Positions 1 through 64,000 of a stretch of DNA of 64,000 nt are shown here, in pieces (within the stretch, counting starts at the first letter, position 1; every line of letters begins with the position of its first letter). The stretch covers positions 1-64,000 of the forward strand of contig PLHW01000018.1 in the NCBI GenBank assembly GCA_003139095.1, written 5' to 3'. The position numbers and the translations under genes were made by a program. The notes beneath the pieces are model-generated. The model was not told the DNA's origin, did no database searches, and saw only the letters and a list, made by a program, of their open reading frames with translations. Origin of the DNA: Acidobacteriaceae bacterium (GTDB lineage Bacteria > Acidobacteriota > Terriglobia > Terriglobales > Acidobacteriaceae).

Positions 1-33
1 ACAACGTCTTGATAGATCACAGGTGCCCCACCT

Positions 34-1323
34 TCACTGCGCGTCCTTTGCGACGTTAAGGTGAGGATTCTGCACCTTTCCCCACAACGCCGCCAGACTC
101 ACGCCCGCCCCCAGCATCAGGATCGGATCCACCGTCGGGACCCGATACCGGATCGTGGCAAAGTAAAGGCAATAAAGCGTTGTATTCGTGAGAATCCATC
201 CCCAAAGCAGCGACAATTCCCTCCAACGGCGTCGCACGAGCCAGCAACCGACAACACCTGATGCAAGAACTGGGATATAGCTGACAGAGTAAAGCACGCG
301 GTTGCGAAAACTGTGGTATTGGGCAGATGGAACTAGGGTGTACATTGCTTCAAAATTACGCCACGCCATCACACCAAGCCTTCGAGGACTGCGGTTCAGA
401 ATCGTGAACGCCCAAAGATAAAACTGGCGCTCTTGCTCCGGCTCCGGAAGGCCCTCCATCACGCGGCGTTGAGGCTGCGGAAGTGAATCCAACATGTGCA
501 GAAAACCAATGTCGGCGAGCGACGCGCCCGGTTCGAGTCGAAAATGGGCTCCGGACCAGAGCGCCGGGCCGCCACCCGTGGAAATCAACACGGCCTTATG
601 AAAGAGCCGGTAGTTGCGGTAGGTCCACGGAAAAATCATCAAGGCGACGGCGACTGTCAATACGGCGAATCGACGACCCGCCTGCCTCCAATCGCTGGCC
701 GTCAACCAGATCGCAAGCCCCAACGCCGGAGCCAGCATTAGCCCATTGGGTCGACACAGCGCTGCTAAACCCACGAGGACTCCAAGCGAAAAAACGCGAG
801 CTAGGGAAGGGTTTCCATCCCTCGCATAGAAAAGGAACAGCGCCGCAATCAGAAGCAATAGAAACAAGCTCTCGGTGCCAAGGTCCGCCGAGTACATGAC
901 TAAAGGTGGATAAACGGCGAATATCAGTCCAGAGACTAAGGCGGCCAGTTCACCGAAAAGGACGAACCCAAGGCGCAGAAAAAGATAAAGCGCTACGGCA
1001 GAGAAAGCCACCTGCGTCAACTCCAAGAAAAATGTGCTTTGCGAGAACTGGAACGCGATCGCCAAAACCGCCGGATAGAGCGGCGGCCTCCATGCCGAAA
1101 ACTGCACCGGCGTCGAAAACGGTTGATATTCGTTAACCGCGTGCGCAAATCCAACGCCCGTCGCCAGATTGTGAGCAAAGGACAAATAGTCATAGGAGTC
1201 CGGATTAAACTCGAATCTGACCGCGCCCTTCTCAACTGCCACCACAAATGCCACGCGAACAACGACGGCAAGCAGAATGACCGCCGCTGCCTTCCACCGA
1301 AACGAATTTGCCAATGGTTTCAC
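34..1323 (-). CDS. GT-C fold membrane glycosyltransferase (ArnT/PMT, GT39-like)
   Basis: A 429-residue polytopic membrane protein with about ten hydrophobic segments. After the first membrane helix (about residues 12-30) comes an extracytoplasmic loop with NPDSYDYL and then WRPPLYP, the arrangement seen in GT-C enzymes of the GT39/ArnT type that move sugars from polyprenyl-phosphate donors outside the cytoplasmic membrane. The acidic residues of the loop would be the catalytic or metal-binding ones in this family; acceptor and donor cannot be read from sequence. The start is a GTG (1321-1323) with only a weak GAGTGAG-like ribosome site. The last residues are hydrophilic. The gene stands alone, with no glycan biosynthesis genes beside it in the window; what lies before position 34 is unknown. 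Confidence 0.75.
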   Translation of the reverse strand: MKPLANSFRWKAAAVILLAVVVRVAFVVAVEKGAVRFEFNPDSYDYLSFAHNLATGVGFAHAVNEYQPFSTPVQFSAWRPPLYPAVLAIAFQFSQSTFFLELTQVAFSAVALYLFLRLGFVLFGELAALVSGLIFAVYPPLVMYSADLGTESLFLLLLIAALFLFYARDGNPSLARVFSLGVLVGLAALCRPNGLMLAPALGLAIWLTASDWRQAGRRFAVLTVAVALMIFPWTYRNYRLFHKAVLISTGGGPALWSGAHFRLEPGASLADIGFLHMLDSLPQPQRRVMEGLPEPEQERQFYLWAFTILNRSPRRLGVMAWRNFEAMYTLVPSAQYHSFRNRVLYSVSYIPVLASGVVGCWLVRRRWRELSLLWGWILTNTTLYCLYFATIRYRVPTVDPILMLGAGVSLAALWGKVQNPHLNVAKDAQ

Positions 1324-1414
1324 TGTTCACTCACTCTGCCGCGCTATCCGACTTGGCTGCGTTTCTCCCCTTACGTGGGGCTGCAAGGAGCTTTCCTCCC
1401 AATCCCCACCAGAT

Positions 1415-1528
1415 TCAAACCACGCTGACTTGTCTCTCCGTATAAGCCGCCGAACGCGTCGGGTCCGAACTGGCCGGCTCCTTCTGCACCAGCGTCGCCT
1501 GCGAACTCCCACAAATCGGGCACGGCAT
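1415..1528 (-). CDS. small zinc-ribbon-like hypothetical protein (37 aa)
   Basis: A short frame beginning MPCPICGSSQ and ending shortly after a Thr/Glu-rich tail. The CPxCG motif near the N-terminus is a half zinc knuckle, so the protein could bind metal as a dimer, but there is no second Cys pair. There is no Shine-Dalgarno; instead a TAGAAT box ends 7 nt before the ATG, the spacing expected of a leaderless transcript. It lies in the 376-nt stretch between the glycosyltransferase and the tRNA gene, which otherwise shows nothing recognisable. Whether it is truly translated is uncertain. Confidence 0.35.
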   Translation of the reverse strand: MPCPICGSSQATLVQKEPASSDPTRSAAYTERQVSVV

Positions 1529-1535
1529 GGCCGGG

Positions 1536-1541
1536 ATTCTA
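1536..1541 (-). promoter_or_regulatory. -10-like TAGAAT box, leaderless spacing
   Basis: TAGAAT on the minus strand, 7 nt before the ATG of the 37-residue frame. No clear -35 box. The same spacing recurs at thiG, rph and the gene at 10436. Confidence 0.35.
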
Positions 1542-1699
1542 TCACCCGCCCCAAACCTGTAGCGCACTACGAACACGGCCGGACAGACCAGAATCGCAGA
1601 CGATTTGGTTTTCCGGGCCGGAACGGCTGGACGCAAAAACAACTCCGCACCCGGCGGGGTCACTCGCGGAGTAAATTCGTGGAAGGAATTGACGAGGTT

Positions 1700-1774
1700 T
1701 GGCTGCCCCCCAGGGATTCGAACCCCGATAACCTGCTCCAGAGGCAGGTGTCCTAGCCGTTGAACGAGGGGGCA
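1700..1774 (-). tRNA. tRNA-Gln (anticodon CTG)
   Basis: The reverse complement folds into a full cloverleaf: acceptor TGCCCCC/GGGGGCA, D arm GTTC/GGAC, anticodon arm CCTGC-CTCTGGA-GCAGG, T arm CGGGG-TTCGAAT-CCCTG. The 7-nt anticodon loop puts CTG at positions 34-36 (window 1739-1741), which reads the glutamine codon CAG. The CCA end is encoded (1700-1702) and the discriminator is G. The mature part without CCA is 1703-1774. Confidence 0.95.
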
Positions 1775-1782
1775 GCAATTCT

Positions 1783-1797
1783 GCCGGCGTCGCCGGC
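1783..1797. repeat. REP-like GC palindrome
   Basis: GCCGGCG-T-CGCCGGC, a perfect 7-bp inverted repeat just upstream of the tRNA. Variants of the same palindrome occur at about 18791-18807 and 41862-41926. Confidence 0.5.
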
Positions 1798-1804
1798 ATG
1801 CTTC

Positions 1805-1835
1805 GATTCTATGGTCCCGGGCAATGCACGGTCAA
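1805..1835 (-). promoter_or_regulatory. probable promoter of tRNA-Gln
   Basis: On the minus strand TTGACC (1830-1835) and TAGAAT (1805-1810) are separated by 19 nt and lie about 30 nt before the mature tRNA 5' end. It resembles a sigma70-type promoter with a slightly long spacer. Confidence 0.45.
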
Positions 1836-1944
1836 CAAAAACGCGCTTCGCGATAGAATCTCTTCGAGAGCCTGGCCACGGCATTCATCTCGCCACGGCT
1901 TTCATTCGAACTTGCTGCACACGTCGCTTTACGAGGATTCTTTC

Positions 1945-2553
1945 ATGGTCACCAGCTTTGAAAATCTGCCGCTCGCCGCCGATTCCACCGAAATGGCGCG
2001 CCGTTCCCTCGTTCCCGATCAATGCGCGCTCCTCGTCGTCGACATCCAGGAAAAACTGCTGCCGCCAATCTGGGAAAAAGAACGCCTCGTACGCAATGCC
2101 CAGCTCCTCATCCGCCTCGCCGGTATTCTGAAAATTCCCGCGCTCGTCAGCACGCAATACATGAAGGGTCTCGGCAACACCGTGCCGGAGGTTGCATCGC
2201 TCCTGCCCGACACGCCCTCCATCGACAAGCTGATGTTTTCCTGCTTCGGCAGCGACGTTTTCTGTAGCCTGCTCAAACGCCTGCCCGGCCAGCGCACCAC
2301 CGTTTTGCTATGCGGAATGGAAACTCACATCTGCGTCATGCAGACCGCGCTGGGTGCGCTGCGTGAAGGTTATCTGGTCCACGTCGCGTCCGATGCGGTC
2401 AGCTCGCGCACTGAACTCAACTGGCGCATCGGCCTCGACCGCATGCGCGCCGCCGGCGCAATTCTCTCTTCCACCGAGATGATGATCTACGAGTTGCTGC
2501 GCTCGTCCGGCGCGCCCGCCTTCAAAGAGTTGTTGCCGTATCTAAAAGGATAG
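1945..2553 (+). CDS. isochorismatase-family cysteine hydrolase
   Basis: A 202-residue cytosolic protein of the isochorismatase/nicotinamidase-like superfamily. The expected Asp-Lys-Cys triad is visible: Asp in LLVVDIQEKL (about residue 32), Lys in PSIDKLMFSC (about 94) and Cys in CGMETHICV (about 129). The closest pattern is the YcaC-like/hydrolase branch; the physiological amide substrate cannot be told. The ATG at 1945 was chosen over an upstream in-frame ATG at 1798 because conservation begins here and GAGGA lies 9-13 nt upstream. A TAGAAT box at 1854-1859 could be its -10 element. It is a single gene. Confidence 0.85.
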   Translation: MVTSFENLPLAADSTEMARRSLVPDQCALLVVDIQEKLLPPIWEKERLVRNAQLLIRLAGILKIPALVSTQYMKGLGNTVPEVASLLPDTPSIDKLMFSCFGSDVFCSLLKRLPGQRTTVLLCGMETHICVMQTALGALREGYLVHVASDAVSSRTELNWRIGLDRMRAAGAILSSTEMMIYELLRSSGAPAFKELLPYLKG

Positions 2554-2612
2554 CCACGAGCCGCCAGCTTCGAACCAATAAATCACGTTCGCCGGTTCGC
2601 TGGCTTTGGGTT

Positions 2613-2639
2613 GCTCGAAGCTCGAAGCTCGTAGCTCGA
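2613..2639. repeat. degenerate 7-bp tandem array (AAGCTCG units)
   Basis: Three to four copies of a GAAGCTC/GTAGCTC heptamer end one base before the stop codon of the minus-strand kinase gene. One of at least ten similar arrays in the window. Confidence 0.6.
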
Positions 2640-3677
2640 TTAACTCGCCGCCGCGTCTTTCTGCTTCACCCGCACCACCGTGATCTTCGCAAATCCCTCT
2701 TCAAATGTCGGCGGCTTCAGCTTCGCCGCCATTTTGCGCATGACGTCTTCCGGCACAACTCTTCCCCGCCGTTGGTGCCGCTCCAGGCAGATTTCCACTG
2801 GAACGTCAAAAAACAGTCCCTGCACCTCATAGCCATAATCCTTGGCCAGCTTGATCCAGCTATGGCGATCGTGCGGAGTCAGATTCGTCGCGTCCACATA
2901 ACTCATCGGCCGCCGCGCTATCAGCCGCGCCTTCAACATCGAGCGTAAGTTTGAAAACACCAGATCCTGAAAACGCTGCTCCTGCGCATCGTCAAAAAGC
3001 AACTCACGCAGCAGATCGCTCGACAGCGGATGAATATTGTGCCGCTTGAACCACGAACTCTTGCCCGAACCCGGCAGTCCAATCGCCAGCACCACCGTAC
3101 CTTTGCTGGGACGAGTCGCCGCAGCCTTTGGCACCTGTGCGGCCCCAGCCTGCGCGGCCAGCGCAGCACTTTGCGACTCCTCCGCCGGTTCGATCGCGGG
3201 CGCCGGTATTGCCACCGTTGGCAGCGTCTCCGCAACCGCTTCCTGCTCGCCCAACTGCGCGTCTTCGGTCTGGGATTCCGGGAGAACACTCGCAGCGCTA
3301 TCCGTCGTCACTTCGACCGGAGTCGCCTCCGGCGCCGCAACTCCAGGCTTGCCGGGCGCCGCGGAACGTCTGCCTCCCACCCGGCCTTCCCCTCCCCGGC
3401 CGCCGCCGCGCTTGCGCCGCCGTCGCGTCGGGCCTGTCCGCGTGTCAGCGGGAGGCGCGTCACCGACAGGGCCCGGAACTGTCCGCGTCAACTGAAAATC
3501 TGCCTGCGTCTCCGGCCGTGCCGCCCGCGCCGGCGGTTCGCTCGCCACAACCGGCTGCTTCTCGTTGACCTCAGCCTCAAAGTATTTCGGCTGCAATGGT
3601 TCCGGTGACGGCGTGCCAGCCTGCTTCTGCGAGGCTGCCTCGCCCGGTTTCTTGCGGCGCTTCATCCGATCACTCAT
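2640..3677 (-). CDS. P-loop kinase/AAA_33-type ATPase with basic disordered N-terminus
   Basis: About 345 residues from the ATG at 3675-3677 (an alternative is MKRRK at 3665; the frame is open back to 3785). The C-terminal ~170 residues form an AAA_33/polynucleotide-kinase-like domain: Walker A GLPGSGKSSW, a following LSSDLLRELLFDD segment, an Asp in YVDATNLTPHDR (Walker B-like strand) and an Arg-rich lid ERHQRRGRVVP. The N-terminal half is low complexity, rich in Pro/Ala/Glu with an RRRRKRGGGRGG cluster that could bind RNA. The family phosphorylates nucleic-acid ends or small alcohols; the substrate here is unknown. No operon partner. Confidence 0.75.
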   Translation of the reverse strand: MSDRMKRRKKPGEAASQKQAGTPSPEPLQPKYFEAEVNEKQPVVASEPPARAARPETQADFQLTRTVPGPVGDAPPADTRTGPTRRRRKRGGGRGGEGRVGGRRSAAPGKPGVAAPEATPVEVTTDSAASVLPESQTEDAQLGEQEAVAETLPTVAIPAPAIEPAEESQSAALAAQAGAAQVPKAAATRPSKGTVVLAIGLPGSGKSSWFKRHNIHPLSSDLLRELLFDDAQEQRFQDLVFSNLRSMLKARLIARRPMSYVDATNLTPHDRHSWIKLAKDYGYEVQGLFFDVPVEICLERHQRRGRVVPEDVMRKMAAKLKPPTFEEGFAKITVVRVKQKDAAAS

Positions 3678-3771
3678 CCATTTCCGCATATAGCTGCTTG
3701 TAGCACACCGGCCTGCCCCTTGCAATCCAAGTCCCGTACCGCCCACGATACCCGGCAAGGATCGACTCATC

Positions 3772-3857
3772 TCACCATCGGCCATCGGCTGATCAATAAC
3801 AAAGAGCGCTCTTGACTTCAGATCACCCGATCACCCGATGTCAAGATGGCCCGATCC
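3772..3857. repeat. paired inverted 8-9-bp tandem arrays (CATCGG / ACCCGATC)
   Basis: The left array is CCATCGG-CCATCGG-CTGATC (3772-3795). The right array, GATCACCCGATCACCCGATG (3821-3840) continued to 3857, is its approximate reverse complement. Between them TCTTGAC and GTCAAGA (7 bp) can pair around the first right-hand units. It lies between the divergent kinase and chdC genes. Confidence 0.55.
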
Positions 3858-3866
3858 CCAGATTGC

Positions 3867-3872
3867 TACAAT
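3867..3872 (+). promoter_or_regulatory. -10-like TACAAT box of chdC
   Basis: TACAAT ends 17 nt before the chdC ATG. The same hexamer precedes several plus-strand genes here (7505, 11503, 22270, 49097). No convincing -35. Confidence 0.35.
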
Positions 3873-3889
3873 ACCAAGAGGCTAAATCC

Positions 3890-4753
3890 ATGAGTCATCC
3901 CGTAGTCTCCCCCGCCGAGGCCGCACAACTGCCCGCGGTTCCGCTCACTCTCGAAGGTTATGCCGCGCTTCATCAAATGCTGCGCTTCAATTGGAGCGCC
4001 TGGCGCGCCCTTGCCGCCGGCGACCGCCGCGACATCGCCTCCGAAGCCTCTTCTGTCCTCTCTCTAATGGAGTCCCGCGAACATGGCCAGTCCGCGCTTT
4101 TCTCCCTTCTCGGCCACAAGGGCGACCTGATGCTGATCCACTTCCGCGACACCTTCGACGAGCTCAACCAGGCCGAGCTCGACCTCACCCGCACCCGCCT
4201 CTCCGACTTCCTCGAGCCCGAAACCTCTTACCTCTCCGTCATCGAACTCGGCCTCTACGAGTCCAGCCTGAAGACCTACAAATCCCTAGCCGAGCGCGGC
4301 GTCGAGCCGCATTCCGATGAGTGGAAACAGGCCATTGCGGAAACCATCTCCCGCCAGAAAGAAGCCATGAAGCCGCGCCTCTTCCCCACCATGCCTTCCA
4401 ACCGCTATCTCTGCTTCTATCCCATGGACCGTCTGCGCGGCGAGGACAAGAACTGGTACACCCTTCCCATGGCAGAGCGCCAGCGCCAGATGAATGAGCA
4501 CGGTTTGGTCGGACGCCGCTATGCCGGCGAGGTCAAGCAGATCATCACCGGCTCCATCGGCTTCGACGATTGGGAATGGGGCGTCGACCTCTTCGCCGAC
4601 GATCCGTTGGTCTTCAAAAAACTCATCTACGAAATGCGCTTCGACCAGGTCAGCGCCGTCTACGCGCTATTCGGCAGCTTCTACGTCGGACTGCGATGCC
4701 CCGCCAGCCGCCTCCACGAACTGCTTGAAGGCAAGCTCCCGAGCAGAGAGTAG
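3890..4753 (+). CDS. chdC: coproheme decarboxylase (HemQ/ChdC, chlorite dismutase family)
   Basis: A 287-residue protein of the chlorite-dismutase-like family. ChdC converts iron-coproporphyrin III to heme b with peroxide, the last step of the coproporphyrin-dependent heme pathway. The C-terminal half carries the family block CFYPMDRLRGEDKNWYTLP, where the Tyr is the expected catalytic radical Tyr, then a QIITGSIGFDDWEWGVDLF strand and the FGSFYVG terminus. The N-terminal half (about residues 20-150) is the diverged first ferredoxin-like domain. The start at 3890 follows a TACAAT box and begins MSHPVVSP; an in-frame ATG at 3812 lies in repeat sequence and is less likely. It is monocistronic in this window. 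Confidence 0.85.
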   Translation: MSHPVVSPAEAAQLPAVPLTLEGYAALHQMLRFNWSAWRALAAGDRRDIASEASSVLSLMESREHGQSALFSLLGHKGDLMLIHFRDTFDELNQAELDLTRTRLSDFLEPETSYLSVIELGLYESSLKTYKSLAERGVEPHSDEWKQAIAETISRQKEAMKPRLFPTMPSNRYLCFYPMDRLRGEDKNWYTLPMAERQRQMNEHGLVGRRYAGEVKQIITGSIGFDDWEWGVDLFADDPLVFKKLIYEMRFDQVSAVYALFGSFYVGLRCPASRLHELLEGKLPSRE

Positions 4754-4799
4754 CCGCCACGGCAGAGAGTAGCGAACATGCGCGAAAATCTTGGGTTTC

Positions 4800-4844
4800 T
4801 CGTAGCTCGCGGCTCGTAGCTCGTAACTCGCGGCTCGAAGCTCA
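4800..4844. repeat. degenerate 7-bp tandem array (GTAGCTC/GCGGCTC units)
   Basis: Six consecutive heptamers of the form G-N-N-GCTC (GTAGCTC, GCGGCTC, GTAGCTC, GTAACTC, GCGGCTC, GAAGCTC) run into the stop codon of the minus-strand alkyltransferase-like gene. A 12-bp GCAGAGAGTAGC duplication lies just before it (4743-4774). Confidence 0.65.
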
Positions 4845-5198
4845 CCGAAACCTGAACTCGTGCCGCTTCATATCCACGCGCGCCCCGCGAAACGCCACTC
4901 CTTCCATCCGCAATCGCAGCCTCTGCTCCGCGCCGCCTTCTCCCGGCAACTTGATCGCTCCGCCCGCGCCCACCACCCTGTGCCACGGCAATCCCGGAAC
5001 CTCCCGCAGCACCCGCACCACCTGCCGCGAAGCCCCCGCCCATCCCGCCGCCCGCGCCACGGCGCCATAGCTCGCAACTTTCCCTGCTGGCAAACTGCGA
5101 ATCGCCCTCACCACCCGCGCCCGCCGATCCGCTGCCGCCTTCTCGCCCGCCGCGCGCTTCCTCCCCGCCCCCGCTCTGCCCTTCAGATGCCTGCTCAT
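4842..5198 (-). CDS. alkyltransferase-like protein (ATL, MGMT family without active Cys)
   Basis: A 118-residue DNA-binding protein of the O6-alkylguanine transferase family. A helix-turn-helix region (SLPAGKVASYGAVARAAG, about residues 34-51) is followed by SRQVVRVLR and the active-site strand, which reads LPWHRVVG where methyltransferases have PCHRV. The catalytic Cys is replaced by Trp, the hallmark of ATL proteins, which bind alkylated guanine and hand it to nucleotide-excision repair. The first ~28 residues are Arg/Ala/Lys-rich and probably disordered. uvrC lies about 57 kb away in the same window but is not linked as an operon. Confidence 0.85.
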   Translation of the reverse strand: MSRHLKGRAGAGRKRAAGEKAAADRRARVVRAIRSLPAGKVASYGAVARAAGWAGASRQVVRVLREVPGLPWHRVVGAGGAIKLPGEGGAEQRLRLRMEGVAFRGARVDMKRHEFRFR

Positions 5199-5311
5199 GC
5201 TAATCTGGTGTCATCCATACAAAAATTTACAGAGCCCCGCGGAACTAAGCTTTACCATACTCGCATCGCACAGCTTTGATTGCCGTCAGATCGCGTTCGG
5301 AGAGAGTTTAA

Positions 5312-6070
5312 ATGCCCCGTTTGTGGAAGCCCCTGTGTATCGGCCTCGCTGTCATCACCCTGGCCTTTGTCTCCATCTTCGCCGCCAGTTGCGGCTCCAG
5401 CAATACTTCCTATCGCGTCGTCGACGCCATCGCCAATTACGACTACACCTCCACCGGCGGCTTCGACATCAACATCAATGGTTCCATCGTGTTTTCCGGC
5501 ATGCTCTTCGGCAACATCCAACCCTCAAAAAATGACAACTATCAGGGCGCTTCGTCCGGCAATAATGCGTTGGAGGTGTTCCCGCACAATGCCGACGTCA
5601 ACGGCACCGAGCAGGGCAGTCCCGTCATCAACAGCTCTCTCGGCTTCGGCAGCGGGACTCAATATACCGTGTTGCTGATGGGCAACAACACCACCAATCC
5701 CTACGTCGCACAGCCTTTCACTGACAACAACGCCGTCCCCACTACCGGCGATTTCGAATTTCGCGTGATCGACGCCTCCAACAACCTCACCAAGAACGTT
5801 GACATCTACATCGTCGGCTCCGTCGGCGTCGTCACCGGTCCCAATCCGCCTGCCCCGAGCGCGACTCTCACCTTCGGCCAGGCCAGCGGTTACATCTCTG
5901 ACGCCTCCGGCACATGGTGGCTCGTCATCACCAACCAGCACTTCCACACTCCGATCGTTCCTCCGACTTCCTACGCCCCCAGTGCCCTGCAAATCCGCAC
6001 CATCGTCCTCGTCGACGGTCCGGATGGCCTCGGCGTCGGCACGCCGCTCGTCTTCAATGATCTGAATTAG
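5312..6070 (+). CDS. DUF4397-type surface lipoprotein
   Basis: A 252-residue secreted protein. The N-terminus has a signal peptide with a lipobox-like end (IFAASC, Cys about residue 27), so it is probably a lipoprotein. The mature part has the pattern of DUF4397 beta-sandwich proteins: RVVDAIANYDYTSTGGFDI near the start, a ...FEFRVIDASNNLTKNVDIY repeat in the middle and a short Pro-rich linker after it. The function of the family is unknown; it is common in secreted proteins of Acidobacteriota. The 113-nt upstream gap has GGAGAG 7-12 nt before the ATG as a possible ribosome site. No neighbours on the same strand suggest a pathway. Confidence 0.65.
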   Translation: MPRLWKPLCIGLAVITLAFVSIFAASCGSSNTSYRVVDAIANYDYTSTGGFDININGSIVFSGMLFGNIQPSKNDNYQGASSGNNALEVFPHNADVNGTEQGSPVINSSLGFGSGTQYTVLLMGNNTTNPYVAQPFTDNNAVPTTGDFEFRVIDASNNLTKNVDIYIVGSVGVVTGPNPPAPSATLTFGQASGYISDASGTWWLVITNQHFHTPIVPPTSYAPSALQIRTIVLVDGPDGLGVGTPLVFNDLN

Positions 6071-6110
6071 AGCGACCTGAATTAGTCGGTTTCACTTTTG
6101 TCGAAAAGTC

Positions 6111-6159
6111 CGAATTTGGGTAGCGCAGAATTTGGGTGGCGCAGCGCTTCAGCGCTGCG
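6111..6159. repeat. direct duplication plus perfect hairpin after the lipoprotein gene
   Basis: GAATTTGGGT(A/G)GCGCA occurs twice in tandem, followed by CGCAGCGC-TTCA-GCGCTGCG (6140-6159), a perfect 8-bp stem with a 4-base loop and no U-tract. It may limit the lipoprotein transcript or be a REP-type element. Confidence 0.5.
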
Positions 6160-6247
6160 ATAATCGCGTTGTTATGAATGTGGCTTTTGGCCTTTGAACG
6201 ACCGCCAACGGCAGGGTATGCGCCAACTCCCGTGTCTTAACTCGGCC

Positions 6248-6598
6248 TCACGCCGCCGATGCGAACGACTTCGCCGCGTCCTCTTCGTTATCGAAGATCT
6301 CAAAAATTGTCACCAGCTTGGTAAGTTGCAGCAGATCGCCCACCCGTTGGCTCAGGTTGGCCAGCTTGATCGTGCCTCCGGCATGGCGCGCCGTCGTATA
6401 AATCGAGACCAGCGTCCCCAACCCGCCGCTGTCCATGTGCGTCAGTTCCCGCAGGTTCAGCACCAGCTTCGGCGACTGCGCCAGCAACTTCTTCACCTGC
6501 TCGCGCAACGACGCCGACTCTTCCCCAAACATCAGCCGCCCGCTGCAATCTAAAATCATTGCGCCGTCCAACGTACGAGTGCTCATCCGGAGTTGCAT
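6248..6598 (-). CDS. STAS-domain anti-sigma factor antagonist-like protein
   Basis: A 116-residue single-domain STAS protein of the SpoIIAA/RsbV type. The signature LRELTHMDSGGLGTLV contains the Ser that partner anti-sigma kinases phosphorylate in this family. The preceding strand reads GAMILDCSGRLMFG. Such proteins release sigma factors or steer a phosphatase/kinase switch in the cytosol. The start at 6598 was chosen because AGGAAGGA lies 8-15 nt upstream; the frame is open to 6640. No cognate anti-sigma kinase or phosphatase is adjacent, so the partner is not known. Confidence 0.85.
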   Translation of the reverse strand: MQLRMSTRTLDGAMILDCSGRLMFGEESASLREQVKKLLAQSPKLVLNLRELTHMDSGGLGTLVSIYTTARHAGGTIKLANLSQRVGDLLQLTKLVTIFEIFDNEEDAAKSFASAA

Positions 6599-6842
6599 AC
6601 GCGAGTCCTTCCTGTTGCAGAACTTACAAGCCTGTTGCAAAACTCAAAAGCCAAATATGCCGACGATCTCGACCCACAAGCCTACCCCGCCGCCCGCCAC
6701 CGCGCAAGCAGTGAGCCGTTCCCGTTCCGTTCCCGTTGTCCTGATTAGTTTCTCCCACCGAACTGGGAGCAGCTTTTGACTGCCCCCGTGGAACCCCGTG
6801 TGCCCCGTGGTGATCGCCTTTCCTCGGCCCCCAAATCGAGCC

Positions 6843-7415
6843 TCACCGCTTCAACGTCTTCCTCTCGCACGCGTCCACAATCTTCGTCGGATCGATGGCC
6901 TCCCGGTCAATCTGCTCTTCCAGAATTTTCCCGTCTTTCCCAATCAGAAAATTCACCCGCCGCGCCGCCTTGTACTTGTCTACATAAATTCCATACTCCC
7001 GCGTCACCTCGCCTCCCCAATCGCTCAACAGCGGAAACGTCACGCCGATCTGGTCGGCGAATGCTTTATTGGCGAAGGGGCTATCCATGCTTACACCCAG
7101 AACCTGGGTGTCGGCGGCTTCCAGCTTTTTCAGATTCTGCTGGAACGCCTTCATTTGCGCGGTTCAACCCCCGGTAAACGCGAAAACGTAAAACGCCACA
7201 ACCACATTGCTCTTTCCCCGATACTCGCCGAGCGATACATTCTTCAGATCCGAGCCGTCAAAATATTGCAGCTTGAAGTCCGGCGCCGTGTCGCCCACCT
7301 TCAGCTTCATCGGCTCGGCTTCCCCCTTCTTCGCCTGCGCTCCCGCCGCCACAGACAGCATCGCGAGTCCCACCACACACATGGCGGCCCGCTTCAATAA
7401 ACATCCGAGTTTCAT
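6843..7415 (-). CDS. exported peroxiredoxin (AhpC/TSA, BCP-like), probable selenoprotein with in-frame UGA
   Basis: One continuous 190-codon frame if the TGA at 7164-7166 is read through as residue 84. Residues 1-28 are a signal peptide ending VAAGAQA, so it acts outside the cytoplasm. The mature part follows the peroxiredoxin plan: LKVGDTAPDFKL, RGKSNVVVAFYVFAFTGG-U-TAQMKAF, LGVSMDSP, FPLLSD, EVTREYG. The UGA aligns exactly with the peroxidatic Cys of the AFTPGCT motif of BCP-type enzymes. The halves before (7415-7164) and after (from ATG 7154) are in the same frame, so no frameshift is involved. A stem-loop fitting a bacterial SECIS begins 14 nt after the UGA. Only one other Cys follows (VDACERK near the C-terminus) and could resolve. 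A TGC/TGT-to-TGA sequencing error or a dead gene is the alternative. No sel genes are in the window. Confidence 0.8.
7113..7149 (-). promoter_or_regulatory. candidate bacterial SECIS element
   Basis: In mRNA sense, nucleotides 19-25 after the UGA (UUCCAGC) pair perfectly with nucleotides 39-45 (GCUGGAA). A lower GGCG/CGCC stem (15-18 with 48-51) extends it past a 2-nt bulge. The 13-nt apical loop holds G at +27 and +33, within the usual 16-37-nt window from the Sec codon. SelB binding would need an experiment. Confidence 0.65.
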
Positions 7416-7504
7416 TGGACACCCCCATCGAATCAGACTAACTCGCTCCTATTTCCCCGTCAAAATCGTTTGCGCTTTCTTGTGCCACCTCGCCCTCCGA
7501 GGAA

Positions 7505-7510
7505 TACAAT
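7505..7510 (+). promoter_or_regulatory. -10-like TACAAT box of acyl-CoA synthetase gene
   Basis: TACAAT with a possible -35 TTGTGC (7480-7485) 19 nt upstream; the ATG follows 23 nt later. Confidence 0.35.
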
Positions 7511-7533
7511 AATTGCGGGCCCGATCGGATCAG

Positions 7534-9333
7534 ATGAGCCTCCGCACTCTGAACGATGTTCTCTCGACGGTTTATCAAAGTCAGCGCCCCCGCGTAATGT
7601 TGCAACGGGAAGCCACTGGGTGGATTCCCATCTCTTCCGCCGAGCTTTACCGCAACGTCGTCGGCCTCGCGCGCGCCTTCGAGTCCTGGGGAATCGGCAA
7701 GCGCGACCGCGTCGCCATCCTCAGCGAAAATCGCCCCGAGTGGACCATCGCCGATTTCGCGGCCCTCTCGCTCGGCGCCGTCACCGTCCCCATTTACGCC
7801 ACTCAAACTGCCGAGCAGACCGCCTACATCCTCCAGGACTCCGGCGCCCGCGTCATCGCTGTCTCCACCGCGCACCAGTTGGAAAAAGTTCTCGCCGTTC
7901 AGCACCATACGCCGGTCGAGCGCATCCTCGTCATGGATTCCGTCGCATCCCCGGCCGCCGCTCCCATGTCCGAATTCACCTTGCGCGGCCCGCAAGGTGC
8001 CGACGCCGATTTCGACGCCCGCGCCGGCTCCATCACCCCCGACGATCTTGCCACCATCATCTACACCTCCGGCACAACCGGCACTCCCAAAGGTGCCATG
8101 CTGACTCACGGCAATATGGCCTCCAACATCTCCTGCTCACTTGAGGGCTTCAATTTCCGCTGGAAAGAAGAGGTCAGCGTCTCCTTCCTGCCCCTCTCGC
8201 ACGTTACCGCTCGCCACGTCGATTTCGCCCTGCTCTACCGCGGCGTCACGCTCGCCTACTGCTCTGAAATCGCGCAACTCCCGCAGGTCCTCACCCAAAT
8301 CCGCCCATCCATATTTGTTGCCGTCCCGCGCGTCTACGAAAAAATTCGTCAGCAGGTAATCCTCAAGGCATCCGGCTTCCCGAAAGCCGCAATCTATCGC
8401 TGGGCTCTCAAAGTCGGCCGCGCTCACCGCAACGAAATCCTGGAAGAAATTCAGCCCCGCGCGCTCTCCTGGAAAATTGCCAATCGCCTGATCTTCTCCA
8501 AAGTTCGCACCGGCATGGGCGGCCAGGCCGAAGAGTTCATCTCCGGCGGCGCGCCCCTCGGCCGCGAGCTGACCGAATGGTACGCCGACATCGGCATCCG
8601 CATCCTCGAAGGCTACGGCCTCACCGAAACCTCGCCCGTCATCGCCGTCAATACGCCCAAAGCCCACAAACTCGGCTCCGTCGGCAAGCCGCTCTCCAAC
8701 GTTGAAGTGCGCCTCGCCGATGATGGCGAAGTCCTCGTCCGCGGTCCATCCATCTTCCTAGGTTATTGGAATCGTCCCAACGAAACCGATGCCGCCTTCG
8801 ACGATGGCTGGTTCAAAACCGGCGACATCGGGCACATCGACGGCGAAGGTTTCCTCTCCATCACCGATCGCAAAAAAGATCTCATCAAAACTTCCGGCGG
8901 AAAATTCATCGCCCCGCAACCCATCGAAAATTCCCTCAAGCTCAGTCCGCTCGTCGGCACTGCCGTCGTCCTCGGCGACCGCCGCAAGTTCCCCGCCGTC
9001 CTCATCGCGCCTCACTTCCCCGTTCTCGAAGATTGGGCGCACTCCCACAAAATCATCTTCTCCTCGCGCCAGGAACTTGTCTCGAACATCAGGGTCCAGG
9101 CGCTCTATGAGAATCTGGTCGAAGAAATCAACCAGAGCCTCGCACGCTTCGAAAAACTAAAGCGCGTCCTCCTCGTCCCCGACGAATTTTCCTGGACGGA
9201 CGGCACCCTCACCCACACCTTCAAAGTCCGCCGCCGCGGCATCGAAACCCGCTATCAGGAACTAATCGAAGACATGTACGCGAAGGCAGAAGGAACCGAT
9301 AAGAAAGTCGAAGTCGGAGCCAGTCGACAATAA
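7534..9333 (+). CDS. long-chain acyl-CoA synthetase (AMP-dependent, FadD15-like)
   Basis: A 599-residue adenylate-forming enzyme that activates fatty acids to acyl-CoA. Motifs in order: the phosphate-binding loop YTSGTTGTPKG (about residues 178-188), LPLSHVTAR (about 218), YGLTETSP (about 361) and the hinge with the GDIGHIDGEGFLSITDRKKD segment (about 430-449) followed by KTSGGKFIAPQPIE, where the Lys binds adenylate. The tail is shorter than that of medium-chain enzymes and fits the ~600-residue long-chain group. The ATG at 7534 was preferred to the in-frame TTG at 7513. It is not in an operon. It could serve beta-oxidation or phospholipid synthesis. Confidence 0.9.
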   Translation: MSLRTLNDVLSTVYQSQRPRVMLQREATGWIPISSAELYRNVVGLARAFESWGIGKRDRVAILSENRPEWTIADFAALSLGAVTVPIYATQTAEQTAYILQDSGARVIAVSTAHQLEKVLAVQHHTPVERILVMDSVASPAAAPMSEFTLRGPQGADADFDARAGSITPDDLATIIYTSGTTGTPKGAMLTHGNMASNISCSLEGFNFRWKEEVSVSFLPLSHVTARHVDFALLYRGVTLAYCSEIAQLPQVLTQIRPSIFVAVPRVYEKIRQQVILKASGFPKAAIYRWALKVGRAHRNEILEEIQPRALSWKIANRLIFSKVRTGMGGQAEEFISGGAPLGRELTEWYADIGIRILEGYGLTETSPVIAVNTPKAHKLGSVGKPLSNVEVRLADDGEVLVRGPSIFLGYWNRPNETDAAFDDGWFKTGDIGHIDGEGFLSITDRKKDLIKTSGGKFIAPQPIENSLKLSPLVGTAVVLGDRRKFPAVLIAPHFPVLEDWAHSHKIIFSSRQELVSNIRVQALYENLVEEINQSLARFEKLKRVLLVPDEFSWTDGTLTHTFKVRRRGIETRYQELIEDMYAKAEGTDKKVEVGASRQ

Positions 9334-9586
9334 GCGCCCGCGCACCGTGTGAACCACCCTCTCGACAACATAGGCAACTGCTTTGGCGCCAGGACAGCTG
9401 GTTTGGCGTCACGCTCGTCGGCGGCCGCATAATCGCTAACTGAAGGCAGCCCTCGTTTGCGCGAGCCAGCAACCGGAATCCGATGGCAATCGGCTAGCTA
9501 CCGTTGGTCCCACCCTCTCCCAAGCCGACCTCTGGCTCGCGATAGAACTCATTGACCCCCGGCCACCGGCGTTTTGAGTGTTATTG
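9334..9586. other. intergenic region without recognisable gene
   Basis: I see no coding frame, RNA gene or terminator in this 253-nt stretch after the acyl-CoA synthetase. The MITE-like element follows it directly. Confidence 0.5.
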
Positions 9587-9740
9587 CCTGTGGGTGTTGA
9601 AAAACTCTCTTTCTCGAAAAACAGCCTCAAATTTGAGAATAGAAAATGTCTACCGAAGTCGAGAAAGTCGATTACAGGGCAACCTGACGCAACGCGTTTT
9701 TCGCGAATCTCCAAGAAAAGAGTTTTTCAACAGCCACACC
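9587..9740. mobile_element. MITE-like element with terminal inverted repeats (~154 bp)
   Basis: The left end CTGTGGGTGTTGAAAAACTC (9588-9607) matches the reverse complement of the right end GAGTTTTTCAACAGCCACAC (9720-9739) over about 18 positions, and the match extends inward through CTCTTTCT/AGAAAAGAG. There is no transposase frame inside. The interior carries the palindrome CTCAAATTTGAG and is less GC-rich than its surroundings. The TGTTGAAAAACTC end resembles ends of IS5-like elements, but the parent element is not in the window. No clear target duplication was found. Confidence 0.55.
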
Positions 9741-9788
9741 TGATAGCGTCAACTACGGCGATGCCACACTGCTTGATGGCTACATTAG

Positions 9789-10226
9789 CTACACTGCGAG
9801 CGGTTGGTCGACCTTGGCGACCGGGACAGCGCCGAGTTGCTGCATCATACCGAGCGTATCCCATTCTTCCCACTCCTCCACGATCTTCCCGTCAACGATG
9901 TGATCGATGCAGACGCCGCCGCTGATTAGCTGCCTGCCACTTGGAGCGATGCCCATGAACGCCCCCAAGTGCGTAGCCACGAGAGTCCAGCGCGTGACAA
10001 CCTTCTCGCCCTCGCCGATTTGGTCAACAACCGTCCAATGTGAGTCGGGAAATGCGGCAAAGAGCGAAATCAAAAGCTGGCGATGCTGCTCGGCCCCGAG
10101 TTTTCCCATGGCGGGTGTATGTTGTACGAAGGTTTCCGAATAAAACTCAGGATAGAGGTCTGCATTGTGTTGGTTGAAACACTCTCGTAGAAGCCGCCGG
10201 ATGAGTGCCTTGTTCGCTTCGCTCAT
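9789..10226 (-). CDS. SnoaL-like polyketide cyclase/ester cyclase family protein
   Basis: A 145-residue protein of the NTF2-like SnoaL superfamily, with the usual opening ANKALIRRLLRECFNQHN, central PDSHWTVVDQIGEGEKVVTRW and a closing GGVCIDHIVDGKIVEEWEEWD block in which the Asp/His residues line the pocket of characterised cyclases. Such proteins in heterotrophs mostly have unknown substrates. The start has a strong AGGAGG ribosome site (reverse complement of 10231-10237). It stands alone next to a MITE-like element. Confidence 0.8.
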   Translation of the reverse strand: MSEANKALIRRLLRECFNQHNADLYPEFYSETFVQHTPAMGKLGAEQHRQLLISLFAAFPDSHWTVVDQIGEGEKVVTRWTLVATHLGAFMGIAPSGRQLISGGVCIDHIVDGKIVEEWEEWDTLGMMQQLGAVPVAKVDQPLAV

Positions 10227-10422
10227 AATCCCTCCTTTCGGCGAACGCCAGATTCTCAGCCTGCAGGCTTACGGATGTCAGTGAGTTTGGTCACAACTCA
10301 GACTGCGTCGGTAGTTGGCGCAATAGCGCTCATTGACCCGTACCGGCCAATTCTCAATGCGTGATAACGCCTACCGCCAACAGCTTGAGCGTACGATTTC
10401 TAACCGCGAAACCTAGCCTCGG

Positions 10423-10428
10423 TACAAT
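10423..10428 (+). promoter_or_regulatory. -10-like TACAAT box, leaderless spacing
   Basis: TACAAT ends 7 nt before the ATG at 10436 with no Shine-Dalgarno between. It overlaps an in-frame ATG at 10427. Confidence 0.35.
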
Positions 10429-10435
10429 GGGCACT

Positions 10436-11212
10436 ATGAGCGCGACCTTCGAGCAGTGGCTTGAATTTGTCTTCAACAACCCCGCTCGCAAGCGCGAGTG
10501 GTATCGGGATGAGGACTTCGACTCCCGATTGGAGGCGCTCGAACTCACCGATGCAATCATCGTCCAATACATGACGCGGCTTTTCCTGGAGCTTGGAGTT
10601 CTGAGGCCCTACTCGCTTGACCAAGTTGATCAGGGCTTGTGGTTTCTGCTCGGCGAGTCGTCTCCGGGCTGCTCAAGCAAGACTCTGCTCAGGCACGAAG
10701 CGGCGCTCCGCGACCGTGTCGCCTGTATCCACGCAATGTCAAGCTTCTTCCGCAACTTCATTCTCGCCGTAACTCCCGGCCACTTTGACCCTAAAGCACC
10801 CACAGTCGGAGTGACCGGCGTAGCCTACATGTGGTGGGACATTTCTCCCATGCGTTTTTACATGCGCAGTCACGTACCTGGGCTCACGGGACCCGCCGCG
10901 CTGCTGTCCATAGTGGAAAAGTGGAAGCTTGGGGCCGAACTCCATGACGCAGTCTTGAAGGAGATGGCCGACGAACTGGAACTTGAGATTGGGCCCGAGA
11001 TCCATCAGGCAACCTTGCGCGTAATGTCAGAGGTCCTCGATTTGCCTTCCGAACTTTGCCAGTTCAGCGCCCTGCACGGCCTCGGCCACTGGCATGCCGA
11101 GCACCCCGAGCAGGTCGAGCGGATCGTGGATGCGTTTCTCACGCGGCACAAAGACCTCAGGCCGCATCTGATCGAGTATGCTTCAAGGGCACGCCTCGGC
11201 AGCGTGCTGTAG
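10436..11212 (+). CDS. hypothetical protein (258 aa)
   Basis: I do not recognise this protein. It is soluble and predicted mostly helical, rich in Glu/Leu/His, and begins MSATFEQWLEFVFNNPARK. The middle has an aromatic-rich stretch (YMWWDISPMRFYMRSH), and near the C-terminus is CQFSALHGLGHWH followed by VERIVDAFL, which resembles a HEAT-type helix pair. There is no signal peptide or membrane helix. The start is chosen at the second of two ATGs that follow a TACAAT box; an in-frame frame start exists at 10361. GC content appears a little lower than in neighbours. No partner genes. Confidence 0.7.
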   Translation: MSATFEQWLEFVFNNPARKREWYRDEDFDSRLEALELTDAIIVQYMTRLFLELGVLRPYSLDQVDQGLWFLLGESSPGCSSKTLLRHEAALRDRVACIHAMSSFFRNFILAVTPGHFDPKAPTVGVTGVAYMWWDISPMRFYMRSHVPGLTGPAALLSIVEKWKLGAELHDAVLKEMADELELEIGPEIHQATLRVMSEVLDLPSELCQFSALHGLGHWHAEHPEQVERIVDAFLTRHKDLRPHLIEYASRARLGSVL

Positions 11213-11515
11213 GACCTTCCTGAACCCGTGAGGGGCACAAATTTTCATCACATTTTCCCCGTACCGCCATCACAGACTTGCACCACAATCGATGCGATGA
11301 TTCCTCGACAGTGCACCATCGAGAAGTGCGCTCGTCTCCAGAGACGAACGCATCAGCCGCCTCAAAGGATCGGCTGGGAGCGTGAACGTTCCTGAGGGAA
11401 AAACGCCGCATTTCTCTCACTCCGGCTGACAAATGTGCTTCGCGATTGTCAGCATCTCAATCCGCTCCCGTCACCACACAACAAGATCGCACTCGATAGC
11501 CGTACAATACTTCCC
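11213..11515. other. intergenic region upstream of thiG
   Basis: A 303-nt gap. I looked for a TPP riboswitch because thiG follows, but the CUGAGA and ACC-CUGAUC-type signatures are absent. A small hairpin CGTCTCCAGAGACG is at about 11334. Otherwise only the TACAAT box at 11503-11508 is supported. Confidence 0.5.
11503..11508 (+). promoter_or_regulatory. -10-like TACAAT box of thiG, leaderless spacing
   Basis: TACAAT ends 7 nt before the thiG ATG and no ribosome site is visible, as expected if transcription starts at or next to the A of ATG. Confidence 0.4.
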
Positions 11516-12289
11516 ATGACGGAATCATTCATCATCGCAGGCAGGCAATTTCAGTCCCGCCTCATCGTTGGGACTGGCAAATATCGTTCGTTTCAGGAAA
11601 CCGCGCGCGCCCTCGAGTCGAGCGGCGCTGACATGGTCACCGTAGCCGTGCGACGCGTCAACCTCGACCGCAGCAAAGAATCTCTTCTCGACTTCATCGA
11701 CCCCAACAAATATTTTCTTCTACCGAACACCGCCGGCTGTTACACCGCCGACGAAACCATTCGCACCGCGCGCCTCGCGCGCGAAGCCGGTCTCTCCGAT
11801 TGGATCAAGCTCGAAGTCATCGGCGATCAAGCCACCCTCTTCCCCGACGTGCAGGCCACGCTCGAAGCCACGCGAACGCTGGTGAAAGAAGGCTTCACCG
11901 TTCTCGCCTACACCTCCGACGACATTGTCTTCGCCAAGCGCCTCGTCGACGCAGGCGCTGCCGCAGTCATGCCTCTCGGCGCGCCCATCGGCAGCGGCCT
12001 CGGCATTCAGAACGCCGCCAATCTTCGCATCCTCCGTGAGATGATCACCGGCGTTCCGCTCATCGTCGATGCTGGAGTCGGCACCGCGTCCGACGCCACC
12101 ATCGCCATGGAGTTAGGCTACGACGGCGTGCTCATGAATACCGGCATCGCCGGCGCGCAAGAGCCAGTCCTCATGGCCGAAGCCATGAAGCACGCAGTCA
12201 TCGCAGGCCGCAAGTCTTATCTGGCAGGAAGGATGCCAAAAAAACTTTACGCCACCGCCAGTTCGCCGCTCGAAGGCGTCGTGCGCTAG
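11516..12289 (+). CDS. thiG: thiazole synthase ThiG
   Basis: A 257-residue TIM-barrel enzyme that makes the thiazole phosphate of thiamin from deoxyxylulose phosphate, dehydroglycine/iminoacetate and ThiS thiocarboxylate. Signatures: [15 protein letters not shown] at the N-terminus, [10 protein letters not shown], the Schiff-base Lys in [19 protein letters not shown] and [11 protein letters not shown] phosphate-binding segments, and [11 protein letters not shown]. Full length for the family. thiS, thiF and thiH/thiO are not adjacent; the only other thiamin gene in the window is thiE at 32 kb, so the pathway is dispersed. The start is fixed by conservation at MTESFIIAG. Confidence 0.95.
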
Positions 12290-12342
12290 AAACGATTCGT
12301 CAGAAGCGGTGCGCGTAGAAAGTGTGCAATAAAAAGCGCGCT

Positions 12343-12384
12343 AGACAAAAATAAAGCCGGGCGACGTTGCTGCCATCGCCCGGC
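12343..12384 (-). terminator. rho-independent terminator of the small secreted protein gene
   Basis: A 9-bp stem GCCGGGCGA/TCGCCCGGC (12356-12364 with 12376-12384) is followed on the minus strand by TTTATTTTT, 24 nt after the stop codon at 12408. Confidence 0.85.
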
Positions 12385-12407
12385 TAAAAAAAATCTTCGC
12401 TTTCGCC

Positions 12408-12731
12408 CTACAGCATCTTCACGCTTTCCACGTGAATCTTGTCTCCACTCACGTGACCTGTAACAGCCACGTGATGTCCGTAGTGATCCTTCAGCGCATC
12501 GGGATTCTCGACCGTGAGAACTTTCTGATCGCCATCGGTCACGACGACCGGACTCGCGCCCGCTTCAATGCACTTCTTCGTGCACGCTTCCGCGCCCGCA
12601 TTCGCTCCCTTGACTCCACACTTGGAATCGCTGATCCATCCCTTCACGGTTTGCGTATCGGCCGCGAAACTCACCGATGCAACCATCAGCGCCAAAGCAA
12701 ACACCAGCAATACCAGAACTATCTTCCTCAT
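12408..12731 (-). CDS. small secreted three-cysteine protein
   Basis: A 107-residue protein with a clear signal peptide (MRKIVLVLLVFALALMVASVSFA) and a mature part of about 84 residues. The mature domain begins QTVKGWISDSKCGVKG and has three cysteines in SKCG, EACTKKC, then a beta-rich tail (VAVTGHVSGDKIHVESVKML) resembling small OB-like periplasmic domains seen in many Acidobacteriota. The function is unknown. The ATG at 12731 is decided by GAGGAGG five nt upstream. Single gene ending at a strong terminator. Confidence 0.75.
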   Translation of the reverse strand: MRKIVLVLLVFALALMVASVSFAADTQTVKGWISDSKCGVKGANAGAEACTKKCIEAGASPVVVTDGDQKVLTVENPDALKDHYGHHVAVTGHVSGDKIHVESVKML

Positions 12732-12783
12732 ACCATCCTCCTCAGAATCGCCCCACACAAACTGCATGCTTCAGAACTCTAAC

Positions 12784-12955
12784 ACAAGCTCTCAGGTCCA
12801 AGCTCCAAGCAAGCTCCGGAAGAAAAGATCCAAAATCCGTGAGCATCCGTGAAATCCGTGGAGAGGAAGTTTGCGCCAGTCAAGAGCGGCCTTTCCTTGG
12901 AGCTTGGAACTGAGAGCTTGGAGCTAAGCATTTGGAGCTAAGCGCTGAGAGCTGA
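12784..12955. repeat. paired inverted heptamer arrays (AGCTCCA/AGCTTGG)
   Basis: The left arm CAAGCTCTCAGGTCCAAGCT (from 12785) matches the reverse complement of the right arm ending GAGAGCTTGG (12897-12921) at about 23 of 26 positions. The right arm continues as GAGCTAA-type units to 12955, three bases before the stop of the FtsB-like gene. The spacer between the arms holds three copies of ATCCGTGA (12833-12861). Confidence 0.65.
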
Positions 12956-12957
12956 CT

Positions 12958-13428
12958 TTACTTCCCGTTCTTCGCCCTTCCAACCGGAGGCTTCGGCGCA
13001 GGCGCGGGAGAAACAAACACCACTTCTCCCTTGCGCGTGTAATGCAGTTGCTCGCGCGCTTCCTTCTCAATCGCCGCGGGATCCGACTTGAGCTGCTTGA
13101 TGCGCTCCACATATCTCGCATTGTCCTTCTGAAGGCGATTGACTTCGCTCTGCAGCGCCTGCATCTCCGCCCGTTTCTGCCGGTAGACGACGATTCCGTT
13201 TGGCCCCAGCATCGCATGCAGCACAGCTCCACCAATTACAACGATCGCGAGCAACGTTGCCAGTCTCCGCCATTCGCGGCCGAGCCACGTCCAAACCGGT
13301 CGCGTGCTCTCGATCCAGCGCACAGCCATCGCTTCGGCGCGCGGCGCCTGCTCCATGACCACGCGGAATCCTTCCTCGGTTCGAGGCAGGATTCGTGCGC
13401 GCGACGGCGGTCCTAATCGAAGATCCAT
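12958..13428 (-). CDS. septum formation initiator, FtsB/DivIC family
   Basis: A 156-residue bitopic membrane protein. A cytoplasmic N-terminus is followed by one membrane helix (ATLLAIVVIGGAVLHAML, about residues 57-74), a periplasmic coiled coil (QKRAEMQALQSEVNRLQKDN) and the family end EKEAREQLHYTRKGEVVFV. FtsB/DivIC bridges FtsL and FtsQ in the divisome. The gene overlaps the end of the phosphohexomutase by 16 bp, suggesting translational coupling; ATG 13428 is used, with MEQAP (about 13356) as an alternative start. The C-terminus is Pro/Lys-rich. Confidence 0.85.
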   Translation of the reverse strand: MDLRLGPPSRARILPRTEEGFRVVMEQAPRAEAMAVRWIESTRPVWTWLGREWRRLATLLAIVVIGGAVLHAMLGPNGIVVYRQKRAEMQALQSEVNRLQKDNARYVERIKQLKSDPAAIEKEAREQLHYTRKGEVVFVSPAPAPKPPVGRAKNGK

Positions 13429-14819
13429 TCTTTCGCTGCCTTACTCAACTTCTCCAGGCCTTCGCGGCTGCGCGACTCGCTGTAAACTCGCACCACGGGC
13501 TCCGTTCCCGACAGTCGATAGCACACCCACGACCCGTCGGCGAGAACGAGCTTGAGGCCATCGATCCGAACCGCCTTGGCAACTTTGCTGCCATTGAACT
13601 CGGCCGGATTGCTACGTAACTTCTCAGTAAACTTCTGTTGTACTTCCGGCGTCAAGCGGAAGTTCTCGCGCAGCGGATAAAAGGAACCAACTTTGCCAAA
13701 TACTGCCTGTAGTTGTTTACCCAGCGAGCCACCACGCCTTGCGACCATCTCGCAGCACAGCAGTCCCGCAAGCACTCCGTCTTTCTCCGGAACATGCCCG
13801 CGGATCGACAAGCCCGCGCTCTCTTCTCCGCCGATCAGTATCTTGTCCTGCTTAATCAGTTCGCCAATATACTTAAAGCCCACAGGCGTCTCGTAAAGCT
13901 CGATCTTGTATTTCTCAGCCAGCGCGTTGATCAGGTTTGTCGTCGCAACCGACTTCCCCACTCCGTTCTTCCACCCGCGCGTTTCCACCAGGTAATCGAA
14001 CAGCAGCGCGATGATGTAGTTGGGCTGGAGAAAAGTGCCGTCTTCATCGACGATGCCGAAACGGTCCGCGTCTCCGTCCGTCGCAATGCCAATTGCAGCG
14101 CCCGTCTCGCGCATTTTGCGTCGCAGGTCCTCGAGCAGATGATCGTCCGGTTCTGGCGCATGCCCGCCAAAAAGCACATCGCGGTAATCATGCACCGTCT
14201 CGACCGGAATCCCGTGTTCGCGCAGCAGCCCATCGGAGTAGCCGCGCGCCGCTCCCCACATCGGATCGAAGGCGATCTTCACGCCCGACTTCTTGATCGC
14301 GTCGAGGTCCACGATCTCAGCGAGGCGCGCCAGATACATGCCGCAAGGGTCAAGCGATTCCGCCGTCACCTTTGAGGCCGCCTTCGCAGCCTGCGGATTC
14401 GCATCGAACGCCGCAATCTCCGCCTCGATCGCCTTGGTCACTTCCGGCAACGATGGCGCGCCATCGGGCGTCGAAAACTTGATGCCGTTGTACTCCGGCG
14501 GATTGTGCGACGCCGTGAAGTTGATCGCGCCATCGGCCTTTGCCTGAATCACGGCGTATGAAATCGCGGGAGTTGGAGCGGGCTCGGCAATCACCAGGGG
14601 CGTGATGCCATAGCTCGCCAAAATGTCCGCGGCTATGCCGCAGAACGTCTCGCCGAGAAAGCGCGGGTCTCGCCCGACGATGACCTTTGCTCCGCTAGCC
14701 TTTTGCGAAGTAACATAGCGCGCAATTCCATGAACGGCACGATTTACATTCGCGAAGGTGAATTCCTCGGCCATCACAGCGCGCCAGCCGGAAGTGCCAA
14801 ACTTGATTTGCGTCGCCAT
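13413..14819 (-). CDS. phosphoglucomutase/phosphomannomutase family phosphohexomutase
   Basis: A 468-residue alpha-D-phosphohexomutase that interconverts sugar 1- and 6-phosphates. The active-site phosphoserine loop is FTASHNPPEYNGIKF (about residues 100-114), the metal loop is ATDGDADRFGI (about 240-250), the sugar-binding loop is GGEESAGLS and the phosphate-binding loop is RLSGTEPVVRVY near the C-terminus. All four domains are present at usual length. Specificity (glucose, mannose or glucosamine) is not decided by sequence. The frame continues into the FtsB-like gene with a 16-bp overlap. Confidence 0.9.
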   Translation of the reverse strand: MATQIKFGTSGWRAVMAEEFTFANVNRAVHGIARYVTSQKASGAKVIVGRDPRFLGETFCGIAADILASYGITPLVIAEPAPTPAISYAVIQAKADGAINFTASHNPPEYNGIKFSTPDGAPSLPEVTKAIEAEIAAFDANPQAAKAASKVTAESLDPCGMYLARLAEIVDLDAIKKSGVKIAFDPMWGAARGYSDGLLREHGIPVETVHDYRDVLFGGHAPEPDDHLLEDLRRKMRETGAAIGIATDGDADRFGIVDEDGTFLQPNYIIALLFDYLVETRGWKNGVGKSVATTNLINALAEKYKIELYETPVGFKYIGELIKQDKILIGGEESAGLSIRGHVPEKDGVLAGLLCCEMVARRGGSLGKQLQAVFGKVGSFYPLRENFRLTPEVQQKFTEKLRSNPAEFNGSKVAKAVRIDGLKLVLADGSWVCYRLSGTEPVVRVYSESRSREGLEKLSKAAKEWIFD

Positions 14820-14952
14820 TCGGTTTGCCTCGTGTAAGACTATTTCGTATAAATGCGGAATCTGGCTTTCGGAATCGCGCTTTCCAGTTTCGGCTTGCGC
14901 GCATTCCGCGTAGAGTCTGTAACAATTCGGAAAGCGGAAGATCGGGAATCCA

Positions 14953-15288
14953 ATGTCTGATTATATGACCGACAAAATAATTGCTCTTACTACCTGCGGT
15001 TCCGCGGCCGAGGCGCGCAAAATTGCTCACAACCTGGTCGACCGCAGGTTGGCAGCGTGCGTCAACATCGTTCCGGGCATCGAATCGATTTACCGCTGGA
15101 AAGGCAAGGTTGAAACCGCGGCGGAATTTCTGCTCATCATCAAGACTACGAAAGACGCTTCGCCTGGTCTGCGCGCGGCCGTCAGCGAATTGCACTCCTA
15201 CGAAATTCCCGAATACCTCGAAATTCCCATCGCGGATGGAAGCCAAGCCTACCTGCACTGGATCGAACAGTGGGTGAAGATCAATTGA
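14953..15288 (+). CDS. cutA: CutA-family divalent cation tolerance protein
   Basis: A 111-residue trimeric PII-like protein. The family features are all present: ALTTCGSAAEARKIAHNLV, RLAACVNIVPGIESIYRWKGK, EFLLIIKT and YEIPEYLEIPI. CutA is linked to copper tolerance in E. coli, though its real role is unsettled. The start may be 14953 or the nearby ATG at 14965. It reads divergently from the phosphohexomutase and ends 35 nt before the convergent PLP enzyme gene. Confidence 0.92.
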   Translation: MSDYMTDKIIALTTCGSAAEARKIAHNLVDRRLAACVNIVPGIESIYRWKGKVETAAEFLLIIKTTKDASPGLRAAVSELHSYEIPEYLEIPIADGSQAYLHWIEQWVKIN

Positions 15289-15323
15289 ATTGCGGTCCGG
15301 CGCCCGTCATTAAATCACTCCCG

Positions 15324-16523
15324 TCAAATCGCCGCGAGCGCCTGATCGAGGTCGGCGAGAATGTCGTCGACATCTTCGATGCCGACGGAGATTCTCACCA
15401 TGCCATCAGTGATTCCGATCTTGCGCCGTCCCGCTTCCCCGACCGCCGCATGCGTCATGGTCGCAGGATGCGAGATTAAAGTCTCCACTCCGCCCAGCGA
15501 CTCGGCCAGCGAGCACACGCGCACCTCGCGCAGCATCTTGTTGGCATTTGCTAGCGAGCCGGTCTCGAAAGCTATCATCGATCCAAAACCGGTCATCTGC
15601 CGTTTCGCCAGTTCGTGCTGCGGATGGTCGGGCAATCCGGGATAAAAAACTTTCTGCACTTTTTTGTGTTTGGCGAGATAATCGGCGACCTTGCGTCCGC
15701 TGCAATCGTGCTGCAACATGCGCACTGCCAGTGTTTTCACGCCGCGCAGAATCAGCCAGCACTCAAATGGAGACATGATCGCGCCGGCGCATTTTTGGAG
15801 AAAGGCAAGTTTCTCCGCTTGCTCCGGCTTGGTACACACGACGACTCCGCCGAGACCGTCGCTGTGGCCGTTGAGGAATTTTGTGGTCGAATGAATCACC
15901 ATGTCCGCGCCCAGTTCGATCGGACGCTGGAAAAATGGCGACATGAATGTGTTGTCGACGACGACTTCCGCGCCATGACGATGGCATATCTCACTCACCG
16001 CTCGCAGATCGCACAATTCCATCAGCGGGTTCGTCGGCGTTTCCAAGAAAACTAGGCGCGTATTTTTTTGCAGTGCGCGCTCGACCGCGTTGAGGTCGGA
16101 GGTATCGACGTACGTGAACGTCAGCCCAAAATTGACGAGCACCTGATTGAACAGGCGCGGCGTTCCGCCATAAAGGTTGTGGCCGGCGACGATGTGATCT
16201 CCGGACTTGAGCATGGTGACGACCGCGTTGATTGCGGCCATTCCGCTGGCGAAGACTTTGGCTGCGACTCCGCCTTCGAGCGCGGCAAGGTTTGTCTCCA
16301 GGTGGTCGCGCGTGGGATTCGAGACGCGCGAATACTCGTAGCCTTTGTGCTTGCCGATCTCTTCCTGCACGTAGGTGGAAGAGGCGTAGATGGGAACGTT
16401 GACTGCGCCAGTTGTGGGATCGGGTTCCTGTCCGGCGTGGATGGCGCGCGTGGCGAAGCCTTGTTTTTTCGAACCTTGTTTTTTCGAACTTTGTTTTTTG
16501 GAGTCTGGCTGTTTGGCGATCAA
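15324..16523 (-). CDS. Cys/Met metabolism PLP enzyme (cystathionine gamma-synthase/lyase)
   Basis: A 399-residue fold-type I PLP enzyme. Motifs: YEYSRVSNPTRDHLE (about residues 63-77), FASGMAAINAV, DNTFMSPFFQRP, the PLP Lys in HSTTKFLNGHSDGLGG (about 209) and SLGGVETLISHPATMTH near the end. Both cystathionine gamma-synthase and gamma-lyase/O-acetylhomoserine sulfhydrylase share these. With cysteine synthase 2 kb away a role in reverse transsulfuration is plausible. The start is a TTG (16521-16523) with GAGGAA upstream. The extra N-terminus contains three SKKQ-type repeats encoded by a 15-bp tandem repeat, an unusual Lys-rich tail. Confidence 0.88.
   Translation of the reverse strand: MIAKQPDSKKQSSKKQGSKKQGFATRAIHAGQEPDPTTGAVNVPIYASSTYVQEEIGKHKGYEYSRVSNPTRDHLETNLAALEGGVAAKVFASGMAAINAVVTMLKSGDHIVAGHNLYGGTPRLFNQVLVNFGLTFTYVDTSDLNAVERALQKNTRLVFLETPTNPLMELCDLRAVSEICHRHGAEVVVDNTFMSPFFQRPIELGADMVIHSTTKFLNGHSDGLGGVVVCTKPEQAEKLAFLQKCAGAIMSPFECWLILRGVKTLAVRMLQHDCSGRKVADYLAKHKKVQKVFYPGLPDHPQHELAKRQMTGFGSMIAFETGSLANANKMLREVRVCSLAESLGGVETLISHPATMTHAAVGEAGRRKIGITDGMVRISVGIEDVDDILADLDQALAAI
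16460..16500. repeat. 15-bp tandem repeat inside the PLP-enzyme gene
   Basis: Nearly three copies of CTTGTTTTTTCGAAC encode the (G/S)SKKQ repeats at the enzyme N-terminus on the minus strand. Copy number variation here would leave the frame intact. Confidence 0.7.
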
Positions 16524-16605
16524 GAAATAATTCCTCGGAATTTGGAGATAGCGACGAGAATTTTTCCAAAATGGGAAGAGATATTACTGCTTAGTTAACT
16601 ATCGC

Positions 16606-16712
16606 ACCCCTACCCCCCTCCCCCGGTCTAATAAACTCAAAGACTTAGAGGTGCCCCGACGCCAGGTCTTTGAGGAATAAGGACTTACGAGTAAAGTATT
16701 TATAATTCAAAG
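16606..16712. repeat. candidate interspersed repeat with perfect hairpin
   Basis: A C-rich run (16606-16625) is followed by CTCAAAGAC (16636-16644) and GTCTTTGAG (16666-16674), a perfect 9-bp inverted repeat with a 21-nt loop, then by an AT-rich part that repeats CAAAGACTTGG near 16709. It lies in the 452-nt gap upstream of the PLP enzyme; the rest of the gap (16713-16975) shows no gene. It could be an intergenic repeat element or a leader structure of the PLP enzyme mRNA. Confidence 0.5.
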
Positions 16713-16975
16713 ACTTGGAACAACTCTCTCCCGATTTTAAACTTTTCAACCAGACGCCGGATGGCCCGGCTGTCACAAAGTCAGTTTCCGATTGCCCTAA
16801 ATTTCATTTTAGCAGCTGATGTCAAGACAGGCCGTTGGAGATCTGGAGACCTGGCGGCCGATAGCGAGACGATCTTCGTTTCCTCTGGTAGAGGTCTTGA
16901 GCGCTAACGCTGTTCTCGACAATCTTTGTGCGTTGCTTTCCTTGGGCGTCAGTCTGGCAGAGTTGCGTTGGGGAA

Positions 16976-17458
16976 TTATCTGGCTTGGTTGCTAAATGCG
17001 TTCTTCTTCTTGCCAGTCGAGCGTATTTCAAAACCTTTACCTTGCTTAAACTCTTCGTCCGTCACGACCTGTATGGACGAGAGGTGTGGGCAACGGTGCC
17101 TGATGACCTCGACCTTGTCCTTGAAGTTGTTGATCTGTTTCTTGCCGCTCTTTGAATAAATGACGAAGATTAATCCTGCCTTTGTGTGTTGCATCGCCTC
17201 GACTGAGCAGTCAGCAAGCAGGCACGCCCCGACCATCGCTTTCCTCACCGGATCGCATTCAACTTCGATGATGTAACGAACGTTACTCGGCTCGGTAAGG
17301 CTCCTAAGGACTACGTCCGGCTGATACCAGTGTCGGTCCTTGTCTGGCAGGTAATTCGTGCTGCCTTTCCCCTCAGCGAGCACTTTGAAATGGCCGCTGT
17401 ACTTCTTTTTTATCAATTCCGGAATGTCGCGATGGGCTGAAAGCATTTTTCCCGCCAA
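16976..17458 (-). CDS. PD-(D/E)XK nuclease-like hypothetical protein
   Basis: A 160-residue soluble protein I cannot assign to a named family. The central part WYQPDVVLRS followed about 14 residues later by YIIEVECDPVRK has the shape of a PD-(D/E)XK nuclease core (PD, then E-x-E where E-x-K is usual), and is followed by a LIFVIYSK strand. The C-terminus is Lys-rich. It starts 9 nt after the stop of the larger accessory gene, so both are likely co-transcribed. Base composition is clearly less GC-rich than that of the neighbours, which suggests acquisition. Confidence 0.6.
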   Translation of the reverse strand: MAGKMLSAHRDIPELIKKKYSGHFKVLAEGKGSTNYLPDKDRHWYQPDVVLRSLTEPSNVRYIIEVECDPVRKAMVGACLLADCSVEAMQHTKAGLIFVIYSKSGKKQINNFKDKVEVIRHRCPHLSSIQVVTDEEFKQGKGFEIRSTGKKKNAFSNQAR

Positions 17459-17467
17459 CAGGATTCA

Positions 17468-18649
17468 TCAATTGGTCCGCGGCTTTCTTGCCGGAGACAG
17501 ATTAACCTTGATGGTGTCAAACACGTCGCCATAATTGTTCGGCTCGCCTTTTTCCCACTTTACGTAGTTCACCTCGTCCGCAGGAGGCCATGTCCAGGAA
17601 GCCTTATAGGTAGCATTTTTGTAATGCCAGGACGACAAAATCACAACAGCTCTTCGTGACTTCCTTTGGGACTCCAAAACTGTGCGAAGGGTGTTGAACA
17701 GATAGCGCGATGGGTAGCGCTCATGTCCCATATCGAGGATTAGCACTTGGTCGTTCTTCTGCGGCCCCATCGTCGATACCAAGGCCGCCGCCTTTTGGCC
17801 GTCGTCTTTCGGAAGAACCCATTCCCCTGGTAGTGACGGGCGGCGTATCCAAGGCTTCTCCCCTCGCACATGCATAATCGTGGACGACTCTGTTGCCATG
17901 ATCGAGAATGGCTTCCCGTCGAGTCCTATCCAAAGCACTCCCGTGTCAATTTCAAAAAGCTGGCCATCTCGGAGAATGATTGCATCTTCCCCCGCGAGGA
18001 GCGGGCCGGAATGCTTTCTTGCGTGCAACCTGCCCGACGCAACGATGCCGGGTACCTCATCACCCAGGATCTTGCACCGGTCGAACTTCCCTTCGTACAT
18101 CATGGCGCACGCGGGGAGCACCAGGATGTCAGCTCCGGCCTTCTTCGCATCGCGGGAAACCGACCTCAGGCGTTTGTAGTAGTCCGACTTGTTTTCTTCG
18201 AATCGGGATTCGATCACCTGTTTGAATGCTTCGGGTCTTGCCTTCCTGCGGACTTCCTCAGGATAAGCCTTGAGAGACTTGCGTACTTCGTCTATGCGCT
18301 GTTTAAATTCTGTCATCGTGATCCCCATGTTGAGCCAAGCTCGCGCGATCTTGACCCGGCGCTGCCCCTGGGGACTGGCCACCACGGCTAAGCCTGTAAT
18401 TCTGTGAACCACAAATCCAAGGCGGCTCAGGAAGCCGTTTGCCTCGACACCGCCGCCAAATTCGTCGGGCTTGAGAGAATGGCCCGTGGCCATCTGGGAC
18501 GCGACAGCGATCAAGTACTTCGGCGGATAGTTGCGCCCGTTAACTGTGACTTCGTACTTCGTCGCCTCTCGGTGCTCGGGTACCGGATTGCTGTCAATCC
18601 ACCGTGCAGCCTCAATGATGTGTTCTCTTGTAATCGTCTTCGGGATCAT
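17468..18649 (-). CDS. accessory protein: ScoMcrA-like head domain fused to nitrilase-like domain
   Basis: A 393-residue protein. Residues 1-82 (ITREHIIEAARWID ... REATKYEVTVNGRNYPPKYLI ... EFGGGVEANGFLSRLGFVV) match the pattern of the small head domain at the N-terminus of ScoMcrA-like type IV restriction enzymes and related HNH proteins. Residues about 105-385 look like a diverged nitrilase/carbon-nitrogen hydrolase fold: AKKAGADILVLPACAMM, a VASGRL segment, AIILRDGQLFEIDTG and VLILDMGHERYPSRY. The usual Glu-Lys-Cys triad is not evident except the Cys in LPAC. The start has AAGGGGA 6 nt upstream. It is the first gene of a two-gene cassette. The function is unknown; a defence role is inferred only from the head domain and context. 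Confidence 0.6.
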   Translation of the reverse strand: MIPKTITREHIIEAARWIDSNPVPEHREATKYEVTVNGRNYPPKYLIAVASQMATGHSLKPDEFGGGVEANGFLSRLGFVVHRITGLAVVASPQGQRRVKIARAWLNMGITMTEFKQRIDEVRKSLKAYPEEVRRKARPEAFKQVIESRFEENKSDYYKRLRSVSRDAKKAGADILVLPACAMMYEGKFDRCKILGDEVPGIVASGRLHARKHSGPLLAGEDAIILRDGQLFEIDTGVLWIGLDGKPFSIMATESSTIMHVRGEKPWIRRPSLPGEWVLPKDDGQKAAALVSTMGPQKNDQVLILDMGHERYPSRYLFNTLRTVLESQRKSRRAVVILSSWHYKNATYKASWTWPPADEVNYVKWEKGEPNNYGDVFDTIKVNLSPARKPRTN

Positions 18650-18787
18650 TGGGTTCCCCTTTTCTGGGGCTGGTCCAGCCTTGCGGTTGGCGTCTTGGTA
18701 GTGATGATTATAGAGTGTGATTTTCCATCCCAGGGTAATGTTTGCGGCTTGGCTGGCGCGGACGACAATGCTCGTCCCGCGGATGGC

Positions 18788-18808
18788 CGGCGAGTCGCCG
18801 GCGCTATG
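18788..18808. repeat. REP-like GC palindrome
   Basis: GCCGGCGA-GT-CGCCGGC between the accessory cassette and the cysteine synthase gene, a variant of the palindrome at 1783. Confidence 0.45.
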
Positions 18809-18823
18809 GTGAGTTTGGCGGCG

Positions 18824-19771
18824 CTAGATTCCGCCTTCAAAAATCTTCTTGGAGAGATAGCGTTCGGCGGAATCGGGAATCATCGTGACCACGCGCTTGC
18901 CCGATCCGAGGCGCTTGGCGATCTCCACAGCGGCATAAACGTTGGCGCCCGAGCTTGAGCCCCCCAGCACGCCCTCGCGCGCGGCCAGCTCTTTCACCAT
19001 CCCGAAGGCCTGCGGATCGGTCACCATGAAGACCTCGTCGCAGACGGAGCGATCAAAGTTTCCCGGGATAAAGCTGTTGCCGATTCCCTCAACTTTATGA
19101 GGTCCGGGTTGCCCCCCGCCAAGGATTGAGCCTTGTGTTTCCACTGCGACCGCGTGAACTTTAATGCGTTCCTTTAAGTAACGCGCGATTCCGCTGAACG
19201 TTCCGGCGGTGCCGCAGCCGATGGTGATCGCGTCAATCCGCCCCTCCATCTGCTCGAAGATCTCCCGCGCCGTCGTCTCGTAGTGGTAATCGGTGTTGGC
19301 GGGATTGTCGAACTGTGCGGCGAGGAAGGAGTTCGGTTCGGAGGCGGCGAGGTCTTTGGCGCGGCTGATGGCGCCCTGCATGCCTTCGGCGTCCGGAGTG
19401 CGCGTCACCTCGGCGCCAAAGGCCCGCATGATCAGGACCTTCTCCTCGGAAAATTTCTCGGGCACGAATAGCTTTACCTTGTAGCCGCGATTGACACCGA
19501 TCAGCGCCAGCCCAATGCCCGTGTTGCCGGCCGTCGCCTCAATGATGGTGCCACCCGGCTTCAGCTTTCCGTCCGCCTCGGCGCGCGCGATCAGGCCGAT
19601 GGCGGCGCGGTCTTTTACGCTGCCGCCCGGGTTCAGGTATTCGAGCTTGGCATAGATGTCAGCCGAACCTGCCGGCGCCAGCTTCTTAAGCTGGAGCATC
19701 GGGGTTTCGCCGACCAGTTGGGTGATGTCGTCGCTAACACGCAGGCGTGAGTTTGCAGTAATCACAGGCAC
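18824..19771 (-). CDS. cysK: cysteine synthase (O-acetylserine sulfhydrylase)
   Basis: About 315 residues; makes L-cysteine from O-acetylserine and sulfide with PLP. Motifs: LVGETPMLQL, the PLP Lys in LNPGGSVKDRAA, the substrate loop TAGNTGIG, the phosphate cup GCGTAGTFSG and a final PDSAERYLS. The frame is open to 19933, but the upstream part reads through repeat-like noncoding sequence, so a GTG near 19771 or 19765 is the likely start (VPVITANSRL); no strong ribosome site is visible. CysK and CysM cannot be fully separated by eye. It follows the two VWFA genes on the same strand with a gap of about 120 nt. Confidence 0.9.
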   Translation of the reverse strand: MPVITANSRLRVSDDITQLVGETPMLQLKKLAPAGSADIYAKLEYLNPGGSVKDRAAIGLIARAEADGKLKPGGTIIEATAGNTGIGLALIGVNRGYKVKLFVPEKFSEEKVLIMRAFGAEVTRTPDAEGMQGAISRAKDLAASEPNSFLAAQFDNPANTDYHYETTAREIFEQMEGRIDAITIGCGTAGTFSGIARYLKERIKVHAVAVETQGSILGGGQPGPHKVEGIGNSFIPGNFDRSVCDEVFMVTDPQAFGMVKELAAREGVLGGSSSGANVYAAVEIAKRLGSGKRVVTMIPDSAERYLSKKIFEGGI

Positions 19772-19889
19772 GCTATCAGAGTAAGGAAGGAGGCAAAGAA
19801 GGTCAATCCGGGGAGTTGTAATTTTGCAATTTGGTAACCTGGCGATTTCAAATCGCAAAACTGCCCGATTTCCGAATTCAGAAATGCGC

Positions 19890-21050
19890 CTACTGCGCGC
19901 CCGTCGACGGCTCCGCGCCGGCGTAGTAGCCACTTTTGGTGCGGACGGTCAGCTTGTCGTGCTTGCCGGTATGGGCATCCACTTTTACCTGGCGATACCC
20001 GCCCTGACTCCGCGGAGTCGTGGGCTTGTAGCCGATGGTGTACTGGCTGCGAATGTCGTGGGCGACGGCGCGGCTGATGGCATCGACCTCGTCGAGCGTC
20101 TTCGGGAGGAAGGCGATGCCACCGGTGCGCTCGCACATGATCTGCAACGCGCGCTTGGCGTGGCGCGCGTGGTCCTCGCCCTCCAGAATGCCAATAGCGT
20201 AAACGGCCGGCCCGTTCTCGGTTTGCAGGCGGCGCACCGCCTGCTCCAGGGTCTCGGTGCTCTCGTTGTCGTCGCCGTCGGTGACCACAAAAATCACCTT
20301 CTTTTCCAGCTTCGCATCTTCCTTCAGGTGATTGGCGGAGGCGACCACTGCGTCGTAAAGAGCCGTCCCTCCGCGCGATTCGATTTTCTCCAAGCCTTCC
20401 TTCAGCTTGTTGATGTTCGAGGTGAAATCCTGGTCGAGGTAATATTCGTCGTTGAAATTGACGACGCAAACCTCGTCGCTCGGGTTGGAGGCGCGCACCA
20501 GATTCAGCGCGGCCGCGTTCACCTTCTCGCGCTTTTCGCGCATCGAGCCCGAGTTATCGACCACGATGCACATGGCCACCGGAATATCCTCGTGGCGAAA
20601 CGAGGTGATGGCCTGCGGGCGCCCATCTTCGAAGACGTTGAAATTGTCTTTGTTGAGGTCGGTGACGATGTGCTGCTTATTGTCGATCACGGTGGCGTGG
20701 AGTACAACCTCGTCCACCTCTTTCTTGAAGACGAAAACGCCATTGTCGGAGCCGGCATTCTGGATGCCACTTGGGGCAATCGGAGCACTGCTGGAACCCG
20801 GACTGCTTTGACCTTGGCCGGCAGCGGACGGCGCCTGCACACTCGGCGGACTCTGCGGCGCGGAACCATTTTGAGGGCCAGAATCTGCGCTCGGCGCCGA
20901 CGTTCCCGATGGCGTCTGCGCACCCGCCGGTGCGGCCTGGGCTTGATTCGCCGACGCGGCCTGCGCCGAACCCGCCGCCGTCTGGGCGCTCGAAAACACA
21001 CCAATTGTGAGGATAAAAACCAGCAGAGCAGCGCTATTCCGTTGGCGCAT
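19890..21050 (-). CDS. secreted VWFA-domain protein (acidobacterial type), copy 2
   Basis: A 386-residue exported protein with a signal peptide (RNSAALLVFILTIGVFSSAQ). A long Ala/Gln/Pro/Ser-rich linker (about residues 22-95) leads to an immunoglobulin-like start (VVLHATVIDNKQHIVTDL) and a VWFA domain with the MIDAS sequence CIVVDNSGSM and a second Asp in VTDGDDNE. The C-terminal part IRSQYTIGYKPTTPRSQGGYR is shared with its tandem neighbour. The start at 21050 overlaps the end of the upstream paralogue by 17 nt. Such metal-dependent adhesion domains in Acidobacteriota are extracytoplasmic; the ligand is unknown. Confidence 0.82.
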   Translation of the reverse strand: MRQRNSAALLVFILTIGVFSSAQTAAGSAQAASANQAQAAPAGAQTPSGTSAPSADSGPQNGSAPQSPPSVQAPSAAGQGQSSPGSSSAPIAPSGIQNAGSDNGVFVFKKEVDEVVLHATVIDNKQHIVTDLNKDNFNVFEDGRPQAITSFRHEDIPVAMCIVVDNSGSMREKREKVNAAALNLVRASNPSDEVCVVNFNDEYYLDQDFTSNINKLKEGLEKIESRGGTALYDAVVASANHLKEDAKLEKKVIFVVTDGDDNESTETLEQAVRRLQTENGPAVYAIGILEGEDHARHAKRALQIMCERTGGIAFLPKTLDEVDAISRAVAHDIRSQYTIGYKPTTPRSQGGYRQVKVDAHTGKHDKLTVRTKSGYYAGAEPSTGAQ

Positions 21051-22047
21051 AGTAACCAGTTTTTGCATACACACGCAGGGGCGGCAATCCTTTGGGCGGA
21101 TTGAGCTTGACCTTAATCTTACGCCACTTGCCATCGTGCCCAGGGTTCTTTGGACGGTATCCGAGGACATATTGGTTGCGTAGCTCGACGCCGATTTTTG
21201 TGGAAACATCGGCGAGGTCATTCGGATTATCGATGGTAAATGCGCGCCCGCCCGTCAACTCGGTAATCTCGCTGAGCAATGCAGGCCCCAGGCGCTCTTC
21301 TTCGGTCGGAAAGTAATGGTCGTAGATGCCAATCGCGTAGATGAGTGTATCGGCCTCTTTAACCATGGAGCGGATTTCGCCCTCGGTATAACGGCTGTGG
21401 TTGTCGCCGCCGTCGGAGATGATCAACAGGGCCTTTTTAGGAAATTTGGCCTGGCGCATTTTGCTTACGCCGAGGTAAATCGCGTCGAGCAGCGCGGTGC
21501 GGCCCTTCGGAATGGTATAGACCAGCTTGCCCTGAATGTCGTCGATCGAACTGGTGAAGTCCGAAATCTCCTCGGGCTTGTCGGCAAACGTGATGAGGAA
21601 GAACTCGTCCTGCGGATTGGCGGTTTTGAAAAACTCGATGACCGCCTCGCGGGCGCGCTCGATTTTGCTACTCATGCTACCGCTCATGTCAAAAATCACG
21701 CCGAGCGAAACCGGAGCGTCTTCGCTGGAAAAGGTTTTGATCTCCTGCTGCTCGCGGCCTTCAAACAGAGTGAAGTTATCGCGATCGAGGCCGGTAACGA
21801 GGCGGTTCATGGGATCGGTGATGGTGACTGGCACGAGCACCAGGTTTACATCCACCTTCACGGGCTTGGTGTGGGTCCGGAGCGACGGATCGCCTTCCGG
21901 CTCTTTTAAAGGAGGTGGCTGAATGCGCGGAGGGATGTGAACGTCGTCGGTGGAATTCTGGGCGAAAACCGGAACAGAAAGGCAGGCAGCAACAATCGGC
22001 AGAACCGCCAAGGCCACCCGTACCGAAAAACCTTTGCCGCACCGCAT
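21034..22047 (-). CDS. secreted VWFA-domain protein (acidobacterial type), copy 1
   Basis: A 337-residue exported paralogue of the downstream gene. A signal peptide (about residues 1-29, ending PVFAQ) is followed by a short Pro-rich linker, a PVTITDPMNRLVTGL segment, and a VWFA domain with MIDAS FDMSGSMSSK and ISDGGDNHS. It ends LRNQYVLGYRPKNPGHDGK...YYAPTE, as in the neighbour. The two genes overlap by 17 nt and probably form one translationally coupled unit arising from tandem duplication. Divergent from DUF1015. Confidence 0.82.
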   Translation of the reverse strand: MRCGKGFSVRVALAVLPIVAACLSVPVFAQNSTDDVHIPPRIQPPPLKEPEGDPSLRTHTKPVKVDVNLVLVPVTITDPMNRLVTGLDRDNFTLFEGREQQEIKTFSSEDAPVSLGVIFDMSGSMSSKIERAREAVIEFFKTANPQDEFFLITFADKPEEISDFTSSIDDIQGKLVYTIPKGRTALLDAIYLGVSKMRQAKFPKKALLIISDGGDNHSRYTEGEIRSMVKEADTLIYAIGIYDHYFPTEEERLGPALLSEITELTGGRAFTIDNPNDLADVSTKIGVELRNQYVLGYRPKNPGHDGKWRKIKVKLNPPKGLPPLRVYAKTGYYAPTE

Positions 22048-22269
22048 AGGCCCTGCTAATCAGTGCAAAATCCGCGCCCGAAGGGTGAATCCGCCCCCAC
22101 ACGCAACATCCTACTTAGCCGGATGGTAGCACGTCTTTAAAGAAATTTGGCATCTTTCTTGCCGTTCTCTTGCCGTCCTAAGATCGCAGAATGGGTGCAA
22201 ATAGTTGTCCTCCGTCCGGCGGAATTTCGTGCCCGATTTTTGCGCAACCGCGGCCTGGCTGCGTCCTGC

Positions 22270-22275
22270 TACAAT
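22270..22275 (+). promoter_or_regulatory. -10-like TACAAT box of the DUF1015 gene
   Basis: TACAAT 26 nt before the ATG at 22302; no convincing -35. Confidence 0.3.
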
Positions 22276-22301
22276 TTCCGTTCACCTCATCGTCCCATCC
22301 C

Positions 22302-23621
22302 ATGGCCACCATTTCTCCATTTCAAGCCTGGCGTTACGCAGCCGACCGGGTCGCGGTCCGCCAGGTCGTTACTCAGCCCTACGACAAAATCACCTCGGAA
22401 ACGCAGGAAAGCTACTACCGGGCCAGCCCTTACAACCTGGTGCGGATCATCCTTGGCCGCCGCTTTGATACCGATACCGCGTCCGACAACGTCTATAGCC
22501 GGGCGGCGGCGGCCTTCGCGGACTGGCGCCGCACGGGCGTGCTGCGGCAGGATTCGCGGCCCGCACTGTATCGCTATTCTCAGACGTTCAAAGTTCCCGG
22601 CGGCCAGACGGTTGCCGAGCGGCGCGGCTTCATCGCGCTCGGCCGCGTCGAGGACTACTCGGCCGGCGTCGTCTTCCGCCACGAGCAGACGCTCGCGAAA
22701 CCCAAGGCTGACCGGCTCGATTTGCTGCGGGCCACTCGCGCCCACTTTGGACAAATTTTCATGCTCTACAACGGCGCCGGCAAAGTCGATGCGCTGCTTG
22801 AAACTGGCGCCGGCAATTCTGCGACACAGGGCGCCGCGCCCGATATTGAGATCACCGACGAATACGATGTGATTCACCGCGTCTGGATGATCTCCGATCC
22901 CGCCGTGATTGAATCCGTGCGGCGCGAGATGCAGGATCGCAAGCTAATCATCGCCGACGGCCACCATCGCTATGAGACTGCGTTAGCGTACCGCAACGAG
23001 GCCAGAGCCGCGGCGTCATCGGCCGCCGCCGCTCCCCACGATTGGGCGATGATGACCTTCGTCGATATGGATGGCCCCGGCCTCGTGATCCTGCCCACCC
23101 ATCGACTGGTTTTCGGCTTGCCGGCCTCGCAGATCGCGAAATTCCCAACGCAGGTCCGAAAATTTTTCAACGTTGAGGAGGCCGATCCCGGTATCGACGC
23201 CGAGCGCGCGACGGGGATTCTTCAGCGTGCCAGCAAGGGCGGCACTGCGCTGTTGGCCGCCACCGCCGAGCGCGCATTTCTGTTGCACACTCCTAAAGAA
23301 ATCGGCGCCGATTTTTTCGGCAATCTTTCTCTGCGCCAGCAGTCTCTCGACGTCGTCCAATTACACAAATGTGTGCTCGAGGGCTGTCTCCAGATTTCCG
23401 AGGAAGCGATCCGCAACCAGCAAAACGTGAAGTATTGCCGTGAGGCCGGCGAAGCCCTCGCCGTGGTTCGCAACGGCCAGGCGCAGGTCGCGTTCCTGAT
23501 GAACCCGGTGCGCATCGAGCAGGTGCGCGATATTGCTTTCTCCGGCGAGGTGCTGCCCCAGAAGTCGACCGATTTCTATCCGAAGCTGCTGAGCGGCCTC
23601 ACCATTTACTCGCTGGACTAA
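22302..23621 (+). CDS. DUF1015 family protein
   Basis: A 439-residue soluble protein of the DUF1015 family. Recognisable blocks: the opening ISPFQAWRYAADRV, TQPYDKITSETQESYY, YRYSQTF, GFIALGRVEDYS, and the highly conserved IADGHHRYETAL (about residues 215-226), whose Asp/His/His/Tyr probably form the active or ligand site. Members are widespread in bacteria and archaea near amino-acid and phosphoglycerate genes, but the activity is not established. The start at 22302 fits the family length and follows a TACAAT box. It ends just before an inverted heptamer array. Confidence 0.85.
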   Translation: MATISPFQAWRYAADRVAVRQVVTQPYDKITSETQESYYRASPYNLVRIILGRRFDTDTASDNVYSRAAAAFADWRRTGVLRQDSRPALYRYSQTFKVPGGQTVAERRGFIALGRVEDYSAGVVFRHEQTLAKPKADRLDLLRATRAHFGQIFMLYNGAGKVDALLETGAGNSATQGAAPDIEITDEYDVIHRVWMISDPAVIESVRREMQDRKLIIADGHHRYETALAYRNEARAAASSAAAAPHDWAMMTFVDMDGPGLVILPTHRLVFGLPASQIAKFPTQVRKFFNVEEADPGIDAERATGILQRASKGGTALLAATAERAFLLHTPKEIGADFFGNLSLRQQSLDVVQLHKCVLEGCLQISEEAIRNQQNVKYCREAGEALAVVRNGQAQVAFLMNPVRIEQVRDIAFSGEVLPQKSTDFYPKLLSGLTIYSLD

Positions 23622-23627
23622 GAATTA

Positions 23628-23702
23628 CAGCTCTCAGTGTTAGTCCTCAGTTTCGGGTCCGAGCTGACTTACTGAGAACTGAGAACTGGGAACCGAGAAC
23701 TG
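23628..23702. repeat. paired inverted heptamer arrays (CAGTTCTC / GAGAACT)
   Basis: The left arm CAGCTCTCAGTGTTAGTCCTC (23628) is approximately the reverse complement of the right arm GAGAACT-GAGAACT-GGGAACC-GAGAACT (23674-23701). It starts 6 nt after the DUF1015 stop and runs into the presumed TTG start of the amidase gene. Confidence 0.6.
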
Positions 23703-25160
23703 TTGGAAGAGTCCGTCACAGCCACGCATAGAATCCTGGCCGTGCTGCTGGCCGGCGCAATGCTCTTACCGGCGGCCGCGTCCACCGCTGGCGATGACAA
23801 GCAACTCTCCGTCTATGCGCCCATCGCCACCTATAGCCTGCCAGTTATCGAACGCGCCGGGCGCGACTACGTTGGCCTGCTCGAAATACTCGAACCGCTC
23901 GGCCGCGTGAGCAGCCAGGCAATTGGCACGCACTGGAAGATTCGTTACAACAACCTAGAGGGCGAGTTTGTCGCCGGGAAGCCGCGCTGCAAAGTTCGCG
24001 GCCGCGAGTGCGACCTCGCCGCGCCCTTCCTTCTCGAAAATGAGCGCGGGTATGTTCCGATCGCCGCTCTCGGCAGCTTGCTGCCGCGCTTTCTCGGCCG
24101 CGGCGTCGACTTCCACGAGACCGGACGGCGGCTGTTTATCGGCGAGGCGGGTATTCGGCCGAGCTTTCAGCTTGAGGCCGGCGCTCCGCCGCGTCTGCTG
24201 CTGAATTTCGCGGCACCCGTCAATCCCACGATCTCCAACGAACCGGGGCGGCTGCGCATGGTCTTCAAGCGCGACCCCGTCGTTTCTCCGCCCAGCGCGT
24301 CCACTGCCTTCGACAATAAAGCCATCACGCAGGCGACTTTTTCCGAGGCGAACGGACTCGCCGAGCTCGACGTCACCGCCACCACTCCGCTGATGGCGAC
24401 CTTCAGCAACGGCGGCAAAACCATCGTCGTCGCTTCGATACCGGCCGCATCGGTGAGCGCCGCGCCAGCAACTGCTGGAGTCCGTCCTCCCGCGCCGCGC
24501 CCCGCCGCGCCAGCCCAGGGCAATTCCACGCCGGTCTCCGCACCTTCCCAATCCCCCGCCCCGGCCCCCCGCCGCTTGCTCGCCGTCGTCGATCCCGCGC
24601 ACGGTGGCGGCGAGCGCGGCGCCGCCTTGACCGATAGCCTCGCGGAGAAAGACGTCACCCTCGGCTTTGCCCGGCTGCTGCGCCATGAGTTGGAGCTGCG
24701 CGGATTCGCGGTTCAATTGCTGCGCGACTCCGACAGCACACTCGCGCTCGATCAGCGCGCGGGCGCGGCAAACACGGCGAAGGCCGCGATTTACATCTGT
24801 CTCCACGCGGCTTCGCAGGGCAGCGGCGCCAATGTTTACACCGCGCTGCTCCCCCACGAAGGGCCGGCCAAGGGCGTATTCCAGCCCTGGAACACCGCGC
24901 AGGCGCCGGCGCTTCCCGTCAGCAATGCAGTCGCCGCCGCGATTCAGACCAGCCTCCAGAAAAAACAATTCGCCGCGCACATAAGCCCCGCGTCGCTGCG
25001 GCCGTTGAATAACGTGCTCATGCCGGCCGTCGCCGTGGAACTCGCTCCCGGGCCGTCCGGAATCTCCGACCTCACCTCCGCCAGCTATCAGCAGCAGGCC
25101 GCCGCCGCGATTGCCGACGCCGTCGTTTCCATGCGCGATCAATTGGGAGCGCAACGATGA
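23703..25160 (+). CDS. N-acetylmuramoyl-L-alanine amidase (Amidase_3)
   Basis: About 485 residues; cleaves the amide bond between muramic acid and the stem peptide in the periplasm. A signal peptide (ILAVLLAGAMLLPAAAS) is followed by a copper-amine-oxidase-N-like/AMIN-type region (about residues 35-250) and a Pro/Ala/Ser linker. The zinc amidase domain then has VVDPAHGGGERGA (His ligand), a Glu in SLAEKD, ICLHAAS (His ligand) and the catalytic Glu in AVELAPG. The assigned start is TTG at 23703; GTG or a later codon is possible because no ribosome site is seen and the preceding bases are repeat. Followed by a GerMN-domain gene. Confidence 0.82.
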   Translation: MEESVTATHRILAVLLAGAMLLPAAASTAGDDKQLSVYAPIATYSLPVIERAGRDYVGLLEILEPLGRVSSQAIGTHWKIRYNNLEGEFVAGKPRCKVRGRECDLAAPFLLENERGYVPIAALGSLLPRFLGRGVDFHETGRRLFIGEAGIRPSFQLEAGAPPRLLLNFAAPVNPTISNEPGRLRMVFKRDPVVSPPSASTAFDNKAITQATFSEANGLAELDVTATTPLMATFSNGGKTIVVASIPAASVSAAPATAGVRPPAPRPAAPAQGNSTPVSAPSQSPAPAPRRLLAVVDPAHGGGERGAALTDSLAEKDVTLGFARLLRHELELRGFAVQLLRDSDSTLALDQRAGAANTAKAAIYICLHAASQGSGANVYTALLPHEGPAKGVFQPWNTAQAPALPVSNAVAAAIQTSLQKKQFAAHISPASLRPLNNVLMPAVAVELAPGPSGISDLTSASYQQQAAAAIADAVVSMRDQLGAQR

Positions 25161-25167
25161 CAAGAAC

Positions 25168-25260
25168 ATCGGGTCATCGGATCATCGGATCATCGGATCA
25201 TTGGCCTTGTGCTTTTGAAGTCCGATCAACCGACCGCCCGATCACCCGATTACCCGATCC
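25168..25260. repeat. paired inverted 8-bp tandem arrays (ATCGGATC / GATCACCC)
   Basis: The left arm holds four units of (G)ATCATCGG (25169-25204). The right arm CCGATCA-ACCGACCGCCCGATC (25223-25260) is the approximate reverse complement. It begins 8 nt after the amidase stop and lies between it and the GerMN gene. Confidence 0.65.
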
Positions 25261-25275
25261 CATGAAGGTGCAACG

Positions 25276-25857
25276 ATGATCCCGCGCCATCTCGTGATCG
25301 GAGTCGCCGTCATGCTCGTCATCGTGGTGGCGATGGGCGTCTATGCCCGCCGAATGCGGCGCCAAGCGCGCGAAGTCGAGGCAAGCGCCGCCAGCGCCCT
25401 CCCCGTGGCTCCGCCCGCCTCCGGACCAACCGAGACGGTGACGCTCTATGTCGCCGATGATGCCTCGGGCACTCTGCGCGGCCGTCCCGCGCAAATCCCG
25501 CTTCCGAGTGGTCGCCAGCAGCGCGCGGAAGAATTGTTGCGTGCTCTGTTGCGGGTTTATCAGCAACCGGGCGCAGTACACCCGCTCTCGGCTGCCTCCG
25601 ATATTCGGAGCATCTTTCTCGTCAATCCCGGAGCCGCTGTCATCGACCTGAACGCCGCCTTTGCCGACGAGCATCGCTCCGGCATTCTAAGCGAGCAACT
25701 CACGGTAAATTCGCTGGTGGAAACGCTGGCCGTCAACGTGCCCGGCATTCAGCGCGTAAGAATTCTGGTAGAAGGAAAAACGCGAGACACGCTAGCCGGC
25801 CACGCCGACCTGAGCGACTGGTTCGACGTGGCGACGGTAGAGCAGGCTGGGAACTAA
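25276..25857 (+). CDS. GerMN-domain membrane-anchored protein
   Basis: A 193-residue protein with an N-terminal membrane anchor ([19 protein letters not shown], about residues 6-24), a short Ala/Pro linker and one GerMN domain: [44 protein letters not shown], and [25 protein letters not shown]. GerMN domains occur in spore germination proteins and, in non-sporulating bacteria, next to cell-wall amidases, as here, so a role in envelope assembly is likely. Not a sign of sporulation by itself. Confidence 0.82.
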
Positions 25858-25916
25858 ATTGAGCAGGTCGGCGCGCGCCGGATGCCACTCAGAGAGATGC
25901 CGTTCTCCCTGGCTGT

Positions 25917-25922
25917 TAGAAT
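25917..25922 (+). promoter_or_regulatory. -10-like TAGAAT box of rph, leaderless spacing
   Basis: TAGAAT ends 8 nt before the rph ATG; the bases between (TTCCTCTC) are pyrimidine-rich and offer no ribosome site. Confidence 0.4.
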
Positions 25923-25930
25923 TTCCTCTC

Positions 25931-26668
25931 ATGATCTTTCGCTCCGATAACCGCACTCCCGATCAGCTCCGGCCCGTCAACATCACTCCCGACTTCATTT
26001 CCACCGCGGAAGGCTCTGCCCTGATCGAGATGGGCAACACGCGCGTCATCTGCACAGCTTCGATCGAAGAGACCGTCCCCACCTTCCTGCGCAACACGGG
26101 TAAGGGATGGATCTCAGGCGAATACGGGATGCTGCCGCGCTCTACGCTCACACGCACCGCCCGAGAGGCGGCCAAGGGCAAGCAAAGCGGCCGCACGCAG
26201 GAAATTCAGCGCCTCATCGGCCGCTCTCTGCGCGCCGTCGCCGATCTGAACCACCTCGGCGAGCGCACGATCTGGATCGACTGCGACGTCATCCAGGCCG
26301 ACGGCGGCACGCGCACCGCATCCATTACCGGGGCTTTCGTGGCTCTCGGCCTCGCGCTGCAACGCCTGATCGACGCCGGAACGCTGACCGCTGCGCCGAT
26401 CAAAGACTTTGTCGCCGCCATCAGCGTCGGCATTGTGGACGGCGAACCCATGCTCGACCTCAATTACGAGGAAGACTCGCGCGCGGACGTGGACATGAAC
26501 GTGGTGATGACCGCCGGCAACAAGATCGTCGAACTACAAGCCACCGCCGAGCACCAGGTTTTCGACGACGCGCAACTTACAAAAATGATGTCGCTCGCCC
26601 GCCAGGGCATTCAGTCGCTGATTGCGAAGCAGAAATCCGCTCTTGGAGCCCTGGCCCTACGACAGTGA
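25931..26668 (+). CDS. rph: ribonuclease PH
   Basis: A 245-residue phosphorolytic 3'-5' exoribonuclease that trims tRNA 3' ends. Family blocks: the opening [88 protein letters not shown] and VDMNVVM. The phosphate-binding Arg-rich region is intact and the length is standard. The ATG at 25931 is confirmed by conservation; it has no Shine-Dalgarno but a -10-like box just upstream. A dITP/XTP pyrophosphatase gene, often next to rph elsewhere, is not here. Confidence 0.95.
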
Positions 26669-26761
26669 CGTGCATCACAGAGCGATGTTCATTGCGAGTT
26701 TTCCTGGCCCAAGGCGAAGGTTTAGAATAAGTCGTTGTTTCCGCACTCTTAAGGAGGATTC

Positions 26762-27769
26762 ATGAAGCTCACCCCCGGAAAACTCGCAGGATTGAAAGCA
26801 GTATCGAATGACCATGGCGTCATTGCCGCTGCCGCCATGGATCAGCGCGGCTCGCTGCAAAAATCGCTCGCCAAGGAAAAAGGCTCCGCCATCACCGACG
26901 CCATGATGGAGGAATTCAAGACGCTGGTTTCGGAAGTGCTCACGCCGCATGCCAGCGCCATTCTGCTCGATCCCGAGTGGGGCCTGCCCGCATCCAAAAG
27001 GCGGGCAAAAAATGCCGGCCTGCTCCTCGCCTATGAAAAAACCGGCTACGACAAAACCGGTCCCGGCCGCCTGCCCGATCTGCTCAACCACTGGTCAGCC
27101 AGGCGCCTGAAAGAAGCCGGCGCCGACTGCGTGAAGATTTTGTTGTACTACACGCCATACGACCCGAAGGACGTGAACGAACAGAAGCACGCCTGGGTTG
27201 AGCGCATCGGCGACGAGTGCCGCGCCAACGACATTCCATTTTTCCTCGAGTTCGTCGGCTACGAAGAAGGCGCCGACGAAAAGGGCATCGAGTACGCGAA
27301 GAAGAAACCGCACATCGTCACCGAGAGCATGCGCGAGTTCAGCAAAGACCGCTACGGCGTCGACGTGCTGAAGGTGGAAGTGCCGGTCAACATGAAGTTC
27401 GTCGAAGGTACGAAGTCGTTTGGCGGCGAGAAGGCTTACACCAAGAAAGAAGCCATCGACCTCTTCCACAAGGCCGCCAATGTGGCGACCAAACCCTTCA
27501 TTTATCTTTCCGCGGGCGTCAGCAACGCCGAGTTCAGCGAGACGCTCGAACTGGCTGGAGAGTCCGGCGTAAAGTTCAACGGCGTGCTTTGCGGCCGGGC
27601 CACGTGGAAAGACGGCATTCCCGTGTACGCCAAGCACGGCGCCGACGCGTTCCGCAAATGGCTGGAAACCGAAGGCGTGAAGAATATCGACAACGTCAAT
27701 AGCAAGCTGAAGGCTGCAACGTCGTGGTATTCGATCTACGGCGTCGAGCCCGCGCTCGCTCACGTGTAG
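26762..27769 (+). CDS. tagatose 1,6-diphosphate aldolase-family (class I) aldolase
   Basis: A 335-residue TIM-barrel Schiff-base aldolase of the LacD-like family that cleaves ketohexose bisphosphates to dihydroxyacetone phosphate and glyceraldehyde 3-phosphate. Blocks: AAAMDQRGSLQKSL, ILLDPEWGLPASK, GADCVKILLYYTPYD (candidate Schiff-base Lys in VKILL), FFLEFVGYEEG, DVLKVEVPVNMKFVEG and YLSAGVSNAEF. A strong AAGGAGGA site precedes the ATG and a TAGAAT box lies at 26723. Monocistronic, ending in a good terminator. It could act as the cell's fructose-bisphosphate aldolase. Confidence 0.88.
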   Translation: MKLTPGKLAGLKAVSNDHGVIAAAAMDQRGSLQKSLAKEKGSAITDAMMEEFKTLVSEVLTPHASAILLDPEWGLPASKRRAKNAGLLLAYEKTGYDKTGPGRLPDLLNHWSARRLKEAGADCVKILLYYTPYDPKDVNEQKHAWVERIGDECRANDIPFFLEFVGYEEGADEKGIEYAKKKPHIVTESMREFSKDRYGVDVLKVEVPVNMKFVEGTKSFGGEKAYTKKEAIDLFHKAANVATKPFIYLSAGVSNAEFSETLELAGESGVKFNGVLCGRATWKDGIPVYAKHGADAFRKWLETEGVKNIDNVNSKLKAATSWYSIYGVEPALAHV

Positions 27770-27790
27770 ACTTGCTTAGTTCTCTGATTG

Positions 27791-27824
27791 AATGGCGGGT
27801 CGATTGCGGCCCGCCATTTCTTTT
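27791..27824 (+). terminator. rho-independent terminator of the aldolase gene
   Basis: The stem AATGGCGGG(T)/(C)CCGCCATT is followed by TTCTTTT, 22 nt after the stop codon. Confidence 0.85.
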
Positions 27825-27866
27825 GCATTAGACTAAGAACCGAACGAAACTCGACAGATACGCAAT

Positions 27867-27895
27867 CGCTCGAAGCTCGCGGCTCAAGGCTCTCT
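27867..27895. repeat. degenerate 7-bp tandem array (GAAGCTC/GCGGCTC)
   Basis: GCTCGAAGCTCGCGGCTCAAGGCTC, four heptamers, directly upstream of the SDR start codon. Confidence 0.5.
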
Positions 27896-27899
27896 CCTC

Positions 27900-28703
27900 A
27901 TGCCTGATCGCAAAACCGCTCTCATTACCGGCGCCTCTTTCGGCATCGGACTCGAACTCGCCCGCATCTTTGCGCGCGAGGGCTACAACCTGGTCCTCGT
28001 CGCCCGCAGCGGAGACAAGCTACGCCTGCTGGCTGCTGAACTTGAAAAAGCGCACAGCACGCGGTCGCTGATTCTCTCGGTCGACCTCTCCGAGGCGGGC
28101 TCGGCCGCCTACGTTGTTGATCAGACAATCCGCGCCGACCTCGCAGTCGACGTCCTCGTCAACAATGCCGGCTTTGGGCAGTACGGCTTCTTCGCCGAGA
28201 GTGACCTCGAAGAATGCTTGCGTCAGATTCAGCTCAACGTGACCACGCTCACCCATCTCACTCGCCTCTATTTGCCGGGGATGATCGAGCGCGCCCGAAC
28301 CGAAAACACGCCGTGCCGCATCCTGAACGTGGCATCCACCGCGGCATTTCAAGCCGGCCCGCTAATGGCCGTCTACTACGCGACGAAGGCCTATGTGCTG
28401 CATTTCTCGGAAGCCATTGCCAATGAACTCCAGGGGACGGGCGTCACCGTCACCTGCCTGTGCCCCGGTCCGACGGCTACGGAATTTCAGGAGCGCGCGA
28501 ATATCACGGGCATCCGGCTGACGACGTATGGAACCATGGATGCTCGCAGCGTAGCGGAAGACGGTTATCGGGCCTTGATGGCGGGAAAGCCGGTGGTGAT
28601 CTCCGGCTTCAAGAATTGGCTGGTGGCGCAGTCGGTGCGCTTCGCGCCCCGGCGAATGGTTACGGCAATAGCGCGCAAGCTGCAAGAATCAAAGAGCAGC
28701 TAA
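27900..28703 (+). CDS. short-chain dehydrogenase/reductase (SDR)
   Basis: A 267-residue classical SDR. The cofactor-binding motif TGASFGIG is at residues 10-17, NNAGFGQYG at about 89, the catalytic Ser in ILNVASTAAF, and YYATKAY supplies the Tyr-x-x-x-Lys pair. Arg/Ser residues after the second strand (VARSGDK) suggest NADP(H). The region CPGPTATEF is typical of the DltE/YqjQ-like subgroup whose substrates are unknown. Its last 4 bp overlap the convergent permease gene. No clear ribosome site; heptamer repeat sequence lies immediately upstream. Confidence 0.88.
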   Translation: MPDRKTALITGASFGIGLELARIFAREGYNLVLVARSGDKLRLLAAELEKAHSTRSLILSVDLSEAGSAAYVVDQTIRADLAVDVLVNNAGFGQYGFFAESDLEECLRQIQLNVTTLTHLTRLYLPGMIERARTENTPCRILNVASTAAFQAGPLMAVYYATKAYVLHFSEAIANELQGTGVTVTCLCPGPTATEFQERANITGIRLTTYGTMDARSVAEDGYRALMAGKPVVISGFKNWLVAQSVRFAPRRMVTAIARKLQESKSS

Positions 28704-30262
28704 TCCGTCATCGCTGGCACTTTGGGATTCGCAATCGCCTGCTGCACGCGGCTGTGATGGCGCCCGTATCCGAAGTAAATCGCCATGCCAATCACCAGCC
28801 AGATGATCAACCGCAGCCACGTATCGCGCGGCAAACTGGCCATCATCAGGCCCGCAACCAGAATCCCCATGATCGGCACAAACGGCACCCACGGCGTTTT
28901 GAATGGACGCGCCAGTTCCGGCCGCCGCACGCGCAATATCCAAACTCCGGCACAAACGATTACGAACGCCAGCAGCGTTCCAATGCTGACCAGTTCCCCG
29001 AGAATCGCAATCGGAATTAGTGAAGCGAAGATCGCCACAAAAATGCCCACCGTGATGCTGGAAATCCAGGGCGTGCGGAAACGCGCATGCACGGCCCCCG
29101 CCCAGTGCGGCAGCAGTCCGTCCCTCGACATCGAGAAGAACACGCGCGACTGCCCGAGCAGCATTACCAGCATCACGCTGCCCAGGCCGGCGATCGCGCC
29201 TACCTTTACCAGGAAACTGCCCCAGCGCACCCCCGTGTGGTCAATTCCCACCGCCACCGGATCGGGCACGTTGAGCGTTGTGTACGACACGACTCCGGTC
29301 AGCAAACCGGAAACAAGTATGTACAATATCGTACAGATCACGAGCGAACCCAGAATGCCGATCGGCATGTCGCGTTGCGGATTCTTCGCTTCCTGCGCCG
29401 CCGTCGAAACCGCGTCAAATCCGATGTAAGCGAAGAAAATGACCGCCGCGCCGCGTGCGATCCCCGACCACCCATAGTGTCCGAACTCTCCCGTGTTCGG
29501 TGGGATGAAGGGGTGCCAGTTCCGGGTCGCAATTTCAGGATTCTTCATGAGGAATACTCCGGCAATCGCGATGAACGTCAGCACGATCGCGACTTTCACA
29601 ATCACGATGGCCGAGTTGAAATTCGCCGACTCCTGAATGCCCACCACGAGAATGATGGTCACCGCGACAATCGCGAGAAACGCGACCAGATTGAACGAGC
29701 CATGCGCGTGCGCCAGGCTTCCCGGATCGACTCCGCGCGCCTGTAACGTCGGCAGGATGGTCGCGACCCTCTCCCAGCGCCCGTTGTACATCACCATGTC
29801 AGTGCCCGGGGTTGCCGTCAGGGAAGGCGGCAGATGAATCCCATAGTCCTGCAGAAAACTATTGACGTACCCGCTCCACCCGGATGCGACCGTGGCCGCC
29901 CCAAACGCGTATTCCAGGATCAAATCCCACCCGATGATCCACGCAAAAACTTCCCCCAACGTCGCATACCCGTAGGTGTAGGCCGATCCGGCGATCGGAA
30001 TCAGCGAGGCGAACTCCGAATAGCAAAGCCCCGCAAACGCGCACGCGATGCCCGCGAGAACGAACGAAAGCACAATCGCCGGCCCCGCATACTGCGCCGC
30101 CGCGGCTCCCGTCAACACGAAGATCCCCGCGCCAATGATTGCGCCAATCCCAAGCGTGATGAGATTCGTGACCCCCAGCGCTCGCTTAAGGGAATGCTCC
30201 CCACTCTCGGACGATTCTTCCATAATCATTTCGAGCGGCTTGGTAGCCAGCAGGTTCGCCAT
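28700..30262 (-). CDS. amino acid permease, APC family (cationic amino acid transporter-like)
   Basis: A 520-residue integral membrane protein with about 12-14 helices. The opening LKRALGVTNLITLGIGAIIGAGIF is the APC signature for the broken first helix, followed by CAFAGLCYSEFASLIPIAGSAYTYGY. The conserved FFAYIGFDAVSTAAQEAKNPQRDMPIGI in the middle marks the CAT/YfnA-like group. Substrate probably basic or neutral amino acids. It follows the second permease gene by 14 nt on the same strand, so both are probably one transcript. Confidence 0.88.
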   Translation of the reverse strand: MANLLATKPLEMIMEESSESGEHSLKRALGVTNLITLGIGAIIGAGIFVLTGAAAAQYAGPAIVLSFVLAGIACAFAGLCYSEFASLIPIAGSAYTYGYATLGEVFAWIIGWDLILEYAFGAATVASGWSGYVNSFLQDYGIHLPPSLTATPGTDMVMYNGRWERVATILPTLQARGVDPGSLAHAHGSFNLVAFLAIVAVTIILVVGIQESANFNSAIVIVKVAIVLTFIAIAGVFLMKNPEIATRNWHPFIPPNTGEFGHYGWSGIARGAAVIFFAYIGFDAVSTAAQEAKNPQRDMPIGILGSLVICTILYILVSGLLTGVVSYTTLNVPDPVAVGIDHTGVRWGSFLVKVGAIAGLGSVMLVMLLGQSRVFFSMSRDGLLPHWAGAVHARFRTPWISSITVGIFVAIFASLIPIAILGELVSIGTLLAFVIVCAGVWILRVRRPELARPFKTPWVPFVPIMGILVAGLMMASLPRDTWLRLIIWLVIGMAIYFGYGRHHSRVQQAIANPKVPAMTD

Positions 30263-30276
30263 TCGTGTTTCTCTCC

Positions 30277-31857
30277 TTACGCTCTAGGCTGTCGCTGTTG
30301 GGTTCGCAGCGACCACAAATAATAAACCGGAATCCCCAGCAGCACGATGAACAATCCCGGCCATGTGTATTGCGGCTTGTAGCGTAACAGCACTACGTCG
30401 ATAAACAAAGCCATCACAATGTAAATCGCGGGCAGCACCGGGTATCCGATGGCCTTGTAGGGTCGCTCGGCCTCGGGGTGGGTTCGACGCAAAACAAAAA
30501 GCCCGGCGATGGTCAGGATATAGAACACCAGCACCGCAAAGATAATGTAGTCGAGAAGCTGGCCATAGCTGCCTGAGATGCAGAGGATGCAGGTCCAGAC
30601 CATCTGGACCATGAGCGATACTACCGGCGTCTTGTGCTGGGGATGCAGGCGGGCGACACTGCGAAAGAACAGGCCGTCTTTCGCCATCGCGTAATAAACG
30701 CGCGCGCCCGCCAGAATCAGTCCGTTGCAGCAGCCAAAGCCCGAAATCATGATGGCCAGCGCCATCAGCTTGCCACCGCTCGACCCGAACATCTGTGTGA
30801 TGACGGCGGTTGCGACGCGATCTTCCCTCGCATATTGAATGCCGCGCTCCACCAGCGTTGTGCCCGCGGGATTGCCGGCGAGAGGCAGCGCTCCCAGATA
30901 AATAAAGTTGCAGCCGATGTAGAGAGCGATGACCACGCCCGTGCCCAGCGCCAGTGAGAGCGGCAAATTGCGATTGGGGTTCTTCACTTCGCCGGCGGTG
31001 AACGTCACGTTGTTCCATGCATCGGCGGAAAACAGCGACCCCACCTGCGCGATGGCCAGCGCCGTCAGCGTCGAAACCAGCACTCCTCCGCCAACGTCGT
31101 GCAACGTGCCCAGACTCGAATTGTGCCAGAAGTTTGCGCCGAAATTCGCGGCCACCGCCGTCGCATTTCGGCCGAGAAAGATTCCGAAGATCACCAGCCC
31201 CAGCAGCGCGGAAACTTTGGCGGCGGTAAAAACATTCTGAATGAATGCGCCCGTCTTCACGCCGAAAATGTTGATGACGGAAAGCACGACGACGACAAGG
31301 ATCGCGACGAAATTCTGGGTGTTCAGCCCAACATCCATCCCGCCGAGCATCATCGGCCCGATGGCAAACTTTGGCACCTTCCACAAATGGAGGATCCAGT
31401 TGCTGGAAGAAATTGCCGGCCAGAAAATCCCAAAGAACTTGCCAAAAGCCACGCCCACCGCGGCAATCGTCCCCGTCTGAATCACGAGAAACAAAGTCCA
31501 ACCGTACAAAAATCCCCATAGCGGACCGAGCGATTCGCGCAGATAAACGTATTGTCCGCCGGCGCGCGGCATCATCGCCGCCAGCTCGCCGTAGCTGAGC
31601 GCGCCCACAATCGTCAGGAATCCCGTGATCAGCCAGGCCCCAATCAGCAGCGCCGGCGATTGCGTCTCGCGCGAAATTTCCGCCGAAACAATAAAAATGC
31701 CCGAGCCGATCATCGAGCCCATCACCAGCATGGTCGCGCTGGTCAGGCCGAGCCCTTTGACGAGTTCCGTGTCCTGATGGGTATGCCGCTCCCAATCGCT
31801 GGGGCCCGGTGGTTTCCGTGAACCGGGTGGCGATGACCGTTGAACGTCTGTGCTCAA
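30277..31857 (-). CDS. amino acid permease, APC family (LAT-like)
   Basis: A 526-residue polytopic transporter. The first helix region is GLTSATMLVMGSMIGSGIFIVSAEI, followed by TIVGALSYGELAAMMPRAGGQYVYLRES, a WNNVTFTAGEVKNPNRNLPLSL segment and a conserved GCCNGLILAGARVYYAMA. The hydrophilic N-terminus is about 30 residues. It is more like the L-type (LAT) branch than its downstream partner, so the pair is not a recent duplication. The substrate is not determinable. Confidence 0.88.
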   Translation of the reverse strand: MSTDVQRSSPPGSRKPPGPSDWERHTHQDTELVKGLGLTSATMLVMGSMIGSGIFIVSAEISRETQSPALLIGAWLITGFLTIVGALSYGELAAMMPRAGGQYVYLRESLGPLWGFLYGWTLFLVIQTGTIAAVGVAFGKFFGIFWPAISSSNWILHLWKVPKFAIGPMMLGGMDVGLNTQNFVAILVVVVLSVINIFGVKTGAFIQNVFTAAKVSALLGLVIFGIFLGRNATAVAANFGANFWHNSSLGTLHDVGGGVLVSTLTALAIAQVGSLFSADAWNNVTFTAGEVKNPNRNLPLSLALGTGVVIALYIGCNFIYLGALPLAGNPAGTTLVERGIQYAREDRVATAVITQMFGSSGGKLMALAIMISGFGCCNGLILAGARVYYAMAKDGLFFRSVARLHPQHKTPVVSLMVQMVWTCILCISGSYGQLLDYIIFAVLVFYILTIAGLFVLRRTHPEAERPYKAIGYPVLPAIYIVMALFIDVVLLRYKPQYTWPGLFIVLLGIPVYYLWSLRTQQRQPRA

Positions 31858-31924
31858 GAATCTCCTGGCGACCGTATGGCGCGGACGCCGTCGGCCGCGT
31901 GGTTTCTGATTAAGAAGTCCAACT

Positions 31925-32578
31925 TTACCCCAGAATCCGCAAAAATTCCTCTGCTGATTTGCGCGGCTCCCGTATCAAGTCGGATATCACCGCAAGCGCA
32001 TCGGCGCCGGCTTCGATCACCGAGCGCGCGTTCAGCCGCGTGATGCCGCCAATCGCAACCAGCGGCTTCCGCGTCAGTTCCCGCGCCCGCCGCACACCCT
32101 CAAGCCCGACCACCAGATCGGGATTTAATTTGCTGGAAGTCGCGAATACGGGCCCAATCGCAACATAGTCCGCCGATGACTTTTCCGCCAGCGCTAACTG
32201 CTCACGGTTATGCGTAGAAACCCCGAGCCATCGCTCCGCCCCAATAATTCGCCGTGCCGCCTCCGGAGACAAATCATCCTGCCCGACGTGCAGCCCATCA
32301 AAATCCGCGGCCAAGCACAAATCCGCGCGATCGTTCATGATCAGCTTCATCCGCCCACCCACCAGCCGCTTCAATTCCCGCGCCTGCTCCAGCATCTGCC
32401 GCGCATTGCCCGATTTATTGCGATATTGCAGCAGCGTCACGCCGCTAGCCGCGAGTTCCTCAGCCGCAGCGAACATGGCATCCGCGCGCGCAAAACAACT
32501 GGCGTCGAGAATTGGATAGAGCCGGGAAAAATGCATCGCGTGTTCCTGACTGGGTTCCGTCGGTGTAATCGAATCCAC
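31925..32578 (-). CDS. thiE: thiamine-phosphate synthase ThiE
   Basis: A 217-residue TIM barrel that joins hydroxymethylpyrimidine diphosphate and thiazole phosphate. Motifs: LYPILDASCF, GVTLLQYRNKSGNARQ (pyrophosphate-binding Arg/Lys), LIMNDRADLCLAADFDGLHVGQDDL, GVSTHNREQ, DYVAIGPVFATSSK and PLVAIGGI. The start could also be MHFSRLYP at 32536. It reads divergently from efpL. The other thiamin gene in the window, thiG, is about 20 kb away. Confidence 0.93.
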   Translation of the reverse strand: MDSITPTEPSQEHAMHFSRLYPILDASCFARADAMFAAAEELAASGVTLLQYRNKSGNARQMLEQARELKRLVGGRMKLIMNDRADLCLAADFDGLHVGQDDLSPEAARRIIGAERWLGVSTHNREQLALAEKSSADYVAIGPVFATSSKLNPDLVVGLEGVRRARELTRKPLVAIGGITRLNARSVIEAGADALAVISDLIREPRKSAEEFLRILG

Positions 32579-32663
32579 CTGTTATTCTATGGTCGATTAA
32601 GTTACCGCAAGCGAACCAAGCCCAGCCCTTTGGGCCCAACGCCTTCAATCCATCCGAGGAATT

Positions 32664-33239
32664 ATGGCTGCACTCATCGACGCCATTGACGTAAAGCGCA
32701 AGACCTTCTTCGAATTCGACGACGCCCCATTCCTGTGCCTCGAAGCCGCAGTCTCCACCCCCACGGCCCGCGGCACCCAAACCCTGGTTCGCCTCAAGAT
32801 GCGCAACCTGCTCACCCGCGCCGTGTTCGACAAGACCTTCAAGGCCAGCGACCGGTTCAAGGAGCCCGACCTCCAAACCGTCCCCGCATCCTATCTTTAC
32901 AGCGACGGCACCGGTTTCCATTTCATGGATCAGGAGAGCTTTGAAACCCTTACGCTCTCCGCCGATATGATGGGCGATGCTTTGGACTTTCTCGTGGAAG
33001 GTTCCATCATCCAATTGCACAAGTACAACGGCAATCCGATCGGCTTGCAGCTTCCGCCTCACGTCGAGCTGAACGTCGCCTATACAGAACCGGCAGTTCG
33101 CGGAGACTCATCCAGCGGCACCGTGACCAAGGCCGCGAAGCTCGAAACCGGCATCGAGATTCGTGTCCCTCTGTTCATTAAAGAAGGAGAAAAAATCAAA
33201 GTATCCACCGAGACGCGCGAATTTGCAGGCCGCGCCTGA
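32664..33239 (+). CDS. efpL: EF-P-like protein of the EfpL/YeiP subfamily
   Basis: A 191-residue elongation factor P paralogue. Three domains: KOW-like N-terminal (1-65), OB (66-130) and C-terminal OB with the EF-P end GEKIKVSTETREFAGRA. The loop that carries the modified Lys in EF-P reads STPTARGTQTLVR, matching the SPTARG loop of E. coli EfpL/YeiP, where Arg rather than a modified Lys contacts the ribosomal centre. EfpL helps resolve stalling at polyproline-type and other motifs. It sits head-on next to accC-accB and an aminopeptidase P gene, the usual chromosomal company of efp, which suggests it fills that slot here. Confidence 0.85.
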   Translation: MAALIDAIDVKRKTFFEFDDAPFLCLEAAVSTPTARGTQTLVRLKMRNLLTRAVFDKTFKASDRFKEPDLQTVPASYLYSDGTGFHFMDQESFETLTLSADMMGDALDFLVEGSIIQLHKYNGNPIGLQLPPHVELNVAYTEPAVRGDSSSGTVTKAAKLETGIEIRVPLFIKEGEKIKVSTETREFAGRA

Positions 33240-33251
33240 TCGCGCCCAAAG

Positions 33252-34601
33252 CTACTTCCCCTTCGCCAAGAACCTTTCAATAAATCCCGTGTCGATCTTC
33301 CCTGCCCGAAATTCCGCATCCGCCAGAATCCGGCGGTGCAGCGGAATCGTCGTATAAATTCCCTCCACAATAAACATCTCCAGCGCGCGCCCCATGCGCG
33401 AGATGGCTTCATTGCGGTCTTTGCCGCGCACGATCAGCTTCGCAATCAGCGAATCATAATAAGGAGGAATCGTTCCCTCCGCATACGCCGCCGTGTCGAT
33501 GCGCACGCCCGTCCCGCCCGGCGGATTAAAGGTCGTGATCTTTCCCGCCGACGGCGTGAATTTTTCCGGATGCTCGGCGTTGATGCGGCATTCGATGGCA
33601 TGCCCGCGATGCACCACCGGACCTTGCAGAACTTCCTCCATCTTCGCGCCCGCGGCGATCATGAGCTGGCTCTTCACCAGGTCCACGTCCGTTACCATCT
33701 CCGTGACCGGATGTTCAACCTGGATGCGCGTGTTCATCTCGATGAAATGCAGCTTTCCATCCGCGCCCATCAAAAATTCGACGGTTCCCGCGTTCTGATA
33801 GCCGACCGCGCTTAGCGTTTTGCTCAGAATGCCGCCAATCTGCGCCCGCAGTTCCGGCGTCACCATCACTGACGGCGACTCTTCGAGCAACTTTTGATGT
33901 CGCCGCTGGATCGAGCACTCGCGCTCGCCGAGGCTCACCACGTTGCCATGCTCGTCCGCCAGCACTTGAAATTCAATATGCCGCGGGTTCTCTACATACT
34001 TCTCCATGTAGAGATCGCCATTGCCAAACGCAGCCGAGGCCTCCGATTGCGCCTGGCGGAAAAGCTTCGGCAGTTCATCTTCACTGCGCACAATGCGCAT
34101 GCCGCGCCCGCCGCCGCCCGCCGAAGCCTTGACGATGACCGGAAACCCGACCTCCCGCGCCCATTCCAGCGCCTCGCCTTCCGAGCCGATCACGCCCTCC
34201 GAGCCCGGAAGAATCGGCACGCCATGCTTCTTCATCGCCGCACGCGCTTTTTCTTTTTCGCCCATCAGCCGGATCACATCCGGTGTCGGCCCAATGAACT
34301 TAATGCCGCAGGTTTCGCACACCTCGGCAAAGTTCGCGTTTTCCGAGAGCAATCCGTAGCCCGGATGAATAGCGTCGACGTTGGCGATTTCGGCGGCGCT
34401 GATGACGGCAGGAATATTCAGGTAACTCAGGGCCAGTTGCGGCGGGCCAATGCAAATCGCTTCATCGGCAAAGCGCACGTGCAACGAGTTCCGGTCCGCG
34501 TCGCTATAAATCGCGACCGCGCGGATGCCCAACTCCTTGCACGCGCAAATCACGCGCAGAGCAATCTCGCCGCGATTGGCTACCAGGATCTTTTTGAACA
34601 T
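33252..34601 (-). CDS. accC: biotin carboxylase subunit of acetyl-CoA carboxylase
   Basis: A 449-residue ATP-grasp enzyme that carboxylates the biotin of AccB, the first step of fatty-acid synthesis. Blocks: [35 protein letters not shown], the Gly-rich ATP loop [14 protein letters not shown], the catalytic [16 protein letters not shown] and [17 protein letters not shown]. Full length. It follows accB by 152 nt on the same strand, the spacer being filled by an inverted heptamer array. Confidence 0.96.
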
Positions 34602-34610
34602 GATGTGAAA

Positions 34611-34755
34611 GCTCTCAGCTACCAGTCTTCAGCTCCAAGCTCTCAGCTCCAAGCTCCAAGGAAAACCCCCTGGCAGCGAACCGATGGATGTTCCTTAGAG
34701 CTTGGAGCTGAGAGCTTGGAGCTGAGAGCTTGGAGTTTGTTCGGAGCTGAGAGCT
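34611..34755. repeat. paired inverted heptamer arrays between accB and accC
   Basis: The left arm repeats AGCTCCA/AGCTCTC (34611-34660). The right arm repeats GAGCTTG/GAGCTGA (34697-34754) with 14-nt periodicity, and the arms are reverse complements over 30 or more positions. In the accB-accC transcript this would form a long imperfect hairpin whose base touches the accB stop codon. Confidence 0.75.
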
Positions 34756-35242
34756 ATTTCAGCCGCAGCGCGAACAACTCCTGCCCGTACTCGATCGGCT
34801 GGCCGTTGGTGACCAGTTTCTTGACCAACTCGCCCGCAGCATCGCATTCGATCTCGTTCATCAGCTTCATCGCTTCCACGATGCACAACACCTGGCCCAC
34901 TTCCAGCAGATCTCCCACTTTCACGAACGGAGGAGACCCCGGTGATGGCGCCTCATAAAACGTGCCCACAATCGGCGACCGCACGATGTGCAGCGCTTCT
35001 TCTGGTTCCGGCTCAGCGGCCGCTGCTACGCCTACCACATTCCCGGGCTTGGACGCTGCCGCCGAAACCGGGGCGGGAATTGCCATCGCCGCGGACGCTG
35101 GAGGCATGGCGATAAAATGAGGCTCCACCGACTGCCCCGCGCGCTTGATCTTTACTTTCACGTCGCCGCGCTCCAATTCAAACTCGGCGATATCTTTTTC
35201 GATTAGGAACTCGATGAGTTCTTTCAGCTCTTTTTGATTCAT
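34754..35242 (-). CDS. accB: biotin carboxyl carrier protein of acetyl-CoA carboxylase
   Basis: A 162-residue carrier with an N-terminal helical AccC-binding part (KELKELIEFLIEKDIAEFELERGDVKVKIKR), an Ala/Pro linker (about 45-85), and a biotinyl domain starting IVRSPIVGTFYEAPSPG. The biotinylated Lys is in VEAMKLMNEIE (about residue 122), and the family thumb is present. It precedes accC in the same operon. Confidence 0.95.
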   Translation of the reverse strand: MNQKELKELIEFLIEKDIAEFELERGDVKVKIKRAGQSVEPHFIAMPPASAAMAIPAPVSAAASKPGNVVGVAAAAEPEPEEALHIVRSPIVGTFYEAPSPGSPPFVKVGDLLEVGQVLCIVEAMKLMNEIECDAAGELVKKLVTNGQPIEYGQELFALRLK

Positions 35243-35410
35243 TATGAAGTTGTCATCCTGAGTAAAACGAAGCGTCTATGATGCAACCCACAAAAAGCCA
35301 GTTGCGCGCTTTTCCCAGCTTGCTATGCGGTTCTCTGTGCGCACTCCGCGGGTTTCCCTGCGCTCTCTGTGGTTAAGAGCTTCTCTTCCGCGAACTGACA
35401 TACGACCAAG

Positions 35411-36514
35411 CTAAATCACCACCAACTGTTTGTCCGCCGGCGTCAGCACTTCACAACCAGAAGCCGTTACCACGACCACGTCTTCGATCCGCACTCCCCA
35501 CTGGCCGGCAACGTATGCGCCCGGCTCAATCGTAATCACCATTCCAGCTTCGAGCGTCTGCGCCTGCCCATCCGCGACGCGCGGCGCCTCGTGAATCTCC
35601 AGGCCCAAACCATGCCCGGTCGAATGGGTAAAATACCGCGCCAGCTTCCGCCTCCGCAGTACGTTTCGCGCGGCCGCATCCACCTCGCTCGCCGTCACAC
35701 CCGGCCGCACTGCGGCAATCGCGGCCTGCTGCGCCGCCAGAACCGCGCCATAGAACTCGCGAGCCTCGCTCGAAGCACGCCCCACGTGTACCGTGCGTGT
35801 GCGATCCGAGCAATAACCAGCGAGTATGATACCAAAATCGCAGACCACAAACCCCCGCCGGGGAATGCGCGCCTCCGACGCCCTTCCATGAATCATCGCC
35901 GATCGCTCCCCGGAGGCGATGATGGTCGGGAACGACATGCCCTCCGCGCCCTGCGAACGCGCCTCATATTCCATTGCCGCCGCAACCGCCAGCTCGCTGA
36001 CGCCCGGTTCAATGGTCTGCCGCGCAACCGCAAACAAGCTTGCTCCCAGTTCCACCGCGTTGCGGATGAGCCGAACCTCCTCCGCATCCTTCACCATGCG
36101 CGCCCGCTCCACCAGCGGCGGCGCGGAACGCACCCGCGCTTTCCCGCGCAGCGCCGATGCCACGCGATCGCGCATGCCCGCGCTCATCCACTCCCCCTCG
36201 ATGCCCAGAGCGGGCAGCCCCCTTCCACCGCGCTTCGTGTCATGATCGGACACCGCCACCCGTTCCGCCGCCGCCAGCACAGCCGACTGTTTCCCGATCA
36301 CGATCCGCGCGTTCCGCACCTCTTCCCTGGCCTGGGTCTTATAACGCCCATCCGTAAAGAGTACGGCGCCATCGCGGCATACCAGTAGCGCCCCCGCGCT
36401 CCCCGTAAATCCGCAGAGATAGCGCAAGTTCGGCAAATGCGTAATCAGCAGTAAATCGAGCTTGGCCTCCGGCAGCGCAGACTGCAACCGCCGCACCCGC
36501 GCAACATGATCCAT
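35411..36514 (-). CDS. Xaa-Pro aminopeptidase-like M24 metallopeptidase
   Basis: A 367-residue creatinase-fold peptidase that removes N-terminal residues before proline. The creatinase N-domain (1-135: RRLQSALPEAKLDLLLITHLPNL) is followed by the pita-bread domain with all five metal ligands: two Asp in CDFGIILAGYCSDRTRTV, His in FTHSTGHGLGLEIHEAP, Glu in VITIEPGAYV and Glu in WGVRIEDVVVV. The start at 36514 (MDHVARV) fits the family; the frame is open to 36655. It lies upstream of accB on the same strand (168-nt gap), the usual neighbour arrangement with efp. Confidence 0.9.
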   Translation of the reverse strand: MDHVARVRRLQSALPEAKLDLLLITHLPNLRYLCGFTGSAGALLVCRDGAVLFTDGRYKTQAREEVRNARIVIGKQSAVLAAAERVAVSDHDTKRGGRGLPALGIEGEWMSAGMRDRVASALRGKARVRSAPPLVERARMVKDAEEVRLIRNAVELGASLFAVARQTIEPGVSELAVAAAMEYEARSQGAEGMSFPTIIASGERSAMIHGRASEARIPRRGFVVCDFGIILAGYCSDRTRTVHVGRASSEAREFYGAVLAAQQAAIAAVRPGVTASEVDAAARNVLRRRKLARYFTHSTGHGLGLEIHEAPRVADGQAQTLEAGMVITIEPGAYVAGQWGVRIEDVVVVTASGCEVLTPADKQLVVI

Positions 36515-36702
36515 GCGCCTGAGTGTAGCAGGAGAGCGTTGAGTCCAATCGGCAGCGAAAGGGAACGCTGCGCCAGCGGTGCGCCGGCAAAAAGCGAAAC
36601 CGCCGGGTCCCCGGCAGTTTTCCCGGGAGACTCCAGCGGCTTTGCCTTCCATCAACTTAAACTTCTACGAACGGTTTGCGCCGTTCCTTCCAGATTCGGC
36701 CG

Positions 36703-38763
36703 TTATGTCTGCACAATGCGCGGAGTGATGAAGAATATCAGCTCCTGCGTAGACGTCTGCACCGTCCGGCGCTTGAACAGATTGCCCAAATACGGAATGT
36801 CGCCGAGCAACGGCGTCTGCTGAATGCTCAGCGAGTTGTTGGTCTGGATCACGCCGCCAATCACGACCGTGCCGCCATCGGTGACCAGCACCTGCGTCGT
36901 AGCCTGCTGCGTGATCAGCGTCGGGTTGCCGTTCTGATCTTCGTGTCCGAAGTCAGGCGTCGTGTTCTCCACGTCCACGTTCAGGAAGATCGTGCCTTCC
37001 GACGTGATCTGCGGAGTCACCGTCAGCCGCAGGAACGCATCCACGTAGGTTGTTGTGGGCGGGCCCTGCAACTGCGATGTAGTCACGATGGGCACGCGCA
37101 AGCCCTGCTTGACCACCGCCTGAATATTGTTTTGCGTGACCACGCGCGGACGCGACAGAATTTTCAGCAACCCGCGCGACTCCGCCATGGTCAGCACGAA
37201 ATCGAGACGCATGTTGTTGCTGGCATTCACAAACTGAAGGCCGGTGCTCGGTCCGGGTACGGGGAAGTTCGAAAACAGCGGAATGGTCGTGCCGTTCGTG
37301 CCGCTGCTTACAATGTACAGCGGGTTCGGCGCCGCTCCGGAGCCCACCGACGTCTGGGTCGTTCCAACACTCTGCGAGCCGCCCACCGCCGAGACTCCGT
37401 TGCCCCAGCCAAATCCCAGCTGGGTGCCGATGTCGCGCGCGAAACTGCGCGTCGCCGAAACCACGCGTGCCTCGATCTCCACTTCCTGCGTCTTGCGGTC
37501 CATCTGTTGAATGATGCGGTCGATGGCCGGCAGCACCGCCGGAATATCGGAGACGATCAGCGAGTTGGTACGCTCGTCGGCCACCACGTCGCCGCGCTGG
37601 CTCAGGAATTTCTTAACGGTCAGCAGCACATCCTTCGAGTGCGCGTAGCTCAGGAATCGCGTAATCGTGACCTTGTCGACCGCCAGCGCCTCGGCGTCGA
37701 TCTGCGCGCGCCGGTTCTCGGCCTCGCGCTTCAGCGTATCCACCGTGGCAATGCGCAGCACGTTGCCGTCAAGCTGCCGCGACAGATCGTTGTTTTTCAA
37801 AACGATGTCCAGCGCCTGGTCCCACGGCACATCGTCCAGCACAATCGTCAGCGTGCCGTGCACGTTCGGATCGAGCACTACGTTCAGTCCGCTGATCTCG
37901 TGAATCAGCCGGAAAAAGTCTTTCAGGTCCACGTCCTTCAGGTTGACCGAAATCGGCTCGCCCGTGTATTTCGCGCCGGTCACCACCGGCTTCTGCTCCA
38001 GCTGCGATTTCTGCTCGGCCGCCATGTTCACGGCCGGTTGAATTGCCTGCCCGGCGCCCCCCATGGCCGCATTGGCATTCGTCGCAACCAGTTCCGCCGC
38101 CGTCTTGTCGGCAAAGCGGCTGGCCGCTTCTTCGGCTTTCGCCGCCGGCTCAGTCGTTGCCGGCTTCGTCGAATATTTCGGCTCGACGAAGGCGAACTCC
38201 GCCGGCTTCTCGGCTTGGTTCGCAGCCGCCGTCGCCACGGTGGATGGCGCAGGCGATGCCGTCACTGCCGCCACCTGCTCCAACTTTGGAGCCGGCTTAG
38301 ACGCGACCGGTTTTGCCTCCACCGGAATCTCAGCCTTCGTGGGCGCCACTTTTTCCGCGTTCGAGGGGAACACGCGCAGCGTAAAGCCGCCATTCGCGCC
38401 CGGCGTGACCTCATGCTGGCACTTGTTCGTCAGGTCAAGCACCACCCGCGTGTTGCCCTTCCCGTCCATCCCGATGCGGATGTCCTTCACACCGTTCTCG
38501 CCCACCGGCACCGACTTCTGTGCCGCGGCCATCGCCGTATTTGGCAAGTCGACCACGATGCGCGATGGAGAGTCGAGGGTGCTCACTTTGGGATCCAGCG
38601 GGCCCTTCGCCTTGAACTCGACTCGCAGGCCGTCCTGGCCATGAGCGACTTCCAGACGCTGCAACTGCGCGCCCGTTTCCCCCTTCACCGTCATGTCAGC
38701 CGCCGCCGCGATCAGCGCCAACCCGAGCAGCGGAACAATCACACCCAGCACTAGCTTTCGCAT
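36703..38763 (-). CDS. pilQ: type IV pilus secretin PilQ
   Basis: A 686-residue outer-membrane secretin through which type IV pili exit. A signal peptide is followed by one AMIN domain (about residues 28-115), a low-complexity Ala/Glu/Lys-rich linker (about 125-240), the secretin N0/STN domain (PISVNLKDVDLKDFFRLI), an N1-type domain, and the C-terminal secretin channel with VVIGGVIQTNNSLSIQQTPLLGDIPYLGNLFKR and a final ELIFFITPRIVQT. Last gene of the pilMNOPQ cluster, 63 nt after pilP. A long frame on the opposite strand is an artefact of codon bias. Confidence 0.93.
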   Translation of the reverse strand: MRKLVLGVIVPLLGLALIAAAADMTVKGETGAQLQRLEVAHGQDGLRVEFKAKGPLDPKVSTLDSPSRIVVDLPNTAMAAAQKSVPVGENGVKDIRIGMDGKGNTRVVLDLTNKCQHEVTPGANGGFTLRVFPSNAEKVAPTKAEIPVEAKPVASKPAPKLEQVAAVTASPAPSTVATAAANQAEKPAEFAFVEPKYSTKPATTEPAAKAEEAASRFADKTAAELVATNANAAMGGAGQAIQPAVNMAAEQKSQLEQKPVVTGAKYTGEPISVNLKDVDLKDFFRLIHEISGLNVVLDPNVHGTLTIVLDDVPWDQALDIVLKNNDLSRQLDGNVLRIATVDTLKREAENRRAQIDAEALAVDKVTITRFLSYAHSKDVLLTVKKFLSQRGDVVADERTNSLIVSDIPAVLPAIDRIIQQMDRKTQEVEIEARVVSATRSFARDIGTQLGFGWGNGVSAVGGSQSVGTTQTSVGSGAAPNPLYIVSSGTNGTTIPLFSNFPVPGPSTGLQFVNASNNMRLDFVLTMAESRGLLKILSRPRVVTQNNIQAVVKQGLRVPIVTTSQLQGPPTTTYVDAFLRLTVTPQITSEGTIFLNVDVENTTPDFGHEDQNGNPTLITQQATTQVLVTDGGTVVIGGVIQTNNSLSIQQTPLLGDIPYLGNLFKRRTVQTSTQELIFFITPRIVQT

Positions 38764-38826
38764 TTCCTATCTCCCCATGCAGGGCCGTTTCGCCCCCATG
38801 TGTTTCTTCGAAGTCGCTTCCGTCAC

Positions 38827-39552
38827 CTATACCGATGGGACCGTGATCTTCTTCACCACTTCCCGCGTAAACGTCTTGCCCACCCTGTCTTGCAGCGTCT
38901 CCTGGAATACGATCGAGTCCCCCGTGATCTTCACCACGTAGCCGTTGAACACGGGATCGTTCTCGCGCAGGAAATATGCCTTGTTCAATCCATTGCTCAC
39001 CACCGCGATAAATCCGCTCTCTGCGTGCACAACGCCACGCAGATTGATGGCCCCGATCTCGAGACACTTTTTGCCCGTGCTGCACCCAGAACCGCCGACC
39101 ATGGCGTGGCTGACGACCGGACTCAGAAAAGGATCCCGCTTCCCGTTGGCGTTGAACTTCTCGGACTCGCCCGCTTCCCCGACGGCCGCCGCATCCCCCG
39201 CCGCGCCCGCCGCTGGAACCGCCACCAGCGGCCCAATCTTCTTCGGAGCTTCCGCCAGTACCCCGGTGGGCGATTGCTTCGCCATCGGCACGACAGCCAC
39301 GGGCCTGCGATGGCCCACCTTCACCTTCATCGGCGACTCACCCGCCGCCGGATCCGCCGCGGATTTTCTTGCCGGCGCCGCCGCGGGCACCGATTTTTTC
39401 TGCGAGACCCCAAGCGCCGCATTCGAAGCCGCGGCCGCGTTGTCCCGCACCCCATTCATGACCGCACGCGTGTTCTGGATGATGCTGGGATTCTGCGCCG
39501 CTGCCATTCCCGCTCCCAGCACGCAAACCAAAGTTGCCATCGTCGCCTTCAT
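38827..39552 (-). CDS. pilP: type IV pilus assembly protein PilP-like
   Basis: A 241-residue exported protein. The signal peptide is ATMATLVCVLGAGMAAAQ; a long Ala/Pro/Lys-rich stretch (about residues 20-120) leads to the PilP beta-sandwich at the C-terminus: GKRDPFLSPV, LEIGAINLRGVV, AVVSNGLNKAYFLRENDPVFNGYVVKIT and VGKTFTREVVKKI. PilP links the PilN-PilO inner-membrane pair to PilQ. Usual PilP is a lipoprotein of about 175 residues; here a lipobox is not seen and the linker is longer. ATG at 39552 with AGGAG upstream; 10 nt after pilO. Confidence 0.88.
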   Translation of the reverse strand: MKATMATLVCVLGAGMAAAQNPSIIQNTRAVMNGVRDNAAAASNAALGVSQKKSVPAAAPARKSAADPAAGESPMKVKVGHRRPVAVVPMAKQSPTGVLAEAPKKIGPLVAVPAAGAAGDAAAVGEAGESEKFNANGKRDPFLSPVVSHAMVGGSGCSTGKKCLEIGAINLRGVVHAESGFIAVVSNGLNKAYFLRENDPVFNGYVVKITGDSIVFQETLQDRVGKTFTREVVKKITVPSV

Positions 39553-39562
39553 CCTGTCTCTC

Positions 39563-40198
39563 CTATTTCTTCGCCGGTACCACGGGCTTTGCGGCCTGCC
39601 CCGCCGGATCCAGATCGTGACTGAAATATGTCGTCGCCATGCAGGTGGCCACCACGCTCTCGCTCGGCGCATACGCGTACGTGCGCCGCGCCCGCGCGTC
39701 GGCCGGCTTTCTCACCGATGCCACCAGCAGATTCGTCACGTTCACAATCCGCTCCACCTTCGTCAGACGGTCGAAAAATCCCAGCATCGAGTAGTACGGC
39801 CCGTCCATCTCCAATTCAAACGGCACTTCCGTATAGAATTCCTTCGTCCCGTATGGCTTCGCCGTAAAACGCCGGATCTCGACTCCCGCCTTGCGCGCCT
39901 CGCCGCTCACCATGCGCATAAAGTTGTCGACTTCCTTCTCGTCGGGCACAATGCGCCGCTCGATCTCCAGTTGCTGCTTCAGGCTCGCCAGTTGCCGCTC
40001 GATGTCGGCCAGCTTCGGCCGGTAGGCTTCCAGTTCCGCGTTCTCGCGCAACTTCGCCTGCAGCTTGGTCTGCGCCGCCGCGTTCTCGTCGCGCTGCGAC
40101 TTGAAGACCGTGTAGTAGAGCCCGCCGGTCACCAGCGCTGCTCCGAGCACCAGGATTCCCAACAGCTTCACACCCGCCAGCTCGCCCAGATTCATCAT
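39563..40198 (-). CDS. pilO: type IV pilus assembly protein PilO
   Basis: A 211-residue bitopic protein: short cytoplasmic N-terminus, membrane helix (KLLGILVLGAALVTGGLYYTVF, about residues 9-30), a coiled coil (AKLRENAELEAYRPKLADIERQLASLKQQLEI) and a ferredoxin-like periplasmic domain (VPFELEMDGPYYSMLGFFDRLTKVERIVNV). It dimerises with PilN in the alignment subcomplex. 10-nt spacing to both neighbours. Confidence 0.9.
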   Translation of the reverse strand: MMNLGELAGVKLLGILVLGAALVTGGLYYTVFKSQRDENAAAQTKLQAKLRENAELEAYRPKLADIERQLASLKQQLEIERRIVPDEKEVDNFMRMVSGEARKAGVEIRRFTAKPYGTKEFYTEVPFELEMDGPYYSMLGFFDRLTKVERIVNVTNLLVASVRKPADARARRTYAYAPSESVVATCMATTYFSHDLDPAGQAAKPVVPAKK

Positions 40199-40208
40199 CG
40201 TTCCACCT

Positions 40209-40793
40209 TTACGACTTCGCTTTTTCGCAGGTCAGCGTGAACTGGAAGGCCTGCATGTCCCGCACCGTCTCGTCCTGATACGTTTCCTTGATCTCGATAT
40301 TTTTGAAGTAGCCCGTCTTTTGCAGGTTGGTGATCAGGTTGGCGACCGCGTCGCTGCTCAACGCCGTGCCATCGATGGCCACATTCGCGCCCTGGTCCTG
40401 CATGCTGTTCAGCCACACCGCCTCGGTCTCGTTCACGGTATCGCTGATCATCGCGAGCAGGCTCACCGGTCCGGTCTGGTTCTGCCGCAATTGATCGATC
40501 ACGTCCACGCGCCGCTTGTAGGCATCGGCCTGCCGCTGCCGCTCCAGGTAGCGCGCCTTGATGTCGGCCAGTTCGTGGTTCTTCTGCTCGGCCTTTTGCA
40601 TCGCCACTTCAATGGTTTTCTTCTCGCGGTCCAGGTTGTACCAGTACCCGGCGTTCAGCGCGCCCGCGACGATCAGCACCACCGCCACCTGCAAGATTGG
40701 CGAGCCCAGATTCCAATCCATGCTCGGCATGCTGAAGGCCGGGCCTTTTTTGCCTTTCGGTTTTGGCGAACCCAGCAGGTTGATTCGGATCAT
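40209..40793 (-). CDS. pilN: type IV pilus assembly protein PilN
   Basis: A 194-residue bitopic protein. The cytoplasmic N-terminus begins MIRINLLGSPKPKGKK; the INLLP-type motif is what binds PilM. Then a membrane helix (ILQVAVVLIVAGALNAGYWY), a coiled coil and a PilO-like periplasmic domain. Its start overlaps the pilM stop by 4 bp (ATGA), implying coupled translation. Confidence 0.92.
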   Translation of the reverse strand: MIRINLLGSPKPKGKKGPAFSMPSMDWNLGSPILQVAVVLIVAGALNAGYWYNLDREKKTIEVAMQKAEQKNHELADIKARYLERQRQADAYKRRVDVIDQLRQNQTGPVSLLAMISDTVNETEAVWLNSMQDQGANVAIDGTALSSDAVANLITNLQKTGYFKNIEIKETYQDETVRDMQAFQFTLTCEKAKS

Positions 40794-41845
40794 AAGTTTT
40801 CAAAGCTCCTCAGGGCCAAGCCCACGGCCACCGCTAACTGTCCTGCGTTCTGTTCCACCAGTTCCGCGCCCACGCCTTCGGCCGGCGGCACCACTCTCTG
40901 GAACGGGTTGAACAATTCCACCGGCATCGAAAATTCCTGCCGCAGCGCCTCGACCAGCCCGGGCACCTTCGCCGATCCCCCCGCCAGGTAGATCTTTTCG
41001 ATATGCTCGCCCGCCGCGCTGGCGCGGAAAAAGTCGAACGTCTTCTGAATCTCCAGCACAATGATTTCCGTCACCTGCTGCAGAATGGGCGTCTTCGCAT
41101 CGTCCTGCACCGTTCCCACCTTGTGCCCCAGCTTCAATTGCTCGGCATCGTCGAAGCTCAGGTCCAGCTCTTTCTGAAGCGAATCGGTGTACTGATGTCC
41201 GCCCACCGAAACGTCGCGCGGGAACAGCGGCGTCGTCCCCTTCACGATGTTGATGTTCATCACGCTCGCGCCCAGGTTCAACAGCGCCACCACCTGCGTC
41301 GGAGCGGGCTCGTAGTTGTACTCGTAGCAGTTCTGCAAAGCCAGCGCATCGATGTCCACAATAGACGGAGTCTTGCCCGCCATCGAGAGTACGTTGGTGT
41401 AGTTCAAAATCTTGTCTTTCTTGACCGCCACCAGCAGCACGTCCATCTGTGTGCTGCCCGCGTCCTCGCTCAGAATCTGGTAGTCCAGATTCACGTCCGC
41501 CAGGTCGAACGGAATATGCTGCGCCGCCTCTTTCTGGATCGTGTCCGCCAGTTCCTGATCGCTCATCGAGGGCAGCGAGATTTTTTTGACGATCACCGAG
41601 TGCCCGCTCACCGCCGTCGCGACCAACTTCGACTTGATCTCGGTCGACACGAACAGCTTCGAGATCGAACTTGACACCTGGCCCGAGTCCACGATCATTG
41701 AGTCCACCACCAGGTCGGGCGCAATCGGCTCCAGTCCAAGGTGCGCCACCTCGATTCCGGTGCGCGTCTTTCTCAGTTCCACGGCCTTGATGCTCGATGA
41801 CCCCACGTCCAGGCCTACGATCGTTCTCGCTCCCATTCCAAACAT
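40790..41845 (-). CDS. pilM: type IV pilus assembly ATPase-like protein PilM
   Basis: A 351-residue actin-like (FtsA/Hsp70 fold) cytoplasmic protein. Phosphate 1 motif TIVGLDVGSSSIKAVEL, SMSDQELADTIQKEAAQHIPFDL, phosphate 2 VALLNLGASVMNI and the adenosine motif KIYLAGGSAKVPGL are all present. It binds PilN on the inner face of the membrane. First of the five pil genes, 70 nt after the small HTH gene. Confidence 0.94.
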   Translation of the reverse strand: MFGMGARTIVGLDVGSSSIKAVELRKTRTGIEVAHLGLEPIAPDLVVDSMIVDSGQVSSSISKLFVSTEIKSKLVATAVSGHSVIVKKISLPSMSDQELADTIQKEAAQHIPFDLADVNLDYQILSEDAGSTQMDVLLVAVKKDKILNYTNVLSMAGKTPSIVDIDALALQNCYEYNYEPAPTQVVALLNLGASVMNINIVKGTTPLFPRDVSVGGHQYTDSLQKELDLSFDDAEQLKLGHKVGTVQDDAKTPILQQVTEIIVLEIQKTFDFFRASAAGEHIEKIYLAGGSAKVPGLVEALRQEFSMPVELFNPFQRVVPPAEGVGAELVEQNAGQLAVAVGLALRSFENL

Positions 41846-41861
41846 TGGCTCGCCTCGTGTG

Positions 41862-41926
41862 GCGCCGGTCTCGCCGGCAGTTTTCTCTAGCGCCGGCCTC
41901 TCGCCGGCCGAACCCTTATTGCTGCC
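41862..41926. repeat. REP-like palindromes upstream of pilM
   Basis: GCCGGTCTCGCCGGC and GCGCCGGCCTCTCGCCGGC occur in tandem in the short gap between the HTH gene and pilM. They are variants of the palindromes at 1783 and 18791. Confidence 0.5.
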
Positions 41927-42152
41927 CCGCCGCCTTCACCGCCGCCTTTACCTTCTTTTTCGGCAGCGTTCCGGTTTCCATCGACTGTTCTTCCATCCAT
42001 TGGTCTAGCTTTGACTTCTTGAACCGCCAGCGATTCCCCAGCTTGAACGCCGGAATAATCTGCTCGTTCACGTACTTGTACAGGGTGTCCGGACTGACCC
42101 CCAGATACTGCGAGGCTTGCCGAATGTTCATCACTTCTCGCGACTCAGCCAT
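41916..42152 (-). CDS. excisionase-type helix-turn-helix DNA-binding protein
   Basis: A 78-residue protein made of one MerR/excisionase-like winged helix: VMNIRQASQYLGVSPDTLYKYVNE then IPAFKLGNRWRFKKSKLDQWM, followed by a Lys/Ala-rich tail. The ATG at 42152 is chosen because GGAGG lies 8 nt upstream; the frame is open to 42266. No integrase is nearby, so it is probably a local regulator or nucleoid-type binder. It is the first gene before pilM on the same strand, which makes control of the pil cluster a reasonable guess. Confidence 0.85.
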   Translation of the reverse strand: MAESREVMNIRQASQYLGVSPDTLYKYVNEQIIPAFKLGNRWRFKKSKLDQWMEEQSMETGTLPKKKVKAAVKAAGQQ

Positions 42153-42666
42153 AGCTTTGTCCTCCACAGAATTCAGCTCCCCGCACCCTTTCTTCGGCAC
42201 TCCGCGCAACCATTCCGGCGAAACTCTTAGCAGCGCGTTCCGAGAGAGTTTTGGTGTCCTGAGCATATCTCAAAGGGAAGCGCGGGCCTCTCGACGGGGT
42301 TTCCCCGTTTTTGCCCGGTTTTATGGGGTTTTTCTGGATTGGAAGAAATCTGAATCTGCGTAGTGATTCTATATCTGGTAGTCAGCGCATTATATAACTC
42401 TATATATTGCGGTGTTTACGCGAATGATGCTCCTAGTACCGCGCTATGCGTAACTAAGGTACTAGAGACGGTACGGAGGACCGTGAACGCCCGCGCATCT
42501 GTCTGAAAATACAGCCCGCTTCCTCGGCCTTCCGTTCCCGTAAAAACGATGCGCGTGGCGGTCGATTTCTCGCCTATCGTGCTCTTCGCACGAACCCCAC
42601 CCCGCGGCCTCACCGCGCTTGCCGTTCCTGGCTCGCGCGAACATAATCAATTCCGGAGGTACCAAC
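42153..42666. promoter_or_regulatory. 514-nt intergenic region with AT-rich promoter zone and an 8-bp inverted repeat
   Basis: It lies between the divergent HTH/pil cluster and the rhodanese gene. An AT-rich part (42369-42408, TATATCTGG through TATATATTG) stands out and probably holds promoters. CTAGTACC/GGTACTAG (42433-42440 with 42458-42465) is an operator-like inverted repeat. ACGGGG-TTT-CCCCGT-TTTT at 42295-42313 is a short hairpin with a U-tract on the plus strand but nothing obvious to terminate. I see no gene here. Confidence 0.5.
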
Positions 42667-43149
42667 TTGTCCCATCCTTCGTTCCCGCATCGACTCTTCG
42701 TCCGTAACTTCGTTCTTATCTTTTTTCTTTTCGCGGTTTTCGCGCTTTCGCCCGCGCCCCTCGCCCTGGCCGCCGACAGCACCAACATGAAGACGCTCAC
42801 CGCCGAAGAGTTGCTGCATCTTCTTTCCAGTCCTGCCAAGCCGCTCCTGTTTCAGGTCGGCTCCCACATGCTCTACATGCAAGCCCACATTCCCGGCTCC
42901 GAATACATCGGCGCGGGCAATACTCCGGATGGCCTTCAACGGCTCAACGCTCGCGTCAGCAAGTTGCCGAAGAAAACCGCCATCGTTCTTTATTGTGGTT
43001 GTTGCCCCTGGAGCCATTGCCCAAACGTCAATCCCGCCTATGACGCGCTCACGCAACTCGGTTTCACGAATGTCAAAGTTCTCTACATCGCAGGCAACTT
43101 CGGCTCCGATTGGGCCGACAAGGGGTATCCCGTCGCCAAGGGCGAATAA
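42667..43149 (+). CDS. exported rhodanese-like domain protein
   Basis: A 160-residue protein with a signal peptide (RNFVLIFFLFAVFALSPAPLALA). The rhodanese-like fold is recognisable from LTAEELLHLLSS, LLFQVGSHMLYMQAHIPGSEYIGAG and IVLYCGCCPWSHCPNVNPAYD, which has extra cysteines around the active loop (CGCCPWxxCPN). The start is TTG 42667, decided by a perfect GGAGG 7 nt upstream; an ATG at 42619 is the alternative. Five nt before the TlpA-like gene, so the two are an operon, probably in periplasmic sulfur or thiol metabolism. Confidence 0.82.
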   Translation: MSHPSFPHRLFVRNFVLIFFLFAVFALSPAPLALAADSTNMKTLTAEELLHLLSSPAKPLLFQVGSHMLYMQAHIPGSEYIGAGNTPDGLQRLNARVSKLPKKTAIVLYCGCCPWSHCPNVNPAYDALTQLGFTNVKVLYIAGNFGSDWADKGYPVAKGE

Positions 43150-43154
43150 AAATC

Positions 43155-43667
43155 ATGAAGAAGACAATCTTGGTCTTTTCGGCGGCCCTCATCCTCCTGG
43201 TCTGGCTTCCTGCCTGTCGCCATTCCTCTAGCGCGCAATCGACCGCCCTGCGTCCCGCGCCGGACTTTTCCCTCACCGACATCACCGGCCACCCGCTCCG
43301 TCTCTCCGACTATCGCGGCAAGGTCGTGATCCTCGACTTCTGGGCGACATGGTGCGAGCCCTGCAAGCAGGAAATTCCCCACTTCATCGACTTCGAAAAC
43401 AAATACTCCGCGCAAGGCCTCGCCATCATGGGAATTTCCATGGATGACAGCGAGCCGCCGGTGCGCGACTTTCAAAAGCAATACAAAATGAATTACCCCG
43501 TCGCCGTCGGCACCTCTCAATTAGCCGACCAATACGGCGGCATCCTCGGCCTGCCCATCACCTTCATCATCGATCGCCAGGGCCGCATCCTCGCCCGCCA
43601 CATCGGCGCCACCAACATCTCGATCATCGAATCCGAAGTCCAAAAAGCGCTGGCGCAAGCGCCATAA
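43155..43667 (+). CDS. TlpA-family thioredoxin-like lipoprotein
   Basis: A 170-residue membrane-anchored thiol-disulfide reductase. Signal and lipobox VWLPAC at about residues 16-21, then ALRPAPDFSLTDITGHPLRLSDYRGK, the redox site FWATWCEPCKQE (about 65-76) and the cis-Pro loop GLPITFIID. It acts outside the cytoplasm, for example in cytochrome c or disulfide reduction. Both cysteines are intact, unlike the Sec/Cys position of the peroxiredoxin at 7 kb. Second gene of the rhodanese pair. Confidence 0.9.
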   Translation: MKKTILVFSAALILLVWLPACRHSSSAQSTALRPAPDFSLTDITGHPLRLSDYRGKVVILDFWATWCEPCKQEIPHFIDFENKYSAQGLAIMGISMDDSEPPVRDFQKQYKMNYPVAVGTSQLADQYGGILGLPITFIIDRQGRILARHIGATNISIIESEVQKALAQAP

Positions 43668-43698
43668 CCTAGCTGATGCAAGCCTCTCGACCACAGCC

Positions 43699-44202
43699 CT
43701 AAATCTCTTCCACCGGCCAGCCTGCCCCCGCCTCGTTTCGCATCAGTCCCGCCAGCCCCGCCCGAACTTTCAGTGGAATCGCCAGTTCCGCGTCCATGAT
43801 GAAAGTCACATACTCAAAAAACAGCCCTTTGCTTCGTCGCACCTTGATTTCCCTCCACGGAACGAAGAGTGGCGGATGCATGAACCGAAACAAAAACATA
43901 CACGCTAGATACAAGCCCTCCCCGTTCGCGCCGAGCGTCAGCACTTTGTTGTAACTCATGAACCGCCGCATCTGCCCGCTCTGCATCTTCCATTTCGCGC
44001 CATCGAATGCAATTCGCGTCCGATACCGGTTCGACAACGCATACCAGCCTCCAACAGAGCTGACCGCGGCTGCGACGAGAAACCACGAGCCCACGAAGAA
44101 AAATGGGAAGACGACGATGAAATAATGATCCATGAAATATTTGAGATTCTCAGGCGACATGTCTGCGACCCCGCTTGCCGATTCTCCAGCCCAACTCGCC
44201 AA
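43699..44202 (-). CDS. hypothetical membrane protein with PH-like domain
   Basis: A 153-167-residue protein (starts at 44202 or at MSPENLKYF, 44160). Two closely spaced hydrophobic stretches (YFIVVFPFFFVGSWFLVAAAVSSVGGW) form a membrane hairpin or one long helix. The rest, with LSNRYRTRIAFDGAKWKMQSGQM and VPWREIKVRR, resembles bacterial PH-like domains. No function is known. Convergent with the TlpA-like gene, which ends 31 nt away. Confidence 0.65.
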   Translation of the reverse strand: MASWAGESASGVADMSPENLKYFMDHYFIVVFPFFFVGSWFLVAAAVSSVGGWYALSNRYRTRIAFDGAKWKMQSGQMRRFMSYNKVLTLGANGEGLYLACMFLFRFMHPPLFVPWREIKVRRSKGLFFEYVTFIMDAELAIPLKVRAGLAGLMRNEAGAGWPVEEI

Positions 44203-44334
44203 CCGTCAACCGTCCCGATCACCGCTAGTCAGTGAGCAGCGTCACTTCCCTCCCTGCCAACTTCCGCTACCCTGAACCTTCACCCAAGCACCGCATCTTT
44301 ATCGATCCCGATCTCTGCAGTCTTAGGAGCACCC

Positions 44335-45525
44335 ATGAAACTTCTCGTCATTGGTTCCGGCATGATGGGCTCGGCCGCCGCCTACGATATGGCCAGCCAG
44401 CCCCAAGTTGAATCTGTCACCCTCGCCGACAGCGATCTCAAGCGCGCCCGCGATGTCGCCACGCGCCTCAACCGCATTACCGGCGGCAAAAAGGTTCGGG
44501 CCGTCGCCATCGACGCCTCGAAAGAAAAAGACGCGGCCCGCCTGATGAAAGGCCACGACGGCGCGCTCTCCGCCGTTCCCTACTTCCTCAACCTCGGTTT
44601 GGCTCAGGCCGCCATTTCCGCCGGATGCCACTTCGCCGACCTCGGGGGAAACAACACCGTCGTCCGCCAGGAGCTCGCGCTCGCCAAAAAAGCGGAAAAG
44701 AAAAACCTCGCGCTCGCACCCGACTGCGGCCTCTCCCCCGGCATGGCCTCCATCCTCGGTGGCGAACTCGTTCGCCGTCTCGACGGTCGCGCCGATGCGC
44801 TCAAGATCTACGTCGGGGGCCTCCCCGAAAAACCCATGCCGCCCTTCCACTATCAGCTCGTCTTCTCCGTCGAAGGCCTCATCAACGAATACGTCGAGCC
44901 CGCCCGCATTCTCCGCAAAGGCAAGCTCACCACCATCGAGGCTCTCACCGAGCCCGAGGCATTTCACATGGACGGCTTCCCTCCCCTCGTCGCTTTTCAA
45001 ACCTCCGGCGGCACATCCACGCTGCCTGAAACCTTCGAAGGGCGCGTCGGCGAATGCTTTGAAAAAACTCTCCGCTATCCCGGACACTACGACCTGCTCT
45101 GCGAACTGAAAGCTCTCGGCCTTTTCTCCAGCGAGAAACTCCAGGTCGACGGCGCGCAAGTCTCCCCGCGCGCGCTCATGTCAAAAGTTTTCGAAGGGAA
45201 ATTTGCCGGCAAGGGTCCGGACGTCTCCATCATGCGGATCGAGGCTCACGAGTCCATCAAGGCCCCCGGCATTCGCGGCTTGCTCGGCGGCAAGCTCAAA
45301 GGCCGCGTCGCCACCTTCACCATGGTCGATCACTACGACCCAAAAACCGATATGAGTTCCATGATGCGCACCACCGCCTTCCCCGCCTCCATCGTCCTTC
45401 AGATGATGTGCTCGGGCGCCATCGAAAAACGCGGCGCCGTGCTGCAAGAACGCGACGTCCCCGCCGAAGCATTCTTGGCAGAGGTCGCCCGCCGCGGCAT
45501 AAAAATCGACTATCGCTTGGAGTAA
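44335..45525 (+). CDS. saccharopine dehydrogenase-family oxidoreductase
   Basis: A 396-residue NAD(P)-dependent enzyme. The Rossmann start MKLLVIGSGMMGSAAAYDMA is followed by ADSDLKRARDVATRL, DGALSAVPYFLNLGLAQAAI, HFADLGGNN and APDCGLSPGMASILGGEL, the pattern of lysine 6-dehydrogenase and carboxynorspermidine/saccharopine-type reductases. Substrate not decided. AGGAGC lies 6 nt before the ATG. Single gene. Confidence 0.85.
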   Translation: MKLLVIGSGMMGSAAAYDMASQPQVESVTLADSDLKRARDVATRLNRITGGKKVRAVAIDASKEKDAARLMKGHDGALSAVPYFLNLGLAQAAISAGCHFADLGGNNTVVRQELALAKKAEKKNLALAPDCGLSPGMASILGGELVRRLDGRADALKIYVGGLPEKPMPPFHYQLVFSVEGLINEYVEPARILRKGKLTTIEALTEPEAFHMDGFPPLVAFQTSGGTSTLPETFEGRVGECFEKTLRYPGHYDLLCELKALGLFSSEKLQVDGAQVSPRALMSKVFEGKFAGKGPDVSIMRIEAHESIKAPGIRGLLGGKLKGRVATFTMVDHYDPKTDMSSMMRTTAFPASIVLQMMCSGAIEKRGAVLQERDVPAEAFLAEVARRGIKIDYRLE

Positions 45526-45610
45526 AGAGTACAGAGTAAGGAAAGATCGGTTCCGCGATGCGCGTGTGGCGACGGCGATGCCCCCGCGTATGTCCACACT
45601 CCGCGCCTTG

Positions 45611-46330
45611 CTAATGCTTCGCCAGCGCCGCAATGATCCCTCCCAGTGAATCCTGCCACGCATGCGCCATCATTCCCGGGCGAACACTCCCGCGCCAGTA
45701 CGCGAGAATTCCGAACATCGCGCCGAACAGGCTGATCAAAACCACCAGCCGCCAGCCCTGATACGCGTGCGCCGCACCGAACGCCGCGGCAGAAAGGAGA
45801 ATCCCGGCAGGAGCGCTCCTCGTCAGCGCTATAAACTGCCGTTGCAGATAGCCACGAAAGATCGTCTCTTCGCAAATTCCCGCAGTCACGGAAAGCACGA
45901 TCCAGACCGCGATTTCAACGCCCCCGTGCGGCAGGATGAACTGCATATTGCGACCCTCAGAGTCGATGCCCAGCAGTTTGCTGAACACCCAAAGCAGCGC
46001 CACCGCAACCACCCAGAACCCCGCGGCAACTCCCAGATCGCGCAACACCCGCCGAGCCGAGCGCCACCGCTCTCCCACCACCAGCAGGACCGACGCGCCA
46101 CTCCGCCGCACGCCCCACACCACAAAACCAAAAACCAGCCATTCCATCAGAGTGGTGACCGCATAAGCGCGCACTCGGTTCGGATTCGACGCCGCCCTCA
46201 TCTGCTCGGCCAGCATCTTGGCCAGCAAGGCCCATCCGCCCAGCACAGCGAGCAAGGCAATCGTGTGCGTCCAACTCGCAACCCGAGTGTATCGATCCGG
46301 CGCCGACTGTACTAAAGCGGATGTCTCCAT
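45611..46330 (-). CDS. CPBP-family intramembrane metalloprotease
   Basis: A 239-residue membrane protein with about seven helices. The CPBP (Abi/Rce1) motifs are all present: motif 1 EETIFRGYLQRQ (about residue 160), motif 2 FGAAHAYQGW, and motif 3 MMAHAWQDSLGG. Members cleave or bind prenylated or membrane peptides; in bacteria many have unknown roles. Same strand as the secreted protein behind it, 41 nt apart. Confidence 0.88.
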   Translation of the reverse strand: METSALVQSAPDRYTRVASWTHTIALLAVLGGWALLAKMLAEQMRAASNPNRVRAYAVTTLMEWLVFGFVVWGVRRSGASVLLVVGERWRSARRVLRDLGVAAGFWVVAVALLWVFSKLLGIDSEGRNMQFILPHGGVEIAVWIVLSVTAGICEETIFRGYLQRQFIALTRSAPAGILLSAAAFGAAHAYQGWRLVVLISLFGAMFGILAYWRGSVRPGMMAHAWQDSLGGIIAALAKH

Positions 46331-46371
46331 GATTTATTGCGGGCCGTACGCCCTGATTCTAAACCCCTTCC

Positions 46372-47379
46372 CTATTCCCGGCTCTCTCCCAACACCGTGA
46401 TCTTCGAGTCCGTCCGAAACTTCTTGTAGTCGCGAAACGTCTGCTGCACGTCTTCCCGATATGTCTTCACCAACGCCAGCTTTGCATCCATCCGGAACTC
46501 CACGTGGCTTGGCAGCCACACTTCGTCGTTCACCTTTACCAGATCGACCACTATGTGCGCGCCCTTGTGAATCCGCGCCAGAAACACCCCGAAGGAAATC
46601 GTATCCAGCGCCGTCATCTCCAGATTCACCCATTGCCCTTCCGCTTTGTCGATCCAAACCCGCCCCGCAAACTTGTCCAGCAACTTCGCCTCTTTCCTCT
46701 TCGCCTTGTATCCCGGATGCGGCCGCCCCTCGAGCACCCAGGTGTCCCGCCCATTCACCAGTTCCGAACCCACCAGCCGGAAGTCAAACGCGTCCGCAAT
46801 CTCCAGCACAAATTTCCGGTCCTCTTCGCGCTCCTTCTGCTCTTTCTCCAACCGCTTCCGCCGCTCGTCCTCCGATTCGTTCTTCCGCTTGTCGATGATC
46901 TTCTGGATCTTCTCGTCCTCTTTCCTCGCCTCTTCCGCCGAGAGCGGCTTGTCGTCCTTCGCAATCAGCTTCTCCACCTGCTCGCCGTAAATTTCCAGTA
47001 CCTCGGAGGTTCGAATCACGGTCTTTTCAACCTTGCCCCCTGCGTCCAGCCTGTGTTCCTCCTGCCGCTCAATGTACGTGTAATTACGCTCCTGCTTGTC
47101 GTTTTCCAGATCCTTCTCTTCCGCCCGAATCAATAGCGCCCGAATCTCTTCCGGTGGAACCGCCCCATTCGCATCCGGCGTCAGATGCACTGCGCTGGCA
47201 TTCGAGACAGTGGAAGTCGAAGTTGAAATCGCAGAAGAAGTTGATGGAGTTGGACTGGAAGTTGATGAGCTTGCGCTCAAAGCCGCCGAGCCTGCGTTCG
47301 ACGCCGAATCCGGAGTCTGCGCCAAAGCGCAGCCCGCCAACAAAACCGTGACGCAGCTAAGGCCAATAAGAAAACGCAT
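46372..47379 (-). CDS. secreted acidobacterial hypothetical protein (LolA-like fold suspected)
   Basis: A 335-residue exported protein; N-terminus LIGLSCVTVLLAGCALAQ may be a lipoprotein signal. Residues about 20-55 are Ser/Thr-rich, then a charged coiled-coil stretch (LSAEEARKEDEKIQKIIDKRKNESEDERRKRLEKEQKEREED, given in part) precedes a beta-rich half with VNGRDTWVLEGRPHPGYK, KFAGRVWIDKAEGQWVNLEM and VWLPSHVEFRMDAKLALVK, which is the pattern of LolA/outer-membrane lipoprotein-sorting-like domains. No known function. Confidence 0.7.
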   Translation of the reverse strand: MRFLIGLSCVTVLLAGCALAQTPDSASNAGSAALSASSSTSSPTPSTSSAISTSTSTVSNASAVHLTPDANGAVPPEEIRALLIRAEEKDLENDKQERNYTYIERQEEHRLDAGGKVEKTVIRTSEVLEIYGEQVEKLIAKDDKPLSAEEARKEDEKIQKIIDKRKNESEDERRKRLEKEQKEREEDRKFVLEIADAFDFRLVGSELVNGRDTWVLEGRPHPGYKAKRKEAKLLDKFAGRVWIDKAEGQWVNLEMTALDTISFGVFLARIHKGAHIVVDLVKVNDEVWLPSHVEFRMDAKLALVKTYREDVQQTFRDYKKFRTDSKITVLGESRE

Positions 47380-47487
47380 GAGAAAGTGTACGAACTCACT
47401 TCACGGTCAGTTCCCTTGAAGAAACGCCGATGCATCCGGAGCTTCAAACAAAAGCCCGAAGTCTTTCCAAAAGTCGCGTCAAATCCG

Positions 47488-47530
47488 AACAGTCTGACAA
47501 CCGAGAGCTGATGACCCAGGACTGAGAACT
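47488..47530. repeat. degenerate heptamer array (GAGAGCT/GAGAACT)
   Basis: CCGAGAGCTGATGACCCAGG and ACTGAGAACT abut the stop codon of the minus-strand transglutaminase-like gene; same unit type as the arrays at 12.8 and 23.6 kb. Confidence 0.45.
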
Positions 47531-48146
47531 ATTTCTTAAGCGCCTTCTCCAGAATCTCCGCCCGAAACAGCCTCCCATCCACCCGGTGCAGCCGTTTGGC
47601 CTGCGCCTCCGTGATCAGCCGGTGATGAAATATCGTCAGCAGATACTCTGCCACAAACCACACCGGCTTCTCCGACGTCATCCAGTCCAGATGATCGAAC
47701 CTCTCCATCCGCACCGGCCGCGAAAACGTCCGCATCGTCCGCTCCCCGCGCAGATTGAAATAAATATTGAAGTAGCTCATCGCCAACTCGCGCAGCGTCC
47801 GATACACCGGCTCGCGAAATCGGCATCCCGTGTAATTCGACTTCGCCACCGCTCCCCAGTGCCCATCCACCCGATAGATCGCGATCACATGGTCGGTGTC
47901 GCGCTCGGCCTCAAAATCCAGCAGCAGCGGTGGATACCCATTCACCCGCAAAGCCGCCGCCGCAAACAGCGCACCCTCGTAGCAGTGCGCCGTATTCTCC
48001 CGCAAAACCCGCCGCGGAGACCAAGCCGTATCCTCCAGGTGATAAGGCATAGCATCCAGCAACCGCTGAATCCCATAGGGATCTTTCAGCGAGCGCAACT
48101 TGCGAAGTTCAGCAGGAGTGAAGCCCCAAGAGTCGTTGTTCGTCAT
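47529..48146 (-). CDS. transglutaminase-like cysteine protein
   Basis: About 205 residues from MTNNDSWGF. A Cys in ENTAHCYEGALFAAAALRVNG and a His in ERDTDHVIAIYRVDGHWGAV, spaced as in transglutaminase-like peptidases, with a following aromatic/Asn region, suggest a Cys-His-Asp fold. The C-terminus is long and basic. The frame is open to 48338 but then overlaps the HAD gene (ends 48209), so the ATG at 48146 is preferred; GGGACG upstream is a weak ribosome site. The function is unknown. Confidence 0.65.
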   Translation of the reverse strand: MTNNDSWGFTPAELRKLRSLKDPYGIQRLLDAMPYHLEDTAWSPRRVLRENTAHCYEGALFAAAALRVNGYPPLLLDFEAERDTDHVIAIYRVDGHWGAVAKSNYTGCRFREPVYRTLRELAMSYFNIYFNLRGERTMRTFSRPVRMERFDHLDWMTSEKPVWFVAEYLLTIFHHRLITEAQAKRLHRVDGRLFRAEILEKALKK

Positions 48147-48208
48147 CCCAAATGCGTCCCGTAATTTTTCATCGCAGATGTATACCTTCGTCCCAAATGC
48201 ACCCAGAT

Positions 48209-48952
48209 TTAGATCATTAAACTTCTGCCACCCAAGTCCAACAACTCCCCCAACTCCCGCGGCCGGTCCACCATCACATCTGGCCTCACCTTTTCCAACG
48301 AATGCGGAGCGAACCCATACGTCACGCCACAAGTCCACGTCCCCGCATTCTGGCCCGTCTGCACGTCAATCGAGGAATCGCCAATCATCAGCGCCTCAGC
48401 GGCCGCCACGCCCGTTTCCTCCAGCAGCGTCCGCACCCCCAGCGGATCCGGCTTCTTCGTCGGAAAACTGTTTCCGCCATAGACGCGCACAAAATAGTCT
48501 CCCAGCCCCAGTGCCTGCACAATATCCTGCGAAGGCCGCACCGGCTTATTCGACAGCACTGCCATCACCCGTGTAGGGTGCATACCGCCGTCCGCGCCCC
48601 CAGCCAGTCCCGCCAACATCTCCGGAATCCCCTCATACACCGTCGTATGATCCAGTTTGTGCAGCCGGTAGTAACCCAGAAAATATTCCAGCGCGGTCGC
48701 AAACAGCGCCCCATCCGCCTCCGGCCCATCCGGACCCGCCAGCGCCCGCTGCACCAGCACCGGCGCGCCATCGCCCACATAGCTCGCGATCACGTCCCCA
48801 GCCAGCTCCGGCCGCCCAAAATGCCGCAGCATCGCGTTCACCGAATGGATCAGATCCAGCCGCGAATCGATCAGTGTCCCATCCAGATCGAACACCAGCA
48901 GCCGAATCGCCCGAGCATCGAATTCCCGCAAAAATCGAATCATGAAAATCAA
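48209..48952 (-). CDS. HAD-superfamily phosphatase (phosphoglycolate phosphatase-like)
   Basis: A 247-residue HAD hydrolase. Motif I VFDLDGTLIDSRLDL, motif II MAVLSNKPVRPS, the motif III Lys in FPTKKPDPLGV and motif IV MIGDSSIDVQTGQNAG are complete; the cap is the four-helix C1 type (MLRHFGRPEL ... YRLHKLDHTTVYEG). This is the Gph-like group that hydrolyses 2-phosphoglycolate or similar small phosphates. Starts at 48952 or three codons later. Confidence 0.88.
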   Translation of the reverse strand: MIFMIRFLREFDARAIRLLVFDLDGTLIDSRLDLIHSVNAMLRHFGRPELAGDVIASYVGDGAPVLVQRALAGPDGPEADGALFATALEYFLGYYRLHKLDHTTVYEGIPEMLAGLAGGADGGMHPTRVMAVLSNKPVRPSQDIVQALGLGDYFVRVYGGNSFPTKKPDPLGVRTLLEETGVAAAEALMIGDSSIDVQTGQNAGTWTCGVTYGFAPHSLEKVRPDVMVDRPRELGELLDLGGRSLMI

Positions 48953-49002
48953 CAGAATCGTGGAATTGACAGGATAAACGATGCGCGCCAGCTTCGCGGC
49001 CA

Positions 49003-49093
49003 GCGGCTCGAAGCCAATAACCTTGCTTGCTCTCGGCTCGCGGCTCGCAGCTCGTAGCTAATTTCGAAGCTCGTAGCTCGGGGCTCGTAGCTC
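49003..49093. repeat. degenerate 7-bp tandem array (GNNGCTC)
   Basis: At least nine heptamers of the form GCGGCTC, GCAGCTC, GTAGCTA, GAAGCTC, GTAGCTC, GGGGCTC run from the HAD upstream region to the TACAAT box of the E1 gene, interrupted by AATTTC. Confidence 0.6.
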
Positions 49094-49096
49094 ATT

Positions 49097-49102
49097 TACA
49101 AT
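49097..49102 (+). promoter_or_regulatory. -10-like TACAAT box of the fused E1 gene
   Basis: TACAAT ends 22 nt before the ATG; GGGGTGAGA in between is the ribosome site. The -35 zone is occupied by heptamer repeats. Confidence 0.35.
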
Positions 49103-49124
49103 ACTGCCCTGGGGTGAGAAACGC

Positions 49125-51347
49125 ATGGCGACAACCAAAGTAGATCCCAAGCTTACTGAAAAGAGCGCGCCGCAAAAATCCGCCGATTATCAAGGCCTCA
49201 CCCGCCAGCAACTCGTCGACGCCTATCGCATCATGTTCACGTCGCGCCGCGTCGACGACCGCGAAATTTTGCTCAAGCGCCAGCAGAAAATCTTCTTTCA
49301 GATCTCCGGCGCGGGCCACGAGGCCGTCGGCGTCGCCGCGGCCTTCGCCCTCAAACCATGCTACGACTGGTTCTTCCCCTACTATCGCGATCGCGCGCTC
49401 TGCCTCGGCCTCGGCGCAACTCCGTACGAAATGTTCCTCGGCGCCGTCGGCGCGGCCGACGATCCCAGCTCCGGTGGCCGTCAAATGCCCTCCCACTGGG
49501 CCTTTCAGCCGCTCAACGTCGTGACGCAATCGTCACCCACGGGCAGCCAGATTCTCCACGCCGTCGGTTGCGCCGAAGCCGGACGCTACTTCTCGCGCCA
49601 TCCCAACGCCGCCGCCAAGTCCTCCGGCGACTACCGCCAGTTCAAAAATGTCCAGTTCCGCGGCGACGAAATCAGCTACGTTTCCCTCGGCGACGGCACC
49701 ACCAGCGAAGGCGAATTCTGGGAGGCCCTCAACACCGCCTCCAACAACCGCCTCCCCGTCCTCTTCTGCATTCAGGACAACGAATACGCGATCTCTGTCC
49801 CCGTCGAAGTGCAAACTTCCGGCGGCAACATCTCGCGTCTCGTCTCCAATTTCCCCAACTTTCATTTCGAGGAATTTGACGGCACCGATCCCATCGCCTC
49901 CTACGCCGCCTTCCGCCGTGCCGCCGAGCATTGCCGCGCCGGAAACGGGCCCGCCTTCGTTCACGCGCACGTCATTCGTCCCTACTCGCACTCGCTCTCC
50001 GACGACGAGCGCCTCTATCGCCCGGAGAGCGAGCGCCAGCGCGATGCCGTCCGCGATCCCGTTCCCCGCCTGCAAATGTTCCTGCTCCGCGAAGGTATTC
50101 TCGACGAGCAGGGTATCAACCAGATCGAGACCGAAGTCGAAGAGCAAATTCAGCAGGCGGCCGATCGCGTCCTCGATGCCGCGCTTCCGCAGCCCGACTC
50201 CATCTACAAATTCGTCTACTCGCCCGACCTCGATCCCACTTCATCCGCCTTCGATACGCATCCTGCTTTCGCCGCGCCCGAAGCCACCGCGGAGGGAAAG
50301 CGCCCCGCCGCCTCGCAGCCAAAGACGATGGCCGACCTCATCAACGCCACTTTGCGCGACGAGATGCGCCGCGACGAGCGCATTGTTATGTTTGGCGAGG
50401 ACGTCGCCGATTGCAGCCGCGAAGAATATCTCGAACAGAAGCTCGTCAAAGGCAAAGGCGGCGTCTTCAAACTCACCTCCGGCCTGCAATCGGAATTCGG
50501 CGCGGACCGCGTCTTCAATTCTCCGCTCGCCGAAGCCAACATCGTCGGCCGCGCCGTCGGCATGGCCACGCGCGGCCTCAAGCCCGTCGTCGAAATTCAG
50601 TTCTTCGATTACATCTGGCCCGCGATGATGCAACTGCGCGACGAACTCCCGCTCATTCGCTGGCGCTCCAACAACGCATTCTCCGCGCCCGCCGTCGTGC
50701 GCGTCGCAATCGGCGGTTACCTCACCGGCGGAGCTATCTACCACTCGCAATGCGGCGAGAGCACCTTCACGCACATTCCCGGCCTGCGCGTCGTCTTTCC
50801 CTCCAACGCGCTCGACGCCGCCGGCCTGCTCCGCACCGCCATTCGTTGCGACGACCCCGTCCTCTTCCTCGAACACAAGCGCCTCTACCGCGAAACCTTC
50901 GGTCGCGCGCCCTATCCCGGCCCCGACTACATGGTTCCCTTCGGCAAAGCGAAGATCGTGCAGCCCGGCACCGACCTCACCGTCATCACCTACGGCGCGG
51001 TTATTCCGCGCGCACTCCAGGCCGCGCAGCGCATGGAACGCGAACACAATGTCCACGTCGAGCTCGTCGACTTGCGCTGCCTGAATCCATTTGATTGGGA
51101 CGCGATCTCAACTTCGGTCCAGAAGACCAATCGTGTACTTGTCGCGCACGAAGACACGCTCAGCTGGGGCTACGGCGCCGAAATCGCCGCCCGCATCGCC
51201 GATCAACTCTTCGAGCACCTCGATGCACCCATCAAGCGCGTCGCCGCCACTGACACCTTCGTCGCCTATCAGCCAATTCTGGAAGACGCCATCCTGCCCC
51301 AGGCCGATGACCTCTTCCGCGCCATGAAAGAGCTGTCAGAGTTCTAG
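49125..51347 (+). CDS. fused E1 alpha-beta component of branched-chain 2-oxoacid dehydrogenase
   Basis: A 740-residue protein joining both E1 subunits. The alpha part (about 20-365) has [15 protein letters not shown] and the thiamin diphosphate motif [20 protein letters not shown] (about 192-211), then [10 protein letters not shown] and [15 protein letters not shown]. After a low-complexity linker (about 375-400) the beta part starts [14 protein letters not shown], with [28 protein letters not shown], and [20 protein letters not shown]. It decarboxylates 2-oxoacids from Val/Leu/Ile and passes acyl groups to E2. E2 and E3 genes are not in the window. Fused E1 proteins are known in Acidobacteriota and Bacteroidetes. 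Confidence 0.9.
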
Positions 51348-51531
51348 GTGACGTTCAAGGGTAAGTATTGGACGGTAAGTACTCAATGGTACGTATCGAA
51401 AGATAGGTATCCGATAGGTACTGAACAGTAAGCATCAAGGGTAAGTTGCTCCGATCAACGATCGCCGGGGCAATTCGTCGGCCGAAATCGGGCAGGTGAT
51501 TAACTAATATCAGCGGGAGGCGGAAGGAAAG
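51348..51531. repeat. degenerate GGTAAGTA repeat array after the E1 gene
   Basis: The core GGTA(A/C)GTA or a close form recurs at 51360, 51374, 51388, 51406, 51417, 51428 and 51440, first at 14-nt and then at 11-18-nt intervals. The remaining bases to 51531 show no gene. No terminator hairpin is visible. Confidence 0.5.
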
Positions 51532-51597
51532 ATGAGCCGGGCGGAGGCGCAGCGAGAAGCGCTGGCGGCGATCCGCGCGATTCGGTACGAGGGCTGA
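51532..51597 (+). CDS. possible 21-residue small ORF with strong ribosome site
   Basis: ATG at 51532 encodes MSRAEAQREALAAIRAIRYE plus Gly and a TGA stop. GGGAGG and AAGGAAAG lie within 18 nt upstream, an unusually strong ribosome site for this window. The peptide would be one amphipathic, Arg/Ala-rich helix. It may be a small protein or the remnant N-terminus of a decayed gene; there is no related sequence downstream before DoxX on the other strand. Confidence 0.3.
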   Translation: MSRAEAQREALAAIRAIRYEG

Positions 51598-51657
51598 AAC
51601 CGCAGGATTATCCCCGGCGGTTCACGCTGGGATTCAAACGTCGCTAGCCAGCATGTT

Positions 51658-52080
51658 TCAACGATTCCCCTTGCGCGCCGCTCCTCCACGAGGAAAATTC
51701 AATCCCCAGGGTCCTCCGCCAAAACAAATCAACGCCAACGCAATCGTTCCCACCGCCATCGGAAACTCATACCCGCCCGGTCCGGTCAGGCCGTTTTTGA
51801 AGTGGATCTTCCAGATCACCACGCACATCTCGATGAAAAACGCCGTACCCACAAAACGCGTGAACAGGCCGATGACGATCGCAATGCCTCCAAAGAATTC
51901 CGTCCCCGCCGAAAAGTACGCCAGCCAGGGCGGCAGCCCCAGCGAGCCGACAAACTGCATGTGATGATGAAACCCGCCAAAAACCTTCGAGTAGCCGTGC
52001 GCAATCATGATCGCGCCCAGCGCCAATCGCATCACCAGTTGCGCGAATGGTTGCAGCCGATTGAGGAAGTCGAAGTTCAA
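51658..52080 (-). CDS. DoxX-family membrane protein
   Basis: A 140-residue four-helix membrane protein with the DoxX pattern: LVMRLALGAIMIAHGYSKVFGG, LAYFSAGTEFFGGIAIVIGLFTRFVGTAFFIEM and a final helix AVGTIALALICFGGG. DoxX-type proteins take part in oxidative stress and thiosulfate/quinol systems in different bacteria. The start is TTG at 52078-52080, decided by GGAGG five nt upstream; a GTG two codons earlier would lie inside that site. Confidence 0.85.
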   Translation of the reverse strand: MNFDFLNRLQPFAQLVMRLALGAIMIAHGYSKVFGGFHHHMQFVGSLGLPPWLAYFSAGTEFFGGIAIVIGLFTRFVGTAFFIEMCVVIWKIHFKNGLTGPGGYEFPMAVGTIALALICFGGGPWGLNFPRGGAARKGNR

Positions 52081-52256
52081 GCGCACCTCCAGAAATGGAA
52101 GTGTTTAACTTAGCAGAAATCCCGCGCCGAAGTCAGCGCGATTGAGGTGAATGACGCCGGGAAGGAATGAAATGATTCGGGATGAAATAGTCTCGGGACG
52201 AAATGGTTCGGGACGAGGAATTTTCGCAAAGCCGTTCCGCGGTGAGCTTGAAACGC

Positions 52257-52655
52257 CTACCACTCCGAGTACGGCTTGCCGTTACTTCCCGTTTGGCTCG
52301 AGGCGCTGTGTACGGCGTAGATTCCGCCCTCGGTCTGGCTGAGCGACAAAATCGTTTTGTCGTCTTCTTCCGTCTCCCAGCTCTGCGTTCCGGTGATGTC
52401 GTTCGGAACCGACTCGATATATCCAGCGCTCCTCAGGTCCTCGAGCGAGGTTGGAGCTTTTTTCTTGTCGAGCGTGTATTGAAAAATGACGCGATTCAGC
52501 GTCTCCACGTTCTGCCGGAAATTATCCTCGCGCGCGCGTCTTATGCTCGCGCTGTAAAGCGGCATCGCAATCGACAGAAGGATGAGCATCACGCTGATCG
52601 TCACCATCATCTCGAGCAGCGTAAATCCGCCTTCGGATCTTTCCGTCCTCCGCAT
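52257..52655 (-). CDS. type II secretion/type IV pilin-like pseudopilin (GspG type), third
   Basis: A 132-residue prepilin. Leader MRRTERSEGG ends in Gly, then FTLLEMMVTISVMLILLSIA, with the conserved Glu five residues after cleavage, forms the pilin helix. The C-terminal part has TLDKKKAPTSLEDLRSAGYIE and the Ca-binding-loop-like end of GspG major pseudopilins. The ATG shares a base with the stop of the previous gene (TGATG), a coupled start. Third of three tandem pseudopilins after the secretin. Confidence 0.88.
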   Translation of the reverse strand: MRRTERSEGGFTLLEMMVTISVMLILLSIAMPLYSASIRRAREDNFRQNVETLNRVIFQYTLDKKKAPTSLEDLRSAGYIESVPNDITGTQSWETEEDDKTILSLSQTEGGIYAVHSASSQTGSNGKPYSEW

Positions 52656-53056
52656 CACTTCACCCAGCTCGAATACGCGGTTCCGTCCAGCGACGTCTGA
52701 TCCGATCCGCTGTGCACCGACGCGATTCCCGTCTGGTCCGGATTCATCGCCTTCTCCGGTTCCTCCTGATCGGTTTGCCACGTCGTGTTGCTGCCGGTGA
52801 TGTCGTCGGGAATGGACTTTAAATATCCTGCGCTCACCAGGTCGTCGAGCGCCTGAGGAGCCTGCTTCTTGTCCAGCGAATATTGCTGGATGAGATTGTT
52901 CAGCGTCACCAGATTGTGGTGCAACCGCGCTTCCTTGGTGCGCGTGATGCTCGTGGTGTACATCGGCAAAGCGAGCGAGAGCAGCACCGCCATGATGACG
53001 ATTACGATCATCATCTCGATCAGCGTGAAGCCCCGCGCTTTGCCTTTCGCTCTCAT
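52655..53056 (-). CDS. type II secretion/type IV pilin-like pseudopilin (GspG type), second
   Basis: A 133-residue prepilin with leader MRAKGKARG and mature start FTLIEMMIVIVIMAVLLSLA. The following sequence SLDKKQAPQALDDLVSAGYLKSIP is nearly the same as in the third pseudopilin, so the two come from a duplication. Only 2 nt separate it from the first pseudopilin gene. Prepilin peptidase (needed to cut after Gly) is not in the window. Confidence 0.88.
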   Translation of the reverse strand: MRAKGKARGFTLIEMMIVIVIMAVLLSLALPMYTTSITRTKEARLHHNLVTLNNLIQQYSLDKKQAPQALDDLVSAGYLKSIPDDITGSNTTWQTDQEEPEKAMNPDQTGIASVHSGSDQTSLDGTAYSSWVK

Positions 53057-53058
53057 CG

Positions 53059-53529
53059 TTACCAGTCCTTATACTTCGTGCCGTCCAAAGCTGTGCCCTG
53101 CGATTTGCTGTACACGTCAAACACGTTCTGCTCGCCCCACGAATCCGACGTCGGATCGTCCTGCATCGAACGCATTCCCCATTCGTCCTTTCCCGTCATC
53201 GGATCGATGGGAACCTTGCGCAGGAACTTCAACTTCTTGCCCGCAACATCCACGCCTTTCACCAGCGTGTCGAGATCGGGAGGATAATTATTGCTGTCCA
53301 CCTTGGTTTGGAACGATCCGCGGTCCGCCGCATCTTTGTAGCGGTCGATCGCGTCGCGCAGCGTCCACAGCGCCAGCCGAAGTTCCCGCTCGCGCTCCCG
53401 CTTGACGCTGATTTGCACAAGCGGCACAGCCATTCCCGTCAGGATGATCAGGATCGTTGTGGCGACAATCAACTCGATCAGCGTGAAGCCGCGCTCGCTC
53501 CGCCTCCGCGCCGGACGTCTTGCCTTCAT
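53059..53529 (-). CDS. type II secretion/type IV pilin-like pseudopilin (GspG type), first
   Basis: A 156-residue prepilin from MKARRPARRRSERG, cut before FTLIELIVATTILIILTGMA. The distal part has DAIDRYKDAADRGSF, PPDLDTLVKGV, LRKVPIDPMTGKDEWG, typical of GspG. A GTG at 53565 overlapping the secretin stop (GTGA) is an alternative start giving a 12-residue longer leader. Directly behind the secretin gene, so secretin and three pseudopilins are one operon. Confidence 0.87.
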   Translation of the reverse strand: MKARRPARRRSERGFTLIELIVATTILIILTGMAVPLVQISVKRERERELRLALWTLRDAIDRYKDAADRGSFQTKVDSNNYPPDLDTLVKGVDVAGKKLKFLRKVPIDPMTGKDEWGMRSMQDDPTSDSWGEQNVFDVYSKSQGTALDGTKYKDW

Positions 53530-53561
53530 GTCGATTGCCTGCCTCATCCCACCGCTCACGT

Positions 53562-55958
53562 TCACTGGATCGTAATCGCCGCTTGCGCGCCGTTCATCGC
53601 AATCGGCTGCATCGCCGGATCGCGTGCGCCTCCGCGCGTAATCGTCAGCGCCGACTGTCCCGGAGCTTTTGCCATGAACGTCACCGTAACAACCGCTCCC
53701 TGCCCGGAAACGCCACCAACTCCAGGCGGCCGCGACGCGGTGACTTGCAGCGTCCCAGTCGTCGGATCGTCACGATGCACCAGCGCGACCGCCTGTCCAT
53801 CCTGCGACAGGAATCCGCCGTTCGAGACGTTGATCACCTGCAACGCGTTCGGGTCGTAGCTCAGTTGCACGGGCACCGAATACACGTTCTTCCCGCCCGT
53901 CAGCAGCACGTTCACCGTGAACGTCGAGCCCTTCGCCTGATTCAACGTCGCAGGATCGAACACGAACGATCCTGTTGCAGCGCTAGACGCGGCCGGGAAA
54001 GCTGTTCCCGCATTCGCCGGCAAGCTGGCTCGCAGAACCGGGTTCGACTGCGCCGGATTCGGCGGCGTCATCGCGCCTTGCGGACCCTGCGGACTGGCCT
54101 GCGGCGCGGTCGGCGCAGCTTGCGGTGCTGGAGTTTGTGTACTCGGAGCCGGATTCGTCATCGCTGGATTCGCGCTCGGCGCTGGCTTGTTGCCGCCCAC
54201 CAGTCTTAACTGAATCGCGTTCGCTGTCCCGACATCGAGCAGGTCTGCGCCGCTCGGAATCTCGACTCCGCGGATGATGTGCGGAGTCAGCACAAATACG
54301 ATCTCGTCTTCCTGATGCTCAGTGTTGGTCTGCGAGAACAGGTACTTCAGAATCGGGATCTGCGCCAGTCCTGGAATTCCACTGAGCGCCTTCGTCTGCT
54401 GGCTCTCCATGATTCCGCCGATCAAGTTAACCTCCCCATCCTTCAAGCGGATCTCATGCTCGACCTTGCGCTGGCCGATAATCGGCTGGCTGATGCCACC
54501 AATCGTCGTATACGAGGTCACTGCGGACACGTCGAGCGACAGCTTCAACGATACTTCGCGGCCGGCATGTACGCGCGGCGTGATGTCAATGTTCACACCC
54601 ACGTCGAGATACTGAAACTGCGTGTTAACTAGAGGGTTGATGCCCACGCCGCCGATGCCCGGCTGAAACGATCCGGTCGCAACCGGCACGCGTTCGCCGA
54701 TCTTGAGTGTCGCCTTCTGCCCATCAAGCGCGCGAATCTGCGGGTTCTGCACGATCTTCGAAGTGCTGTCGCTCAAGAGCGCGGTCGCCGTTGCCGCCGG
54801 AATCGTGACCTGGAAATCGGTCGCGTTCAGATTGTTGAAGGTGTTGAGGTTGAGTCCGTTGGTCGTCGGGCTGGTCGTAGTCGTCACGCCGCCGGTCGTG
54901 CCCGTGGTTCCCGTGCTGCTCGTATTTACATTGGGCTGGAGTTGTACGGAGACATTGGTTGGCGGACTTATGCCCAGCGTCTTCATCTTGTCGCGGCTGA
55001 CTTCCATCACCGCCACGTCAATCAGCACCTCGGGCTTCGCCTTATCGAGATCGTCTACTAGTTTTTGCGCGAGCGCCACCTGGTCAGGCGTTCCGCGCAC
55101 CACGATCGCCTGCTGCGAGGGCAACTGCTGAATGCGGCTTACCTCCAGGATTGTGCGCATCGCGTTCACCACATCCTGCAATTCGGTCGGAAGCGAGAGA
55201 TTGGAAAGATAAAAAGTTTTAATGACGTTCTGTTCCAGCTCTTTCCGTTTTGCGGGATTGTCTTGCGCGATGAAGATGGTGTTGGGAGTGATGGGACGCC
55301 AGAATGTCTTGGTCTCGAAAGAAATAATCGACAGTGCCTCTTCGAGCGTGACGCCGTTCAACTCGATGCGCACTTGCTTCGGCGTGTAATCCGGATCGAA
55401 CAGCACGTTGATGCCAGCCAGTTTGCCAACCGTTTCATAGATCACGCTCGACTTCTCCGTCAACTTGAGCGTGATCGGAGCATTTGAAATCGGCGCCAGC
55501 TCGACCGGCCCCTGCGCCTCCGATAAGATCTTGTGCAACTCGCTCTGCTTCCGGCCCACAGCCGCCTGCGGTTGCGGGTTCTGCGCCTCCTGGATCATTT
55601 GCAGAGTGCGCCGCAACTCCTGCTGTGCGATAAAAGACGACGAGTCGATTTCCAGACTCTTCTCGAACTCAGCGCGCGCCTCCTCAAGTCTGCCCGCATC
55701 CCGCAGAATCTGCCCGCGATGCACGTGAGACGCGGCCGCCAAAAACCGGTTGCGCTCGTACGCCGTCTTGTAGCGCAGGTCTTTAGGGTGCAAGTCAAAG
55801 GCCTGCTTGAAGTACTCGTAGGCCTTCTCATAGTCCTCTCGCGCCTGGGCGTCGGCGCCCTTGGCATAGAAATCCTTGGCAGCATCGCGCGCAATTCCCG
55901 CCGTGCTAAGGCAAAGCACCAAAAGCATGAACAGAGCCGGACGCTTCAGCCGTTTCAT
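53562..55958 (-). CDS. secretin (GspD/PilQ family) with TPR and C-terminal cohesin domain
   Basis: A 798-residue outer-membrane secretin. After a signal peptide (LFMLLVLCLSTAGIA) come TPR-like helices (DFYAKGADAQAREDYEKAYE, about residues 25-130), an STN domain (PITLKLTEKSSVIYETVGKL), an NolW-type domain (LEQNVIKTFYLSNLSLPTELQDV), and the secretin channel (about 350-610) ending EIVFVLTPHIIRG. A Pro/Ala/Gln linker then leads to a cohesin-like beta domain (about 680-798: KGSTFTVNVLLTGGKNVYSVPVQLSYDP). The cohesin tail is absent from usual GspD. ATG 55958 has GAGGA 8 nt upstream. First gene of the pseudopilin operon; ATPase and platform genes are not here. Confidence 0.9.
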   Translation of the reverse strand: MKRLKRPALFMLLVLCLSTAGIARDAAKDFYAKGADAQAREDYEKAYEYFKQAFDLHPKDLRYKTAYERNRFLAAASHVHRGQILRDAGRLEEARAEFEKSLEIDSSSFIAQQELRRTLQMIQEAQNPQPQAAVGRKQSELHKILSEAQGPVELAPISNAPITLKLTEKSSVIYETVGKLAGINVLFDPDYTPKQVRIELNGVTLEEALSIISFETKTFWRPITPNTIFIAQDNPAKRKELEQNVIKTFYLSNLSLPTELQDVVNAMRTILEVSRIQQLPSQQAIVVRGTPDQVALAQKLVDDLDKAKPEVLIDVAVMEVSRDKMKTLGISPPTNVSVQLQPNVNTSSTGTTGTTGGVTTTTSPTTNGLNLNTFNNLNATDFQVTIPAATATALLSDSTSKIVQNPQIRALDGQKATLKIGERVPVATGSFQPGIGGVGINPLVNTQFQYLDVGVNIDITPRVHAGREVSLKLSLDVSAVTSYTTIGGISQPIIGQRKVEHEIRLKDGEVNLIGGIMESQQTKALSGIPGLAQIPILKYLFSQTNTEHQEDEIVFVLTPHIIRGVEIPSGADLLDVGTANAIQLRLVGGNKPAPSANPAMTNPAPSTQTPAPQAAPTAPQASPQGPQGAMTPPNPAQSNPVLRASLPANAGTAFPAASSAATGSFVFDPATLNQAKGSTFTVNVLLTGGKNVYSVPVQLSYDPNALQVINVSNGGFLSQDGQAVALVHRDDPTTGTLQVTASRPPGVGGVSGQGAVVTVTFMAKAPGQSALTITRGGARDPAMQPIAMNGAQAAITIQ

Positions 55959-56271
55959 TGAACTGTCCTCATAATGAATCTCTTCGGTTGGCTCACAGGG
56001 TAGCGCTCTCACCCAAAAACAGTCCAAAAGCACGGCGGGATGGGCAACCTGCCGGCTCTTTTATGCAAAAAACGGATCGGAAAATTGGATTATAGCATCG
56101 GCCCGACACTCTCCCGAAGTGATTGGCAGCCCTATGTTTACACTCATTAGTACCTGTACCGCAGGGTCCGCCTTTCGTTGTCACTTCCCTGTTCATTCCT
56201 CCGCGTCGTCGCCGACGAAATCTCGTGAGCCAACCCCGCGAACCGCACTTCGTGCTAACTTCTTGTTACCG
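55959..56271. promoter_or_regulatory. divergent regulatory region between secretin and smpB
   Basis: On the minus strand TATAAT (56089-56094) is a likely -10 for the secretin operon, though no good -35 is visible. The transcribed leader holds a hairpin (56029-56059: AGCCGGCAGG with CCCGCCGTGCT) followed by CTTTTGG, an attenuator-like arrangement. The smpB side (56100-56271) shows no distinct element. Confidence 0.45.
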
Positions 56272-56799
56272 ATGGCGAAGCAGACTACCCATCAAACGCA
56301 GGCGAATCGCGAGAAAAATCCCCGCCGGCAGCCCACTGCCTCCGGAGAGCGAGATGCCACCGTTAACAGGAACGCGGGGCACAACTATTTCTTGCTCGAT
56401 AAATTCGAGGTCGGAATCGTTCTCACCGGCACCGAGGTCAAATCCATCCGCTCCGGCAAGGCCAATCTCAAGGACGCCTATGGCTTGGTCAAGGACGGAG
56501 AGCTCTGGCTCCTGAACTGCCACATCAGCCCCTACGAGCACGGCAGTTACTCGAACCATGCCGCGCTTCGCACGCGAAAACTGCTCGCGCACGGCGAAGA
56601 AATCCGCAAACTGCTCGGCAAGACTCAGCAGCGCGGCCTGACGCTGATTCCCACGCGCATGTACTTCAAAGGCGGCAAAGTGAAAGTCGAACTCGCCATC
56701 GCCCGCGGCAAACAGCAGTGGGACAAGCGCGAAACCGAGCGCCGCCGCACCGCCGACAAAGAAGCCCGCGAAGCCATCGCCCGCAGCAGAAAAGCCTAG
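56272..56799 (+). CDS. smpB: SsrA-binding protein SmpB
   Basis: A 175-residue tmRNA-binding protein for trans-translation. The first ~28 residues are a basic, Gln/Arg-rich extension. Then comes the core: NRNAGHNYFLLDKFEVGIVLTGTEVKSIRSGKANLKDAY, LLNCHISPYEHGSY, RKLLAHGEEIRKL, RGLTLIPTRMYFKGGKVKVELAIARGK and the C-terminal basic tail KRETERRRTADKEAREAIA that inserts into the ribosome. The ATG at 56272 was taken by family length; the frame is open further upstream. ssrA itself was not found nearby. Confidence 0.93.
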   Translation: MAKQTTHQTQANREKNPRRQPTASGERDATVNRNAGHNYFLLDKFEVGIVLTGTEVKSIRSGKANLKDAYGLVKDGELWLLNCHISPYEHGSYSNHAALRTRKLLAHGEEIRKLLGKTQQRGLTLIPTRMYFKGGKVKVELAIARGKQQWDKRETERRRTADKEAREAIARSRKA

Positions 56800-56960
56800 C
56801 CCCACCCGCCGCGCTTCCTGCGCGCCGAGGCGAGCGCACTCCGGCCAAGCTGCGCTTGCGCGGAGATTTGCCGTCTCTCAGATGCCGGGTCTCTCAGATC
56901 CGAAAATGGAGAGCTTTCTTGTTGCTCGCGAGTCCTCGGAAAAGTTGACCCGGCGGCCTT

Positions 56961-57125
56961 GACCCCAAAATCTCCCAGACATCGCGCTACATGGTGAAGG
57001 CCAAAATGAACATTCGGAACTGCGGCATCACATCAGATTGGCGGTCGCTGCCCCGAATGCTCATTCCGCAACACCCGGCTGGAGCCCAGGTCTTCAAACC
57101 CACCGGAAAACTAACCCTACAGGAG
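56961..57125 (+). promoter_or_regulatory. duplicated leader element, copy A
   Basis: About 165 nt, roughly 85% identical to 58107-58273, ending in the ribosome site of a secreted-protein gene. The most conserved part, GAATGCTCATTCCGCAAC through CCACCGGAAAACTAAC (57057-57115), can fold with CCGG/CCGG closing two small hairpins (CTGG-AGC-CCAG and GGT-CTTCAA-ACC). No terminator or antiterminator is apparent. The region 56800-56960 before it shows nothing recognisable. Confidence 0.55.
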
Positions 57126-57131
57126 GATGTC

Positions 57132-57950
57132 ATGAAACGGCTCAACGGTTTGTTGCAGGTAACGAAAGGGAAAAAGGGTATTCGACTGGTCAGTTTGCTC
57201 AAACTTTGTTGCGTCGTGTGTCTGTGCGCTATCACGCTCGCGCTCTTTCCACCGGCGCTGGATGCGCAGAACGAAGACGTAGGCCATAACCATTCGCATA
57301 GCAAGCCACAAGCCACGCTAAAACTCACCGGCCAGCAGCTCAACACTCTCGTATCGCAAGAGGCGACCCAGAACTTGGTCACGCTGATTGCATTGGATTT
57401 GGGAACACCGGTGTCTGGGACATGGAGCGGCACCGTCACAAGTAACAGTTGGGACTTGACGTTTGTGGGATACGTTAACGGTCAAGCCACCCAACTTACA
57501 GAGAGCGGTACTCTCTCGGGGAAGAAGGGAAATGTCGCCAGTTGGACCGATTCGGGCGCCGTCGGCGGCACTCCCGTCAGCGGCTCGGGGACAGCGACGC
57601 TCACCAGCAATTGGTGGGCATGGACCCAGGACGTGCAAGGAGTAAATGCTATAGTGACCCCGCAGGAAATGATCTGCTACACAGACGGTCCTAGGTCTCT
57701 GGAATGTCTGCTTGCCGAAATGTTGAGCGATTTTCAACTTACAGGGCCGAATACGAACTATGCCGTCGCACCCCAACTCGACCTGCAAACTGGGTTCGTT
57801 TTCAGTTCCGGCTACGTTGAAAGCACCGGGACCACGTCGATCCAGGAAGGCTCCATCGATTACAGCACCGGCAGCATTTCCTATGCCGCCTATAGCCTTT
57901 CGGCCCAAGGGGCACTGAAGATCGCAGCCAGTCGGCAAAGCCATAGGTGA
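57132..57950 (+). CDS. secreted hypothetical protein behind duplicated leader A
   Basis: A 272-residue exported protein. A signal peptide (LVSLLKLCCVVCLCAITLALFPPALDA) is preceded by a basic stretch. The mature part is rich in Thr, Ser, Gly and beta-strand-like patterns: GTWSGTVTSNSWDLTFVGYVNG, SGSGTATLTSNWWAWT and YSTGSISYAAYSLS. I do not recognise a family. Start at 57132 with AGGAGG 5 nt upstream. It ends before a strong terminator. Confidence 0.65.
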   Translation: MKRLNGLLQVTKGKKGIRLVSLLKLCCVVCLCAITLALFPPALDAQNEDVGHNHSHSKPQATLKLTGQQLNTLVSQEATQNLVTLIALDLGTPVSGTWSGTVTSNSWDLTFVGYVNGQATQLTESGTLSGKKGNVASWTDSGAVGGTPVSGSGTATLTSNWWAWTQDVQGVNAIVTPQEMICYTDGPRSLECLLAEMLSDFQLTGPNTNYAVAPQLDLQTGFVFSSGYVESTGTTSIQEGSIDYSTGSISYAAYSLSAQGALKIAASRQSHR

Positions 57951-57989
57951 CATTGCCCACCCCTTGCAATCACTTTGAATTTTGATCGG

Positions 57990-58021
57990 CCCGCCCGAGC
58001 TAAGGCTTGGGCGGGTTTTTT
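57990..58021 (+). terminator. rho-independent terminator
   Basis: The stem CCCGCCCGAGC/GCTTGGGCGGG with loop TAA is followed by TTTTTT, 40 nt after the stop of the secreted protein gene. Confidence 0.92.
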
Positions 58022-58106
58022 CGCCGGCGCGACCGAGCTTTCTCCTTGAGTTTTGGGGCCTCGGCCCAACGCACACTTTTCTCGCCGAACAACTACCGTT
58101 TCGGCA

Positions 58107-58273
58107 TGACCCCGAAATCTCCGGAACATCGCGTTTTACCAGTGAAGGCCAAAATGACCATTTGGAACTGCGGCATCGCGCCAGATTAGCGGCTGCTGCC
58201 CCGAATGCTCATTCCGCAACGCCCGGCTGGAGCCCAGGTCTTCAAACCCACCGGAAAACTAACTCTACAGGAG
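58107..58273 (+). promoter_or_regulatory. duplicated leader element, copy B
   Basis: Second copy of the element at 56961. The 3' 60 nt are almost identical between copies, while the 5' part is looser. It ends in AGGAG before the next secreted-protein gene. The two genes behind the copies are not similar, so the leader was kept independently of the coding sequence. Confidence 0.55.
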
Positions 58274-58279
58274 CCTCCC

Positions 58280-59410
58280 ATGAAACCGGACAACGCAATT
58301 GCAGTTCAACCCACAAGCACATTCGCTCGCGAGGATCGTGCGATGAAGCAGAGACTCGCTAAACTGAAACTGGCTATCTCCGTCGCGATGGTCTTCACCA
58401 TGGCGCTGTCGGCAACCGCACAGCGCAGAGGAAAAGACGAGGTTGTCGTCAGTTCCAACTACCAGAACCCGGAGCAACTCGCCCTCAAGGCTTGGTATCC
58501 GGCAAATCAATCGGCCATCGTGACCTTACACGCCGGCGCCAGCAACCAGGTGTTCCTTGGCTCCTTGAGCCAACCGGGCACCATTGTGTTCGACGGGTCT
58601 AACGTGTGGGTGGAACACGTCGCCAGCGGCGGCAATTTCGTGGATAAGTTGCGCGCCAGCGATAACCAGTATCTCGGCAGCTACTACGTGGGTGGCAGTA
58701 CCGCGCCCTCGGGCTTTGACGGAGTCAACATCATTGCCCCGGACCACGGCAATACCGGCAAGGTGTACTTTGTCAGGGCAGCGGATGGAAACGTAGCCTC
58801 TTGCAGTACCGGGGTAGCGACTTTGGATTCCGTGGCGTTCGACGGACAATACGTGTGGGTGAGCAGCAATGCGGGCAACGTTGTTAAGCTCAGTTTCAAC
58901 AACGCAACCCGTGCCTGCAATACCGTGTGCACATCCGCAAACCAGGGATCGCGGCTCTACGACCTCGTCTCGGACGGAAACGGCTACACCTGGGCGACGG
59001 CCATCGACACCAATCAGGTCATTGAGTTCAACGGTTCTTGCGGTGTGAATTCGACCGTTAGCGCTCCTGGCCCGGTTGGCATCGTCTTCGACGGCACCTA
59101 CCTTTGGACGGCGAACGATACCGGCTCCAGCATTAGCCAAATCTCCGACAACGGCGCCGGCGGCGGTAGCCTTGTAAGCACTACCAACTTAAATTACTCG
59201 CCCTGGTTGATTGCCTACGATGGCGCCAACATCTGGACCACCGGTCCCACGCCTGGCATGGTCAGCAAAATGTCAGCGAGCAACCCCACCCCGACGTTGA
59301 CGTATTATCAGGCGTGCAATTCAGCATCGTCGTTCCCTCTGTCTCTGGCTTTCGACGGCGCCAACATGTGGGTCGGATGCGAGGGGGTTAACCAACTAGG
59401 AAAGATGTAG
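58280..59410 (+). CDS. secreted beta-propeller-like protein behind duplicated leader B
   Basis: A 376-residue exported protein. Signal peptide LAKLKLAISVAMVFTMALSATAQ follows a 25-residue hydrophilic start; MKQRLAKLK at 58343 is an alternative start. The mature part repeats a four-strand pattern with FDGSNVWVEHVAS, FDGQYVWVSSNAGNV, FDGTYLWTANDTGSS, YDGANIWTTGP and FDGANMWVGCEGVN, about every 45-55 residues. That is the signature of a YncE/NHL-type beta-propeller with (F/Y)DG-x-x-(V/I/L)W blades. Such proteins bind other molecules outside the cell; no ligand is evident. Confidence 0.75.
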   Translation: MKPDNAIAVQPTSTFAREDRAMKQRLAKLKLAISVAMVFTMALSATAQRRGKDEVVVSSNYQNPEQLALKAWYPANQSAIVTLHAGASNQVFLGSLSQPGTIVFDGSNVWVEHVASGGNFVDKLRASDNQYLGSYYVGGSTAPSGFDGVNIIAPDHGNTGKVYFVRAADGNVASCSTGVATLDSVAFDGQYVWVSSNAGNVVKLSFNNATRACNTVCTSANQGSRLYDLVSDGNGYTWATAIDTNQVIEFNGSCGVNSTVSAPGPVGIVFDGTYLWTANDTGSSISQISDNGAGGGSLVSTTNLNYSPWLIAYDGANIWTTGPTPGMVSKMSASNPTPTLTYYQACNSASSFPLSLAFDGANMWVGCEGVNQLGKM

Positions 59411-59483
59411 CAACTGAATCTGGCTACCTTCTTGTTTCGGAATGTCCGCTACACGGCGCCCAACCAAGCGCTCGCCAACCGCA

Positions 59484-59537
59484 GGGCCCCATCCTCGCGC
59501 CTCTCCATCGCGAAGATGGGGCTCCGCCGTTCTTTTT
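59484..59537 (+). terminator. rho-independent terminator of the propeller gene
   Basis: The stem GGCCCCATCCTCGCG / CGCGAAGATGGGGCT (15 pairs with G-U allowed) is followed by CCGCCGTTCTTTTT, 73 nt after the stop. Confidence 0.75.
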
Positions 59538-59621
59538 CTGGAGGACATTTGCACCTGACGACGTTTGCCCCTGAGTTGCGCGTTTCCCCTCCCGCCGTGG
59601 ATACTGAAGACACTCCAAACT

Positions 59622-61178
59622 ATGAATACGAATCTTTCTTCCCTCGCTCCCGCCGCGATTGAAACCGATTGCCTGGTCGTCGTCGTCCTGGACCAGACTG
59701 AGAAGGCCCAAACGGAAAAAGGCCCAGCCGAGAAAGCACCAGCCGGAAAAGATCAAGCCGCCAAAGACAAGCCGGCCCCGGCAGTCGCCGTCTCTGACGC
59801 CGCCATTGCGGTCGCCGCCAAAGACCTGCTCGCCTCCGGCGAAGTTACCGGCAAGATTTTTGAGACGACTCTCATTCACCACCCAGCCGGTCTGAAGGCC
59901 AAACGCCTGCTCCTTCTCGGCGGCGGAAGTTCTAAGACCTTCTCGGCGTCCGAACTGCGCAAGCTTGCCGGTGCCGCCGTCCGCACCCTGAAAACCAAAA
60001 GCATCCGCAGCTTTGCCTTCGTCGCACCGGAAACCGCCATCCCCGCGCAGGATGCAGTTCGCGCCATCGTCGAAGGCGCAATCATCGGCGGCTTTGAACC
60101 CGGCGTTTACAAGAGCGATCCCAAAGGCAAAGATCAGAAAATTGATTCGGTAACCGTCGTCGTCCAGGGCGACGCGAAGCCCCTGCAAAACGCGCTCGAA
60201 CTCGGCCGCATCGTGGGCGAGTCGCAGAACTTTGCCCGCGAACTGGTGAATGAACCTTCCAACCGCATGACGCCGACGATGCTCTCGGAGCACGCTCGGC
60301 AAATGGCCTCCGAAGTCGGTCTCGGATTCGATTCCTATGGCGCCGACAAAATCAAAGAACTCAAGATGGGTGCGTTCTGGGGAGTCGCTCAAGGCTCCGA
60401 CGAGCCGCCCGCGTTGATCGTGCTGCGTTACGATCCAGCCGACGCGCCCGCCAATGTTCACCTCGGCTTGGTCGGCAAAGGCATCACCTTTGACACCGGC
60501 GGCATCTCGATCAAGCCCGCCGACGGCATGGAGAAGATGAAGTACGACATGGCCGGAGGCGCCACTATGATCGGTGCCATGCGCGCCATCGCGTTGCTCA
60601 AGCCAAAGGTCAAGGTCACCGCCATTATCTGTGCCACGGAAAATATGCCCTCCGGCAAAGCACAGAAGCCCGGCGACGTGCAAATCGCCATGTCCGGCAA
60701 ATCCATCGAAATCATCAACACCGATGCTGAAGGCCGTCTCGTGCTCGCCGACGGTCTGTGCTACGCGCGCCAACTTGGCTGCACGCATCTGGTCGACGCC
60801 GCAACCCTCACCGGAGCGGTCGTGGTCGCGCTCGGCTACGTCAACGCCGGAATCTTTGCCAGCGACGATCAGATGTACGACCGTTTTGCCAAAGCCCTCA
60901 AGCAGGCCGGCGAAAAAATGTGGCGTCTGCCCCTCGATGACGAATACAAAGAGCTCATCAAGTCCAACATCGCCGACATGGCCAACGCTGGCGCGCGCTA
61001 CGGCGGCGCAATTTTCGCCGCCATGTTCCTGAAGGAATTTGCCGAAGACACGCCTTGGATCCACCTCGACATAGCCGGCACAGCCTGGATGGAAGAACAA
61101 AAGCCCTGGATTGCCAAAGGGCCATCTGGAATTGCGCTACGCAGTCTGGTGGAGTTTGTGAAAAGCTGGAGCGTGTAA
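59622..61178 (+). CDS. pepA: cytosol (leucyl) aminopeptidase PepA
   Basis: A 518-residue M17 metalloaminopeptidase, hexameric in the family. The N-terminal macro-like domain (1-180) includes a low-complexity Lys/Ala/Pro/Gln insertion (about residues 27-52) not seen in most homologues. The catalytic domain shows GLVGKGITFDTGGISIKPADGMEKMKYDM (metal Asp and Lys ligands), the active-site signature NTDAEGRLVLADGL (about 366-379), VDAATLTGAVVVALG and a final HLDIAGTAWM. The ATG at 59622 is the likely start; no clear ribosome site. Confidence 0.93.
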   Translation: MNTNLSSLAPAAIETDCLVVVVLDQTEKAQTEKGPAEKAPAGKDQAAKDKPAPAVAVSDAAIAVAAKDLLASGEVTGKIFETTLIHHPAGLKAKRLLLLGGGSSKTFSASELRKLAGAAVRTLKTKSIRSFAFVAPETAIPAQDAVRAIVEGAIIGGFEPGVYKSDPKGKDQKIDSVTVVVQGDAKPLQNALELGRIVGESQNFARELVNEPSNRMTPTMLSEHARQMASEVGLGFDSYGADKIKELKMGAFWGVAQGSDEPPALIVLRYDPADAPANVHLGLVGKGITFDTGGISIKPADGMEKMKYDMAGGATMIGAMRAIALLKPKVKVTAIICATENMPSGKAQKPGDVQIAMSGKSIEIINTDAEGRLVLADGLCYARQLGCTHLVDAATLTGAVVVALGYVNAGIFASDDQMYDRFAKALKQAGEKMWRLPLDDEYKELIKSNIADMANAGARYGGAIFAAMFLKEFAEDTPWIHLDIAGTAWMEEQKPWIAKGPSGIALRSLVEFVKSWSV

Positions 61179-61255
61179 GCCTGGCACTTCGCGGTAGAGA
61201 CGCGGCTTGCGCCCCGCGCGCCAACCAAGGTGGGAGGAACTAGCTGCTCCAACTT

Positions 61256-62590
61256 ATGCCCAGCGCTAAAGAGCGATCCACGCGCGTCTGGGATATTTTG
61301 CTCGCCGTTCTCCTTCTGTGCGCTGGCACCGAATTCGTTCTTCGCGGCCCCGTAAGATTTGCCCATGCCGCAACCTTTAATGACTACATCTCCCCTTACG
61401 TGCAGACGCGTGCCTGGATGGAAGGCGAAGACCCTTATAGCCCGCAAGATCTTCTTCGCTTTTGGCCGCCGGAGGCGAATCGCGTCGACTTTCTGTCTGG
61501 TGTGCGCCCCGATGATTCACTCATTTTCAAATGGGGCATTCCGACTGCTTACCCATTGCCGACCTTCGCGCTGATTGCGCCCATCGCGTGTCTTCCCTGG
61601 CACATCGCCCAACCAGTGTGGCTGGTTATCACGATTCTGTCCTTTGCCGTGACCATCGCGTCTGTAATGTCGTTCTCGAAGCTTCGCCCCAGGACCCGTT
61701 CCGGCCTGGTTTTTCTCGCGATCAGCCTCGCTCTCGCCCCATTTCATACCGCTCTAGCTGCCGGGAGCATTGTGAGTGTAGCTGTAGCTGCCTCCGCTGC
61801 CGCCGTCTGGGCTGGCAGCCGCGGGCATGAAATTCTCGCGGGAGCGCTGCTTGCCGCGGCCGTTAGCCTCAAACCGCAGATCGGCCTTCCCTTTTGCTTC
61901 TATTACCTGGTCCTCCGCCGTTGGCGCATTCCGGCCGTCGCCGGCGGAATCGTCGCCGTTCTCTCGGCGATCGCGGTGGGTCGATTGGCGATCAGCGGAA
62001 CGCCCTGGCTGCAGAGTTATCTCCACGACAATCGAGTTCTCTTCGCGCAAGGCAGCCTCGGCGATTTCACGGAAGGCAATCCCATTCGTTTCGGATTAAT
62101 CAACTCGCAGGTCGCCGCCTACGCGCTGCTCCATAACCGGGACGCCGCGAACCTCGCCGCGATCGCGTTCGCCGCAGCCGCCGGCTTGACCTGGATACTT
62201 CTGCTGGGGAAGAACCGGAGAGGCGATTTAGCCTTGAGCGCCCTCGTCGTTCTTAGTCTTGTGCCCGTCTACCATCGCTTTTATGACGCAACTCTGCTGA
62301 TTTTTCCACTGGCATGGAGCCTCGCAGCGTGGAAAAGTCAGTCCCGCGCAATGGCCCGAGCCGTCTTTGTCGTGATCATTTCCGTTTTTCTCGTGCCCGG
62401 AGGGTCCGCGCTCGAACAGTTGCAACGAGCCGGTCACTTGGTGGCGCTGAGAACTCACTGGTGGTGGAACGCGCTCGTCCTGCCGCACGAAAGCTGGAGC
62501 ATACTTCTCCTCGCTCTCTTTCTCGTTCGCGCCATGCAAACCGGCGCCGGCGCGCAGGTTCCCGACGATCCTGCTGGGCATCTATCATAA
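61256..62590 (+). CDS. GT87-like (DUF2029) membrane glycosyltransferase
   Basis: A 444-residue polytopic protein with about ten helices of the GT87 (mannosyltransferase-like, GT-C fold) family. Features: DILLAVLLLCAGTEFVL first helix, the loop FNDYISPYVQTRAWMEGEDPYSPQ with the acidic residues where these enzymes have catalytic Asp, LPTFALIAPIACLPW, ALLAAAVSLKPQIGLPF (the conserved KPQ segment) and VYHRFYDATLLIFPLAW. Sugar donor would be polyprenyl-linked. Second GT-C gene of the window, unrelated in position to the first. Confidence 0.8.
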   Translation: MPSAKERSTRVWDILLAVLLLCAGTEFVLRGPVRFAHAATFNDYISPYVQTRAWMEGEDPYSPQDLLRFWPPEANRVDFLSGVRPDDSLIFKWGIPTAYPLPTFALIAPIACLPWHIAQPVWLVITILSFAVTIASVMSFSKLRPRTRSGLVFLAISLALAPFHTALAAGSIVSVAVAASAAAVWAGSRGHEILAGALLAAAVSLKPQIGLPFCFYYLVLRRWRIPAVAGGIVAVLSAIAVGRLAISGTPWLQSYLHDNRVLFAQGSLGDFTEGNPIRFGLINSQVAAYALLHNRDAANLAAIAFAAAAGLTWILLLGKNRRGDLALSALVVLSLVPVYHRFYDATLLIFPLAWSLAAWKSQSRAMARAVFVVIISVFLVPGGSALEQLQRAGHLVALRTHWWWNALVLPHESWSILLLALFLVRAMQTGAGAQVPDDPAGHLS

Positions 62591-62682
62591 AGATCGAACC
62601 TCGTTACGGTTTTGTGTCTTTGCCTTTCATGTCTGAATCGTTCTCTCCTGAACCTCTATCATAGAAGTGTCGGCTTTCTTCA

Positions 62683-64000
62683 ATGGATCTCCAGGCCAAA
62701 ATTCGTACCATTCCCACCTCCGCCGGCGTGTACCTCTACAAAAACGCCGAGGGCGAGGTCATCTATGTCGGCAAGGCGAAGAACCTGCGCTCCCGCGTCT
62801 CCTCTTATTTTCATCAGGGACGCTGGGAAGACGCAAAAACCGGCACGCTGGTTCGCGAGGCCGTCGATGTCGATTACATCGTCGTCGCCAACAATAAGGA
62901 AGCGCTCGCGCTTGAGAACCATCTCATCAAGCAGAAAAAACCGCGCTTCAACATTCTGCTGCGCGATGACAAAACGTATCCCTACGTAAAGCTCACGCTC
63001 GCCGAGCGCTTCCCGCGTGTCTATGTCACGCGGCGCCTGCGCAAAGATGGCAGCGTTTACTATGGCCCTTACTTCCCCGCGAATCTTGCCTATCGCATCG
63101 TCGATCTGATTCATCACCACTTCCTCATTCCTTCCTGCACCGTCGACCTCAACCATTCGCACGCGCGTCCGTGCCTCCAGTTCTACATCAAGCGCTGCCT
63201 CGGCCCCTGCGTCGCGGGGTTGACAACTCCCGACACCTACCAGGAAGCGGTTCGCGATGTGAAGCTTTTCCTCGAAGGCCGTCAGACCGATCTGGTCAAG
63301 TCCCTGCGCGAGCGCATGGCGGAAGCCGCGGCCCTCGAAGAGTTCGAGCGCGCCGCCCGCTATCGCGACCTCGTTTCCACCGTCGAGCAGTTACAGGAAA
63401 AGCAGCGCATCGCCTCCGCCGAAGGCGATGATGCCGATGTCTTCGGCTATCACTACGAAAATGGCATGCTAGCCGTCAATCTCTTCCACATGCGCGGCGG
63501 CCGCGTCCTCGATCGGCGCGAATTTTTCTGGGAGGATTTGCCGGAGTTCGCGGCCCCCGCACGGGATGTTCCCCAGGAAGTCACGGGCGAGGCGTACACC
63601 GAGTTTCTCTCGGCTGCCGGAGATTTCCCCGCGAGGCAACCTGGAACTGCGCACCCCAATTTCCACCCTGGCGAATTCTTATCCAGCCTCCTCAAACAGC
63701 TTTATCTCGGCCAGCCCTACGTCCCCCGCAACATCTACGTTCCGGTGGATTTCGAAGACCGCGACGAACTCGAAGAAGCCCTCACCGAGCAGTCCTCAGC
63801 TGCAGCCGCCCGGGCCGCCCGCGTCCACATCGTAGTTCCCCAGCGCGGCGACAAACGCGAGCTCATCGATCTGGCCGGCAACAACGCCAAGCAGTCCTAC
63901 GATCAGCGCTTCCGAATTCTCAAGCCCAACGCGCGCGCTATCGCTGAAGCTCTGCAAGACGCGCTCGCCCTCCCCGATCTCCCCAAGCGCATCGAATGCT
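62683..64000 (+). CDS. uvrC: excinuclease ABC subunit UvrC (5' part, cut by window end)
   Basis: The frame is open from ATG 62683 to the end of the window: 439 codons of a protein usually about 600-640 residues. GIY-YIG nuclease domain: TSAGVYLYKNAEGEVIYVGKAK (given in part; catalytic Tyr and Arg, about 13-34), then HHHFLIPSC and CLQFYIKRCLGPC with conserved cysteines. The UVR motif is at about 205-240, and LFHMRGGRVLDRREFFW starts the RNase-H-like part. UvrC makes both incisions in nucleotide-excision repair. The C-terminal endonuclease and HhH domains lie outside the window. An alkyltransferase-like sensor of the same repair route is encoded at 5 kb. Confidence 0.95.
   Translation, partial: MDLQAKIRTIPTSAGVYLYKNAEGEVIYVGKAKNLRSRVSSYFHQGRWEDAKTGTLVREAVDVDYIVVANNKEALALENHLIKQKKPRFNILLRDDKTYPYVKLTLAERFPRVYVTRRLRKDGSVYYGPYFPANLAYRIVDLIHHHFLIPSCTVDLNHSHARPCLQFYIKRCLGPCVAGLTTPDTYQEAVRDVKLFLEGRQTDLVKSLRERMAEAAALEEFERAARYRDLVSTVEQLQEKQRIASAEGDDADVFGYHYENGMLAVNLFHMRGGRVLDRREFFWEDLPEFAAPARDVPQEVTGEAYTEFLSAAGDFPARQPGTAHPNFHPGEFLSSLLKQLYLGQPYVPRNIYVPVDFEDRDELEEALTEQSSAAAARAARVHIVVPQRGDKRELIDLAGNNAKQSYDQRFRILKPNARAIAEALQDALALPDLPKRIEC

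Follow-up and report, generated by a model that had tools for sequence, protein, structure and literature searches.

A probable selenocysteine peroxiredoxin of Acidobacteriota with an export-type N-terminus and two conserved RNA hairpins downstream of its UGA codon

A 64,000-nucleotide stretch of an Acidobacteriaceae contig from a soil bacterium (the window) carries a gene whose product is, with a probability of roughly 90%, an AhpE-like peroxiredoxin that is located outside the cytoplasm and has selenocysteine as its peroxidatic residue. Comparison of genomes establishes that the UGA codon lies in a genome with a full selenocysteine apparatus, that the codon and the protein downstream of it are conserved in Acidobacteriota, and that the mRNA contains a conserved structure; the steps of the mechanism, export and activity are inferred. 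Selenocysteine peroxiredoxins (T-x-x-U) are themselves an established family in the portions of the literature that were available (PMC13188914, PMC1088965, PMC1794560), and the new elements are the displaced two-hairpin structure and the exported AhpE-like branch. The features discussed below are as follows.

6843..7415, minus strand: coding sequence of the selenocysteine peroxiredoxin, 190 amino acids including U84; TGA is also its ordinary stop codon (6845-6843)
7164..7166, minus strand: selenocysteine UGA codon (U84) at the peroxidatic position, placed by the reading of the frame and by conservation in relatives
7332..7415, minus strand: probable Sec-type signal peptide, residues 1-28, by rules of thumb; cleavage after AQA is a guess
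7116..7149, minus strand: RNA hairpin A, proposed SECIS spacer, from synonymous constraint, pair counts and fold
7093..7111, minus strand: RNA hairpin B, proposed SelB-binding part of the SECIS, from synonymous constraint, pair counts and fold
6867..6869, minus strand: codon of Cys183, the proposed resolving cysteine, which is the only Cys after the signal region and is invariant in 40 rows
7513..9333, plus strand: divergent long-chain acyl-CoA synthetase-like gene, the usual neighbour in the order; the ORF start was listed mechanically

Acidobacteria had been credited in 2006 with three families and four selenoproteins, and three selenoproteins are credited to the acidobacterium Occallatibacter riparius, without their identities in the portion available (PMC12013277). 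The literature covered excluded most subscription papers, so the negative result that follows does not prove absence: no work was found that describes a selenocysteine peroxiredoxin from Acidobacteria or of AhpE type, an exported AhpE-like selenocysteine branch or a two-hairpin element.

Read on the minus strand, the frame starts at 7415, meets the selenocysteine UGA at 7166-7164 and ends at a true TGA stop at 6845-6843. With the internal TGA read as U, the product has 190 residues (MKLGCLLKRAAMCVVGLAMLSVAAGAQA... AFYVFAFTGGUTAQMKAFQQ ...). A single TGA interrupts one AhpC/TSA frame at the point where peroxiredoxins have the peroxidatic cysteine. The Pfam AhpC-TSA match spans this codon (E 1.5e-34, residues 40-164), and in profile alignments U84 lies under the active Cys of AhpE and of another peroxiredoxin. 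These results bear out an earlier sequence-only reading, which had described two same-frame halves of one AhpC/TSA protein parted by a single TGA, with correct coordinates, and had aligned U with the peroxidatic Cys. That reading had placed the locus at 6843-7415 without naming a strand; the interval stands in plus-strand numbering, and the gene itself is on the minus strand. General reassignment of UGA was rejected, since the gene and many of its homologues also end in TGA. On the sequence evidence assembled here the gene is that of a selenoprotein, although there are no protein-level data and the presence of selenium in the protein is inferred. Gene finders cut UGA genes in two, and automatic annotation therefore readily splits selenoproteins or misses them.

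The UGA codon was conserved among relatives. Some protein match at E<=1e-15 was detected in 221 of 249 genomes of the order; the 72 best matches (one per genome) each contained exactly one in-frame TGA, and the first TGA-free match scored only 90.7 bits. Across 117 loci, comprising 30 from the order survey, 45 from a named collection and 42 further ones (some genomes counted twice, the window's own locus included), TGA occupied the aligned codon in 116, or in 93 of 94 distinct sequences with the window's own counted. The sole exception was a Kosmotogaceae homologue with TGT (L097), a remote Cys homologue that was excluded from the RNA counts. In the 117 sequences used for the residue counts given below, those of T(-3) and G(-1) are true by construction for 24, which were found via that motif. 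In a phylum sample, in which at most eight candidates were scored per genome, 65 of 396 genomes had a match at E<=1e-38, six of the 65 being also in the order sample. One TGA was present in 67 of the 70 phylum matches (one of the 67 also had a TAA), and the three without TGA all scored 141.1 bits or less. Inspection of 24 loci of other families showed TGA at this position in every one; of a further 20 loci, 15 had it there and one had TGC. The remaining four (L188, L189, L192 and L193, including two TGA-free matches) did not fit the motif pattern and are absent from the tree described below, as are three Cys peroxiredoxins of the window's own genome that were intended as an outgroup.

No close homologue with Cys at the U84 codon was found in the order or phylum samples. 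In the order, the gene goes with the selenocysteine trait, and a change to the Cys form was not seen. Because no close Cys version was found, selenocysteine seems to be required for the function of the protein. The median dN/dS was 0.20 before the UGA (132 pairs) and 0.084 after it (codons +26 to +53; 116 pairs); 40 shuffled sequences gave 780 pairs, of which the first 200 were tried, and these share few partners. As judged from these alignments, purifying selection persists downstream of the UGA. The sequence-only reading had claimed that conservation continues unbroken past the TGA, had left to an alignment of homologues whether Cys or TGA occupies the codon, and would have been refuted by degraded sequence beyond it; the codon is TGA in 116 of the 117 loci and the sequence beyond it is constrained. 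Its suggestion of an acidobacterial host agrees with the names on related contigs, 44 of 45 in the named collection being Acidobacteria, Terriglobia, Sulfotelmatobacter or Korobacter.

The genome that contains the window (5.53 Mb in 75 contigs, with a completeness of 98.1%) was searched for selA, selB, selC and selD, as had been proposed with the sequence-only reading, and all were present. SelA matched with 525 bits, SelB with 361 bits and SelD with 370.9 bits over two adjacent matches, the first with one in-frame TGA. The tRNA-Sec scored 69.5 bits (cut-off 47), with the anticodon given by ARAGORN as tca (UCA), and its 3' end is G followed by CCA. A second tRNA-Sec profile match over the cut-off in this genome is a serine tRNA, and the loose profile cut-offs were passed in 14 control genomes by tRNA-Sec in five, SelB in two, SelA in one and SelD in two. 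Among the 249 genomes of the order, selB (E<=1e-60) was detected in 110, comprising 69 of 72 UGA carriers versus 41 of 177 non-carriers (Fisher p 2e-28, uncorrected for relatedness). Of the three exceptional carriers, one has a selB apparently split over two contigs (G168), and two gave only short or unclear selB matches (G118, G126). Of the 249 genomes sampled in the order, 72 have this probably exported selenoprotein, nearly always with selB. The selenocysteine machinery, the conservation of the UGA, the constraint downstream of it and the conserved downstream RNA structure all support the selenoprotein reading. As a separate observation, the in-frame TGA of selD (L017, L018; G000:C2:81181-82173) lies in KAAGUASKLSP and is accompanied by a canonical-type fold whose GGU loop lies near +23.

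The most unusual feature of the gene is a two-hairpin element downstream of the UGA. Hairpin A has a core stem UUCCAGC/GCUGGAA and a 13-nt loop and, with its GGC/GCC base, comprises nt +17 to +50 (U of UGA = 0). Hairpin B is ACACCCAG-GUU-CUGGGUGU, and its apical loop occupies nt +63 to +65. Across 58 distinct genes from the window's clade, synonymous codons were unusually fixed (0.72-0.95) at codons -1 (GGT), +7, +8, +14, +15 and +18 to +25, with the exception of +21 (0.35); single codons elsewhere reached 0.62 at most. The best run of seven codons begins at +18 (0.80); the mean of all such runs was 0.20 and the best outside the region 0.29. The constrained codons are the arms of hairpins A and B.

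Counts of base pairs gave the same picture. In 84 sequences, pair cells of hairpin A (7 bp, the seventh pair weak) were formed in 94.2%, versus 79.9% (maximum 83.8%) under a synonymous null, and those of hairpin B (8 bp) in 98.8%, versus 76.2% (maximum 80.2%). All eight pairs of hairpin B were formed in 90% of sequences, versus a null mean of 5% (maximum 14.3%). This null assumes independent sequences, and comparison along the gene serves as a check on that assumption. When 1320 8-bp hairpins were scored along 285 nt in 83 sequences, hairpin B ranked first; among 4707 6-bp hairpins the top six were variants of B and A, and the next, at -43, reached 0.89. One sequence with a one-codon deletion (L091) was excluded from the pair-cell and ranking counts. 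A double-sided change was seen at only one pair of hairpin B (C-G to T-A, two sequences), so that its support comes mainly from synonymous conservation. The loop of B was G-U-N in 84 of 84 sequences, and folding the corresponding 79 nt of the window gave hairpins A and B and nothing else (-31.1 kcal/mol, z -3.4).

Neither hairpin meets the published bacterial SECIS (bSECIS) consensus, which specifies a loop of 3-9 nt with G in the first two loop positions and an apical loop 16-37 nt from the UGA; the review that gives it states, in the part available, that a subset of elements misfits the model (PMC13188914). Hairpin A satisfies the spacing (25 nt from UGA to loop) but its 13-nt loop is too large. 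Hairpin B satisfies the stem and loop rules (8 bp, a 3-nt loop starting G-U) but fails on spacing, as its loop begins 60 nt past the UGA, with a second conserved hairpin in between. When the 27 nt of hairpin A are subtracted, hairpin B lies at 33 nt. That B is a SECIS is an inference, made outside the published 16-37 nt range, as is the assignment of SelB binding to B and of a spacer role to A.

Outside the window's clade, 29 sequences, 8 of the same order and 21 of other families, show a different arrangement: a single hairpin with its loop at nt 26-28, which meets the consensus in stem, loop and spacing. Its pairs were formed in 89.7%, versus 59.2% (maximum 64.8%) under the null, with double-sided changes present; the window's clade reaches 14% on this model. 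The loops were GGC in 17, GUC in 7, GGA in 3 and GGG in 2, and a U was at the bulge position in 25 of the 29. Counting against this model, minimum-energy folds of several single sequences lacked the hairpin (for example L150, L170, L174, L178, L181, L185, L186). A 60-row tree grouped the two-hairpin sequences in one clade (17 rows, 100/100). With the Cys and AWT-type rows taken as outgroup, this clade is nested among single-hairpin sequences; the intervening forks were weaker (84-87) and the printed root is a midpoint only. Judged by this tree, the two-hairpin form looks derived. Three loci of another acidobacterial family (L163, L164, L167; f27) also have two hairpins and group within the window's clade, perhaps through horizontal transfer if their sequences are a guide.

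The sequence-only reading had likened the protein to BCP-type peroxiredoxins. This assignment was dropped, as the profile and fold comparisons place it nearer to AhpE. In the profile search the best solved relative was the peroxiredoxin-like 2ywn, with AhpE chains in places 2 to 8 except the seventh. The structure model (pLDDT 89.2, pTM 0.80, low confidence for residues 1-30) gave AhpE as the best TM score by target length (0.88, 35% identity) among the best 50 matches listed, at rank 2; rank 1 by E-value was a Chlamydomonas redox protein, a peroxiredoxin. By alignment and predicted fold, and without a subfamily-wide tree, the nearest solved relatives appear to be AhpE peroxiredoxins rather than BCP. 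Mycobacterium tuberculosis AhpE (Rv2238c; PDB 1xvw, 4x0x) has in common AFTG before the active residue and the R-x-x-F arginine. It differs in having Cys for selenocysteine, in keeping the motif Pro and in being called a 1-Cys peroxiredoxin (PDB titles), and its profile match stops before the Cys183 position. A phage protein library matched only a peroxyredoxin and, weakly, a family of unknown function. PrxU is the selenocysteine peroxiredoxin of Eubacterium acidaminophilum. The best NCBIfam model was PrxU (NF040737; E 3e-23), with a score of 82.7 bits against a cut-off of 270, which places the protein outside that equivalog. PrxU likewise has selenocysteine at T-x-x-U, and has the P of PxxxTxxU where the window's protein has V, according to the part of the review and its table that was available (PMC13188914). 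The window's protein is further distinguished from PrxU by its signal-peptide-like N-terminus and displaced insertion element.

Invariant residues in a 40-row alignment included A79, F80, T81, G83, U84, R153 and C183. In the set of 117 sequences used for residue counts, every one had exactly one Cys past position U-42, at U+98 to U+106, which makes Cys183 the likely resolving residue so far as alignment can indicate. The peroxiredoxin profile, fold, Thr and Arg are present, while the Pro of PxxxTxxC (U-7) is V in 66 sequences, I in 46, P in 2 and another residue in 3; this V or I for Pro in 112 of 117 makes peroxidase activity less certain. Among the N-termini of 92 sequences, a hydrophobic stretch was present in 92, an A-x-A-like site in 90, a positive N-region in 89 and a lipobox-like motif in 2. 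By these simple rules, applied without a control set or a dedicated predictor, the protein is probably exported, and the signal peptide that had been proposed earlier is supported to that extent.

Several other explanations were considered. The TGA might be an error of sequencing or assembly, or a nonsense mutation that arose recently and left a pseudogene of an ordinary Cys peroxiredoxin; a lone TGA in an otherwise intact frame, as seen here, is what one error would produce. However, TGA recurs at this codon in 116 of 117 loci, drawn from many genomes, 67 of the 70 phylum matches contain one TGA, its position is shared by 24 loci and by 15 of 20, and dN/dS downstream is 0.084. These results reduce the chance of an error or pseudogene to practically nil, and both were rejected. 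Scarcely more credible is the reading of UGA as cysteine by selenocysteine-like machinery, via a selC*-type tRNA-Cys with a UCA anticodon. Cys would be acceptable at site U84, and such tRNAs occur in other bacteria according to the portion of the source available (PMC7609411), which also gives U73 for cysteine tRNAs. However, the tRNA of this genome fits the tRNA-Sec profile, and the base that precedes its CCA is G rather than U73, on which ground cysteine insertion was rejected; selA and selD are also present, selD itself with an in-frame TGA. With selenocysteine in place, the protein might still be some other thiol-selenol oxidoreductase or a chaperone, the motif Pro having been lost, as the V or I in 112 of 117 sequences would allow. 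We consider this improbable in view of the AhpE-like fold, the retained Thr, the retained Arg that corresponds to the AhpE arginine, and the Pro kept in 2 of 117.

The insertion element is less settled. Selenocysteine might be inserted with hairpin A alone as the SECIS, hairpin B serving another role such as mRNA stability or pausing during export. Hairpin A is at the canonical place, 25 nt from UGA to loop, and its stem is constrained, yet its 13-nt loop exceeds the 3-9 nt published in the accessible part of the review (PMC13188914) and its loop codons +10 to +12 are unconstrained; B is the more constrained, has the G-U-N loop in 84 of 84, and belongs to the clade without the single canonical hairpin. 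We regard A alone as possible, at somewhat worse than even odds. The chances are about even that the SECIS of this clade has been rebuilt, the hairpin recognised by SelB having shifted downstream by about 36 nt and a dedicated spacer hairpin bringing it back within reach, so that SelB would act over 60 nt of linear sequence, with the loop of the genome's own selD at the canonical distance. If true, this would be a two-hairpin bacterial SECIS class that is missed by finders built on the 16-37 nt model. The element makes SelB reach and RNA geometry directly testable by synonymous changes only.

Under the favoured reading, an exported selenocysteine peroxiredoxin, tRNA-Sec and SelB would insert selenocysteine with the aid of the two consecutive hairpins, A folding away about 27 nt and so bringing the G-U-looped B within the usual reach of SelB. 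The protein would then be exported via the Sec route, and U84 is predicted to attack (lipid) hydroperoxides and become a selenenic acid. Cys183 may resolve this as a selenenylsulfide, to be reduced by a putative periplasmic thioredoxin-like partner.

The substrate was considered from the neighbouring gene. The acyl-CoA synthetase gene starts divergently about 100 bp from the peroxiredoxin gene; its best model, FadD11, scored 340.6 bits, far under the cut-off of 950. A divergent synthetase homologue was present in 42 of 44 named loci, the match beginning less than 0.65 kb from the UGA in 37 and at 1.0-1.3 kb in five (L089, L091, L092, L094, L096); of the two loci without one, L080 is cut short and L088 lacks it. 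It was also present in 29 of 30 order-survey loci, partly from the same genomes, the remaining one (L042) being cut short, and near 1 of 24 loci of other families, for which the flanks were only about 1.5 kb. Six other genes of the window, including an anti-sigma antagonist and HemQ, were each conserved in 0 of 44 loci. M. tuberculosis AhpE reacts far faster with fatty acid hydroperoxides than with H2O2, according to the part of the source available (PMC9952270). The synthetase neighbour and this preference of AhpE together suggest lipid hydroperoxides in the envelope as the substrate, a concrete proposal that remains a guess by analogy. HemQ, a peroxide-dependent haem synthase, lies about 2 kb away (window 3812-4753, plus strand; NF008913, 326 bits, cut-off 253).

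Other loci of related type were also seen. Outside the window, the same genome has a second AhpC/TSA-like gene with one in-frame TGA and a W-U-P-N-C motif (L111; G000:C48:65221-65625), which has the look, from its sequence, of a Prx-like thiol:disulfide selenoprotein (U-x-x-C). An apical loop common to the UGA genes of this genome was not seen in single folds compared by eye, and L111 folds unlike selD. A TGA-free AhpC/TSA match (L105 / L001; G000:C63:30270-31151) begins about 370 bp from the tRNA-Sec gene. In other acidobacterial families, a second group of UGA peroxiredoxins (L190, L191, L194, L196) has the motif FYPLAWT(P/S)VU, with the motif Pro kept and a Cys at U+31.
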